Source: Actinomycetes bacterium
GTDB lineage: Bacteria > Actinomycetota > Acidimicrobiia > Acidimicrobiales > RAAP-2
Direction of reading: 5' to 3'
Length of the DNA: 45,462 nt
NCBI GenBank assembly: GCA_021803085.1
Contig: JAJZMD010000207.1
Span: forward strand, 1 to 45,462
The notes below the pieces were generated by a model that was not told where the DNA came from, searched no databases, and was given only the letters and a program-made list of their open reading frames with translations. Within the stretch, counting starts at the first letter, position 1, and every line of letters starts with the position of its first letter. This document shows, piece by piece, positions 1 through 45,462 of this stretch. Both the position numbers and the translations under genes were made by a program.

Positions 1-226
1 GGCGGCTCGCGGTCGTGCACGGGAGGGACCTTCCCGAGGGGCTCGTCGTCAGCTGAGAGCGGCGCGGCCGGAGGTGCGGCCACCGCGCCGGCCACCGCGC
101 CGGCCATCGCGCCGGTCACTGCGCCGATCAACCTGCCGAACAGGCCCTTTGGTTCCGAGCGCCCACCGTGCGCACCTGTGCAGGAGGTTGGCGCCGAGGC
201 GGCGGGGTCGACTAGGAAATAGGCCC
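1..226. other. Window edge and region upstream of ctaE
   Basis: No gene is firmly supported here. One + strand frame is open from base 3 to a stop at 54-56 and could be the C-terminal tail of an upstream gene, but about 17 codons do not allow identification. A second frame is open from base 1 to a stop at 220-222, but its Ala-Pro-Thr-rich content comes mainly from a 12-bp tandem repeat at 80-127. An AGGAAAT ribosome-binding site at 214-220 precedes ctaE. Confidence 0.4.
80..127. repeat. 12-bp tandem repeat, 4 copies
   Basis: Units CCACCGCGCCGG at 80-91 and 92-103 are identical. The copies at 104-115 and 116-127 differ by one and by four bases. It lies just upstream of ctaE in what is probably non-coding DNA. 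Confidence 0.8.
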
Positions 227-823
227 GTGAGCCAGGCGATCTCGGTCCCGCAGCCGGGCAAGCCTGCTCGGTTGGTGCACGACCGTCCGCCGATGCTCGC
301 CGTCGGCGTCATGATCTGGCTCGGCTCGGAGCTCATGTTCTTCAGCGGCCTCTTCGCCGCGTTCTTCACCATCCGGGCGAACGACCACCCCTGGCCGCCG
401 GTGGGGACCAAGCTCGACGTGGTACAGGCCGGGATCTTCACGGCGATCCTGGTCTCGTCGAGCTTCACCATGCAGTACGCGGTGTTCCTCGAGGAGCGGG
501 GGAACCGCCGGGCCGCGCGTGCCTGGATCGGGGCGACGATGGTGCTCGGCTTCATGTTCCTCGGGAACCAGTTCTACGAGTGGGTCTCGCAGACCACCCG
601 GTGGAGCACGAACGCCTTCGGCTCGCTGTTCTACATCATGTCCGGTCTCCACGGCCTCCATGTCTTCATCGGGCTGGTCGCGATGATGTTCCTGCTCGGG
701 CGCATGAAGGGTCGGGGCGGCGACCCCGGTGAGCTCGCGGTCTTCCAGGGGGTCAGCTACTACTGGCACTTCGTCGACATCGTGTGGATCGGCCTCTACA
801 GTTGCCTGTTCCTGCTGAAGTAG
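227..823 (+). CDS. ctaE: Cytochrome c oxidase subunit III
   Basis: Membrane subunit of the aa3-type heme-copper oxidase, which passes electrons from cytochrome c to O2. The 198-residue product has five or so hydrophobic spans. It carries typical subunit III stretches: WLGSELMFFSGLF near the N-terminus, SGLHGLHVFIGL in the middle and YYWHFVDIVWIGLY at the C-terminus. The frame is open further upstream, but that part is Arg/Pro-rich and unlike the family, so I start at GTG 227, seven bases after AGGAAAT. It is followed after 10 bases by qcrC in the same direction. A ctaE-qcrCAB order with the other oxidase subunits elsewhere is the usual actinobacterial arrangement, consistent with a bc-oxidase supercomplex. 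Confidence 0.93.
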   Translation: MSQAISVPQPGKPARLVHDRPPMLAVGVMIWLGSELMFFSGLFAAFFTIRANDHPWPPVGTKLDVVQAGIFTAILVSSSFTMQYAVFLEERGNRRAARAWIGATMVLGFMFLGNQFYEWVSQTTRWSTNAFGSLFYIMSGLHGLHVFIGLVAMMFLLGRMKGRGGDPGELAVFQGVSYYWHFVDIVWIGLYSCLFLLK

Positions 824-833
824 GGGCGGCCCC

Positions 834-1916
834 GTGATCCGTCGATCGAAGAAGAGCCGGTACGTGCTGCCGGCCGCGCTGCTGCTCACCGTCGGGCTCG
901 GCAGCGCGCTCTCGTTGGCGTCAGGCGCGCAGGCCGCGCCGCGGTCCCGGTCGCACGCGGCGCGGCACTCCTCGAGCACACAGACGGCGTCGAGCACACA
1001 GACGGCGTCCGGTGTCACGACAACCAAGCCTCCCGCGCGCACAGGCCGGTCCGCCTTCCTGACAGCGGGCGGGACGCACTTCGTGAACACAAAGCCGCGC
1101 GTGACACCGCACGCGCCTGCGTGCGTTCAAGACGCCCAGCGGATCGGGTACAGGTCCCCGAAGGACTCCGGATCCCCGCAGAACAGCACACCTGCGCACC
1201 TCGAGTGCTTGCACGGAACGGTGGTGCAGTACGGGGACTCCTCCATCGTCTACCGCCTCCCGCCGTCCACCTACATCGCCGCCGGCCACAAGCTCTTCGA
1301 GGAGAACTGCTCGAGCTGCCACCTCGCGACAGCACAGGGGAGCTCCGCGGCCCCCTCGCTGCGCGGCGTCGGACCGGCGACGGTCGACTTCTGGGTGACC
1401 ACCGGGCGCATGCCTGCGGCGACCCCGCTTCAGGTCCAGGCGACAGAGAAGCCCCCCCGCCTCACCAAGAAGGAGGCCGAGGAGGTGGCGGCCTGGATCA
1501 ACTCCCTCGCCCCGTCGGCGCCCTACATCCCCGATGTGAACTTGAAGGGGGCGAGCCTGAGGAGGGGTGCGACACTCTTCGCGCTCAACTGCGCCGCGTG
1601 CCACACCATCACGGGCGCCGGCGACGCGCTCGCCTACGGCACCTTCGCGCCCTCCCTCCACGTCGCGACGGCCCGGCAGGTGGCCGAGGCCATCCGAACC
1701 GGACCCGGCAACATGCCGCGCTTCACGGGGAACCTCTCGGACGCCCAGGTGCGCGACATCGTCGCCTACGTCACCGAGAAGATCCAGCACCCCTCGAACC
1801 CGGGCGGCTTCGGCCTGGGCGGCGTGGGACCCGTGACCGAGGGATTCGTGGCACTCCTCTTCGGCGTGGGTGGCCTCATGCTGGTCGGTTTCTGGATCGG
1901 GGACAGGGCGAAGTGA
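834..1916 (+). CDS. qcrC: Cytochrome bc1 complex diheme cytochrome c subunit
   Basis: Electron carrier between the Rieske/cytochrome b core and the oxidase. The 360-residue product has an N-terminal signal anchor (about residues 10-34). Two c-type heme sites follow, CSSCH at 159-163 and CAACH at 253-257, and a C-terminal membrane helix lies near 334-354. Actinobacterial QcrC proteins are usually nearer 270-290 residues. The extra length here is a Ser/Thr-rich segment plus about 100 residues before the first heme domain, including Cys residues near 97 and 125. An 18-bp duplication (972-1007) gives the repeated SSTQTA. Start GTG 834 follows the ctaE stop by 10 bases, and qcrA begins 22 bases after the stop. 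Confidence 0.92.
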   Translation: MIRRSKKSRYVLPAALLLTVGLGSALSLASGAQAAPRSRSHAARHSSSTQTASSTQTASGVTTTKPPARTGRSAFLTAGGTHFVNTKPRVTPHAPACVQDAQRIGYRSPKDSGSPQNSTPAHLECLHGTVVQYGDSSIVYRLPPSTYIAAGHKLFEENCSSCHLATAQGSSAAPSLRGVGPATVDFWVTTGRMPAATPLQVQATEKPPRLTKKEAEEVAAWINSLAPSAPYIPDVNLKGASLRRGATLFALNCAACHTITGAGDALAYGTFAPSLHVATARQVAEAIRTGPGNMPRFTGNLSDAQVRDIVAYVTEKIQHPSNPGGFGLGGVGPVTEGFVALLFGVGGLMLVGFWIGDRAK

Positions 1917-1938
1917 CGCCGGTGGACGGCACACGAAG

Positions 1939-2979
1939 ATGAGCGAGCTGGACGAAGCCCGCATCCCCGGGGAGGTCGACGCCGCCAGGACCGACAACGG
2001 CCACGGGGCGGGGACAGCGGACGGCCACGGGGCGGGGGTACCGCTGCTGCCGGCCGTGCCCGCCGACGACCCTCACCTGGCCGACGCTGCAACCGACCCG
2101 CGCCGGGTGGAGGGCATCATCGGGCTCTGCTTCCTCGCCGGCATCGCCGGCGTCGCCGCGTTCGGGGGCGCGTTCGTCGAGGGAGCGAACACCCAGGTCC
2201 TCGCCGGGACGCTCTTCGGCGGGCTCTTCTTCCTCGGTTTCGGCCTCGCCGCGTGGGGCAAGTACCTGATGCCCCGCGGGCCGTTCGTCGAAGAGCGCCA
2301 CCCCTTGGAGTCCAGCGCCCGGGACCGCCAGGCCATGGCGGCGGCCATCGTGGAGCGGACCGGCATCGTCGTGAAGCGCCGGAAGCTCCTCGGCGCGATG
2401 CTCGCCACGGGACTCGGGATCTTCGGGGTCGTGGCGGCGTTCCCCCTTCTGCGCTCCCTCGGGCCGAAGCCGGGGTCGAGCCTGTTCAAGACGAACTGGA
2501 AGAAGGGGTCGCTTCTCGTCGACCTCTACGGCAAGCCCGTTCATCGGACAGACATGCAGGTTGGGGGGCTGCTCACCGTCTTCCCGCAAGGGAAGGAGAA
2601 CACACTGACAGCGCAGGCCGTCGACCAGGCGGTGCTCATCCGCGTCCAGTCGACCACGCTCGTCACCATGAAGGGGCGGGGGGACTGGGCTCCCGACGGC
2701 TACGTCTGCTATTCCAAGGTCTGCACCCACCTCGGCTGCCCGGTCGGCCTCTACGAGCAACTGCTCGAGCTGCTCGTCTGCCCGTGCCACCAGTCCATGT
2801 TCAACGTGCGCGACGGCGCCTTCCCGGTGTTCGGTCCCGCGCCCCGGCCCCTCCCGCAGCTGCCCGTCTACTTCGACTCGAACGGCTTCCTCCGCGCCAG
2901 GGAGGGCTTCGACCAGCCGGTCGGCCCCGGCTTCTGGGAGCGCACGACACAGGGCAACGGAAGGGCGAGCGCCACATGA
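1939..2979 (+). CDS. qcrA: Cytochrome bc1 complex Rieske iron-sulfur subunit
   Basis: Carries the 2Fe-2S cluster that takes the first electron from menaquinol. The 346-residue product has the three membrane helices typical of actinobacterial QcrA (about 53-75, 82-106 and 153-172), then the Rieske domain. The cluster ligands are visible: CTHLGC with C262 and H264, and CPCHQS with C281 and H284. C267 and C283 would form the structural disulfide. The N-terminus holds a near-repeat of the type GHGAGTADGHGAG. I start at ATG 1939, since the frame upstream overlaps qcrC and has no family features. qcrB follows after 34 bases. Confidence 0.94.
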   Translation: MSELDEARIPGEVDAARTDNGHGAGTADGHGAGVPLLPAVPADDPHLADAATDPRRVEGIIGLCFLAGIAGVAAFGGAFVEGANTQVLAGTLFGGLFFLGFGLAAWGKYLMPRGPFVEERHPLESSARDRQAMAAAIVERTGIVVKRRKLLGAMLATGLGIFGVVAAFPLLRSLGPKPGSSLFKTNWKKGSLLVDLYGKPVHRTDMQVGGLLTVFPQGKENTLTAQAVDQAVLIRVQSTTLVTMKGRGDWAPDGYVCYSKVCTHLGCPVGLYEQLLELLVCPCHQSMFNVRDGAFPVFGPAPRPLPQLPVYFDSNGFLRAREGFDQPVGPGFWERTTQGNGRASAT

Positions 2980-3013
2980 CCGCTGCTCGGGACACTCGCA
3001 CGGAGGCGACCGG

Positions 3014-4579
3014 ATGGCTGTGACCGAGAGCCGGCCGCGCACGCGCCGCGAGGCGCGCCAGAAGCTGGGCGCCTACGGCCGAGTCCAGCAGGCGATCAAC
3101 GAGCTCGACGACCGGGTCGGCATCGCCAAGGGCGGCCGTGCCCTGCTCGACAAGATCTTCCCGGACCACTGGTCGTTCATGCTGGGCGAGGTCGCGCTCT
3201 ACTCCTTCGTCGTGCTCGTCGTGACCGGGATCTTCCTCACGTTCTACTACGTGCCTTCGAGCACCCAGGTCGTCTACCACGGGCCCTACAAGCCCCTGGA
3301 CGGGCAGCGCATGTCGGAGGCGTACTACTCCACCATCAACATCTCGTTCTCGGTGCGCGCCGGCCTGCTCATGCGCCAGGTCCACCACTGGGCGGCAGAC
3401 GTGTTCGTCGGCTCGATCGTCGTGCACATGGCGCGGATCTTCTTCACCGGCGCCTTCCGCAAGCCGCGGGAGCTCAACTGGACGATCGGGATCGTCCTCC
3501 TCATCCTCGCGATCCTGAACGGCTTCATCGGCTACTCGCTCCCTGACGACCTCATCTCGGGGACCGGCATCCGGATCGCGTACTCGATCCTCCTGTCGAT
3601 CCCCTTCGTCGGCAGCTACCTCGCGTTCTTCCTCTTCGGCGGTCCGTACCCGGGCACGGCAATCCTGGAGCGGTTCTACATCGTCCACGTCCTGCTCCTG
3701 CCGCTGATCATCATCGGGTTGATCGGCGCGCACCTCGGCCTGCTCGTCCGCCAGAAGCACACCCAGTTCCGAGGCCAGGGCCGGACCGAGCACAACGTCG
3801 TCGGCTCCCCGATGTTCCCCCAGTTCGCGGCCAAGACGACCGGCTTCATGCTCATGGTCACCGGCGTCCTCGGCGTCCTCGGCGGCTACGCGCAGATCAA
3901 CCCCATCTGGCAGTTCGGACCCTACGAGCCGACCAAGATCTCTTACGCCGTCCAGCCGGACCTGTACATGGGATGGCTCGACGGCGCACTGCGCGTCATG
4001 CCGTCGTGGGAGTTCACGGGCTGGGGCCACACGATCCCCTGGGAAGTGTTCCTCCCAGCGGTCATCTTCCCCGGGCTCATCTTCAACGTCTGTCTGGCGT
4101 GGCCCATGATCGAACGGCGGTTCACCAAGGACTACGCGCTCCACAACCTTCTCGACCGTCCTCGTGACCGCCCCAAGCGGACGGCGGCGGGCGCCGCGAT
4201 GATCGCTCTCATCTTCACGGTCTTCGCCGCCAGCTCGACCGACGTCCTGGCGAACTACTTCCACCTCTCGCTGAACGCGGTGCTGTGGTTCTTCAGGATC
4301 GCGGTCGTCGTCGTGCCGATCATCGCCAGTGTGGTCACCTGGAAGATCTGCGTCGAGATGCAGGAAGTGCCCGGTGCGGTGAAGCGCAAGCGGGCGATGG
4401 TCGTGTCGCGGACCGCCGAGGGCGAGTACGTGGCCGTCCTCGCGGAGGCGCGGCCTGGCGACGAGCACGAAGAGCTCGAGCCGGAACCCGTCCCGCTGCG
4501 CATCGAGCAGCCTCAGACGGTCGGCGCCGGGGCGACCACCGCGACGGCGGAGTCGGGCGTCCGGCGCGTTCGCAGGTAA
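3014..4579 (+). CDS. qcrB: Cytochrome bc1 complex cytochrome b subunit
   Basis: Membrane core of the menaquinol-cytochrome c reductase. The 521-residue product has multiple hydrophobic spans. The likely heme ligands are two histidine pairs, H124/H138 and H225/H240, at spacings normal for cytochrome b. The long hydrophilic C-terminal tail after about residue 455 (Glu/Arg-rich) is common in actinobacterial QcrB. ATG 3014 is preceded by GGAGGCGACC. It ends the ctaE-qcrCAB run. The next gene starts about 125 bases later and is functionally unrelated, so it may be separately transcribed. Confidence 0.95.
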   Translation: MAVTESRPRTRREARQKLGAYGRVQQAINELDDRVGIAKGGRALLDKIFPDHWSFMLGEVALYSFVVLVVTGIFLTFYYVPSSTQVVYHGPYKPLDGQRMSEAYYSTINISFSVRAGLLMRQVHHWAADVFVGSIVVHMARIFFTGAFRKPRELNWTIGIVLLILAILNGFIGYSLPDDLISGTGIRIAYSILLSIPFVGSYLAFFLFGGPYPGTAILERFYIVHVLLLPLIIIGLIGAHLGLLVRQKHTQFRGQGRTEHNVVGSPMFPQFAAKTTGFMLMVTGVLGVLGGYAQINPIWQFGPYEPTKISYAVQPDLYMGWLDGALRVMPSWEFTGWGHTIPWEVFLPAVIFPGLIFNVCLAWPMIERRFTKDYALHNLLDRPRDRPKRTAAGAAMIALIFTVFAASSTDVLANYFHLSLNAVLWFFRIAVVVVPIIASVVTWKICVEMQEVPGAVKRKRAMVVSRTAEGEYVAVLAEARPGDEHEELEPEPVPLRIEQPQTVGAGATTATAESGVRRVRR

Positions 4580-4703
4580 CCGTCCCTGGAGTAATAGTGC
4601 CGCCGATGGCGTTGACCCGGCACCGGAGAGAGTGCCCCCCCACCGCACCAGCGCCGTTCCAGGCTGGACAGGGCTCGGCACGGGCGAGACACACTTGACG
4701 GGC

Positions 4704-5402
4704 ATGCCCCGTGCGACCGTCAATGGCATCGAGCTGTACTACGAGGACTTCGGCACGGGGCCGCCGCTCCTGCTGGTCCCCGGGCTGGGAGCCGACACGC
4801 GTCTCTTCGGGGGGATCACCGGACCACTCGGCGCCACGTGCCAGGTGGTCCTGTTCGACCCCCGCGGTGGCGGACGGAGCGACAAGCCGCCCGGTCCCTA
4901 CACCGTCGAGCAGATGGCCGACGATGCGGCAGGGCTGCTCGACGCGCTCGGGATCGAGCAAGCGGTCGTGCTCGGCTATTCCATGGGCGGGCGCATCGCG
5001 TTGAGCCTCGCGCTGGACCATTCGACACGCGTGCGCCGGCTCATCCTGGCCGCCACGAGTGCCAGCACGCCGCAGAGCCGCATGCTCAGTCGCCGCTGGC
5101 TGGCAATGGAGGTAGTGAGCCGGCTCCCGACGCCCGGCGAGAGGCAACCCCGGTGGGCCTGGGAGTGCCAGCGGCAGGCGTCCACCTCCTACGACGCCGC
5201 TGCCCGCTTGGGTGAGATCGTCGTCCCCACTCTCATCCTTCACGGCCGGCGTGACCACATCACGCCTCTCGTCCTGGCGCGAGAGATGCACGCGGCGATC
5301 GCCGGGTCCACCTTCGTGGAGGTTCCCGGCGGGCATCTCTCACTGGTCACTCGAGAGCGCCGCCGCTTCGCCGAGGAAGTAGTGGCCTTCCTCCCGCGGT
5401 GA
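4704..5402 (+). CDS. Alpha/beta hydrolase
   Basis: Soluble 232-residue alpha/beta-hydrolase-fold protein of unknown substrate. Visible parts are the oxyanion-hole loop LLVPGLGADTRLF, the FDPRGGGRS strand-turn, the nucleophile elbow GYSMGG, the acid in GRRDHITP and the catalytic His in PGGHLSL, so the triad looks intact. The cap region is short. The start is ATG 4704. A TTG at 4695 in the same frame is an alternative, and neither has a strong Shine-Dalgarno. It resembles 3-oxoadipate enol-lactonase-type or haloperoxidase-type hydrolases, but I would not choose between them. It faces ctaF across a hairpin. Confidence 0.85.
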   Translation: MPRATVNGIELYYEDFGTGPPLLLVPGLGADTRLFGGITGPLGATCQVVLFDPRGGGRSDKPPGPYTVEQMADDAAGLLDALGIEQAVVLGYSMGGRIALSLALDHSTRVRRLILAATSASTPQSRMLSRRWLAMEVVSRLPTPGERQPRWAWECQRQASTSYDAAARLGEIVVPTLILHGRRDHITPLVLAREMHAAIAGSTFVEVPGGHLSLVTRERRRFAEEVVAFLPR

Positions 5403-5463
5403 AGGTTCGCTCGGTCCCCGCTCGTTTCCGAAGCGCCACTGCACGGCGCCGGACTCGAAAAGG

Positions 5464-5494
5464 GCGACGGCGATCCAAGCGTTGTCGCCGTCGC
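5464..5494. terminator. Bidirectional hairpin terminator between hydrolase and ctaF
   Basis: Perfect 10-bp stem, GCGACGGCGA (5464-5473) with TCGCCGTCGC (5485-5494), and an 11-base loop. It lies between two convergent genes. On the minus strand the hairpin is followed two bases later by TTTT (complement of 5458-5461), so it looks intrinsic for the ctaC-ctaD-ctaF transcript. Confidence 0.7.
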
Positions 5495-5515
5495 GATGAT
5501 CGGCCGCGGAACCGA

Positions 5516-5953
5516 TCAGTGGCGGCCGCCCCGGCGGCTTTCGGCGGTCACACCGACGAGAGCCGTCACGATCAGGGAGATCCCCACGGCCGCGAGCCAC
5601 ACGCCGAAGACGAACGCGAGCAGGAAGACGAAGGCCCCCGAGCCGAAGACGAACGGCCACACGCTCGATCCGGGGAAGGCGCTGATCACTCCTGCGCCGT
5701 CCTCGATCCTCGCGTCGTCACGGTCCTCGGGCCGTGTCCCGACGACGCGGTCGGTCTTGCCCCAGAAGAAGTACTTGCTTCCGCGAAAGCGGCGGTGCCA
5801 GAAGTAGTAGTAGCAGCCCGGCAGGACGCCCAGCGCGGTCGCGCCGACGAGCATCATCGTGCCCCCGTCCTCGTACGAGGTGAACCAGTAGGAGATCGAG
5901 ATGACGCCGAAGAACGTCGCGATGCCGAGGAGGAAGGCGGATTCGACCTTCAC
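5516..5953 (-). CDS. ctaF: Cytochrome c oxidase subunit IV, actinobacterial type
   Basis: Small accessory subunit found in actinobacterial aa3 oxidases. The 145-residue product has two N-terminal membrane helices ([20 protein letters not shown] and a second span around residues 30-50). A short cytoplasmic stretch with the typical YYYFWHRR segment follows, and then two further helices near the C-terminus (about 98-133). The ATG overlaps the ctaD stop in an ATGA (5950-5953), which indicates translational coupling. It is the last gene of the ctaC-ctaD-ctaF unit. Confidence 0.88.
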
Positions 5954-7755
5954 GTCGCCGGCACCCCCGGGGCGACTCCTGCCGAGCCGTTCCCATGCGT
6001 CGGTCCCCCTCCGTCCCCGGCATAGGGGCCGTGGCCGTTCGGATGGCCGGGGCCGTGGCGGTGGAGGATGGTGGGGGCGTCAGGGTGGTTGTAGTCCCAG
6101 GTCGGTCGCTCCGACCGGATCTGGGGGAGGTGCGTGTAGTTGTGGTGCGGCGGAGGGGACGTCGTGAACCACTCGAGCGTGTGCGCGTCCCACGGGTTGT
6201 CACCCGCCGGGACCGGATAGCGCCAGGACACCCAGACGTTCACGAGCAGCACCATGAACGAGGTCGCGATCATGAACGCGCCGATCGTCGACGCGATGTT
6301 CCACGACTGCCACCCGAGCCCCGTCGGGTAGCTCGCCACGCGCCGGGGCATGCCGTGGAGCCCGAGGACGTACTGCGGGATGAAGGTGACCCAGAACCCG
6401 ACGAACAACAGCACGAAGTGCACCTTGCCCAGACGGTCGTTCAACATCCGGCCGAACATCTTCGGGTACCAGTAATAGAACCCCGCGAAGCCTGCGAAGA
6501 CCGCCGTGCCGAACAGCACCTGGTGGAAGTGTGCGACGACGAAATACGTTGTGTGCACGAAGAAATCGATCGGTGGGGAGGCGAGCATGACCCCGGTGAC
6601 GCCACCCATCAAGAACGCGAAGAGGAAGCCGATGGACATCAGCATGGGCGTGGTGTAGACGAGCTGCCCGCGCCACATCGTGCCGATCCAGTTGAAGAAC
6701 TTGATGCCGGTCGGCACGGCGATCAAGAGGCTCATCAGCGAGAAGAAGGGCAGGAGCACCGTGCCGGTGGTGAACATGTGGTGGGCCCACACCCCAGTGG
6801 AGAGCGCGGCGATGGACATCGTCGCGAAGACCATCCCCTTGTAGCCGAAGACCGGCTTGCGGGAGAAGACCGGGAAGATCTCCGTCGCGATGCCGAAGAA
6901 CGGGAGCGCGAGGATGTACACCTCCGGATGCCCGAAGAACCAGAAGAGGTTCTGCCAGAGCACGGCCGAGCCGCAGGCGTGGGCATCGACGATGCCGGCC
7001 GTCGTATGACACCCGGTCACCGCGTAGATCTTCGTCCCGAAGTGCCGGTCGCAGAAGAGCATGACCAGCGCGGCGGTCAGCACCGGGAACGCGATGAGGA
7101 TCAAGATGCCGGTTACCAGCATGTTCCAGGTGAAGATGGGCATGCGGAACATCGTCATGCCCGGCGCTCGCAGGTAGAAGATCGTCGCGATGAGGTTGAC
7201 ACCGGTGAAGATCGCGGAGAAGCCGGTGAGGACCAGCGCCATGATCCAGAGGTCCTCCCCCAACCCGGGGGTGTAGGTGGAGGTGGACAGCGGCGCGTAA
7301 GCGACCCAGCCGAAGTCCGCCGTGCCGCCGGCGACCCCGAAGCCCATCAGCATCATGATCGAGCCGCCAAGGTAGAGCCAGTAGCTGAGCGCGTTCAGCC
7401 TCGGGAACGCCATGTCGGGGGCGCCGACCTGGAGCGGGACGATGTAGTTCGCCAGGCCGCCGAACGCGAAAGGCCCGGCGAACAGGTACATCATGATGCT
7501 GCCGTGCATCGTGAAGAGCTCGTTGTACTGCTGGAACGAGATGAACGTGCCGTGCGGTGTCGTGAGTTGCACGCGGATGCCCAGTGCGAGCAGCCCCGCG
7601 ATGTAGAAGAGCGCGACCGAGGTGATCATGTAGCTCATCCCGATCACCTTGTGATCGGTCGTCGTGATCCACTTCATGAGCCCGGTCGGCCCGTGCTCCT
7701 CGTGGACGTGGGCGTACTCCCCGCCGGCGACCTGCGGGATGATCACGTCGGTCAC
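5950..7755 (-). CDS. ctaD: Cytochrome c oxidase subunit I
   Basis: Catalytic subunit of the aa3-type terminal oxidase, holding heme a, heme a3 and CuB. The 601-residue product has about 12 helices and the canonical stretches: [11 protein letters not shown] with a heme a ligand, [14 protein letters not shown] with the CuB His, the cross-linked Tyr and the proton-channel Glu, [10 protein letters not shown], and [11 protein letters not shown] with the heme a3/a ligands. The C-terminal tail is His/Pro/Gly-rich. The frame extends further upstream, but GTG 7755 overlaps the ctaC stop as GTGA and is the natural start. The product joins CtaC, CtaE and CtaF. Confidence 0.95.
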
Positions 7756-8606
7756 TTGCCCGCGCCTCCTGCCGATGCGGTGAGCGACGCGCGGCTCGAG
7801 GTGCCGCCCGAGCGGTGACTGCGCAACCAGGCGGCGAACTGGGCGGGCGTGACGACCCTCACGCGGAAGCGCATCAAGGAGTGGAAGAGCCCGCAGTACT
7901 GCGTGCACTGCCCCCGGTAGGTGCCCAGTGTGTGGAGGTTCACCGTGAACCTGTTCGTGATGCCCGGCTGTGCGTAGCGGCTGAAGTCGAACGCGGGGAC
8001 GAAGAAGCCGTGGACGACGTCGTGGGACCGGAGGGAGATCCGTACGGTCTCACCCTGCGGGAGGACCATCTCGGGATCTTGCAGCTCGACGCCGATCACT
8101 GTCACGTCCTGCTTGGCATAGTGGAATCTCCAGCCCCACTGGAACGCGGTCACTGTCACCGACACCTTGGGCGCCGGCAGCGCGTCCACGTTGTTCTCAG
8201 ACACGAAGGTGAAGCCGAACAGGACGAGCACCATGATGATCGGGATCACGGTGTAGAAGATCTCGAGGACGGTGTGGTACTGGGTCTGGCGGGGGATCGC
8301 GTGCGATCGCCGGCGGTACCGGATGGAGGCCCAGGCGATGAGCGAGAAGACGATGACGAAGACGACGGCGCCGGTGATGAAGAAGCCCTGCCAGAGCTTG
8401 AGGGAGTCCTGCCCCTGGCTCGTGATCGGCTTGGTCTCTCCGAAGGTGGGGAGGTTGCATCCCGCCAGGAGGAGCCCTCCCGCCGCCGCCGCGGCAACCG
8501 CCCACAGACGCGATCGGCGCGAGGGGAGACGGCCGAGCGCGCCCGTCGGCCCATGCCGCGGTGGCGTGTCGAGAGCGGCGGAGGGGTTGCCGGACGGCGG
8601 GTCCAC
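7752..8606 (-). CDS. ctaC: Cytochrome c oxidase subunit II
   Basis: Receives electrons from cytochrome c at the binuclear CuA centre. The product has a lipoprotein-type signal ending in LLLAGC, two membrane helices, the aromatic stretch FQWGWRFHY, and a C-terminal cupredoxin domain. The CuA ligands lie in [14 protein letters not shown], with a further His in [11 protein letters not shown]. The start is uncertain. GTG 8606 gives 284 residues with the lipobox Cys near residue 50. GTG 8681 in the same frame would give 309. Neither has a clear ribosome-binding site. ctaD follows with a GTGA overlap. Confidence 0.92.
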
Positions 8607-8744
8607 GGGTTGGCAGACTAGCCAACCCGCTCCGAGAATTCGAAGTAGCAGGTAGACGGCGCGGGACCTCTGTGGGCGCACGCAGCAGTCAGCGCCCCTG
8701 CCGTCGCGGGGCTGGGGACAACCAGGCAGCCGGTTGCAGGCGTG

Positions 8745-8939
8745 CTAGGAGGACGTCGTGTTGTCCGACGCGGGGGTCGTGTCGTTCGCCGTCGACCCCT
8801 CCTTCATCCCCTTTTCGAACTCCTGCTTGGCCGAACCGAGGTTGCGCGCGAGCTTCGGGATCGCGGCGCCACCGAACAGGACGACCACCAGGACGATGAG
8901 GACGATGAGGAGGTCGGGGCCGAAGATGTCTGCCAACAT
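8745..8939 (-). CDS. tatA: Sec-independent translocase protein TatA
   Basis: Pore-forming component of twin-arginine export. The 64-residue product has one N-terminal membrane helix (about residues 7-23), then FGGAAIPKLARNLGSAKQEF, the typical hinge and amphipathic helix, and a Ser/Thr/Asn-rich tail. ATG 8939 is preceded by AGGAG. It stands alone, with no tatC nearby. Its position between the oxidase genes and a crotonase gives no further clue. A TatA or TatE role rather than TatB is favoured by the short length. Confidence 0.9.
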   Translation of the reverse strand: MLADIFGPDLLIVLIVLVVVLFGGAAIPKLARNLGSAKQEFEKGMKEGSTANDTTPASDNTTSS

Positions 8940-9071
8940 CGCTTTCTCCTTGCCTCGGCGGACGCGTGCCCGCCAACTCAAGGCTAATCCAGCCGGAGGC
9001 CCGGTGGTCGCGGGCGCCTGGCCGGGCCCTGCTGCCGGGCTCAGCCCCGTCACGCACCGACCTGCGAGCGG

Positions 9072-9845
9072 TCAGCACCCCCGCCAGTTGGGACTGCGCT
9101 TCTCGGCGAACGCGACGGAGCCCTCCATGGCGTCGGCCGAGCGGAAGACCACCCCCACCGCCTCGTCGGTCAGTCTCCATCCCGTCTCCTCGTCGGCGTC
9201 GACCGCGCGCAGCATCACCGATTTCGAGTAGCGGACGGCCAAGGGGGCGTTCTCGGCGATCCGCCCGGCCAGGGCCAGCGCCTCTTCCAGGAGCTGGCCC
9301 CCGGGGACGACGCGGTTCACGAGGCCGAGCTGGTACGCCCGATCGGCATCGATGGGGTCGCCGGTGAGCGCGAGCTCGAGGGCGATGGAGAGAGGGAGGC
9401 GCCTCGGGAGGCGGAAGAGGCCGCCGGCACCCGCGATGAGCCCGCGTCTCGCCTCGGGGATCCCGAAGGTCGCGTGGTGCGCCGCCACGACGAGATCGCA
9501 CGAGAGCATGATCTCGAGCCCGCCGGCCAGGGCCGAGCCGTTGACCGCCGCGATGACCGGCTTCGGAAAGTCGCGGCGAGCGATCCCGCCGAACCCGCCG
9601 TTGGCGCTCATGACCTCGGCACCTTCGCCGGCTGCGAAGGCCTTCAAGTCCATCCCCGCGCAGAAGGCCCTGTCCCCGCTGCCCGTGAGGACCACGACCC
9701 AGGCGTCCGCGTCGTCGGTGAGCTGGTCGAACGCGTCGGCGAGCCCTCGGCTCACCGCGCCGTTGACCGCGTTGCGGGCCTCGGGGCGATTGATCGTGAG
9801 GACTTCCACGTGCCCTCGGCGCTCCCTCAGGACCTCGTCTGCCAT
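9072..9845 (-). CDS. Enoyl-CoA hydratase/isomerase (crotonase) family protein
   Basis: Cytosolic acyl-CoA enzyme, 257 residues, normal for the family. The oxyanion-hole segments are visible (FCAGMDLKAF and AVNGSALAGGLEIMLSCD). Both acidic positions used by hydratases are present: Glu in GGLEIML and Glu in FGIPEARRGL. That supports hydratase chemistry rather than a degenerate member, though substrate length cannot be read. ATG 9845 has GGGAGGAG upstream. The gene is monocistronic or co-transcribed with tatA, 132 bases downstream. Confidence 0.87.
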   Translation of the reverse strand: MADEVLRERRGHVEVLTINRPEARNAVNGAVSRGLADAFDQLTDDADAWVVVLTGSGDRAFCAGMDLKAFAAGEGAEVMSANGGFGGIARRDFPKPVIAAVNGSALAGGLEIMLSCDLVVAAHHATFGIPEARRGLIAGAGGLFRLPRRLPLSIALELALTGDPIDADRAYQLGLVNRVVPGGQLLEEALALAGRIAENAPLAVRYSKSVMLRAVDADEETGWRLTDEAVGVVFRSADAMEGSVAFAEKRSPNWRGC

Positions 9846-10100
9846 GGCTGCAGCTCCTCCCTGTGCTGCCGCCCTTCACTCGCGGGCGGGCGCTCCTCTC
9901 GTGACCGTGCGGGCGCCGCCGGCGCCCACCGGAGGCGGCGCGAGGTGCCGCGTGCCGCGCGCACCGCCCGCAGGACGCTACCTCCGCGAAGCCGGAAGGC
10001 TCGGGTTCGCTCGACCGTGCCGACCCCATCGCCGCCGGAGCCGTGACGCCGGACCCGTGACGCCGGAGCCGTGACGCCGGAGCCGTGCAATGCTTTGGCC
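9846..10100. promoter_or_regulatory. Divergent intergenic region with hairpin and 14-bp repeats
   Basis: This 255-base gap separates the divergent crotonase and GH1-like genes, so it must hold promoters for both. I see no convincing -35/-10 pair. It contains a palindrome GGGCGCC-GCC-GGCGCCC at 9911-9927 and a 14-bp tandem repeat at 10040-10081. Confidence 0.4.
10040..10081. repeat. 14-bp tandem repeat, 3 copies
   Basis: Units GCCGTGACGCCGGA at 10040-10053, 10054-10067 (one mismatch) and 10068-10081, followed by a partial copy. Each copy contains GTGACG, so several potential GTG starts lie just upstream of the GH1-like gene. Confidence 0.85.
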
Positions 10101-11567
10101 GTGCGGCAGCCCCTCTTCGGCGTGAGCGCCGTGGGCTACCGGCTGGAGGGCGGCTTCAACGGCCCTGGAGAACCGGCCAACCAGTGGAGTCCTTGGGAGC
10201 GGGCTGGCAAGGTGCCGACTCCGAAGGTCCCGGGTGGGGGGGTCTGGGCGGACCCTGAGCGCGCCCTCGAGCTGGCCGCTGCCGCCGGCGCAGAGGTTCT
10301 CGCGCTCTCCGTCGAGTGGGCGAGGGTCGAGCCGGCTCCGGGACGTCTCGACGAGGGCGCCGTCGACCGGTACGCGTCGATCTTCGCCTCCGCCACCGAG
10401 CGGGGGATCACGCCCGTCGGCGTCCTCCACGACGTGGCGACCCCCGGGTGGCTCGGCGAGGAGTTCTGGCTCACGCCGGGGTCGCCCGACCGGTTCGCCT
10501 CGCACGCCCAGCGCCTCGTCGCCCGGCTCGGCACTTCCTGCCGGCACTGGGTGACGCTGCGCCAGCCGAACCTCGTGGCCCTCGCAGGATGGGTCGACGG
10601 CCGTCATCCCCCACGGCGGGTCGGCGCGCTGTCGGACGCATGGGCCGTCGTCGACAACGCGCTCAGCGCGCACGTCCTCTCGTACGCCGCGATCCACGAG
10701 GTCCAGCCCGACGCCGTCGTCCTGTTCGGCTTGCGGGTGTCGGCTTCCTACGACTGGCACCGGCTCATGGTGGATCTGCTGTGCGCGCCCGCGCTCGGCG
10801 TGGAGCGTGAGGAGCTCGACGCGTGGATCGACGCGCGGCGGGCTCGCCACGACCAGGTGACCGTGCCCGGCGACCTCGGCGAGCTGGCGTGGCGGCGTCT
10901 GGCCGCGGCCACGGCCCCCTTCGGCGGAGGCGGCCCGCCTCGCCTCGGCCGGCTTCGCCGCCGCTCGCCGCGTCGGGCCGTGGACATCGCCTACCACTTC
11001 GCCGCGGGCAGGACCCACGCGCCCGGCTCGAACGGTTCGGCAGCGCTGCGGCGGGGCGGCTACCCGTTCGACGCGCTGCTCGTCGTGTGGTGCCCGCCGC
11101 GTGCGGAGGCGGCCCCCCTGCCCTGGCTGCGTGCGGAGGCGGCCCCCCTGCCCTGGCTGCGTGCCCCGGCTCCCTGGGAGGCGCGCCCGGATCCGGGAGC
11201 CCTCGCCGCATGGTGCCACGAGCAGCAGCGGGCCACGCCCGGGGCGGCTCTGTGGGTCGAGGACGGCTTCGCGACGCGCGGCGCGCTCTGCAGGGCGGAC
11301 GGCTGGGACAGGCGATCCTACTTGCGCGCCCAGGTCGCCGCCGCCGGGGCCGTCCCCGTCGCCGGCTACCTCTACTTCACCCTCGAAGGCGGCGGTGATC
11401 CGACGTGGCCCGACGCGGTTTTCGGGCTCGGCACTGCGCCCGACGACTGCTCGGGGAACGACCCGGCCGCGGGCGCGCGCGCCGATCCGTGCCCCGACGC
11501 CGACTTCTACCGGCGCCTCGCCGAGGAGCGGCGCGCAGGATCGGGCACGACCGCGGGCCCCGGGTGA
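10101..11567 (+). CDS. GH1-like (beta-glucosidase family) protein with altered catalytic motif
   Basis: The 488-residue product follows the family 1 glycoside hydrolase pattern: an N-terminal GYRLEGGFNG, SVEWARVEP, the GITPVGVLHDVATPGWL strand, then WVTLRQPNLVALAGW where active enzymes have TFNEP. The acid/base Glu is therefore Gln (Q155) and the preceding Asn is Arg. The nucleophile region reads WVEDG instead of TENG, with Glu387 kept. Plant myrosinases also have Gln at the acid/base site, so loss of all activity is not certain. A 30-bp duplication (11101-11160) repeats RAEAAPLPWL. GTG 10101 is my start. GTG 10071, inside the repeats, is an alternative. No sugar-utilisation neighbours are seen. 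Confidence 0.78.
   Translation: MRQPLFGVSAVGYRLEGGFNGPGEPANQWSPWERAGKVPTPKVPGGGVWADPERALELAAAAGAEVLALSVEWARVEPAPGRLDEGAVDRYASIFASATERGITPVGVLHDVATPGWLGEEFWLTPGSPDRFASHAQRLVARLGTSCRHWVTLRQPNLVALAGWVDGRHPPRRVGALSDAWAVVDNALSAHVLSYAAIHEVQPDAVVLFGLRVSASYDWHRLMVDLLCAPALGVEREELDAWIDARRARHDQVTVPGDLGELAWRRLAAATAPFGGGGPPRLGRLRRRSPRRAVDIAYHFAAGRTHAPGSNGSAALRRGGYPFDALLVVWCPPRAEAAPLPWLRAEAAPLPWLRAPAPWEARPDPGALAAWCHEQQRATPGAALWVEDGFATRGALCRADGWDRRSYLRAQVAAAGAVPVAGYLYFTLEGGGDPTWPDAVFGLGTAPDDCSGNDPAAGARADPCPDADFYRRLAEERRAGSGTTAGPG
11101..11160 (+). repeat. 30-bp in-frame tandem duplication
   Basis: Two identical 30-bp units (11101-11130 and 11131-11160) inside the GH1-like gene, adding ten residues (RAEAAPLPWL) in frame. 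Confidence 0.9.
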
Positions 11568-11581
11568 CGCGCGACCGCTGG

Positions 11582-11618
11582 CCGCGGGCCCCGCGCCTGG
11601 CGCCGCGGGCCCCGCGCC
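11582..11618. repeat. Repeated GC palindrome between convergent genes
   Basis: CCGCGGGCCCCGCGCC occurs at 11582-11597 and 11603-11618. Each copy is partly self-complementary. It lies between the convergent GH1-like and hydrolase genes and could end transcription from both sides. Confidence 0.5.
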
Positions 11619-11650
11619 GACTCTCGGTGCATCGGCGGCACGGAGCGCTG

Positions 11651-12574
11651 TCAGCGGTACCGCAGCTTCGACGCTCGTGCCGCCCGGCCCAACTCGAGCC
11701 GGCGCTCGCCGACCTGCGTCATGAAACGCCGTCCGCGTTCGGCACGCGCGAGCACGTCGGCCTGCCCCTGAGGGCGGGCGAGCATCCACGAGTGGCCGCC
11801 CGGCACCCACTGGACCGACGTGCGCGCGCAACGAGCGAACTCGTCCGCGGCGGAGATGCCGACGACGCGGTCGAACGAGCCCCACTCCGCGAGCATCGGG
11901 AGCCCCGCATCGGCCAGTGCGCGCACCTGGTCGCGGAGGTCGACGGTCATCAGCATGGCGCCGACCGGCAGCGTGAGGCCCAGGGTGCGGACCTTCCGGC
12001 GGACGGTGACCACGTCGCAAGGGACCGTGGCGATCATCCCCGCCAGCAGGTCGGGGACGTCGGCGACGAAGGACGCGAGCAGATCGGCGAACGGTGCCAT
12101 GTTGGGCGAGACCACGCCGACCACGTTCTTGACCGGGCCGCGGCGGTTGCGCCACGCCGGCGTCGCGACGCCGTCGCGGTAGACGATGCCGAGTGCCTCA
12201 TGAGGCCGGTCGTGGGCGTACTGGATCGCGACCGCGCCTCCCATGGAATGGCCGAGCAGGACCACCGGGCCAGTGTTCAGATGGTCGACCACGTAGGCGA
12301 GCTGCTCGGCGAGCGCGCCGACGGACACCTCGTGCCAGCCTAACGGGTCGCTGCCGCCGTACCCGGGAAGGCACGGGTTCACCACGCGCCAGCCGAGCTG
12401 AGCGGCGAGGTAGGCGCTCTCCCGCCAGTACATTCGCCCGCCAGCGAGGTAGCCGTGGACGTTCACCGCCCACACGGGGGGGCTCCCCGGTCCGGCGGGC
12501 CCGTGCGCGTCCTCGTTGTCCGAGACCGCGTAGTGGAGCGCACGCGTACCCACATGGAGGACGGCCGGGACCAT
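11651..12574 (-). CDS. Alpha/beta hydrolase
   Basis: A 307-residue alpha/beta-hydrolase of unknown substrate. Recognisable parts are VNVHGYLAGGRMYW (oxyanion loop), NPCLPGYGGSDP, the nucleophile elbow GHSMGG, the acid in WGSFDRVVG and the catalytic His in VPGGHSWML. The frame continues upstream into Ser/Arg-rich sequence without domain character, so ATG 12574 with GGGAG upstream is the likely start. It lies 142 bases after the ABC permease gene on the same strand and may be co-transcribed with it, but nothing in the sequence ties it to export. Confidence 0.84.
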   Translation of the reverse strand: MVPAVLHVGTRALHYAVSDNEDAHGPAGPGSPPVWAVNVHGYLAGGRMYWRESAYLAAQLGWRVVNPCLPGYGGSDPLGWHEVSVGALAEQLAYVVDHLNTGPVVLLGHSMGGAVAIQYAHDRPHEALGIVYRDGVATPAWRNRRGPVKNVVGVVSPNMAPFADLLASFVADVPDLLAGMIATVPCDVVTVRRKVRTLGLTLPVGAMLMTVDLRDQVRALADAGLPMLAEWGSFDRVVGISAADEFARCARTSVQWVPGGHSWMLARPQGQADVLARAERGRRFMTQVGERRLELGRAARASKLRYR

Positions 12575-12716
12575 CCGGACTCCCGGTCTTTTCCAGCACG
12601 CCCATCGGACTGGCGTCGCGACGGTGGTGGGCTGCCCGCTGTTCGAGACGCTGGAGGTCCTCTGGCCGGCCGGGCCGCGTGCGGGTTGGGTGCGACCCGT
12701 CACGTTGCGGGCGTGC

Positions 12717-13526
12717 TCAGGTGACGTCGCGGCGGAACGTCGTGAAGTAGCCGAGCACCGCGGTCCCCGTGCCCCACAGGACGAGCACGATCGCCCCGAG
12801 CCACCAGCTGAGCAGCGCACGGGCTGTCCCGCCCGCGCCGCCGCCCGGACCGCGCGCCGAGAGGCTGCCTGCGAGCGCCTGCGTCGCGCGTGTGGGGAGG
12901 AAGTTCACGTCCATGTGGGCGAGGGAGCTGAAGATCGCCACGATGATGGGCTCGAGGACGAGGCTGAGCCCCAAGGCGAGGATCACGCCGGCGATCTGGT
13001 TGCGCACCAGGGTGCCGATGCCCATCCCGTAGATGGCGAGGAGGACGTACGCGGCGAGCATCCCCGGCATCACCGGGCCGACCTGGCTGAAGAGGTGCGA
13101 GGGCGATCCCCCTTCGGCGACGAGGAGGGGGATGCCCATGGCCCCGATCATCACGAAGGACACCACCGCCATGAGCAGGCCCCAGACGGCCGAGGCGAGC
13201 ACCTTGGCGACGAGGACGTCCGGGCGGCGCGGGTGGATCAGCAGGGTCGCGGTGAGGATCCGGTGGCGGTACTCCGTCGTGATGCAGAGCACGCCGAGGA
13301 CCGGAGCCATCACGATCGCCGCCGTGTACCCCGCACCCATGAGGCGCCGCAACTGGGTCGTGGTCGTCGGCGCGGTGAAGTGCACGATGCCGTGGTGGCC
13401 CACGATGAACGAGGTCGTGACGCCGAGCCCGGTCAGCAGGACCACGATCGCGAAGCACACCCACGGGCCGGGCGTGGTGCGGAGCTTGAAGAGCTCGGCG
13501 CGCACGAGGCGCGGCATGGTTGTCAT
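12717..13526 (-). CDS. ABC-2 type transporter permease
   Basis: Membrane half of an exporter, 269 residues with about six hydrophobic spans. The N-terminus is typical of the class (LVRAELFKLRTTPGPW), followed by a first helix. The start ATG overlaps the stop of the ATPase gene as ATGA (13523-13526), so the two are translationally coupled and almost surely form one transporter. The substrate cannot be inferred. The extracytoplasmic loop near residues 210-230 is Gly/Ala-rich. Confidence 0.87.
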   Translation of the reverse strand: MTTMPRLVRAELFKLRTTPGPWVCFAIVVLLTGLGVTTSFIVGHHGIVHFTAPTTTTQLRRLMGAGYTAAIVMAPVLGVLCITTEYRHRILTATLLIHPRRPDVLVAKVLASAVWGLLMAVVSFVMIGAMGIPLLVAEGGSPSHLFSQVGPVMPGMLAAYVLLAIYGMGIGTLVRNQIAGVILALGLSLVLEPIIVAIFSSLAHMDVNFLPTRATQALAGSLSARGPGGGAGGTARALLSWWLGAIVLVLWGTGTAVLGYFTTFRRDVT

Positions 13527-14473
13527 CGGGTCACCGCCGGCACAGGTTGGCCATCAGTGGTCATCGATGTGGTGAGCTCGAGGAACAGGCTCTCGAGGTC
13601 CTGGCTCACCTGGACCAGCTCGTGCACGACGACGCCGTTCGTGGCGATGAGCGGCCCCAGCGCTTCCGGCGTCGCCCCGTCGACGAGGAGAGCGTCGCCT
13701 CCGAGCTGCCTCGGTGCGAACCCGGCCCTGCGCGCGATCTCGCTCAACCGGTCTACCTCGGGGGTGCGCACCCGCATCGACGACTGCGCCCGGGTCGTGA
13801 GGATCGAAAGAGGCCCCTGAGCGCGCAGCCGCCCCTTCGACACGATCACCACGTCGTCCACCGTCTGCGCCATCTCGGCGAGGAGGTGGGAGGACACGAG
13901 GATCGTCCGCCCGTCTGCCGCGAGGTGCCGGAGGAGGTCGCGCAACCACGCGATCCCCTGGGGGTCGAGCCCGTTCGACGGCTCGTCGAGGATCAGGACG
14001 CTCGGGTCGCCGAGGAGCGCGCCCGCGAGCTGCAGGCGCTGGCGCATGCCGAGCGAGTACCCGCCCACCTTGCGCCTCGCGTCAGCGGTCAGCCCGACGA
14101 GCGCCAGCACGGCGTCGATGCGCGGGGAGGCGACGCCGGCCTCGATGGCCATCATCTGGAGGTGGGCGCGGGCACGGCGCGACGGGTGGAAGTTGGTGGC
14201 CTCGAGCACAGCGCCGACGTGACGGGAGGGATCGGGGATGTCGCGGTAGCGCCGGCCGCCGATCGTGCAGCTTCCCGACGTGGGCCCGGCCAGGTCCAGC
14301 AGGATGCGGAGCGTCGTGGTCTTTCCAGCCCCGTTCGGGCCGAGGAACCCGGTGATGCGTCCGGGTTCGACCGTGAAGCTCAGGTCGTCGACCGCGGTGA
14401 CGGCGCCGAACCGCTTGGTGAGCCCCTTCACCTCGATCGACGCAGCGTGAACCGGTGCGTTCACGGTGGTCAT
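13523..14473 (-). CDS. ABC transporter ATP-binding protein
   Basis: Cytosolic ATPase partner of the permease gene that follows it, 316 residues. Walker A is GPNGAGKTT (about 45-53), the signature is a variant YSLGMRQRLQLAG, Walker B is VLILDEPSNGLDP and the switch His follows in VSSHLL. The C-terminal 80 residues match the DrrA/CcmA-like exporters that handle drugs or lipids, but assignment stops there. ogt ends nine bases upstream, so the operon alkA-ogt-ATPase-permease is possible. Confidence 0.9.
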   Translation of the reverse strand: MTTVNAPVHAASIEVKGLTKRFGAVTAVDDLSFTVEPGRITGFLGPNGAGKTTTLRILLDLAGPTSGSCTIGGRRYRDIPDPSRHVGAVLEATNFHPSRRARAHLQMMAIEAGVASPRIDAVLALVGLTADARRKVGGYSLGMRQRLQLAGALLGDPSVLILDEPSNGLDPQGIAWLRDLLRHLAADGRTILVSSHLLAEMAQTVDDVVIVSKGRLRAQGPLSILTTRAQSSMRVRTPEVDRLSEIARRAGFAPRQLGGDALLVDGATPEALGPLIATNGVVVHELVQVSQDLESLFLELTTSMTTDGQPVPAVTR

Positions 14474-14482
14474 CCACCGAGG

Positions 14483-15124
14483 TTATCCGAGCCTCGCGCC
14501 GGAGCTGTCGTCACCGCCGGGGTGCGCTGCACCGCCTGGAGGGCGCGGCGCGGGCGCGGCGACCGCCGAGCGAGGGCGCGGCGAGGGACGGAGCGTCGCG
14601 CCTTCCAACGCGAGGAGGCGCCGCTTGGTCTCGGTTCCGCCTCCGTAACCGCCGAGCCGCCCTCCGGCGGCGACCACCCGGTGGCAGGGGCAGACGATCG
14701 GAAGCGGGTTGGCGCCGTTTGCCTGGCCGACCGCTCGGGACGCCGCGGGACGGCCGACACGCCGCGCGAGCTCGCCGTAGGTGATCGTCTCGCCGTAGGG
14801 GATCCCGGTGAGGGCGTTCCAGACCGCGAGCTGGAACGGGGTGCCGCGGGGCGCGAGCGGGAGGGCGAACGACGTGCGCGCGCCCGAGAAGTACTCCTCG
14901 AGCTGGGCTGCTGCCGCTCGCAACGGCGCCGACGCCTTCATCAGGGTCGCTGGGCGCTCCGTGGTCCCACGCAGCCCGGTGGTCCCACCGAGCCCCGTGG
15001 TCTCGGGCAGTCGCACGTGGGTAAGCGCCGCGTCGTCGCCCACGAGGACGAGCACGCCGATCGGGGTGTCGAGCGACAGCCGCGCCGCATCGTGGCCGAT
15101 CTGATCGTCGCCGGCCTTCGTCAT
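14483..15124 (-). CDS. ogt: Methylated-DNA-protein-cysteine S-methyltransferase
   Basis: Suicidal repair protein that moves the methyl group from O6-methylguanine to its own cysteine. The 213-residue product has the active-site VICPCHRVV with the acceptor Cys, preceded by the helix-turn-helix segment GETITYGELARRVGRPAASRAVG. The middle of the N-terminal part contains GLGGTTGLRGTTERPAT, encoded by 18-bp repeats (14961-14996). The start ATG lies in the first unit of a 17-bp repeat, with AAGGAGG just upstream. The gene follows alkA, the same order as the adaptive-response pair in Mycobacterium tuberculosis. Confidence 0.92.
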   Translation of the reverse strand: MTKAGDDQIGHDAARLSLDTPIGVLVLVGDDAALTHVRLPETTGLGGTTGLRGTTERPATLMKASAPLRAAAAQLEEYFSGARTSFALPLAPRGTPFQLAVWNALTGIPYGETITYGELARRVGRPAASRAVGQANGANPLPIVCPCHRVVAAGGRLGGYGGGTETKRRLLALEGATLRPSPRPRSAVAAPAPRPPGGAAHPGGDDSSGARLG

Positions 15125-15186
15125 GCCGCCTCCTTCGTCATCCCGCCTCCTTCGTCACGCCGCCTCCTTCGTCACGCTGCCTCCTT
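15119..15186 (-). repeat. 17-bp tandem repeat, 4 copies, each with SD and start codon
   Basis: On the minus strand each unit reads AAGGAGGCNGCRTGACG or close to it. The copies span 15170-15186, 15153-15169, 15136-15152 and 15119-15135. Each carries a strong Shine-Dalgarno and an ATG or GTG. The first copy includes the alkA stop and the last holds the ogt ATG. Because 17 is not a multiple of three, the starts are in different frames. Confidence 0.9.
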
Positions 15187-16710
15187 TCGCACCGGTGTGG
15201 CGATCGACCACAGGTGCGCCAACGCGTAGGAGCGCCACGGGCGCCACCGCTCTGCCAGTGCGAGCGCGGCCGACGGCGCGGACTGCGCCCCGAGGCGCTC
15301 GAGCGCGCGCCGGACCCCGAGGTCGCTGGGCAGGAACACGTCCGGGTCGCCGAGCGCGCGCAACGCGACGTACGACGCCGTCCACGCGCCGACTCCGGGC
15401 AGCGTGACGAGCCGGGCGACGACCTCGTCGGGGTCTGCGCCGACGTCGAGGGCAAGCGAGCCGTCGTCCGCTGCCCGTGCGAGCGCCAGCAGCGCCTCCC
15501 GCCTCGCTCCCGGCATCGCGAACGCCTCGAGCGGCGCGGCGAGCACCTCGGCGGGGGTGGGGAAGACCCGGTCAGGTGGCGGCGCGGCGAGCACCTCGGC
15601 GGGGACGTCCCGGTTCCTGCTGGCCGCCGCCGCTCCCGCCCGCGGCCCAGCCGCGTCGACAAGGCGAGCAACGACCCGGCGTGCGGCGGCGACGGACACC
15701 TGCTGCCCTGCGACGGTGCGCACCGCGGTCTCGAACCCTTCGACCGCGCCTGCGACCCGCAGGCCGGGGGTCGCGCGGACGAGGGGACCCAGCAACGGGT
15801 CGGATCCGAGGGCGGCGTCCACCGCACCCGGGTCCGCGTCGAGGTCGAGGAGCCGCCGGCAGCGCGCGACCGCTGCGGAGAGGTCGGACAGCTCGGCGAG
15901 CGTCAACGTCGCTGCGACGTGCCCGTCACCTGGCGCCAGGGCCACGAGGGCGTCTCCGTGGGGGAGCCGGAGGGTGCGCGTGTACGTCCCCTTCTCGAAG
16001 GTCTCGAGGCCGTGCACGGCCCGCGCGCCGAGGAAGGCGAGCAGCTCCGCCACCGCCATCGGACGGCGGTACGGGAGCCGGAGGGCGATCGTCGTCGCGG
16101 ACCCCGTTCCGGTGGTGTTCTCCAAAGAGGGGCGGCGGCGACGGGAGCGGACCGTGCGCGCTCGCAGCTCGGTCGGCGTGCGGCCGAGCAGCTGGCGGAC
16201 CGTGTCGTCGAACTGCCGGACGCTCGTAAAGCCCGATGCGAACGCGATCTCCGCCATGCCGAGCCCGGTCGTCTCGACGAGAAGGCGTGCGGTCTGGGCG
16301 CGCTGCGCGCGTGCCAGCGCGAGCGGTCCCGCCCCCACCTCGGCGACCAGCATCCGGTTGACGTGACGGGTGGCGTACCCGAGCCTCGCAGCGAGCCCGG
16401 CGACCCCTTCCCGGTCGACCACGCCGTCGGCGATGTACCGCATGGCTCTTGCCACCACGTCGGCGCGGGCGTTCCACTCCGGTGAGCCCGGGACGGCGTC
16501 TGGGCGGCATCGCAGGCAGGCCCGGAACCCGGCCAGCTGGGCGGCCGCCGCGCTCTGGTAGAAGCGGACGTGCTCGCGCGCGGGGGTTCGCGCCGGGCAG
16601 CTCGGACGGCAGTAGATCCCCGTCGTGGAGACGGCCGTGAAGAACCACCCGTCGAAACGCGGGTCGCGCGACTGCACGGCCCGGTAGCAGTGCTCGAAGT
16701 CCTCCACCAC
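15172..16710 (-). CDS. alkA: Ada-type regulator fused to 3-methyladenine DNA glycosylase
   Basis: A 512-residue fusion for alkylation repair. Residues 1-75 are an Ada zinc domain with C34, C38, C65 and C68; in Ada, C38 takes methyl groups from phosphotriesters. Residues about 80-190 are an AraC-type DNA-binding domain (AEIAFASGFTSVRQFDDTVRQ). From about 205 comes the AlkA N-terminal domain, and from about 315 the glycosylase with the hairpin LPGVGAWTASYVALRAL and the catalytic Asp in FLPSDLGVRRA. A 48-bp duplication (copies at 15533-15556 and 15581-15604) repeats PAEVLAAP. The sensor domain suggests methylation-induced autoregulation with ogt. Start GTG 16710; the neighbouring GTG 16707 is an alternative. 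Confidence 0.92.
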   Translation of the reverse strand: MVEDFEHCYRAVQSRDPRFDGWFFTAVSTTGIYCRPSCPARTPAREHVRFYQSAAAAQLAGFRACLRCRPDAVPGSPEWNARADVVARAMRYIADGVVDREGVAGLAARLGYATRHVNRMLVAEVGAGPLALARAQRAQTARLLVETTGLGMAEIAFASGFTSVRQFDDTVRQLLGRTPTELRARTVRSRRRRPSLENTTGTGSATTIALRLPYRRPMAVAELLAFLGARAVHGLETFEKGTYTRTLRLPHGDALVALAPGDGHVAATLTLAELSDLSAAVARCRRLLDLDADPGAVDAALGSDPLLGPLVRATPGLRVAGAVEGFETAVRTVAGQQVSVAAARRVVARLVDAAGPRAGAAAASRNRDVPAEVLAAPPPDRVFPTPAEVLAAPLEAFAMPGARREALLALARAADDGSLALDVGADPDEVVARLVTLPGVGAWTASYVALRALGDPDVFLPSDLGVRRALERLGAQSAPSAALALAERWRPWRSYALAHLWSIATPVRKEAA

Positions 16711-16765
16711 CCTGTCATCGTCGCGCCCCCCGCCCTCTGGGTCTGGCGGGATTCGGACATGAGAG

Positions 16766-16802
16766 CCCGCCCCCGCTCACGTCGGGCGCGAGCGGGGGCG
16801 GG
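16766..16802 (-). terminator. Hairpin after the ABC importer operon
   Basis: Perfect 13-bp GC-only stem, CCCGCCCCCGCTC (16766-16778) with GAGCGGGGGCGGG (16790-16802), and an 11-base loop. It lies downstream of the binding-protein gene and upstream of alkA on the same strand, so it probably separates the two transcripts. There is no U-tract. Confidence 0.55.
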
Positions 16803-16851
16803 GAGGCGCGAGCGGCGGTGCGAGCGTGAGCGGGGAGTGAGGGCGGGCCGT

Positions 16852-18255
16852 TCAGGCGGTGGCCTTCAGTGTCCCCGGAACCGCGGGCTCCTTGCCCTGG
16901 TACACCTTCACCGGGCCGCTGCCCGTTGTGGTGACGTACACGGGGCTCAGCACCTTGGTGCCCGGCCACGTGCCGGTGGGGGTCTTGTAGGTCCCGACCG
17001 ACGAGGTGAACCTGACCACTTCGTCACCTTCGTAGCCGTAGTGCACCGTGTTGGTGTAGTTGAGCGGCGAGAAGCCCGGGGTCTTGAAGGTCTTCGCCTT
17101 GGTGTCGATCGCCTTCATGAGGCTTGTCCGGGTGAGGTCCTTGCCGGCCGCCTTCAAGGCTTGGACGAACGTGTAGGCGAGCGCGATCCCGTACTCGGTG
17201 TTCCCGTCGAGTCCGTGCTGCGCCCAGAGCTTTCCTGTGTACCTCTGGAGGATCTTCTTCTCCACGCGGATCCACTGGTTCGACGATGTGGACTCCGGCG
17301 GCTGGTAGAGGTTGGTGATCATGCCGTTCATGAGCGCGGTCGCCGACGCAGCGGCCTTCTTTGTGTGCGTCGCCGCTGTGGTGAACGACGAGAGCAGCGG
17401 GCCAACCGTCGGCGCGTCGGCGCCCACGTTGTCGACGACGTACTGGGGCGTGAAGCCGATCGCAGCCGCCGGCAGCATGGCGAGGGCCGTCCCCACCGGT
17501 ATGGTCGCCAACACCACCACCTGGGCCCCCGCGGCCTTGAGCGCCGACATCTGGGTCGTCATGGCTCCCGAGAGGGTTGTCACGTCGTAGGTCTGCTTGC
17601 TCACGACGGCCGACGCCGGCACCTCCATGTTGATGCCCTTCATGACGTCCTGCCCGAACTCTGTGTCCTGGTAGAGCTCGCCGATCTTCTTGCCTTTGAA
17701 GTGGTTCTTCATGTAGTAGCCGAGGATCTTGCCTGTGACCGTGTACGGCGGTTCCCACCCGGTCGTCTCGGGGAACTTGGGTGTGCTCCAGCAGTTGCAG
17801 CCCGACTCGATGAACAGGTGCGGCACCTTCTCGGTGTTCAGGTACTTCAAGACGGCCAGGTTGGTCGGCGTCCCGAGCGATCCCACGTCCGCGAAGATGT
17901 GGTCTGTCAGCACCAGCTTGCGGGTGAGGGTGGCCGTTGTCGTCGGGTCGTACTTGTCGTCGAGGTAGATGTACTTGATCTTGCGCCCGTAGATGCCGCC
18001 GTGGGCGTTGACCCACTTGAACACCGCGTTCATGGCGGGGGCGATCTCGCTGTAGCCCGGCGCGGCCGGGCCGGTCAGTGGCACGGTCGCGCCGAGCGTG
18101 ATCTGCCGACTGGTCACCCCTGTCGTGCTCGCTGCGACGGCGTTGTCGACGGAGTTGCCGACGACGAGGACGCTCGCCGCGATCGCCATCGCGAACGCCG
18201 CTCCTGCCGCCATCACCGGTCGGTGCGACGCGCGTCGGTCTCTTCGCAACCTCAT
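16852..18255 (-). CDS. Branched-chain amino acid-type ABC transporter substrate-binding protein
   Basis: Extracytoplasmic binding protein, 467 residues, with an N-terminal signal segment (about 15-42). The mature domain opens with SRQITLGATVPLTGPAAPGYSEI, typical of the LivJ/LivK periplasmic-binding family. It contains a GCNCW pair of cysteines near residue 150. It is the last gene of the livG-livF-livH-livM set. Its ATG overlaps the livM stop as ATGA, and AGAGGAG precedes it. The family binds amino acids, short amides, urea or aromatic acids; the ligand is not readable here. Confidence 0.9.
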   Translation of the reverse strand: MRLRRDRRASHRPVMAAGAAFAMAIAASVLVVGNSVDNAVAASTTGVTSRQITLGATVPLTGPAAPGYSEIAPAMNAVFKWVNAHGGIYGRKIKYIYLDDKYDPTTTATLTRKLVLTDHIFADVGSLGTPTNLAVLKYLNTEKVPHLFIESGCNCWSTPKFPETTGWEPPYTVTGKILGYYMKNHFKGKKIGELYQDTEFGQDVMKGINMEVPASAVVSKQTYDVTTLSGAMTTQMSALKAAGAQVVVLATIPVGTALAMLPAAAIGFTPQYVVDNVGADAPTVGPLLSSFTTAATHTKKAAASATALMNGMITNLYQPPESTSSNQWIRVEKKILQRYTGKLWAQHGLDGNTEYGIALAYTFVQALKAAGKDLTRTSLMKAIDTKAKTFKTPGFSPLNYTNTVHYGYEGDEVVRFTSSVGTYKTPTGTWPGTKVLSPVYVTTTGSGPVKVYQGKEPAVPGTLKATA

Positions 18256-19439
18256 GGTCTGCTCCTCTCTTTGGTTTCCTGGTCCATGCGATCTGTCGCG
18301 ACCCCGCCACCGGGACCGCCGAGCCCCGCGACCCCGCCACCGCTCCACAGGAGTTGGCCGATCCGCCGGATCCCACCCTGGACGCCGGCCGGCGACACCA
18401 GCATCGCGATCACGAGCACGACGCCGAAGAAGGCGTCGGACAGGTAGGCGGCGGCCGACGTACCGAGCGACAGGTGCTGCGAAAGGGAGGTGCTCCATGT
18501 CGGCATGTACACGAGCGCGACCGCTCCCCACCAGACGCCGACCAACGAGCCCGCTCCCCCGAAGACCATGGCGGCGAGGAGCCCGATCGAAAGGGAGAGC
18601 GGGAACTCGCCGACGTTCACGACTCCCGTCGAGAGGACGAGGAGCGCTCCTCCCAGACCGGCGCATCCGGCGCTGACGGCGAACGCGAGGACCTTGGTCC
18701 GGGCCACGTGGATGCCGCTCACCGCGGCGGCGACCTCGTCGTCGCGCACCGCGCGGAACGCCCGGCCGAACCGGCTGCGGACCAGGTTGGCCAGGAGGAC
18801 GAGCACCACGAGGGCGCAGAAGAGCTGGATCCAGGCGAGCCACCGCTCCGGGCTGAGCGACCCCGGGGCAGCCGGAGGTGTCGTGGTGAGCCCTTGCTCG
18901 CCGCCGAACACCGATCCGTACTGGGCGGAGAGCTGGGGGAGGCCGAGCGCGAGCATGAGGGTGACACCCGCCAGGTACGGAGGGCTGAGTCGTGCCGCGG
19001 GGACACCCACCACGGCCCCCGCGGCGGCTGCGATCACGGCGGCGATCACGAGCTCCCCCACCAAGCCCACGTCCGCGTGCAGCTGCAGGAGCGCGAGCGT
19101 GTACGCGCCGATGGCCATGAAGGCACCGTGGCCGAGCGAGAATTGCCCGTTCAGCCCGGTGAGGACGCTGAGCCCGCCCAGCACGATGGCGTACACGGCG
19201 ATCTCGCCGATCTGGTAGTCGTTGTATGCGCCCACGTTGACGGTGAGGACGTAGAAGAGGCCTGCGCCGAGCACGAAGAGGATCAGGTGTCGCACGAGAG
19301 GCTGGTTCGGGAGCCGCAGCCTCCGGGCGAGCAGCCCGAGCACGGCACGCGCCCGTGCGCCGGGCGGGCCAGCCTCGGCATCCGGTCGTGTCCCGGACGG
19401 GCCAGCCTCGGCATCCGCTCGCGTGTGGGACGCGGTCAC
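18252..19439 (-). CDS. livM: Branched-chain amino acid-type ABC transporter permease (LivM)
   Basis: Second membrane subunit of the importer, 395 residues. It has about eight to ten hydrophobic spans, the LivM-type stretch GLNGQFSLGHGAFMAIGAYT and the coupling region RFGRAFRAVRDDEVAAAVSGI. The hydrophilic N-terminus repeats (R/P)DAEAGP because of a 33-bp-period duplication (19365-19417). The tail after about residue 365 is Gly-rich and also repetitive. GTG 19439 overlaps the livH stop as GTGA. Although the frame is open much further upstream, that part lies inside livH. Confidence 0.91.
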   Translation of the reverse strand: MTASHTRADAEAGPSGTRPDAEAGPPGARARAVLGLLARRLRLPNQPLVRHLILFVLGAGLFYVLTVNVGAYNDYQIGEIAVYAIVLGGLSVLTGLNGQFSLGHGAFMAIGAYTLALLQLHADVGLVGELVIAAVIAAAAGAVVGVPAARLSPPYLAGVTLMLALGLPQLSAQYGSVFGGEQGLTTTPPAAPGSLSPERWLAWIQLFCALVVLVLLANLVRSRFGRAFRAVRDDEVAAAVSGIHVARTKVLAFAVSAGCAGLGGALLVLSTGVVNVGEFPLSLSIGLLAAMVFGGAGSLVGVWWGAVALVYMPTWSTSLSQHLSLGTSAAAYLSDAFFGVVLVIAMLVSPAGVQGGIRRIGQLLWSGGGVAGLGGPGGGVATDRMDQETKERSRP

Positions 19440-20314
19440 ACCCGCCTGACCTCCGAGGTGCCGAAGAGCCCCTGGGGCCGGACCATGAGCACGAGGAGCA
19501 GAAGGGCCAAGGCGGCGATGGGCTGGAGGTCCGGACCGACATAGCCGCCCACGAACGCGATGGAGAGCCCGGTGACCAGCCCGCCCGCGAGGGCGCCCAC
19601 CGGGCTCAGCAGGCCCCCCAGCACCGCGGCGGTGAAGCCGTACACGAGATTGAGGTCCATGTAGTACGGGCTGAACGAGCTGAGCGGTGCCACCAGGAGG
19701 CCGGCGAGCGAACCCGCCGCGCAGGCGAGCGCCCACGCCAGGGTGAACAGACGCCCGACGCGCACGCCGAGCAGCCGGCTCACCTCGGGCGAGAAGGCCG
19801 CCGCCCGCATGCGCAGCCCGAGGTTCGTCCATCGGAAGAGCGCGACGATCGCCACCACGAGCACGACCACGGCGCAGACGAGGAACACGTCGAAGTGCGA
19901 GAAGGCGACGCGCGTCCTCCCGATGACCAGGCCCCGCTGGGAGAAGGCCGCCGGGAACCCCCGCGCGACGTTGCCCCAGATGCTCCCTGCGACCCCCTCG
20001 AGCACGATGAGCAGCCCGATGGTGACGATCACCGGGTTCAGCGCGGGCTTGCCCTGCAAGGGCCGGATGAGGGTGCGCTCGACCGCGGCGCCGAGGACTG
20101 CGCCGAGAGCCAGGGCCGCGACGAAGGCCGGCCAGTACCCGACGCCGTGGCTGAGCAGGCTGAAGGCGATGAACGTCGTGAACATCCCCATCGCGCCCTG
20201 GGCGAAATTGACGATGCCCGTCGCCCGCGAGACGAGCCCGAGCCCGAGCGCGATGGCTGCGAAGACCATGCCCTGGGCGACCCCGGAGAGCAGGATGTCG
20301 ACGAAGAGCTCCAT
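19436..20314 (-). CDS. livH: Branched-chain amino acid-type ABC transporter permease (LivH)
   Basis: First membrane subunit of the importer, 292 residues with about eight helices. It opens with MELFVDILLSGVAQGMVFAA and has the LivH-type ATGIVNFAQGAMGMF segment and the RMRAAAFSPEVSRLLGV coupling loop. It sits five bases after livF and overlaps livM. Its length and motifs are normal for the family. Confidence 0.92.
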   Translation of the reverse strand: MELFVDILLSGVAQGMVFAAIALGLGLVSRATGIVNFAQGAMGMFTTFIAFSLLSHGVGYWPAFVAALALGAVLGAAVERTLIRPLQGKPALNPVIVTIGLLIVLEGVAGSIWGNVARGFPAAFSQRGLVIGRTRVAFSHFDVFLVCAVVVLVVAIVALFRWTNLGLRMRAAAFSPEVSRLLGVRVGRLFTLAWALACAAGSLAGLLVAPLSSFSPYYMDLNLVYGFTAAVLGGLLSPVGALAGGLVTGLSIAFVGGYVGPDLQPIAALALLLLVLMVRPQGLFGTSEVRRV

Positions 20315-20319
20315 GGCGG

Positions 20320-21027
20320 TCAGAACCCCAGATAGTGACGGCGGAGGTCAGCGTCGGCCGCGAGCCGAGCCGGCCTGTCCGCGACGACCACCCGCCCGAG
20401 GTTCAGGACGATCGCCCAGTCGGCGACGGAGAGCGCGCTCCTCGCGTTCTGCTCCACCAGGACGGCCCCCAGGCCATCGCCGGTGGTGAGCTCCCTGAGC
20501 GTGGCCATGAGCTGCGCGGTGACGATCGGCGACAGGCCGAGCGAGGGCTCGTCCAGCAGCAAGAGACGGGGCCGGCAGGCGAGCGCGCGCCCGATGACCA
20601 GCATCTGGCGCTCCCCGCCGGACAGGGTGGAGGCGGACCGGTGGCGCTTGTCGCGGAGCTGGGGGAACCTCTCGTAGATCTCGTCGACGACCGCGCGCCG
20701 TTCGCCCCGCCTCACCCGGACGAACGTGCCGAGGCGCAGGTTCTCGTCGACCGTCAGCTCGGCGATGACTCCCCGGCCCTCCGGCACGTGCGACACGCCC
20801 AGCCGGGCGACGGCCTCGGGCGCCCGGCCGGTGATCCGCTGGCCGTCGAAGCTGGCCGTCCCCTGGTGGCTCGGGACCAGGCCGCTCAGCGCCCGCAGCA
20901 GCGTCGTCTTGCCCGCGCCGTTCGCCCCGAGCACCGTCGTGATGCTGGCGGAGCGCGCCTCGAACGAGACGCTCTCGAGGGCGCGCACCGGCCCGTAGCG
21001 AACCGACAGCCCCTCAACGTGCAGCAT
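20320..21027 (-). CDS. livF: Branched-chain amino acid-type ABC transporter ATPase (LivF)
   Basis: One of two cytosolic ATPases of the importer, 235 residues. Walker A is GANGAGKTTLLRAL, the signature LSGGERQMLVIGRAL, Walker B LLLLDEPSLGLSP, and the switch region is VLVEQNA as in LivF. I start at ATG 21027, which has GAAGG upstream and overlaps livG by 14 bases. The same frame is open to a TTG at 21045. Confidence 0.92.
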   Translation of the reverse strand: MLHVEGLSVRYGPVRALESVSFEARSASITTVLGANGAGKTTLLRALSGLVPSHQGTASFDGQRITGRAPEAVARLGVSHVPEGRGVIAELTVDENLRLGTFVRVRRGERRAVVDEIYERFPQLRDKRHRSASTLSGGERQMLVIGRALACRPRLLLLDEPSLGLSPIVTAQLMATLRELTTGDGLGAVLVEQNARSALSVADWAIVLNLGRVVVADRPARLAADADLRRHYLGF

Positions 21028-21937
21028 CGACGTTGCCTTCGCCAACGCCCGTCCGGGTCGCGCTCACCGCGTCGCCCAGGTACGCCTCGGTCACTTCGGG
21101 GCTCGCCTGGATCTCCTCCGGCGTGCCGGTGGCGACCACCTCGCCGAAATTCAAGACGACGATCCGGCCGCACGCGGCCATGACGAAGTCCATGCGGTGC
21201 TCCACGAGGAGCACCGACATGTGCTCGCGCAGGTCCTGGATCCGTGAGGAGAGGTCGTCCATGTCGTCCGCCGACAGGCCGCTCGCCGGCTCGTCGAGGA
21301 GCAGCAGCCGCGGGTGGCTGATCAACGCCCGCGCGAGGGTCACCCGCTTCTGGACCCCATAGGGGAGGGAGCGCGGGAACCGGTGGGCCCAGTCCCCGAC
21401 GCCCAGCTGGCCGAGCAGGGCCGCCGCCTCGCCGGCGACGCGGCGCTCCTCCCTGCTCGAGCGCCACAGCCCGCCCAGAGCCGAGCCGAGGTCGGCGTGC
21501 AGCGACGGCTGTGCGCCGCAGGCGACGTTCTCGATCGCAGTCAGGCCCTGGCAGAGCCCGACGCCTTGGAGGGTCCGGGCGATCCCGAGCCGACCGAGGT
21601 CGTGGGCGTGGTGGTTCTGCAAGAGGCGCCCGTTCCAGCGGATCGATCCGCGTGTCGCGCGCACGAAGCCGCTGATGGCGTTGAAGAGCGTGGTCTTGCC
21701 GGCTCCGTTCGGGCCGATCAGCCCGACGACCTCGTGGGGGGCCACCGCGAGGGACACGCCGTCGAGCGCCAGCAACCCTCCGAACCGGACGGTGAGCCGG
21801 TCGACCTCGAGACCCGCGCCAAAGGCCGTCGCAGGTGCGCCGCCCTCTGCGTGGAGCCCAGGAACCGGCACGTCGCCTCTCGACCTCCCCCCGAGGCCAC
21901 GCTGACGCGCGTTTCTCCCACGTGACAGGTGGCTCAC
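21014..21937 (-). CDS. livG: Branched-chain amino acid-type ABC transporter ATPase (LivG)
   Basis: The other importer ATPase, 307 residues. Walker A is GPNGAGKTTLFNAISG, the signature is the LivG-type variant LPYGVQKRVTLARAL, Walker B is LLLLDEPASGLS and the switch region is LLVEHRMDFVM. About 40 residues precede the usual domain start, which is longer than normal. GTG 21937 has no good Shine-Dalgarno, but a promoter-like TTGACA sits so close that the mRNA could begin at the GTG itself. It is the first gene of the livG-livF-livH-livM-binding protein operon. Confidence 0.9.
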   Translation of the reverse strand: MSHLSRGRNARQRGLGGRSRGDVPVPGLHAEGGAPATAFGAGLEVDRLTVRFGGLLALDGVSLAVAPHEVVGLIGPNGAGKTTLFNAISGFVRATRGSIRWNGRLLQNHHAHDLGRLGIARTLQGVGLCQGLTAIENVACGAQPSLHADLGSALGGLWRSSREERRVAGEAAALLGQLGVGDWAHRFPRSLPYGVQKRVTLARALISHPRLLLLDEPASGLSADDMDDLSSRIQDLREHMSVLLVEHRMDFVMAACGRIVVLNFGEVVATGTPEEIQASPEVTEAYLGDAVSATRTGVGEGNVDAAR

Positions 21938-21942
21938 CTCAC

Positions 21943-21971
21943 GAAGTACACGATGGAAACACGATTGTCAA
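21943..21971 (-). promoter_or_regulatory. Candidate promoter of the livG operon
   Basis: On the minus strand a perfect TTGACA (21971-21966) is followed by a 17-base spacer and TACTTC (21948-21943). The -10 match is weak. Transcription starting 6-8 bases further on would begin at or next to the GTG at 21937. Confidence 0.45.
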
Positions 21972-22089
21972 GGTGTTGCGACAGCGCTCGCGTGTCCCGA
22001 GCACCGCGCCGACGAGGTCCTTCATTCTTGACAGCCGACGTCCGCGTCGATTGAACAACGGGCGATTCATCCGTCGAACATGACGCGCC

Positions 22090-22630
22090 GGAGGTGCGGC
22101 GCTTTCGCGAACGGTCCCGGATCGAGGAAGGCGGACCCGCCGGCGACTGCTCGACGCGGCCGAGGAGGTCTTCTCGGAGAGCGGGTTCCACGACGCGTCG
22201 ATCACCCGCATCGTCGAACGTGCGGGCGACGCGCAGGGGACCTTCTGCGTTCATTTCCGGCTCGACGCGGGAGATCGTCGAACAGCTCGTCGGAGACCTG
22301 AACTGCCGGTTGCGCGAGGCCATTCCCAAGGGCGGCCGCCGGCAGCGGGGATCGGCTCGACGCCGAGCGACGCGGCTTCGCCGCCTTCTTCGGGTGCGTG
22401 AGAGGCCTCAGCTCACCTACGAGTTGGCATGGCGCAGAACCGCCCTCACGGTCGCCGACCGCTGGTCCGCCTCTTCCAAGATCCACCACGGGTGCGGCTG
22501 TCGCCTGATCGAACCGGAGAAGCTGGCCAGACAGCTCGTCTGTGCCACGACGGGCGACGAGTGCATGGTGGTCGTCGCCCGGATGCTCGGGCACGTCCCC
22601 CGGGGGGAGCGGCCCGCACCGACCCCAGCC
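22090..22630 (+). pseudogene. TetR-family regulator remnant with several frameshifts
   Basis: No single frame codes for a normal protein, but pieces of one TetR regulator appear in order across frames. RRFRERSR is in one frame from about 22100. Then RRLLDAAEEVFSESGFHDAS and the rest of a TetR helix-turn-helix (through AGDAQGTFCVHF) are in a second frame, 22141-22252. REIVEQLVGDLNCRLREAI is back in the first frame (about 22268-22324), AERRGFAAFFGCVR in a third frame, and RPQLTYELAWRRTALTVADR in the first again. At least three or four indels are needed. It is divergent from the livG operon, so it may be the broken regulator of that importer. The C-terminal part is too damaged to read a ligand class. 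Confidence 0.7.
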
Positions 22631-22655
22631 TGAGGACCCAGCCTGGCGCCGGCCA

Positions 22656-23036
22656 CTACTCCCAGAGCGTCGACGTCGTCTCGAAGTCGTCGCTCCCGGC
22701 CGGGATCACGCAGACGAAGAGCCCTGCGGGGTCCCGGAGCACGACCCATGTCTCGACCGGCCCGACGACGGTGGCGCCGGCGGCTTCGAGCCTGCGCACC
22801 TCTGCCTCGACGTCGTCCGTGGCGATGTCGACGTGGTAGCGGGCGGCCTCGTCGATCTTCTGCAGGACGACGTCGGGCGGTGCGCCGCCCCCCTCGAGGG
22901 CGAGGTACGGCTGCGCCGCCCCTGGGTCCTTGCTCGGGCGACGGCCGAGCGCCGTCGCCCAGAAGGCGACTGCGGCGGCGAACCGTGTGCCGGGGACGTC
23001 GATGACGACCGTGTTGAGGCGGCTCCGGTGCGGCAC
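22656..23036 (-). CDS. VOC (glyoxalase/bleomycin-resistance fold) family protein
   Basis: A 126-residue protein with the paired beta-alpha-beta-beta-beta modules of the vicinal oxygen chelate family: LNTVVIDVPGTRFAAAVAFW at the start and YHVDIATDDVEAEVRRLEA in the second half, ending in VLRDPAGLFVCVI. Function within the family (glyoxalase, dioxygenase, resistance or binding protein) cannot be assigned, because the usual metal-binding positions are not clearly all present. It lies nine bases downstream of dxs on the same strand and could be the last gene of the hopanoid transcript by read-through. Confidence 0.8.
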   Translation of the reverse strand: MPHRSRLNTVVIDVPGTRFAAAVAFWATALGRRPSKDPGAAQPYLALEGGGAPPDVVLQKIDEAARYHVDIATDDVEAEVRRLEAAGATVVGPVETWVVLRDPAGLFVCVIPAGSDDFETTSTLWE

Positions 23037-23045
23037 GGCCCGACC

Positions 23046-24977
23046 CTACGCCGAGGAGGACGACCTGCGAAGCATGCGCAGAGAACGGCGGGCGGCGGCG
23101 GCGATCCCCGGGCCGTCGAGTCCGTGCGCGGCCAGGATGTCGTCCGGCCTCCCGTGTGGCAGGTAGGCGGTCGGGAGGCCGCAGGTCGCCACGGTCGCAG
23201 GCGACGGCCCGGCGCCCGACGGCCCGGCGCCGTAGGGTCCGGCGACGTAGGGTCCGGCGACGTACGAGCCGGTGGCGAGCGCTGCGGCCACCGCGGCACC
23301 CACACCCCCCGCAGCGATCCCGTCCTCGGCCGTGACGACGACCTGGTGGGAACCGGCGTCGGCCAGCATCTCGGGGTCGAGCGGGCACGCGACCCGGACG
23401 TCCCAGACGGTCGCCGAGATCCCCTCTGCCCCGAGCTGCCCCGCCGCCTGCTCGCACGCGTCGAGGAGCTTGCCCACGCCGAGGAGGCAGACGGACCCGT
23501 CGCCGGCGACGACGCGACGTGCGCGCAGCCCCGCACCCGTCTCGGTGCAGCGGCGGGCTGGCGTCTTGGGCCAGCGGATGGCCACCGGGCCGCCGTCGTG
23601 GTCCAACGCGGCGTGGAGCATCACCGCGAGCTCCTCGTAGGAGGATGGCGCGAGCACCGTCATCCCGGGCACCTTGGTCAAGAGCGCGAGGTCCAGGGTC
23701 CCGTGGTGGCTGGCGCCGTCGTCACCGGTCACCCCCGCCCTGTCCAGGCAGAAGACGACGGGCAGGCGGTGGAGGCCCACGTCGTGGACCACCTGGTCCC
23801 ACGCGCGGTTGAGGAACGTGGAGTAGACGGCGACCACCGGCCGGAGCCCCCCCATGGCCATCCCGGCAGCGACGGTCACTGCGTGCTGCTCCGCGATCCC
23901 GACGTCGACGAGCCGGTCGCCGTAGCGCTCGGCGAACGGGAGGAGGCCCGTGGGCCCGGTCATCGCTGCGGTGACCGCGACGAGCTCGGGACGCGACGCG
24001 GCTTCGCGCACCATGGCCTCCCCGAACGCCTCCGTGTAGGTCGGGACGCTCCCCTTCGGGACTCTCGGCTGCCCGGTCGCCACGTCGAAGGGGGAGACGT
24101 CGTGGAGGCGCTTCTCCATGTCCAGCTCGGCGGGCGCGTAGTCGCGCCCCTTCACGGTGTGAACGTGCACCACGACGGGGCCGCCGGACGCTGCCGCGCC
24201 GCCGAGGGCTGCCTCGAGGGCGGCGAGATCGTGGCCGTCGACGGGGCCGACGTACGAGAAGCCCAGCGCGCCGAAGAAGGCGGGGGGAGCCGAAGAGGCG
24301 CCGGCCCCGTACCCGGCAGGCGAGCATGCCGTCGTGAGCGGGGAGATCGTCGGTGCGTACGACCGGCCGTTGTCGTTCAGCACGACGACGACGCGGCGAC
24401 GTGCGAACCCGATGTTGCTCAACGCCTCGTAGGCGAGGCCGCCGGTGAGCGCGCCGTCCCCCACCACCGCGACGACGTGGTGGTGCTGGCCGCGTGCGTC
24501 ACGGGCACGAGCGAGGCCGTCTGCGTAGCTGACCCCCGTCGACGCATGGCTGTTCTCGACCAGGTCGTGCGCCGACTCCGCGCGGCTCGGGTAGCCCGAG
24601 AGCCCGCCCGCCTTGCGCAGCCTCGGGAAGCCCTCGGCCCTGCCGGTGACCAGCTTGTGCACGTACGCCTGGTGGCCGGTGTCCCACACGATCGAGTCGG
24701 TCGGAGAGTCGAAGACCCGGTGGAGCGCGATCGAGAGCTCCACCGCGCCGAGGTTCGAGCCGAGGTGTCCGCCCGTCTCCGACACCGAGGACACGAGGAA
24801 GCGCCGGATGTCGGCCGCCAGCCGGCCGAGCGCCGCGTAGTCCATGGCTCGGAGCCGCGCCGGCGTGAGATCACGCAGCGACCCCGAGGCGAGCTCGTCG
24901 ACGGGCGCGCTCTGGCCGTGTGCGTCCCAGTCGGGTTCAGCGCCTGCGCGCAAGCCGATGTCGCGAACCGTCGTCAC
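23046..24977 (-). CDS. dxs: 1-deoxy-D-xylulose-5-phosphate synthase
   Basis: First enzyme of the MEP isoprenoid pathway, condensing pyruvate and glyceraldehyde 3-phosphate with thiamine diphosphate. The 643-residue product has GGHLGSNLGAVELSIALH, the ThDP motif GDGALTGG...LNDNGRSYAPT, YVGPVDGHD and the transketolase second half (RYGDRLVDVGIAEQHAV). Two oddities stand out. The linker between NDNGRSYAPT and YVGPVDGHD is about 30-40 residues shorter than in typical Dxs. Near the C-terminus a 15-bp repeat (23197-23271) inserts a (Y/S)(V/G)AGP series. GTG 24977 lies three bases after the hpnH stop, placing dxs in the hopanoid operon. Confidence 0.93.
   Translation of the reverse strand: MTTVRDIGLRAGAEPDWDAHGQSAPVDELASGSLRDLTPARLRAMDYAALGRLAADIRRFLVSSVSETGGHLGSNLGAVELSIALHRVFDSPTDSIVWDTGHQAYVHKLVTGRAEGFPRLRKAGGLSGYPSRAESAHDLVENSHASTGVSYADGLARARDARGQHHHVVAVVGDGALTGGLAYEALSNIGFARRRVVVVLNDNGRSYAPTISPLTTACSPAGYGAGASSAPPAFFGALGFSYVGPVDGHDLAALEAALGGAAASGGPVVVHVHTVKGRDYAPAELDMEKRLHDVSPFDVATGQPRVPKGSVPTYTEAFGEAMVREAASRPELVAVTAAMTGPTGLLPFAERYGDRLVDVGIAEQHAVTVAAGMAMGGLRPVVAVYSTFLNRAWDQVVHDVGLHRLPVVFCLDRAGVTGDDGASHHGTLDLALLTKVPGMTVLAPSSYEELAVMLHAALDHDGGPVAIRWPKTPARRCTETGAGLRARRVVAGDGSVCLLGVGKLLDACEQAAGQLGAEGISATVWDVRVACPLDPEMLADAGSHQVVVTAEDGIAAGGVGAAVAAALATGSYVAGPYVAGPYGAGPSGAGPSPATVATCGLPTAYLPHGRPDDILAAHGLDGPGIAAAARRSLRMLRRSSSSA
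23197..23271 (-). repeat. 15-bp tandem repeat, 5 units, in dxs
   Basis: Five units of 15 bp (start points 23197, 23212, 23227, 23242, 23257). Units 3 and 4 differ by one base; the outer units are more diverged. They encode a five-residue AGP repeat near the Dxs C-terminus. Confidence 0.85.
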
Positions 24978-24980
24978 GGT

Positions 24981-25988
24981 TCAGTGCGTGTTCACGAGCG
25001 CGCGCAACGATTCGCGCAGCGACCCCATGGAGGCGATCACGGCTGAGGGCTCGTAGCCGCAGTGCGCCATGCAATTCTCGCAGCGCGGGTCCCTCCCTCT
25101 CCCGTACTTGGACCAGTCGGTCGTCTCGACGAGCTCCTTGTAGGTCGATACGTAGCCGTCGGACATCAGGTAGCACGGGCGCTGCCATCCGAGCACCGAA
25201 TAGCTCGGGATGCCCCACGCCGTGCACTGGAAGTCACGCTTGCCCTCGAGGAAATCGAGGAAGAGCGGCGAGTGATTGAGGCGCCACTTCTTGCGCTTGC
25301 CGTCGGAGAACGCCTCTTGGAAGAGCTTGCGCGTCTGCTCGACGCCGAGGAAGTGCTCCTGGTCCGGTGCCTTCGTGTACGCGTACGCGGGGGAGATCAT
25401 CATGGCGTCCACGCTGAGCTCGTCGTTCAGGAAGTCGAGGAGGTCGCGCACCGTCTTGGGCGAGTCGGTGTTGAAGAAGGTCGAGTTGGTCGTCACGCGA
25501 AAGCCGTGGCGCTTGGCCTCGACGATCGCCTCGACCGCCGTGTCGAAGACGCCCTTGCGGTCGACCGCTTCGTCGTGGCGCTCCCGCAGCCCGTCCATGT
25601 GGACGACGAAGGAGAAGTACTGGCTCGGGGTGAACTTCTCGAGCCGCCGGCGGAGGAGGATCGCGTTCGTGCAGAGGTACACGTAGACCTTGCGCTTCAC
25701 GAGAGCCTCCACCATCTCGACGATCTGGGGGTGGAGGAGGGGTTCGCCGCCGGCGATGGACACCATGGGGGTGCCGCTCTCCTCCACGGCGTTCACGACG
25801 TCTTCGACGGAGAGCCGCTTTCGGAGGATGTCCGTCGGGTACTGGATCTTCCCGCAGCCCGGACAGGCGAGGTTGCACGCGAACAGCGGCTCGATCTCCA
25901 CGATCAGCGGGTAGTACTTACGGCCCTTCAGCCGCTGCCGGAGAAGATGAGCTCCGATCTTCATGTTCTGCTTCATGGGAATGGGCAT
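24981..25988 (-). CDS. hpnH: Hopanoid biosynthesis radical SAM protein HpnH (adenosylhopane synthase)
   Basis: Radical SAM enzyme that attaches the 5'-deoxyadenosyl group to diploptene, giving adenosylhopane. The 335-residue product has normal HpnH length. The cluster motif is FACNLACPGCGKI (Cys-x3-Cys-x2-Cys), followed by the SAM-binding GGEP in SIAGGEPLLHPQI. The C-terminus has another Cys cluster (RCENCMAHCGYEP) as in HpnH. The start overlaps the stop of the ispH fusion gene by one base (25988) and dxs follows three bases after its stop. It is strong evidence that this cluster makes extended C35 hopanoids. Confidence 0.94.
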   Translation of the reverse strand: MPIPMKQNMKIGAHLLRQRLKGRKYYPLIVEIEPLFACNLACPGCGKIQYPTDILRKRLSVEDVVNAVEESGTPMVSIAGGEPLLHPQIVEMVEALVKRKVYVYLCTNAILLRRRLEKFTPSQYFSFVVHMDGLRERHDEAVDRKGVFDTAVEAIVEAKRHGFRVTTNSTFFNTDSPKTVRDLLDFLNDELSVDAMMISPAYAYTKAPDQEHFLGVEQTRKLFQEAFSDGKRKKWRLNHSPLFLDFLEGKRDFQCTAWGIPSYSVLGWQRPCYLMSDGYVSTYKELVETTDWSKYGRGRDPRCENCMAHCGYEPSAVIASMGSLRESLRALVNTH

Positions 25989-27595
25989 CAGCGCACCTGT
26001 GAGGGAAGAGAGAACCGGACCGTTTCAGTGGCGACGTTGCGTTCGACGACCTCCGTGGGTCCGAGGGCCGACAGGGCCCCGACCACTTCGGCGACGAGGG
26101 ACTCGGGGGCGGACGCACCAGCGGTGACCCCGACGGTCGCCACACCGTCGAGCCACGCGAGACGGAGCTGGCCGACGTCCTCCACGAGCTCCGCACGGCA
26201 GCCCTCGCGCAGGGCCACCTCGACCAGTCTCGCCGTGTTGGACGAGTTGGAAGAGCCCACCACCAGGAGGAGGTCGCACTCGCGGGCGATCGCCCGCACC
26301 GCGTCCTGGCGGTTCTGCGTCGCGTAGCAGATGTCGTCTGCGCTCGGTCCGACGACGCCGGGAAACCTGCGCCCGAGGGCGCCGAGGATCTCTGCGGTCT
26401 CGTCGGTTGCGAGCGTGGTCTGCGTCAGGTAGGCGACCGGCGCGTCCGGCGCGAGGTCGAGCGCGTCGACCTCCTCGACGCTGGCCACGACGTGGGTCCT
26501 CCCGGGGGCTTCCCCGTAGGTGCCGACCACCTCCTCGTGGTCCTCGTGGCCGACGAGCACGATCTCGAAGCCGCGCTCGGCGAAGCGGCGGGCTTCGTGG
26601 TGCACCTTGGCGACGAGCGGGCAGGTCGCGTCGATCACGGTGAAGCCGTCGCGTGCCCGGGCCTCCTTGCGGACGTCGGGTGCGACTCCGTGGGCGGCGA
26701 GCACCACCGTCGCCCCGTCGGGCACCTCGTCGAGCTCCTCCACGAACACGGCCCCCATCGCGGCGAGCCTCCCGACCACGTGGGCGTTGTGGACGATCTG
26801 GCGCCGCACGTAGACGGGGGCGCCGTAGCGCTCGAGAGAGCGTTCGACGATCTCGATCGCACGCTCGACGCCCGCGCAGAACGACCGCGGCGACGCGAGC
26901 ACCACGCGGCGCGACCGGCACGCGCGGGCCCAGCGCTCGATCGGGTCGCGCACGCCTTCGAGCGAGACCGCTGCGCGGCGCGCGTCCACGGCCGCCATCG
27001 CGCCCGGTCCGGGTGGCTCGCAGACCACGTACACGACGGCGAGCGGCCGGTCGTCGTCCACCAGCGTCGCCACCCATGCCGAATCGTGGTCCAGCACGAG
27101 GGCGCCGACCTCCTCCCCGTACGCTCCACCCGCCTGCGCCGTCACCGGGTCCGCGGAGAAGACCGGGTCCGCGGAGAAGACCGGGTCCGCGGAGAAGACC
27201 GGGTCCGCGGAGAAGACCGGGTCCGCGGAGAAGACCGGGTCCGCGGAGAAGACCGGGTCCGCGGAGAAGACCGGGCCGACGGAGACGAGGTGGCCGTCGT
27301 GGCGAAGCTCGGTCGCGAGCAGCGGTGCGGACGGGAGCCTGCGCACGAGCCGCGGCGCACCCTCGCCCGGCGCCCACAGCTCGCTCGCGACCACGAGCTG
27401 TCCGGGCACGAGGTCGGAGCGGAGCCGCTGCGCGGTGCTGGCGACGGCGACCGCGGAGCACGGCGCCAGGGTGGGCAGGGCCCTCGCGACCTGGTCGGCG
27501 AACGGCGCGTCCTGTGTGCCGGAGAGGACGGTCCCTCCGCCCAGGACGTGGGCGTCCGACGGAGTCCGCGCGAGCACGATCACGTCGTCACCCAT
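25988..27595 (-). CDS. ispH: HpnG-like nucleosidase domain fused to IspH
   Basis: A 535-residue fusion. Residues about 229-535 are 4-hydroxy-3-methylbut-2-enyl diphosphate reductase, the last MEP enzyme. The three cluster cysteines are in FCAGVERA (C240), DATCPLVAKVH and DICYATQNR, with GHEDHEEVVGT and SSNSSNTARL also present. Residues 1-228 resemble the phosphorylase/nucleosidase family of HpnG, which removes adenine from adenosylhopane: LVVASELW, LPSAPLLATELR, SVGPVFSAD, AVVYVVCEPPG. The usual catalytic ME(S) and D(P) positions look replaced (DHDSAW and CEPP), so activity is uncertain. Seven PVFSAD repeats (residues 108-149) interrupt this domain. ATG 27595 overlaps shc by eight bases. Confidence 0.88.
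   Translation of the reverse strand: MGDDVIVLARTPSDAHVLGGGTVLSGTQDAPFADQVARALPTLAPCSAVAVASTAQRLRSDLVPGQLVVASELWAPGEGAPRLVRRLPSAPLLATELRHDGHLVSVGPVFSADPVFSADPVFSADPVFSADPVFSADPVFSADPVFSADPVTAQAGGAYGEEVGALVLDHDSAWVATLVDDDRPLAVVYVVCEPPGPGAMAAVDARRAAVSLEGVRDPIERWARACRSRRVVLASPRSFCAGVERAIEIVERSLERYGAPVYVRRQIVHNAHVVGRLAAMGAVFVEELDEVPDGATVVLAAHGVAPDVRKEARARDGFTVIDATCPLVAKVHHEARRFAERGFEIVLVGHEDHEEVVGTYGEAPGRTHVVASVEEVDALDLAPDAPVAYLTQTTLATDETAEILGALGRRFPGVVGPSADDICYATQNRQDAVRAIARECDLLLVVGSSNSSNTARLVEVALREGCRAELVEDVGQLRLAWLDGVATVGVTAGASAPESLVAEVVGALSALGPTEVVERNVATETVRFSLPSQVR
27149..27274 (-). repeat. 18-bp tandem repeat, 7 exact copies, in the ispH fusion gene
   Basis: Seven identical copies of GTCCGCGGAGAAGACCGG (+ strand) at 27149-27274, encoding seven PVFSAD hexapeptides in frame. 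Lack of any mismatch implies recent or continuing expansion, or homogenisation. Confidence 0.95.
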
Positions 27596-29522
27596 GCGGG
27601 CCGCCTCCGTGCACGAAGCGCCCGAGCGCGGTGACGGGGAACACGAGCCGGTAGAGGTGGTAGTTGATGTAGAAGTCGCCAGGGAACCCGGTCCCGGTGA
27701 ACCACGGCTCGTCCCACGTCCCGTCGCCGCGCTGGGTGGCGCAGAGGAACTCCACGCCGCGGCGCGTCGAGGGGCGGTCGTGCTCGCCCGCTGCGAGCAG
27801 CGTGAGGAGCGCCCACGCCGTCTGCGACGCGGTGGACGCGCCCTTCCCCGACCAGGCGGGGTCGTCGTAGGAACGAAGGTCCTCACCCCACCCGCCGTCG
27901 TCCTGCTGGCAGGCGTCGAGCCACTCGACGGCCCGCCGCACGGCCGGGTGCGTCGCCGGCACGCCGGCGGCGACGAGCGCCGGGACGGCCGCGCCGGTGC
28001 CGTACAGGTAGTTGGCTCCCCAGCGCCCGAACCACGAACCGTCCGGTTCCTGGTTCGCGAGGAGCCATGCAACCCCCCGGCCCATCGCGGCGGCGTCCGC
28101 CGGCCGCCCGGCCGCCTCCAGGGCGGCGAGCATCTCGACGACGTGCGCGGTCACGTCGGCGCTCGGCGGGTCGATGATCTCCCCGAAGTCGCAGGACGGG
28201 AGCTTGCGACAGAGCGTGCGGGTGTTGTCGGCGTCGAAGGCGGCCCAGCCGCCGTCGCGGCACTGCATGCCGAGCACCCATCGCGTGGCGCGCTCGACCG
28301 AGCCCCGATCGTCCTCGTCGCAGCGCAGGAGCGAGAGCACCACCTCGGCCGTGTCGTCGATGTCGGGGTAGTTGTCGTTGGCGAACTCGAACGCCCAGCC
28401 ACCGGGAGCCAGATTCGGGCGGCGCACCCTCCAGTCCCCCTCGACGGTCACCTCCTCGCCGACGAGCCAGCGCGCAGCCACGCGCAAGGACGGGTCGCCG
28501 GGCTCGAGGTCCGCCTCCGCGAGGGCGACGACCGCCAGCGCGGTGTCCCACACCGGAGACTGGCACGCCTCGAGCCGCCGGCCCTTCTCGTCCCGGATCG
28601 TGAACCCCTCGAGGCCTTCGAGCGCGACGCGCAGCACCGGATGTGTGAGCGCGTAGCCACGCAGGTGCAGCGCGATGATCGAGTAGACCCAAGGCGGCTG
28701 GATACCGCCCCAGCCGCCGTCGGCCTCCTGGCGTTCGACGATCCAACGCTCCGCCTCACGAAGCGCGGCCTCGCGCAGCACGCGGACCGGGCGGCGCGCG
28801 TAACGCCGTGCGAGCACGTCCGCGCGCTCCAGCGCGCCCTCCCAGGTGAGAGGCGGGCGCAACGGTCGCGGGGGAAGCCCGCTGCGCAGCTCGTCGACCT
28901 CCACGCCGAGGTCGCGCCGGGGCCGGTACGTGCCCACGATCGTGAGCGCGACGACGGTCTGGCGCGCCCAGCATCCGAAGTCGTAGATGTTGAGCGGCAC
29001 CCACGGCGGAAGGAAGACGAGCTCGGGGGGGAGGACCGGGAGGTCGTCCCACGGCCACTTGCCGAAGAGCGCCAGCCACATCTTCGTGAAGACGCGCGCC
29101 CGCTCGATCCCACCGCGGTCTCGGACGAAGGCGGACGCGGCCGCCATGTGAGGGGCGTCGGGCGGGTCACCGGCGAGCCGGAGCGCCACGTACGCCTCGA
29201 TGGTCGTGGACAGGTCCCCGGGACCGCCGTAGTAGTTGGCCCACGTCCCGTCCTCGCGTTGGTTCGCCCGGATCCAGCGCGCGGACTCCGCGGTGTCCTC
29301 CTCCGTGCGGATCGAGAGGAATTGCCGGAGGAGGAGGTCCTCTGCGTCCATCGAGACGTTCGTCTCGAGCTCGCCCTTCCACCAGCCTTCCTCGTGCTGC
29401 AACCCGAGCAGCGCCTTCGTGGCTCTCGTCAAGGTGGCCGCCGCGTCCACGGCGGGGGAGGTCCGCGCGGCGGCACCTGATACGTGCTGCCCCTCGAGCC
29501 TCCGGTGGTCGATCGCCGTCAT
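27588..29522 (-). CDS. shc: Squalene-hopene cyclase
   Basis: Cyclises squalene to diploptene and diplopterol at the membrane surface. The 644-residue product has the class II cyclase acid motif DIDDTAE (D387, D389, D390) and at least six QW repeats, for example QREDGTW, QEADGGW, QCRDGGW, QEPDGSW, QQDDGGW and QRGDGTW. The C-terminal GFPGDFYINYHLYR is typical. Length is normal. ATG 29522 overlaps the prenyl synthase stop as ATGA, and its end overlaps the ispH fusion by eight bases. Also called hpnF in hopanoid clusters. Confidence 0.96.
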   Translation of the reverse strand: MTAIDHRRLEGQHVSGAAARTSPAVDAAATLTRATKALLGLQHEEGWWKGELETNVSMDAEDLLLRQFLSIRTEEDTAESARWIRANQREDGTWANYYGGPGDLSTTIEAYVALRLAGDPPDAPHMAAASAFVRDRGGIERARVFTKMWLALFGKWPWDDLPVLPPELVFLPPWVPLNIYDFGCWARQTVVALTIVGTYRPRRDLGVEVDELRSGLPPRPLRPPLTWEGALERADVLARRYARRPVRVLREAALREAERWIVERQEADGGWGGIQPPWVYSIIALHLRGYALTHPVLRVALEGLEGFTIRDEKGRRLEACQSPVWDTALAVVALAEADLEPGDPSLRVAARWLVGEEVTVEGDWRVRRPNLAPGGWAFEFANDNYPDIDDTAEVVLSLLRCDEDDRGSVERATRWVLGMQCRDGGWAAFDADNTRTLCRKLPSCDFGEIIDPPSADVTAHVVEMLAALEAAGRPADAAAMGRGVAWLLANQEPDGSWFGRWGANYLYGTGAAVPALVAAGVPATHPAVRRAVEWLDACQQDDGGWGEDLRSYDDPAWSGKGASTASQTAWALLTLLAAGEHDRPSTRRGVEFLCATQRGDGTWDEPWFTGTGFPGDFYINYHLYRLVFPVTALGRFVHGGGPHG

Positions 29523-30541
29523 CGGTCCCTCGCCGTCACGTACCGGGCCACCTCCGACAGCTCCTCCTTCGGCTTGTCCGCGAGCACCACGCGATCGAGC
29601 GCTCCGAGACCCTGCCGGAGGTGCTCGTCGGCGATCGCGGCCACTGCGTCACGCACGCCCGCGCGCTCCAAGAGCCGCGTCGTCCGCTCGATCTCCGTTT
29701 GGTCAGGGGCCCGGGAGAAGATCGAGACGAGCTCGTCCGCCAGAGCGCCGCCCAGGCCGAGCGCGAGCGCGACCGGGAGCGTCTTCTTGCGGGCGAGCAG
29801 GTCGGCCCCGACCGGCTTGCCGGTCGAGGAGGGGTCGCCCCACACCCCGAGAAGGTCGTCGACCGCCTGGAAGGCGATCCCGAGGTGCTCTCCGTACTCC
29901 CCGAGCGCCTCGGCCGTGGCGCCGTCGGCGCCGCCGAGCACCGCGCCGATCGCGCACGCCGCAGAAAGGAGCGCGCCCGTCTTGTCGCGCTCCATCGCCA
30001 GGCACTCCTCGACGGTCACCCGGTCTCTGGTCTCGAAGGCCATGTCGGCCGACTGGCCCGAGATCATCGCCTGGTTGGCGTCCGCGAGCCGTCGAGCCGC
30101 CTCCATGCGCGCCGGCGCCGGCGCCGGCGCGTCGAGGAGCACCTGGATCGCGAGCGCCGCCAGCGCGTCCCCCGCGACGATGGCGACTCCCTCGCCGAAC
30201 TGCGCCCAGACGGTCGGCCGGTGCCGGCGCTCCCGGTCGCCGTCGATGATGTCGTCGTGCAGGAGCGAGTAGTTGTGCACGAGCTCGACGGCAACCGCCC
30301 CGGGAACCGCCTCGCCCTCGGCGCCTCCGACCGCCGCGGCGGCGATGAGGGCGAGCCCCGCGCGCACGTGCTTGCCACCCCCCGCGAGGTGGTGGCGCAC
30401 CGGCTCGTGCAGCGAAGGGTCCAGCCGCTCCACCGCGGCGTCGAGCGCAGGCACGACGAGAGACGACGCCCTGGCCAGCGCGTCGGGCACCTGCGGCGGA
30501 GGGGTCCGGCCGGTGCCGGGCTGCGCGAGGGACGTGGTCAC
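29519..30541 (-). CDS. Polyprenyl synthetase (probably farnesyl or geranylgeranyl diphosphate synthase)
   Basis: Makes the linear prenyl diphosphate for squalene synthesis. The 340-residue product has the first Asp-rich motif in LLHDDIIDGDRERRHRP and the second in FQAVDDLLGVWGD, plus GGGKHVRAGL near the N-terminus. Within a hopanoid operon FPP is the expected product, but chain length cannot be fixed by reading alone. GTG 30541 overlaps the hpnE stop as GTGA, although the frame stays open far upstream inside hpnE. Confidence 0.9.
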   Translation of the reverse strand: MTTSLAQPGTGRTPPPQVPDALARASSLVVPALDAAVERLDPSLHEPVRHHLAGGGKHVRAGLALIAAAAVGGAEGEAVPGAVAVELVHNYSLLHDDIIDGDRERRHRPTVWAQFGEGVAIVAGDALAALAIQVLLDAPAPAPARMEAARRLADANQAMISGQSADMAFETRDRVTVEECLAMERDKTGALLSAACAIGAVLGGADGATAEALGEYGEHLGIAFQAVDDLLGVWGDPSSTGKPVGADLLARKKTLPVALALGLGGALADELVSIFSRAPDQTEIERTTRLLERAGVRDAVAAIADEHLRQGLGALDRVVLADKPKEELSEVARYVTARDR

Positions 30542-31953
30542 GCGGACGCCCCTTGAAGGCGCCGTGCCGGGGCGGGTGAGCCGAGCGAGCCGATCGCGGC
30601 GGCGGCCGCGGCCGTGCCCGAGCGGACGGCGCCCTCCATCGTCGCGGGCCAGCCGGTCGCGCACCACGCGCCGGCGACGAACACGCCGGGGATCCCGGTC
30701 TCCGGCCCGGGTCGGAGCGCGGCGGTGCCGGGCACGCCCCGGAAGGTCGCTGCGTGCTCGCGGGTCACCACGGCGTCGACGATCCCCGCGTCGCGCGCCC
30801 CGGCGAAGAGCTCGCCGAGCGCCTGGTGGAACGTCTTGACCAGGTCGTCGGGGCGTGCACCCGCCCAGGCGGTCGCGTCCGAGAGGGAGACGACGAGGCA
30901 CTGGTGGCCGCTCGCCCGGGGGATGCCCGAGGCCGACGTGTGGTCGAAGACGTACTGCACCGGCGAGGAGACCGCCGCGGCCATCTGCAGGTCGGTCACC
31001 TTCCGGTCGTAGACGAGGTGGACGTTCACGATCGGCGCGCGTCCGAGGACGGACACGTCCCCGAGAGCCCCGGGGGGCAGGACGGCCGGGGCCGCGTCGT
31101 GGGGGAGCGCGACGATGACGGCGTCCGCTTCGACGCGCCGGTGCGGGGTCGCGACAGCCAGCGGGCGGGGGCCGGCGCCGTTGCAGTGCACCGCCTCCGC
31201 CGCGGCGCCGAGCTCGAGCTCGACGCCCGCCGACTCGAGCGCCCGCCTTCCGTGCTCCCCATGGAGCTCCCCGAGCGGTACGGCCGACCAGCCGACGTCG
31301 GCGCCGTCGACGGTGTCGAGGAGCCCGGTGCGGAAGACCTTCGCCGCCAGGGCGAGCGACGCCTCGGCCGATCCGACGTTCACGGTGGGCAGCACCACGA
31401 GGTCCCAGAGGAGGCCGATCGCGCGGCGTGACTGCCCGTGGCGCGCCAGCCAGTCCCCGAAGGTCTCCTCGTCGAGGGCAGGGTCGTCGAGTGTCAGCGC
31501 GCGCAACGCGAGGACCGGCCGGAGCAGGCGCACCCGCTCTGCGAACGGCAGATGGCGGTAGCCGGCGAGCGAGGCGGCCAGGTGGAACGGGGAGGGAAGC
31601 GGGGCGGCCGTCCGCGCGATGCGGGCCCGCCGACCACCCGGCGCGATGACCGGTATGTCGAGCGCTCGCTGCACGCAGACCTTGTCCGCCGCGCCGATGC
31701 GCTCGAGAAACGCGCGGTACGCGGTGCAGCAACGCAGGAACACGTGCTGCCCGTTGTCGAACACGACGCCCTTTCGCTCGAACGACCACGTGAGGCCGCC
31801 GAGGTGCCGGCGCTTCTCGAAGAGCGTGACCTGCGCCCCGGCGTCCCTTGCGGCGAGCGCGGCGGCCATCCCGGCCAGCCCGCCCCCTACCACCGCCACA
31901 CGCGCGCGACCGGTGGGGGTGACACGCGCGCGACCGGGCGCGGGGGCGCTCAC
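30538..31953 (-). CDS. hpnE: Hydroxysqualene dehydroxylase HpnE (FAD-dependent)
   Basis: Final step of the HpnCDE route, reducing hydroxysqualene to squalene. The 471-residue product has the dinucleotide-binding VAVVGGGLAGMAAALAARDAG near its N-terminus, the flavoprotein RRHLGGLTWSFERKG segment, and a C-terminal FAD segment in GIPGVFVAGAWCATGWPATMEGAV. GTG 31953 overlaps the hpnD stop as GTGA. A 24-bp partial duplication near the start repeats GRARV. Order hpnC-hpnD-hpnE is that of known clusters. Confidence 0.93.
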   Translation of the reverse strand: MSAPAPGRARVTPTGRARVAVVGGGLAGMAAALAARDAGAQVTLFEKRRHLGGLTWSFERKGVVFDNGQHVFLRCCTAYRAFLERIGAADKVCVQRALDIPVIAPGGRRARIARTAAPLPSPFHLAASLAGYRHLPFAERVRLLRPVLALRALTLDDPALDEETFGDWLARHGQSRRAIGLLWDLVVLPTVNVGSAEASLALAAKVFRTGLLDTVDGADVGWSAVPLGELHGEHGRRALESAGVELELGAAAEAVHCNGAGPRPLAVATPHRRVEADAVIVALPHDAAPAVLPPGALGDVSVLGRAPIVNVHLVYDRKVTDLQMAAAVSSPVQYVFDHTSASGIPRASGHQCLVVSLSDATAWAGARPDDLVKTFHQALGELFAGARDAGIVDAVVTREHAATFRGVPGTAALRPGPETGIPGVFVAGAWCATGWPATMEGAVRSGTAAAAAAIGSLGSPAPARRLQGASA

Positions 31954-32849
31954 GACGTGCCCTCCACGTGAGCCGGAGCGACGGCACCACGTGGCGAGAC
32001 GAGGCACGACATCGCCACCCAGAGCTTCTCGGACGCCGGCACGGAGACCCTCCCGCGGGTGACGGCCATCGGGTCGCGGGCGATCCGCCTCAGGAGGCGG
32101 TGGTAGATGCCGGCCATCGCGCCCACGCAGGCTTGGCTGCGGCGATCGAGCAGCGGGAGAAGCGTCAGCCCTCTCTCGAACCACTCCTCCGCTCGCGTGC
32201 ACTCGAAGGCGACGAGCCGGCCGAGCGACCCGTCGTCGGAGAGGTCGGGCGGGCTGCCCATTGCGGCCGCGTCCGAGGCGGGCAGGTAGACCCGGCCGCG
32301 TCGCTTGTCCTCCTTCACGTCCCGAAGGATGTTCGTGAGCTGGAGCGCGACGCCGAGGTCGTCCGCGAGCCCGCACGCGCCCGGCGCGCCTGCCGCGCCG
32401 AAGACCGCGAGGGAGAGCCGGCCGATCGATCCCGCGACACGGCGGCAGTACACGACGAGGTCGTCGATCGTGGCGTAGGTCGTCCCTGCCACGTCCATCT
32501 CGCAGCCGTCGACGAGGTCGTCGAACGCGTCCATCGGCAGGTCGTAGCGGGATCTCGCGTCCGCGATCGCGACCAGCACTGGGTCGTTGCCCGGCTCGCC
32601 GTGCGCACCGAGCTCGCCGAGCTCGCCGAGCTGCTTGCGCACGCCGGCGAGCCCCTCGAGCCTGTGCTCGGGCGGCTCGTCGCCGTCGCCGATGTCGTCG
32701 ATACGGCGCGCGAGCGCGTACACCGCAGAGAGCGCGCGGCGCTCGGGTGGATGCAGGAGCCGGATCCCGTAGGCGAAGTTCTTCGCCTCACGCCTCGTGA
32801 TGGCTTCGCACTCGCGGTAGGCGAGCTCGAGGGCTTGCGGGGAGGTCAT
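31950..32849 (-). CDS. hpnD: Presqualene diphosphate synthase HpnD
   Basis: Condenses two FPP into presqualene diphosphate. The 299-residue product belongs to the squalene/phytoene synthase family, with the first Asp motif in ARRIDDIGDGD and the second in LTNILRDVKEDKRRGRVYLP. The position after hpnC and before hpnE, and the NILRDVKED motif form, favour HpnD over phytoene synthase. ATG 32849 overlaps the hpnC stop as ATGA. A short 9-bp repeat encodes GELGELG near residue 75. Confidence 0.92.
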   Translation of the reverse strand: MTSPQALELAYRECEAITRREAKNFAYGIRLLHPPERRALSAVYALARRIDDIGDGDEPPEHRLEGLAGVRKQLGELGELGAHGEPGNDPVLVAIADARSRYDLPMDAFDDLVDGCEMDVAGTTYATIDDLVVYCRRVAGSIGRLSLAVFGAAGAPGACGLADDLGVALQLTNILRDVKEDKRRGRVYLPASDAAAMGSPPDLSDDGSLGRLVAFECTRAEEWFERGLTLLPLLDRRSQACVGAMAGIYHRLLRRIARDPMAVTRGRVSVPASEKLWVAMSCLVSPRGAVAPAHVEGTS

Positions 32850-33760
32850 GAGACCGTCCCGACGGGGGCCGGCCAGGGGCGAGGGATGGTGCGGGTCGAG
32901 ACCGGAGCTGCCAGCACGAGCGCGAGGCGAGCCGCGAACCGCCCGGGGCGCGGGCGGCACCGGTGGGCGAGGACGTCGAAGTCGGCCGCCTCGATCGCGT
33001 CGAGCGCGGCCAGGCCACCTGCCGCGAACGCCGCGACCGCGACACGTGGCGAGAAGGGGAGGCTCGCCGCGAGCGGCACGCCGGAGAAGAGCAGCGCCCT
33101 CGCACGGGCCGACTCGAGCGAGACGACGCGCCGCAGGCTGGGGCCCGCGTGCGCGGCCGCGAGGTCCGACTCGGCGCACCCCTCCGCCTCGAGGTCGGCC
33201 GAAGGCAGGTAGACGCGGTCTTGGGCGAGGTCCTCTGCGACGTCTTGAAGGTGCTCGACCACCTGGAGCCCGGTGCAGACGTCGTCGGAGAGCGCGAGCC
33301 GGTCGGGGGTGGCGGCCCCGAAGATCTCCAGGACGAGGCGGCCGACCGGGTTCGCGGAGAGGCGGCAGTAGCCGACCAGGTCCTCGAACGTCCGGTAGCG
33401 GGTGACCGTCTGGTCCCGGCGGTTCGCCTCGATCAGGTCTCGGAACGGCTGCAGCGGCAGGTCGCGGGCAGCGATCGTCGCGCCGATCCGTCGCATGACG
33501 GGATGCGCGGCCTCGCCGCGTGCCGCACGCTCGAGCTCGTGCTCGAGCCATTCGAGGTGCGCGACGCGGTCGCCGCCGGACTCGTCGCCGATGTCGTCGG
33601 TGAGGCGGGCGAAGCCGTACACCGCCATGAGGTCCGCGCGCACACGCGCCGGGAGCAGCCGCGACGCGACCGGAAAATTCTCGCTCGCGGCCTGCTCGTA
33701 GACGGCCTCCGCGCTCGGCAGGCTGCGGCATTTCGGTGATCCTGTTGTCGTGCAGACCAC
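32846..33760 (-). CDS. hpnC: Hydroxysqualene synthase HpnC
   Basis: Converts presqualene diphosphate to hydroxysqualene. The 304-residue product carries the HpnC hallmark SENFPVASRLLP near residue 27, Asp motif LTDDIGDE and the second motif HLQDVAEDLAQDRVYLP. The start is GTG 33760, set by AAGGAG six bases upstream; the frame is open a further 30 codons, but those lie in the promoter region. First gene of the operon, 56 bases after a good -10 box. Confidence 0.93.
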   Translation of the reverse strand: MVCTTTGSPKCRSLPSAEAVYEQAASENFPVASRLLPARVRADLMAVYGFARLTDDIGDESGGDRVAHLEWLEHELERAARGEAAHPVMRRIGATIAARDLPLQPFRDLIEANRRDQTVTRYRTFEDLVGYCRLSANPVGRLVLEIFGAATPDRLALSDDVCTGLQVVEHLQDVAEDLAQDRVYLPSADLEAEGCAESDLAAAHAGPSLRRVVSLESARARALLFSGVPLAASLPFSPRVAVAAFAAGGLAALDAIEAADFDVLAHRCRPRPGRFAARLALVLAAPVSTRTIPRPWPAPVGTVS

Positions 33761-33806
33761 CGCATGCTCCTTGTTGCGCGCGCCGGGTCGGTGAGGTTCC
33801 ACTGAG

Positions 33807-33828
33807 ATACGTGCAGATATACGTGCAG
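33807..33828. promoter_or_regulatory. Direct repeat overlapping the hopanoid promoter
   Basis: ATACGTGCAG occurs exactly at 33807-33816 and 33819-33828, spaced 12 bp centre to centre. It covers the -10 box, the end of the spacer and the likely start site, where a bound protein would block or shift transcription. Candidate operator. Confidence 0.45.
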
Positions 33829-33844
33829 AGCGGAGCCGGGTCAA
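33816..33844 (-). promoter_or_regulatory. Promoter of the hopanoid operon
   Basis: On the minus strand TTGACC (33844-33839), a 17-base spacer and TATATC (33821-33816) form a housekeeping-type promoter. A start near 33809 would leave a leader of about 50 bases before the hpnC GTG. This is inferred from consensus and position only. Confidence 0.65.
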
Positions 33845-34242
33845 GCGCACGATAGTCGCAGCTTAAGACCAGCGCGGGGAGCCCGTCTCGCCCATCGAAC
33901 GCTCGTATGCGACGCGCGCGCCCACTCGGTGCTCGCCGCATCCTGGACGCCCCGCGCCCACCGGCCCCACCAAAACAAACGATCGTCCGGTCCCCGATTT
34001 TCCTCCTATCTCCGGGCGAGGACGCCCAGGTCCGCGCGGGGGCGGCACCCCCGGTTTCGGGCCCGCGACCTTCGGGTATGCATCGTCTGGGACCGCACTG
34101 GGGGCGGGCACGACCCCTCGGGGCGGGCACGACCAACTCGGGGCACGGCCCCTCGGGCACGGCCCCTCGGGCACGGCCCCTCGGGCACGGCCCCTCGGGG
34201 CGGGCACAGCCTCGAGACGGAAACTGCGGGAGGCAGACGACC
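33845..34242. other. Intergenic region between the hopanoid operon and the HTH gene
   Basis: About 400 bases without a supported gene. It includes the most A+T-rich stretch nearby (about 33967-34016, with CCAAAACAAACGATCG and ATTTTCCTCCTATC), which may hold the HTH gene promoter, and a 14-bp tandem repeat at 34141-34196 with diverged related copies before it. The frame of the HTH gene is open through here, but its Gly-Pro-Ser-Arg repeats come from the DNA repeats. Confidence 0.5.
34141..34196. repeat. 14-bp tandem repeat, 4 exact copies
   Basis: GGGCACGGCCCCTC at 34141-34154, 34155-34168, 34169-34182 and 34183-34196. Diverged forms precede it from about 34105. It ends 46 bases before the HTH gene start. 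Confidence 0.9.
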
Positions 34243-34746
34243 ATGGTGCAGCACCTCATGGACAGCGGGCAGCGGGTACCTGTCGACCGCGAAGAAGCGC
34301 ACGGGCACCCGTCGCGTGGCGCAGCGAAACCGAGGATCGGATCCGGGAGCCGCGACGGTCCCGGCGCCAATGGCCATCGAAGCGGGGCCGGTGGCGATCG
34401 CGGGACACGATACGGCGATGCGACGCTCGGTGCGCTGCTCGCGTTGTCCGACGCGCTGGCCGAGATGAGCAACGACCAGCGGCTGCTCGAACGGCGGCTC
34501 CGGGAGATCCACCGCCAACGGTCCGAGGGACGCGCGTGGCGCGACATCCTGGACGAAGAGGACGAGCCGGGGACGATGCAGGTGGTGAGCCGCATGCTCG
34601 CCGGCCTCGCCAGAGCCAGCGGCAGGCTGCGAAAGGAGCTCGTCGACGCCCTGCGCCGCGAGGGTGTGAGCATCCCGGGCATCGCAAAGCTCTTCGGCGT
34701 GACCCACCAGCGCGTGTCGAACCTCTTGCGGCGATCGGGCGATTGA
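34243..34746 (+). CDS. Helix-turn-helix protein, sigma region 4-like C-terminus
   Basis: A 167-residue protein. The N-terminal 60 residues are Gly/Arg-rich and look disordered. Residues 70-125 form helical sequence (LSDALAEMSNDQRLLERRLR, then GRAWRDILDEEDEPGTM). The C-terminus has a clear helix-turn-helix, VSIPGIAKLFGVTHQRVSNLL, similar to sigma-70 region 4 type domains in small actinobacterial DNA-binding proteins. ATG 34243 has GGGAGG nine bases upstream. It is divergent from the hopanoid operon, so it is a candidate regulator of it; that is inference from position only. Confidence 0.72.
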   Translation: MVQHLMDSGQRVPVDREEAHGHPSRGAAKPRIGSGSRDGPGANGHRSGAGGDRGTRYGDATLGALLALSDALAEMSNDQRLLERRLREIHRQRSEGRAWRDILDEEDEPGTMQVVSRMLAGLARASGRLRKELVDALRREGVSIPGIAKLFGVTHQRVSNLLRRSGD

Positions 34747-34873
34747 CGCTGATGATTGGCGCTGAGGAACAGCCAGGTGCACCGAGGAGCTCGAGAAGCT
34801 AGAACGAGCGACGCGCGCAGGTCGGGACCAAAGACACTTCGGTGGGTCCAGCGCGGCTGATAAGAAAGCGCAC

Positions 34874-36004
34874 GTGAAACTGGCGATCGCTGCGGAGACC
34901 GTCGCGGGCGAGCGAAGGGTGGCCGTGGTCCCCGACGTCGCGAAACGCCTGGTCTCGGCGGGATGGTCCGTCTCGGTCCAGTCGGGCGCCGGAGTCCAGG
35001 CGGCCTTCACCGATGCCGACTACGCGGCGGCGGGGGCGGAGGTGTCCCCGGATGCCGCGTCGTGCCTTACAGGCGCGGCAGCCGTCGTGCGGGTGCAGCC
35101 GCTCGGCGTGCAAGACGCCTCTTTCGTGCCCGAGGGCTCGGCGGTGCTCAGCTTCCTGCAGCCGGCTGCCGCGGTCGACGCCTTGCGGGTGCTCTCGGCC
35201 AAGCGCTGCAGCGTCTTCAGCTTCGACCTCCTGCCCCGCATCAGCAGGGCGCAGTCGATGGACGCCCTGTCGTCGCAGGCGACGGTCTCGGGCTATCGCG
35301 CCGCGCTCGCGGCGGCGACCCACCTCGGGAGGTTCTTCCCGATGCTCATGACGGCGGCCGGGACCGTCCCCCCGGCGAAGGTGCTCGTCATGGGTGCGGG
35401 GGTGGCGGGCCTCCAGGCGATCGCCACCTGCCGGCGCCTCGGCGCCGTCGTGCGCGCCTACGACGTGCGCGCGGCGGCGAAGGAGGAGGCCGAGAGCCTC
35501 GGAGCGACCTTCGTCGACCTGGGTGTGAGCGCGGAGGGTGATGGTGGCTACGCCCGCGAGCTCACGCCCGAGGAGGTCGCCGCACAGCAACGGGCCCTCG
35601 CAGACGAAGTCGCGAAGGCCGATGCCGTCGTCACGACCGCGGCAGTCCCCGGCCGGCGTGCGCCCGTGCTCGTGACGCGGGCCATGGTGGAGGCGATGGG
35701 GACGGGAGCGGTGGTCGTGGACATGGCAGCGGACTCCGGCGGCAATTGCGAGGTCACCGAACGCGGCAAGGACGTCGTGGTGAACGGCACCACCGTCGTG
35801 GGCATGGCCAACCCCCCGTCGGGGATGCCGACCCATGCGAGCGCGCTCTACGCGCGCAACGTTCAGAACGTCCTCGCACTGCTCTCCACCGACGGCGTGG
35901 TGGCGCCGGACTGGGACGACGAGATCGTGGCCGGGATGTGCGTCCTGCGAGAGGGCGAGCCGGCGAGCGCGTCCACCGCCGAGCTGCTCGGGAGCACGTC
36001 GTGA
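34874..36004 (+). CDS. pntAA: NAD(P) transhydrogenase alpha subunit, part 1 (soluble NAD domain)
   Basis: NAD(H)-binding domain I of the proton-translocating transhydrogenase, which uses the proton gradient to reduce NADP with NADH. The 376-residue product has PAKVLVMGAGVAGLQAIATCRRLGA (Rossmann fold), the R/Q region SRAQSMDALSSQATVSGYRAAL, and VDMAADSGGNCEVT. GTG 34874 is used. A GATAAG nine bases before it may be a -10, in which case the leader is very short. Its stop overlaps the next gene as GTGA. The three-gene form (alpha1, alpha2, beta) is common outside enterobacteria. Confidence 0.94.
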   Translation: MKLAIAAETVAGERRVAVVPDVAKRLVSAGWSVSVQSGAGVQAAFTDADYAAAGAEVSPDAASCLTGAAAVVRVQPLGVQDASFVPEGSAVLSFLQPAAAVDALRVLSAKRCSVFSFDLLPRISRAQSMDALSSQATVSGYRAALAAATHLGRFFPMLMTAAGTVPPAKVLVMGAGVAGLQAIATCRRLGAVVRAYDVRAAAKEEAESLGATFVDLGVSAEGDGGYARELTPEEVAAQQRALADEVAKADAVVTTAAVPGRRAPVLVTRAMVEAMGTGAVVVDMAADSGGNCEVTERGKDVVVNGTTVVGMANPPSGMPTHASALYARNVQNVLALLSTDGVVAPDWDDEIVAGMCVLREGEPASASTAELLGSTS

Positions 36005-36420
36005 CCGGGATCGTCTGGTACCTCACGATCTTCGTGCTCGCCGCATTCGTCGGCTACGAAGTCATCTCGAAGGTGCCGAGCATCCTGCACACGCCCCTCA
36101 TGTCAGGGTCCAACGCGATCCACGGCATCGTGCTGGTCGGCGCGCTGTTCATCATGGGCGAGGCAACCGGCCCAGCCCAGCTGGTGCTCGGCTTCGTCAC
36201 GGTGTTCCTCGCCACCTTGAACATCGTCGGCGGCTTCGTCGTGACCGACCGGATGCTCGAGATGTTCCACGCGAAACCCGAGCGTTCCTCGTCGCCCGCA
36301 CCCCCAGCACCTCCCGCGGCAGCTCCTCCGGCCGAGGTGCCCGCGGCGGCTCCTCCGGCCGAGGTGCCCGCGGCGGCTCCCGCAGCCGAGGTGCCCGGAG
36401 CAGAGAGCAGAGGACCGTGA
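36001..36420 (+). CDS. pntAB: NAD(P) transhydrogenase alpha subunit, part 2 (membrane)
   Basis: Small membrane subunit (domain II part), 139 residues with three to four helices, including YEVISKVPSILHTPLMSGSNAIHGI, which is highly conserved in the family. After about residue 95 comes a Pro/Ala/Glu tail made of three 27-bp repeats (36316-36396), encoding AAAPPAEVP. Such tails are variable and usually dispensable. Start GTG overlaps the pntAA stop and its own stop overlaps pntB as GTGA. Confidence 0.92.
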   Translation: MTGIVWYLTIFVLAAFVGYEVISKVPSILHTPLMSGSNAIHGIVLVGALFIMGEATGPAQLVLGFVTVFLATLNIVGGFVVTDRMLEMFHAKPERSSSPAPPAPPAAAPPAEVPAAAPPAEVPAAAPAAEVPGAESRGP

Positions 36421-37847
36421 CCGCCCTCCTGCACGGTTTCTCGTTCCCGCTGTCGACGTGGCGCTCCGCCGTCTACCTCGTCGCCATCATCGGCTTCGTC
36501 CTCGCGCTGAAGGGGCTCAGCTTCCCTCGCCACGCGCGCCGGGGCAACCTCCTCGGCGCGGGAGCGGCGCTGATCGCCGTCGGCATGACCTTCTCGGCGG
36601 GGACAGTGAACCATTCTGCTCGGAACCTCGGGCTCGCCTTCGGGGCGATGGCGCTCGGCACGGTGGTGGCTGTGCCGGCGGCACGCCTCGTGAAGATGAC
36701 CGCGATGCCCCAGATGGTCGCGATGTTCAACGGAGTAGGCGGCGGCGCGGCAGCCCTCATCTCGGTGATCGAGCTCCTGCACGTCCACGGCACCGGGGTG
36801 AGCCCGGCGACGTACGTGATCGTGGAAGCGGTGCTCGGCGTGCTCATCGGCTGCGTGTCGTTCGCCGGCAGCGCGATCTCGTTCGCCAAGCTCCAGGAGC
36901 TCATGCCGACGCGACCGATCGTGTACCCGGCCCAGCAGCCGATCAACGCCGTGGTGGGCGCGGGCATCCTCGCCTTGTTCGTGACGTCGGTCGTGACGGG
37001 CTCCGTCGCCTACGTCTTCGGCGTCCTGGGTCTCTCGCTCGTCCTCGGCGTGGTGTTCACCCTTCCGATCGGCGGCGCAGACGTTCCCGTCCTCATCTCG
37101 CTGCTCAACGCGTTCACCGGTCTCGCTGTCGCGGCGTCCGGCTTCACCCTCGGGAACCCGCTTCTCATCGTCGCCGGCACCCTCGTCGGCGCGTCCGGCA
37201 TGCTCCTCACGCGTCTCATGAGCAAGGCGATGGGGCGGTCCCTGCCGAACATCCTGTTCAGCGCGTTCGGCGCGGTGGTCACCGCGACCGGGACCGCAGA
37301 GGGGCTCGGCGGGAAGGTCGTGAAGACGTCGACTCCCGACGACGTCGCCGTCCTCCTCGCCTACGCTCGGAAGGTCGCGATCGTCCCGGGATACGGGCTG
37401 GCGGTCGCGCAGGCGCAGCACGTCGTGAAGGAGCTGGCCGACGAGCTGATGACGCGGGGGGTCGAGGTCTTCTACGCGATCCACCCCGTCGCCGGGCGCA
37501 TGCCGGGCCACATGAACGTGCTGCTCGCGGAGGCGAACGTCCCGTACGACGAGCTGAAGGAGATGGACGAGGCGAACCCCGAGCTGCCGACGACGGACGT
37601 CGCGCTCGTCGTCGGCGCGAACGACACCGTCAACCCTGCAGCGATCGACTCGCCGGGCAGCCCGATCTACGGGATGCCGATCGTCCACGCGGACCGGGCT
37701 CAGCACATCGTGTTCCTGAAGCGCTCCATGCGCCCCGGCTTCGCCGGGATCGACAACGCGCTGCTCTTCGACGACAAGACGGTGCTCCTGTTCGGCGACG
37801 CGAAGGACACCCTCCAGAAGCTCGTCTCCTCGGTGAAAGCCGTCTGA
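36417..37847 (+). CDS. pntB: NAD(P) transhydrogenase beta subunit
   Basis: Membrane and NADP(H)-binding subunit, 476 residues. N-terminal two thirds hold about eight helices with the conserved FNGVGGGAAAL and SFAKLQELM segments. The C-terminal NADP domain has IVPGYGLAVAQAQHVVKEL, HPVAGRMPGHMNVLLAEANVPYD, VVGANDTVNPAA and FLKRSMRPGFAGIDN, all canonical. GTG 36417 gives a four-base overlap with pntAB. The set would supply NADPH for biosynthesis, such as MEP-pathway and squalene reactions. Confidence 0.95.
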   Translation: MTALLHGFSFPLSTWRSAVYLVAIIGFVLALKGLSFPRHARRGNLLGAGAALIAVGMTFSAGTVNHSARNLGLAFGAMALGTVVAVPAARLVKMTAMPQMVAMFNGVGGGAAALISVIELLHVHGTGVSPATYVIVEAVLGVLIGCVSFAGSAISFAKLQELMPTRPIVYPAQQPINAVVGAGILALFVTSVVTGSVAYVFGVLGLSLVLGVVFTLPIGGADVPVLISLLNAFTGLAVAASGFTLGNPLLIVAGTLVGASGMLLTRLMSKAMGRSLPNILFSAFGAVVTATGTAEGLGGKVVKTSTPDDVAVLLAYARKVAIVPGYGLAVAQAQHVVKELADELMTRGVEVFYAIHPVAGRMPGHMNVLLAEANVPYDELKEMDEANPELPTTDVALVVGANDTVNPAAIDSPGSPIYGMPIVHADRAQHIVFLKRSMRPGFAGIDNALLFDDKTVLLFGDAKDTLQKLVSSVKAV

Positions 37848-37875
37848 GCGCGCGCTCCTGCGGGGTGACCGTCGG

Positions 37876-37951
37876 CAGTCCGGGTCAGGGGTCGTTCGGC
37901 CCTCCGGGTACGGGCCCCGTCCGCAGCCCGGGCCAGGGGTCGTTCGGCCCT
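37876..37951. repeat. 28-bp direct repeat downstream of pntB
   Basis: Copies at 37876-37903 and 37924-37951 (CAGYCCGGGYCAGGGGTCGT and the following TCGGCCCT region) differ at two positions and are 48 bp apart. They lie in the 138-base gap before the next gene. Confidence 0.75.
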
Positions 37952-37985
37952 ACAAGTTGCCCGGCCCTGCCCGTAATTTCTCGGT

Positions 37986-38483
37986 ATGGCCACGCCTGCT
38001 TCCGACGTCGAGAAGGAAACCCAGGCGGTTTTCATCCGGGACTTCGTCGACGTGGCCCTGCCGGAGGAGCTCGTCAGCGAACGCCTTTCCGAGGGGCAAA
38101 GCTGGCTCGCGCACCTGGCCAACGCCGCCGGCGACGACACCGAGAGCCAGCTCGTGAGGCTCGGCCCGTCCTCGCTCGGGCACCTGGTGGCGCGCGACGT
38201 CCGTGTCCGCCTGGGCCGAGCCACGTGCGGGGAAGCCGGTGTCGTCGTGCCCCTGCGGTGGGAGGACGCGAGGTGGCCGGGTCTCTTCCCGCTGCTCGAC
38301 GGCAACCTGGAGGTGGCGCCGCTCGGACCCGAGCACAGCCGAGTCGTGCTGTCCGCCTCGTACCGACCGCCGTTCGACGCGATGGGAAGGGTGCTCGATC
38401 AGGCGATCTTCCATCGTGTGGCGGAGTCGACGATTCGCTCGTTCCTCCAGAAGGTGGCAGGAGCGCTGCAGGAGCGGGCGTGA
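37986..38483 (+). CDS. Conserved protein of unknown function, possible SRPBCC fold
   Basis: A 165-residue soluble protein that I do not recognise at family level. It has an N-terminal segment KETQAVFIRDFVDVALPEEL, then alternating strand-like pieces (HLVARDVRVRLGRAT, GVVVPLRWEDARWPGLFPLL, LEVAPLGPEHSRVVLSASY) and a C-terminal helix (VAESTIRSFLQKVAGAL). This order resembles the START/SRPBCC lipid-binding fold, which I offer only as a guess. ATG 37986 has no strong Shine-Dalgarno. It precedes the ctaG-UbiB-like pair. Confidence 0.75.
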   Translation: MATPASDVEKETQAVFIRDFVDVALPEELVSERLSEGQSWLAHLANAAGDDTESQLVRLGPSSLGHLVARDVRVRLGRATCGEAGVVVPLRWEDARWPGLFPLLDGNLEVAPLGPEHSRVVLSASYRPPFDAMGRVLDQAIFHRVAESTIRSFLQKVAGALQERA

Positions 38484-38606
38484 CATCCTGACGGTCCTGA
38501 AGGGTGGGGGCCGGCCCTTCGCCGAACGGGCGCCTGGTGCTCCTCCGGTCTGCGACGCGGGAAGGTCTAGGCTCCACGGCGCGCGCTGAGCGCAGGCACG
38601 CTTGCC

Positions 38607-39683
38607 ATGACGCACCACCTCTTCCCGTCGCTCGCTCTCCTGCCGCCGCTCGCGGGGGGCCAGTTCCTCCGGGCGGACCTGGCCCCCGTGCCGATCGTGG
38701 TGCTCGCGTGCGGGCTCGCGCTCTACCTCTGGGGCGTCGTTCGCCAGAACCGGCTCCATCCCCGCCATCTCTGGTCCGCGCGCCGCACGGCCGCCTTCGT
38801 CGGGAGCACGGCGGTGAGCGCCGTCGCAGTGGTGAGCTTCCTCGGCGCGTACGACAGGACGCTCTTCTGGGACCACATGATCCAGCACCTGCTCCTGATC
38901 ATGGTGGCTGCGATCCTTCTGGCCGCCTCGTCGCCCGTCGACTTGCTCTGGCTCGCCACCTCCGGCCCGGCGCACCGCCGGGTGACCGCCTGGCTGCGGA
39001 GCGGTCCCGCGCGGGTGGCGGGGCACCCCGCCACCGCCTTCGTCCTGTACGGGCTCCTCGTGCCGATCACGCACCTCACGGTCCTCTTCAACTGGGCGAT
39101 CGAGTCCGAAGCGGTGGACCAGCTCGACCACTTCCTGTTCCTCGCGATCGGCTACCTCTTCTGGCGCCAGATCTTCGGCGCCGAGCCGAACCGGTACCGG
39201 ACGCAGCCGCCGATGCGCGCGCTGCTGCTCTTCCTCGCCGTCCCGGTCGACACCTTCGTGGGGCTCACGCTCAGCCTGGAGAAGGGCGAGATCTTCCCGG
39301 CGTTCACGGCCGAGCGGCGGACCTGGGGACCGTCACTGGTCACGGACCTGCACATCGGGGGAGTGGTCATGTGGGTCGGAGGGGACGTCCTGATGATGCT
39401 CGCCCTCATCCCCGTCGTGCTGGCATGGGTCAGACGGGAAGAGCGGCGTGCCGACCTCTTCGACCGCGAGCTCGACGCCTACCTCCCGCGGCAGCTCCCT
39501 GGCGGCCAGCCGACAGCGGGGTTCGCGCTCGGGCGGCTTCGCTCCAGCAGCGTGCCGCCCGTCGAGACCCCCGGCCCCACCAGCCCGACCTCCGACGCCG
39601 GCGCTCCGGGGCCTGCATCGCGTGCGTCCGAGCACTCGGCACCCTTCGAGACGGGCCCGGCGGGCTCGGCCGCGGGCGGATGA
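38607..39683 (+). CDS. ctaG: Cytochrome c oxidase assembly protein, CtaG (caa3) family
   Basis: Membrane protein thought to help deliver copper to the oxidase. The 358-residue product has about seven helices, with His residues in WDHMIQHLLLIM, the DHFLFLAIGYLFWRQIFG segment and LHIGGVVMWVGGDVLMM, all typical of the Bacillus CtaG-type family rather than mitochondrial Cox11. A 70-residue Pro/Ser/Ala-rich cytoplasmic tail follows. The stop overlaps the next gene as ATGA. It is far from the ctaC/D/E/F genes but belongs to the same system. Confidence 0.88.
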   Translation: MTHHLFPSLALLPPLAGGQFLRADLAPVPIVVLACGLALYLWGVVRQNRLHPRHLWSARRTAAFVGSTAVSAVAVVSFLGAYDRTLFWDHMIQHLLLIMVAAILLAASSPVDLLWLATSGPAHRRVTAWLRSGPARVAGHPATAFVLYGLLVPITHLTVLFNWAIESEAVDQLDHFLFLAIGYLFWRQIFGAEPNRYRTQPPMRALLLFLAVPVDTFVGLTLSLEKGEIFPAFTAERRTWGPSLVTDLHIGGVVMWVGGDVLMMLALIPVVLAWVRREERRADLFDRELDAYLPRQLPGGQPTAGFALGRLRSSSVPPVETPGPTSPTSDAGAPGPASRASEHSAPFETGPAGSAAGG

Positions 39684-41245
39684 GGGACGCCGGGGTCCGC
39701 GGTGCCGGCACAGCGCGCACCGTAAGCCCAGACTCCGCGACGCTGCAGGGCTCGCCCGCCTCTGCGGTCTCCCCGGGGTTGCCGCCGGGGCGCACGCTGC
39801 ACGAGGCGGTGCCGCGTGTCCACCGTCGGCGGCTCCCGAGCCCCACCCGTCGCCAGCTCCTTGCCCGTGCCGGCCAGATCGCGCGATCGGGATGGCGCCG
39901 CCTCGCGCCGCTCGCGGTCCGTGCGCTCGTGCACCTGCGCCACGGCCGAGGGCTGCTTCCCGGGTCGGCGGCGGCCCGGCCCCTCCGGCAGGTGTGCGAG
40001 GACCTCGGCGGGACGTTCGTCAAGTTCGGCCAGCTGGTGGCATCTTCCCCGGGTCTCTTCGGCGACGACGTCGCGGGGGAGTTCCGCGCCTTGCTCGACA
40101 CCGGTCCACCCGTCGAGTTCGACGCCGTGCGCGAGCGTGTCGAGGCCGACCTCGGGATGGCCCTGGAGGAGGCCTTCGCGGACCTCGACCCCCGACCGAT
40201 CGGCAGAGCCTCCATCGCCATCGTCTACCGCGGGCACCTCCACGACGGGCGCGAGGTGGCGGTGAAGGTCCTGCGCCCGGGGATCGAGCTCGCGATCGCG
40301 GCCGACCTCAGGGTCATGGTCCCGCTGGCCGAGCTGGTCGCGAAGGAGACGGGAGAGCAGATCGCGGGCTCGGTGCTCCAATTGCTCGACGGGCTCCGCC
40401 AGCAGCTCGGCGAGGAGCTCGACCTTCGCAACGAGGCGAGGGCGCTCGCGCACTTCCGAGCCCTGCTCTCCGAGTCCCATCTCGACCGCATCGTGGTGCC
40501 CGAGCCGTACCCGGCGTTCTCCGGTCAGAACGTGCTCACGATGGAGCTGCTGCACGGCGTGGCGATCGACGACCTCGCCACCGCGGCGGCGAGGGGCCAG
40601 GACCCTGTGCCACTCGTCGAGCAGGTCGTGCGGGCGTTCTTCACCACCACGGTCCGGTGGGGCGCGTTCCACGGCGACCTCCACGCCGGCAACATGCTCC
40701 TGCTCGAGGACGGTCGCCTCGGCATCATCGACTGGGGGATCGTCGGGCGGCTCGACCGCGAGACCCACCGCTTCGTCCTCCGCCTCCTCGACGCCGCGCT
40801 CGGCGACCAGGCAGCGTGGCCCGACATCACGGCGCACCTCACGCGCGTCTACGGGCGTGCAATCCAGGTGGGGCTCGGGATGTCCGACGAGGCTCTGACC
40901 GCCTTTCTCCGCGGGATCGTCGAACCGGCCCTCACCCGCCCCTTCGGGGAGGTGAGCCTGGCCGGAATGCTCGAGGCGCCGCTCGTCCAGGCGGCGAAGG
41001 CCCGCGGGGCGAGTGCCCACGAGCGACCCTTGCGGTCGGTGCTGCTCCGGTTGCGGACGAACCGCGAGATGAGGCGCCTCGCCGACGAGGCCGGAGGGCT
41101 GATGTCGGAATTCACACGGGGCGCGTTCCTCCTCGCCAAGCAGTTCATGTACTTCGAGCGCTACGGCAAGCTCTTTCTCGCAGACCGGCCGATCCTCGCG
41201 GACCGCGAGTTCCTCACCGCGCTGGTCGAGGAGGTGCGGGAATGA
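39680..41245 (+). CDS. ABC1/UbiB family atypical kinase-like protein
   Basis: The 521-residue product has the ABC1 hallmarks in order: the family-specific KxGQ region (LGGTFVKFGQLVASSPGLF), the Ala-rich nucleotide loop in PIGRASIAIVYRG, Lys in VAVKVLRPG, the catalytic HGDLHAGNML and metal-binding IDWGIVGRL. UbiB-type proteins help quinone biosynthesis or lipid handling; in an actinobacterium the quinone would be menaquinone, so the precise role is unknown. The first 70 residues are low-complexity. ATG 39680 overlaps ctaG by four bases, suggesting linked expression. Confidence 0.88.
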   Translation: MRDAGVRGAGTARTVSPDSATLQGSPASAVSPGLPPGRTLHEAVPRVHRRRLPSPTRRQLLARAGQIARSGWRRLAPLAVRALVHLRHGRGLLPGSAAARPLRQVCEDLGGTFVKFGQLVASSPGLFGDDVAGEFRALLDTGPPVEFDAVRERVEADLGMALEEAFADLDPRPIGRASIAIVYRGHLHDGREVAVKVLRPGIELAIAADLRVMVPLAELVAKETGEQIAGSVLQLLDGLRQQLGEELDLRNEARALAHFRALLSESHLDRIVVPEPYPAFSGQNVLTMELLHGVAIDDLATAAARGQDPVPLVEQVVRAFFTTTVRWGAFHGDLHAGNMLLLEDGRLGIIDWGIVGRLDRETHRFVLRLLDAALGDQAAWPDITAHLTRVYGRAIQVGLGMSDEALTAFLRGIVEPALTRPFGEVSLAGMLEAPLVQAAKARGASAHERPLRSVLLRLRTNREMRRLADEAGGLMSEFTRGAFLLAKQFMYFERYGKLFLADRPILADREFLTALVEEVRE

Positions 41246-41297
41246 CGACCTGCGAGCAAGCCTGGGCCTGACGACCGTCGCCGGCCCTCATCTCGTG

Positions 41298-41320
41298 GGC
41301 GCCGCCTCCCCGCCGGCGCC
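41298..41320. terminator. Hairpin between convergent genes
   Basis: Stem GGCGCCG (41298-41304) with CGGCGCC (41314-41320) and a nine-base loop, between the UbiB-like gene and mscL, which converge here. No U-tract. Confidence 0.45.
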
Positions 41321-41331
41321 GCCGGTCCGTA

Positions 41332-41373
41332 CTGCCCTTACTGAACTGCCCTTACTGAGCTGCCCTTACTGAG
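41332..41373 (-). repeat. 14-bp tandem repeat spanning the mscL stop codon
   Basis: Three units of CTGCCCTTACTGAR at 41332-41345, 41346-41359 and 41360-41373. The TAA of mscL (41368-41366) is in the third unit, so each unit carries a copy of the gene's CAG-TAA end. Confidence 0.85.
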
Positions 41374-41788
41374 CGGGGAGCTCGCTCGTGCAGTACATGC
41401 ACCTCGTCGCGGCCAACGGGAGGTTCGCGGACAGGCAGTAGGGGCAGGACTTCACGGACGGCGGAGCGCCGAACACGGATGCCCCGCGGCGCGCCTCGGT
41501 GCGCTTGTAGGGGATGACGATCGCGAGGTACACGACGACCATGAAGATGACGAAGTACACGGCCGCCGCGATCAAGGTGCCGAAGTTCACGAAGGTGCTC
41601 GTGTTCCCCGCGGCGCCGAGCTGGACCCCGAGGGCGATCGGGTGGTCGCCTTGGGCCCGGTTCACCAGCGGGTTGATGACCCCTGTGGTGAACGCCTTGA
41701 TGAGGCCGCTGAAGGCGAGTGCGACTACCAGGCCGACCGCCATCACGACGACGTTTCCCTGCATCAGGAAGTTGCGGAACCCTTTCAT
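41366..41788 (-). CDS. mscL: Large-conductance mechanosensitive channel with C-terminal zinc ribbon
   Basis: Safety valve opened by membrane tension on osmotic down-shock. The 140-residue product has the MscL start MKGFRNFLMQGNVVVMAVGL with the first helix, the loop, and a second helix at about 72-93 ending in IPYKRTEAR. The usual C-terminal helical bundle is missing. Instead residues 111-140 contain CPYC (115, 118) and CMYC (130, 133), a zinc-ribbon pattern. ATG 41788 is preceded by GAGGAG. Confidence 0.9.
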   Translation of the reverse strand: MKGFRNFLMQGNVVVMAVGLVVALAFSGLIKAFTTGVINPLVNRAQGDHPIALGVQLGAAGNTSTFVNFGTLIAAAVYFVIFMVVVYLAIVIPYKRTEARRGASVFGAPPSVKSCPYCLSANLPLAATRCMYCTSELPAQ

Positions 41789-41923
41789 CGCCACTCCTCG
41801 CGTGCTCCCGTGCGGGCCCGGTCCCTCCGGGCCCTGACGAGATTGTGCTGCAAACGAGGCCGAGGTGCCCGGTATGCTCCTTTCGATCCGGGCGGCCGTG
41901 CCGCAAGGGACGGGAGGTTGCCG

Positions 41924-42121
41924 GTGAAGGTCGTGGTGGACTTCGGCGTGTGCGCGAGCAACGCCGTGTGCATGGGCATCGTTCCCGAGGTCTTCGAAGT
42001 GCGGGACGACGGGTACCTCTACGTGCTCGACGAGCACCCGCCCGAGGTTCTGCGCGACCGGCTGCGTGAGGCGGTCAAGAGCTGCCCGACCGGCGCGATC
42101 ACGCTGCTCGAGGACGACTGA
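41924..42121 (+). CDS. Ferredoxin, 3Fe-4S type
   Basis: A 65-residue electron carrier. It has the single-cluster pattern of actinobacterial 3Fe-4S ferredoxins: Cys in DFGVCASNAVCMGIVPEVFEV (Cys-x5-Cys) and the last Cys in SCPTGAI. The residue aligned with the second Cys of 4Fe-4S proteins is not Cys. These proteins often serve cytochromes P450, but none is nearby. GTG 41924 follows GGGAGG by six bases; TTG 41918 is a weaker option. gltX begins nine bases after its stop. Confidence 0.88.
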   Translation: MKVVVDFGVCASNAVCMGIVPEVFEVRDDGYLYVLDEHPPEVLRDRLREAVKSCPTGAITLLEDD

Positions 42122-42130
42122 GCCGGAGGC

Positions 42131-43723
42131 GTGCCAGCTCCCCGGGTCCGGTTCGCGCCGTCGCCGACGGGGTTCTTCCACGTCGGGAGCGGGCGCACCG
42201 CGCTGTACAACTGGCTGTTCGCTCGCCGCAACGGCGGTGTCTTCATCCTGCGCATCGAGGACACCGACACCGAGCGCAACCGCGAGGAGTGGGTCGACGG
42301 GATCGTCGACGCCATGGCCTGGCTCGGGATGGAGCCGGACGAAGGCCCCTACCGCCAGTCTCAGCGGGCCGCGCGCTACCAGGAGGTGGTCGACACGCTG
42401 TGGGAGGGCGGCCACCTCTACGCCTGCGACTGCACGCGGGAGGCTGTCGTGGCCCGCACCGCAGGGAACGCCACGCCCGGCTACGACGGCTTCTGCCGCG
42501 ACCGGGGCCTCCGGCGAGAGGGGCACGCGCTTCGGTTCCGCACCCCGGACGAGGGCGAGACCGAGGTCCACGACGTGATCCGCGGCACGGTCACGTTCCG
42601 CAACGAGACGATGGAGGACTTCGTCGTCGCCCGGTCCAACGGAGAGCCGCTCTTCGTCCTCGCCAACATCGTGGACGACCTCGACATGGGGGTCACCCAC
42701 GTCATCCGCGGCGAGGAGTTGCTGCCGAGCGCGCCGAAGGCGATCCTCATCTGGCACGCGCTCGTGGCGGCCCGTTCGGCGGGCGGGGCCGTGGGTTCGT
42801 CGGTGGGTTCGTCAGTGGGTTCGGCGGTGGGTTCGTCAGTGGGTGCGGCTGCCGGTGAGGCCGGGCGGGGAGAGGGCTCGCGTGACGGTGGTGAGGCCGG
42901 GCGGGGAGATGAGGCACGGCTGCCGGTCTGGGCCCACCTGCCGACCCTCGTCAACGAGCAGCGCAAGAAGCTGTCGAAGCGCCGGGACCCGGTCGCGGTC
43001 GAGTCGTACCGCGACGAGGGCTATCTCCCCGAGGCGCTCAGGAACTACCTCGCACTGCTCGGATGGAGCCCCCCTGGCGGTGAGGAGAAGGTGCCCCTCC
43101 AGGTGCTCGTCGACCACTTCGCGCTGGAGGACGTGAACCACTCGCCCGCGTTCTTCGACGTGAAGAAGCTTGCCCACATGAATGGCGAGTACATAAGGGA
43201 CCTGAGCGTGGACGAGTTCGTCGAGCGCGTGCGGCCCTGGGTGGACCCCGCTGCCGAGCGGGCCGCCGGCAGGTGGGTGCCCGAGTCTGCCGGCGAACCG
43301 CCGTGGCCGCCGGAGCGCTTCGACCCCGCGGTCTTCCGCCGTCTCGCGCCGCTCGTCCAGGAGCGGGTCGCGACGCTCGGGGAGGCGCCCGGCCTCGTGG
43401 ACTTCGTGTTCCTCGAGGACCCCGTCGTGGACGAGGCCTCGTGGGAGAAGGCGATCGGCGGCGACCCGGGCGCTGTCGGGCTGCTCGACGCGGCGGTCCA
43501 CGCGTACGGGCAGGCGGAGTGGACAGCGGCCGCCCTGCGCGACGCGACGATCGCAGTGGGCGAGCAGGCGGGAAGGAAGCTCGCCAGGGCCCAGGCGCCG
43601 ATCCGGGTCGCGGTCACCGGCCGTACGGTGGGCCCGCCGCTCTTCGAGTCGCTCGAGGTGCTGGGGCGCGAGGAGGTGCTTCGCCGGCTGCGCGGCGCGC
43701 TCGAGCGCGCCCGCGCGGGGTGA
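42131..43723 (+). CDS. gltX: Glutamyl-tRNA synthetase
   Basis: Charges tRNA-Glu (and often tRNA-Gln where a transamidation route is used). The 530-residue product begins [20 protein letters not shown], a HIGH-motif variant, and has KLSKR at 280-284 for KMSKS. A 47-residue Gly/Ser/Ala-rich insertion (about 217-263) interrupts the sequence shortly before the KLSKR loop. It is encoded by 12-bp repeats (42791-42838) and a 20-bp duplication (42854-42873 and 42890-42909). GTG 42131 is the only start upstream of the catalytic motif, with GGAGG unusually close. tRNA-Gln and tRNA-Glu genes lie downstream, a fitting context. Confidence 0.94.
42791..42838 (+). repeat. 12-bp tandem repeat, 4 units, in gltX
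   Basis: Units GTGGGTTCGTCG and near-copies at 42791-42802, 42803-42814, 42815-42826 and 42827-42838, then a partial copy. They encode VGSS/VGSA repeats in the synthetase insertion. Confidence 0.88.
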
Positions 43724-43727
43724 TCCC

Positions 43728-44375
43728 GTGTTCCTCCTGCGCTGGATCACCGCCCCTGTTCGACTGGCCCTCAAGCTGGTGCTGCTCTTCCTTGCCGCAC
43801 TGATCGTCTACTACGTCGTCACGCTCGTCCAGGTGTGGCTGACGTCCCGCCAGTACGATCCCGTCCACGCGCAGGCCATCGTCGTCATGGGGTCGGCGCA
43901 GCACGACGGGAGGCCCTTGCCGGACTTGCGGGCGCGGCTCGATCAGGCGTTGCTGCTCTACCGGCGAAAGGAGGCGCCGCTCGTCGTCTGCACCGGGTAC
44001 GAGCAACCCGGCGACCACTTCACCGAGGCCCGGGCGTGCAAGACCTACCTCCACGAGAACGGCGTGCCCGCGACACGCATTCTCGAAGTCGGCGGGAGTG
44101 ACAGCTGGACAAACCTGGCGCTCGCCGCGGCCAAGCTGGAGCCACTCGGGGACACCGACGTGCTCATCGTCACGGACCCGTTCCACGAGGACCGGTCGAT
44201 GGCGATCGCCACCGCGCTCGGGCTCACGCCGAACCCGACGCCGACGCAGACCTCGCCCATCAAGGGGACGGCCGTCATCCCCTACTTCCTCCGCACAGCA
44301 GCTGCCGTCGCGCTCGGGCGCATCATCGGCTTCAAGCCGCTCCACTACATCGGCGGCTTGGCCGTCTCGACGTAA
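43728..44375 (+). CDS. YdcF/SanA-type DUF218 membrane-anchored protein
   Basis: A 215-residue protein with one N-terminal membrane helix (about 8-32) and a DUF218 domain outside or at the membrane: AIVVMGSAQHDGRPLPDLRARL, PLVVCTGYEQPGDHFTEA, ATRILEVGGSDSWTNLALAA and VLIVTDPFHEDRSMAIA. The family includes SanA and YdcF, linked loosely to envelope integrity. A specific function is not known. GTG 43728 lies four bases after the gltX stop, so it is probably in the same transcript. Confidence 0.85.
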   Translation: MFLLRWITAPVRLALKLVLLFLAALIVYYVVTLVQVWLTSRQYDPVHAQAIVVMGSAQHDGRPLPDLRARLDQALLLYRRKEAPLVVCTGYEQPGDHFTEARACKTYLHENGVPATRILEVGGSDSWTNLALAAAKLEPLGDTDVLIVTDPFHEDRSMAIATALGLTPNPTPTQTSPIKGTAVIPYFLRTAAAVALGRIIGFKPLHYIGGLAVST

Positions 44376-44388
44376 GGCGGCGGCGGAG

Positions 44389-44490
44389 GGTGCCGGCCGA
44401 AGGTGCCAGCCGAAAGTGCCGGCCCGCCCGTGCCGGCCGAAGGGCCGGCCGACACGCCGAGCATGTCGGTGCGCGCCGAGCATGTCGGTG
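44389..44490. repeat. Cluster of short GC-rich repeats and hairpin before the tRNA genes
   Basis: GGTGCCGGCCGAA at 44389-44401 is repeated with one change at 44402-44414, and a related copy follows near 44430. A 17-bp block CGCCGAGCATGTCGGTG occurs exactly at 44455-44471 and 44474-44490. Within it GCCGGCC-GAAG-GGCCGGC (44432-44449) forms a stem-loop that could terminate the gltX transcript. Confidence 0.7.
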
Positions 44491-44541
44491 GGGGTCCGAC
44501 GCACCCTCGACGCCGCCTCGGCTAACCTGGCCCCCGCCCAT

Positions 44542-44612
44542 TCGGGGGTGGTGTAATCGGCAACACGACAGGTTCTGGCCCTGTTATTGGGGGTTCGAGT
44601 CCTCCCCCCCGA
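44542..44612 (+). tRNA. tRNA-Gln (CUG)
   Basis: Acceptor TCGGGGG, TG, D-arm GTGTAATCGGCAACAC, anticodon stem ACAGG/CCTGT with loop TTCTGGC (anticodon CTG), and T-loop TTCGAGT. Compared with a standard tRNA the 3' side is one base short: only twelve bases (CCTCCCCCCGAG) remain for T-stem, acceptor strand and discriminator, so either the T-stem or acceptor is a pair short. No CCA is encoded. Confidence 0.85.
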
Positions 44613-44645
44613 GCTGTGCAGGCGCGTCTCGACGCTCCTGTGCTC

Positions 44646-44721
44646 GGCCCCATCGTCTAGAGGCCTAGGACACCACCCTCTCAAGGTGGAGACACGGGTT
44701 CGAACCCCGTTGGGGCTGCCA
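44646..44721 (+). tRNA. tRNA-Glu (CUC), CCA encoded
   Basis: Complete cloverleaf: acceptor GGCCCCA/TGGGGCT, D-arm GTCTAGAGGCCTAGGAC, anticodon stem CCACC/GGTGG with loop CTCTCAA (anticodon CTC), T-arm ACGGG-TTCGAAC-CCCGT, discriminator G and genomic CCA at 44719-44721. An integrase gene begins just downstream, so the 3' half is a likely attachment site. Confidence 0.96.
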
Positions 44722-44777
44722 GAAAAACACCTGGTAGAAGGCCATTTTCACGCTTCGCAAGCCCCTCGGTCGACGAG

Positions 44778-44801
44778 TTGTCCATCCAGTTGTCCATCCA
44801 C
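44778..44801. repeat. 12-bp duplication at the integrase start
   Basis: TTGTCCATCCAG (44778-44789) is followed by TTGTCCATCCAC (44790-44801). Each holds a possible TTG start in the integrase frame. Confidence 0.7.
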
Positions 44802-45462
44802 TCTGGTAGATTCGGACCGACGGCGGAGACGGGTCGGACGGCGGAGGACGCGAAGGCAGGGTCGCTTCGACAGCGCGGCAAGGACTCGTGGCAGCTTCGG
44901 GCGTTCGCCGGCCGGGACATGATCACCGGGCGAAAGCGCTACGTCGAGCGGACGTTCCACGGCAACAAGCGCGAGGCGTCCAAGGCCCTCGCCGCGCTCA
45001 TCGTCGAAGCCGAGCGCCTGGTGCCGAAAGCTGCCAAGGACAGCACCTTCGAGCTTCTGCTGAAAGAGTGGCTCGCGCATGCCTCGACGAGCTGGTCGCC
45101 GAAGACGGCGGCGGTCGTCGAGGGCTACATGGACGACCCGATCATCCCCGCTCTCGGCGCCATGCCGGTCGCGAAGCTCGCTCCCGCAGATCTCGACCGC
45201 TTCTACCGCCATCTCGTTGCCGTGGGTGGAAAGCGTGGACCGTACAAGCCGGCCAGCGTCCGTCGGGTGCACGGGATCATCCGCCAGTCCCTCGCCCAAG
45301 GCGTGCGCTGGGGATGGCTCTCCCACAACCCTGCGGTCGACGCCTCTCCTCCACGAGTGCCCCTGCACGAGCTCACGCCGCCGACGCCCGACGAGGTCGT
45401 GCGACTCTTCAGGTTCGCCCAGGAGTGGAGCCCCGAGCTCGCCTGCTTCGTCGTGCTTGCGG
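44778..45462 (+). mobile_element. Tyrosine recombinase (phage integrase), partial at window end
   Basis: Open frame to the window end, about 228 codons. It shows an N-terminal arm-type domain (AGSLRQRGKDSWQLRAFAGR, RKRYVERTFHGNKREASKAL) and a core-binding domain (TFELLLKEWLAHASTSWSPK, IIPALGAMPVAKLAPADLDR, IIRQSLAQGVRWGWLSHNPA). The sequence then reaches the beginning of the catalytic domain (LTPPTPDEVVRLF). Catalytic Arg/His/Tyr residues lie beyond the window. The start is uncertain: TTG 44790 or 44778; the frame is open back into the tRNA. Codon use is slightly less G+C-biased than its neighbours. It marks the edge of an integrated element using tRNA-Glu. Confidence 0.85.

Follow-up and report, generated by a model that had tools for sequence, protein, structure and literature searches.

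An Old HpnG–IspH Fusion in Actinobacterial Hopanoid Operons with an HpnG Half that Looks Like a Relic in One Acidimicrobial Lineage

Introduction

HpnG is described as the putative phosphorylase by which adenosylhopane loses its adenine (PMC12583986). Stand-alone HpnG genes upstream of HpnH in Streptomyces and in several Acidimicrobiia-type MAGs have the operon place, the clade and the profile scores in common with the intact fused domains described below, but they are not joined to IspH, and in those that were read the motifs of the catalytic triad are intact. The closest fusion on record is a UDP/PNP phosphorylase joined to IspH in Frankia QA3, EUN1f and EAN1pec, which Rao et al. (2015, PMC4746011) list with the comment that single fusion examples of this kind could be random events. 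Like the protein analyzed here, the Frankia fusion combines a phosphorylase-superfamily domain with IspH in an actinobacterium, and its name, "UDP-IspH", suggests that the order of the domains is probably the same; however, it was reported as a one-genus oddity, is not called HpnG and is not connected with hopanoids, the stem "hopan" being absent from the main text of the report. Going by its published description, it is presumably identical with the fusion treated here. Beyond this report, a literature search with thin coverage of subscription papers returned no mention of an HpnG–IspH fusion. PMC4746011 also describes IspH-RPS1 and IspH-UbiA, which resemble our case in that IspH is combined with another domain: IspH-UbiA likewise links isoprenoid steps, but its UbiA is located C-terminally of IspH, whereas the partner considered here is N-terminal and apparently decaying.

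Here we analyze such a fusion in a 45,462-nucleotide stretch of DNA from an actinobacterium of the order Acidimicrobiales, referred to in the following as the window. An earlier note, based on the sequence of the window alone, had described an HpnG-like nucleosidase domain fused to a complete IspH within a hopanoid operon.

Results and Discussion

The Fusion Gene and its Operon

The features of the locus are compiled in Table 1. The minus strand is the true coding strand of the fusion gene, for which the earlier note had given the correct coordinates.

Table 1. Features of the hopanoid locus in the window (positions in the window; residues are those of the respective frame).
Feature	Position	Strand	Evidence or remark
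Dxs	23046..24977	-	TIGR00204 545.9 bits, cut-off 465.95
HpnH, adenosyl-hopene transferase	24981..25988	-	TIGR03470 516.4 bits, cut-off 225.05
HpnG-IspH fusion gene, 535 aa	25988..27595	-	one stop-free frame
IspH domain, residues 231-535, with C240, C325, C423	25991..26905	-	PF02401 E 3e-91; alignment to solved IspH structures E 6e-94
HpnG-derived nucleosidase domain, residues 1-228	26912..27595	-
E193 at catalytic Asp position (D197)	27017..27019	-	alignments and coordinates
D171 at second catalytic Glu position (E174)	27083..27085	-	alignments and coordinates
18-bp tandem repeat, 7.9 copies, seven VFSADP units (residues 109-150) in HpnG-derived domain	27144..27285	-	TRF score 268
D14 at first catalytic Glu position (E12, E. 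coli MTAN)	27554..27556	-	alignments and coordinates
Squalene-hopene cyclase (SHC)	27588..29522	-	TIGR01507 738.8 bits, cut-off 431.1
Frame with polyprenyl diphosphate synthase in last third (residues ~503-823)	29519..31990	-	PF00348 E 2.5e-54, NCBIfam; frame start putative
Frame with HpnE (residues 160-595)	30538..32376	-	TIGR03467 374.1 bits, cut-off 283.05
Frame with HpnD-like protein (residues 629-894)	31950..34682	-	TIGR03465 270.4 bits, slightly below cut-off 278.6; frame start putative
HpnC	32846..33850	-	TIGR03464 308.4 bits, cut-off 250.45

Read along this strand, the operon comprises HpnC, the HpnD-like protein, HpnE, polyprenyl diphosphate synthase, SHC, the HpnG–IspH fusion, HpnH and Dxs, which bears out the hopanoid setting proposed before: the fusion sits between SHC and HpnH, with Hpn genes and Dxs around it. 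The ATG of the fusion gene overlaps the stop codon of SHC (ATGGGTGA), and its own TGA overlaps the ATG of HpnH. A chance open frame is ruled out by the retention of the N-terminal domain in frame in 33 aligned fused proteins together with its confidently predicted, known fold; an assembly artefact is ruled out as well, given that the identical HpnG/IspH join is found across many separate assemblies.

The locus might instead encode two proteins, with IspH starting internally and the upstream part either untranslated or made as a separate short product: suitable codons are available in frame (ATG at residue 200, GTG at residues 203, 215, 231 and 232), and the operon IspH of one relative, G149, manages with a short leader only. 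We nevertheless regard this arrangement as extremely unlikely, as a clear ribosome site rich in purines is not evident by eye in the 18 bases ahead of the internal start codons and 20 intact members of the family conserve both halves within one frame.

The IspH Half

The C-terminal half matches PF02401 over residues 231–508 with 305.9 bits (cut-off 24.5) and passes TIGR00216, the IspH model, with 312 bits against a cut-off of 187.85. Apart from C240, C325 and C423 it contains H269, H302, H353, E355, T393, N450 and S495; the three cluster cysteines and these histidine, glutamate, threonine, asparagine and serine residues are what we take to be the active-site set of IspH. Judged by sequence, the IspH half is thus intact, which confirms the complete IspH with all three cluster cysteines that the earlier note had recognized, and it is probably active as an HMBPP reductase.

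The genome of the window harbors a second IspH of the housekeeping type (contig C34, 44582–45499; locus L002), which shares 48% identity with the operon copy. A tree of 50 IspH domains places 35 operon copies and 15 housekeeping copies on opposite sides of a branch with 100/100 support; among these housekeeping rows, only the copy from the window's own genome stems from a genome known to have the operon. A second IspH was not seen in the assemblies G002, G005 and G012, which are 89–91% complete.

The N-Terminal Half Derives from HpnG

The structure prediction that the earlier note had suggested for the N-terminal half was of high confidence overall and confirmed a phosphorylase-superfamily (PNP/MTAN) fold; low pLDDT values are found at residues 115–144. 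Sequence identity to the E. coli MTA/SAH nucleosidase (MTAN, 1z5n) amounts to only ~12%, and the catalytic residues of that enzyme are replaced in the window. In relatives L004 and L005 the repeat within this domain has another unit (VVSVGP) and different copy numbers.

When residues 1–228 were searched alone against Pfam and NCBIfam, no match was obtained, the HpnG model TIGR03468 included, and the cut-off of this model (187.1) was reached by none of 41 relatives. However, two Streptomyces HpnG proteins (L107:5351-5992 and L161:5354-5992) also stay below it with 72.2 and 77.5 bits, so that the cut-off appears unsuited to actinobacteria; annotation pipelines may consequently overlook actinobacterial HpnG, which the curated model misses. 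In a nucleosidase tree, from which 16 loci were dropped as their motif pattern matched no frame there, 17 HpnG rows including the window are split from 20 MTAN-like rows by a branch with 100/100 support. The N-domain hence groups with the stand-alone, hpnH-linked HpnG proteins and apart from other nucleosidases, and its gene adjoins hpnH in a hopanoid operon. The fusion partner of IspH is therefore, as far as sequence comparison reaches, HpnG-derived. The earlier note had named two outcomes that would speak against this assignment, namely a lack of profile similarity in residues 1–228 and homologues without the N-terminal half. Both occurred literally, the first for the domain searched alone and the second in G149, which has IspH only; the homology nonetheless stands by way of the family profile, the fold and the intermediates among the relatives.

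Distribution of the Fusion

Among 41 relatives HpnH was detected in 17, and in 16 of these the fusion is the next gene upstream; in the 17th, G023, a contig end cuts the locus. A family sample of 150 genomes contained 31 with HpnH, 30 of which carry the fusion (G285 as a contig-edge fragment only; G023 is again the cut locus), and a class sample of 247 genomes contained seven: here the fusion occurs in three (the window's own genome, G039 and G265), a stand-alone HpnG in three (G206, G214 and G274) and IspH alone in G149. We further examined the best 80 of at least 579 named HpnH loci, in which L089, L091, L092 and L097 correspond to the records G005, G292, G381 and G274. In six of these 80, IspH comes with a detectable N-domain, and one of the six is labelled Pseudonocardiales; another 72, mostly from Streptomyces, match the N-domain but not IspH; Aciditerrimonas ferrireducens MV1 shows IspH but no N-domain match; and in L094, which begins at HpnH, neither IspH nor the N-domain was found. 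The search for the same fusion in relatives, as envisaged in the earlier note, has thus located it in nearly all HpnH genomes of the family sample and in other families, and the fusion is old. A phosphorylase–IspH protein that in 2015 was only a Frankia oddity can now probably be assigned a partner, HpnG, a place in hopanoid operons, and a spread and history.

Loss of the Catalytic Triad

Measured against Glu12, Glu174 and Asp197, the triad of E. coli MTAN, the N-domain of the window lacks the Glu-Glu-Asp triad that is expected of HpnG: the substitution of the catalytic acids, suspected previously, is real and affects all three positions (Table 1). The full triad is present in 20 of the 33 aligned fused proteins, or in 20 of 34 if Aciditerrimonas, too short to align, is included, and is altered in the other 14; the count omits G285 (L196, the contig-edge fragment), the contig-cut L096, and L089, L091 and L092 as duplicate records. 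That the fusion brings together the opening and closing parts of the pathway, as formerly proposed, is true of the polypeptide; a working two-step enzyme is plausible for those 20 members that retain the triad and less so for the protein of the window. None of the 11 fused proteins read in the window's genus has an intact triad: the equivalent of Glu174 is absent from all of them, being replaced by aspartate in eight and by alanine, histidine and glutamine in one each, while the other two residues are retained by four of the 11.

The series continues outside the genus. G308 (g5) has Q, E and D at the three positions; in G019 (g8), whose domain is shortened, they read A, D and a gap from a deletion that spans one catalytic site. 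Aciditerrimonas has ~160 residues ahead of IspH, provided that the GTG overlapping the SHC stop is the start, and these give no profile match; in G149 (L178) only a leader of ~15 residues separates SHC from an IspH without any HpnG domain. In the IspH tree Aciditerrimonas groups with the intact genus g7 (98/93) and apart from g1 + g8 (99/96), so that decay happened at least twice. G149 is placed near the base on a branch that is not resolved, and its IspH-only gene represents either a loss or the older state. As a whole, the fusion series, which runs from intact over damaged to nearly absent domains, shows step by step how a catalytic domain caught within a needed gene is lost.

Selection on the Two Halves

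We estimated dN/dS by the NG86 method, using for the window's subclade the three pairs formed by the window and its two nearest relatives. In these pairs the N-domain yields 0.66–0.81 on 172 codons without the repeat, or 0.70–1.01 with an alternative choice of columns, and IspH yields 0.09–0.25. The N-domain of L006–L008 is still constrained with a dN/dS of ~0.25, and the medians for genera with an intact triad are 0.12 (g150, one pair), 0.16 (g9), 0.28 (g7, range 0.13–0.44) and 0.35 (g148, one pair). Fisher tests of nonsynonymous versus synonymous changes in N-domain versus IspH gave p = 0.034, 0.0042 and 0.0025 for the three pairs of the window's subclade, 0.0052, 0.032 and 0.044 for L006–L008 and 0.00013 for L009–L010, values that are not independent because close pairs share branches. 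Throughout the genus the N-domain is looser than IspH, but near neutrality is confined to the window's subclade; that it is still constrained elsewhere in the genus argues against a long-dead domain there.

Based on the fusion itself, its HpnG homology, the intact IspH residues, the loss of the triad, the relaxed selection and the decay series in relatives, all read from sequence, we consider it likely that the gene arose long ago by fusion of hpnG with a second, hopanoid-dedicated ispH, and that in it IspH probably works and the HpnG half is dead or dying. Within an operon that holds Dxs, the squalene-making enzymes, SHC and HpnH, the IspH half would supply IPP and DMAPP. The HpnG half would retain its phosphorylase-type fold but, with the triad lost and the sequence drifting, would be inactive; its retention in frame would be due to its position behind the translation start, which is coupled to the SHC stop. 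In the window's lineage this half looks like a relic, a term which the earlier note had already used and which the decay series and the near-neutral dN/dS of the subclade support. Against a dead HpnG half stand a domain that still has 228 residues, is stop-free and models well, as well as the four genus members with two triad residues left and the constraint in L006–L008.

Acids occupy all three triad positions of the window (D, D, E), so that weak nucleosidase activity is possible. If the HpnG half worked with these exchanged acids, the fusion would make C5 units and later strip adenine from the HpnH product, a reading to which the well-predicted fold and the continued adjacency to HpnH would lend themselves. 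We deem it unlikely, however: at the triad positions, close relatives carry Gly, Ala, Arg, Gln or His or show gaps, dN/dS is near neutral in the window's subclade, and a repeat has expanded inside the domain.

Alternatively, the N-domain might persist as a pseudoenzyme, with adenosylhopane, adenine or a partner as its ligand, and regulate or tether IspH, in line with the open frame in all 11 fused genes read in the genus and with the high-confidence model. We judge this very unlikely. The "regulatory or binding" role that the earlier note had coupled to the relic finds no support in the face of the near-neutral change in the window's subclade, the variable, slipping 18-bp repeat, the shortened G019 domain with its catalytic-site deletion, the stub in Aciditerrimonas and the absence of the domain from G149, all of which argue against a conserved second job.

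Candidates for Adenine Removal

If the HpnG half is dead or dying, as we favor, adenine removal would have passed to another nucleosidase: perhaps, in the window's genus, an MTAN-like protein encoded on contig C270 and, in Aciditerrimonas, a second HpnG beside hpnB, both of which we name as candidates for the present enzyme. A separate nucleosidase outside the operon occurs in 13/13 genomes of the window's genus, the C270 protein being that of the window's genome, and the MET and SD motifs of this type are present in the 12 that were read and in the fragment from G002. Nucleosidases of the C270 type are likewise present in g8, g5 and G149 and, beyond these, in genomes without detected HpnH, so that a general enzyme is probable. 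Among the other carriers searched, g7, g13 and g3 showed only weaker nucleosidases or ones of other kinds, and G039 yielded nothing apart from the fused gene.

Aciditerrimonas breaks this pattern linking HpnG decay with an MTAN-like nucleosidase. A. ferrireducens MV1 has a second, stand-alone HpnG (L236:5662-7560), divergent from an HpnB gene (404.8 bits, cut-off 379.25); it carries all three motif residues, scores 82–85 bits with the HpnG profile but gives no match to TIGR03468, and falls on the HpnG side of the tree on a long branch. For the window's genus, neither a second HpnG nor HpnB was found in 1,478,097 bases of G003 (100 stretches; ~57% of ~2.6 Mb).

An HpnO-like aminotransferase, which would use ribosylhopane, was recognized at 52–60% to Streptomyces, with other aminotransferases in the same searches at 33–46%. 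It is kept in all 12 other genomes of the window's genus, in Aciditerrimonas and in G149; at this level the window's own assembly (best match 41%) and the HpnH-bearing genomes G039, G214 and that of L151 gave no hit, and it is present in two genomes without detected HpnH, G015 and G022. In G015 (L213:4438-6950) the aminotransferase adjoins an HpnA-type epimerase (TIGR03466 387 bits, above the cut-off). Overall, the HpnO-like aminotransferase speaks weakly for continued ribosylhopane formation. For a fusion with two activities, its presence in the genus counts in favor and the lack of a match in the window's own assembly against.

The same distribution bears on the possibility that the pathway ends at adenosylhopane and no nucleosidase is needed. 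The loss of the triad in 11/11 genus members would follow naturally, and adenosylhopane can, according to PMC12583986, be the sole composite hopanoid found in alphaproteobacteria (Azospirillum brasilense). Such an end point appears rather unlikely to us in view of the retained HpnO-like aminotransferase and of the second HpnG kept by Aciditerrimonas. As regards the gene itself it is compatible with our preferred explanation, a working IspH with a dead or dying HpnG half, and differs on the pathway only.

More tentatively, and with considerable doubt, we propose that the HpnG half died in several lineages of these actinobacteria, at least two times independently, after a relocated HpnG or a housekeeping nucleosidase took over or after the step was dropped with adenosylhopane as the end product; the stub trapped by IspH would then mark actinobacteria with a different route to the hopanoid side chain. 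If our preferred explanation is right, an hpnG-like region in a genome is no proof that ribosylhopane is formed, which bears on the reading of hopanoid biomarkers.

The window's own genome further encodes purine nucleoside phosphorylases on C171 and C58 and an MTAP-like nucleosidase on C231, which by type are weak candidates for replacing HpnG. Contigs C158 and C231 (L036 and L035) carry near-identical copies of a cluster with the MTAP-like nucleosidase (C231 was the copy scanned), accompanied by radical-SAM-like and glycosyltransferase-like frames recognized by eye; the cluster may resemble an arsenosugar cluster.
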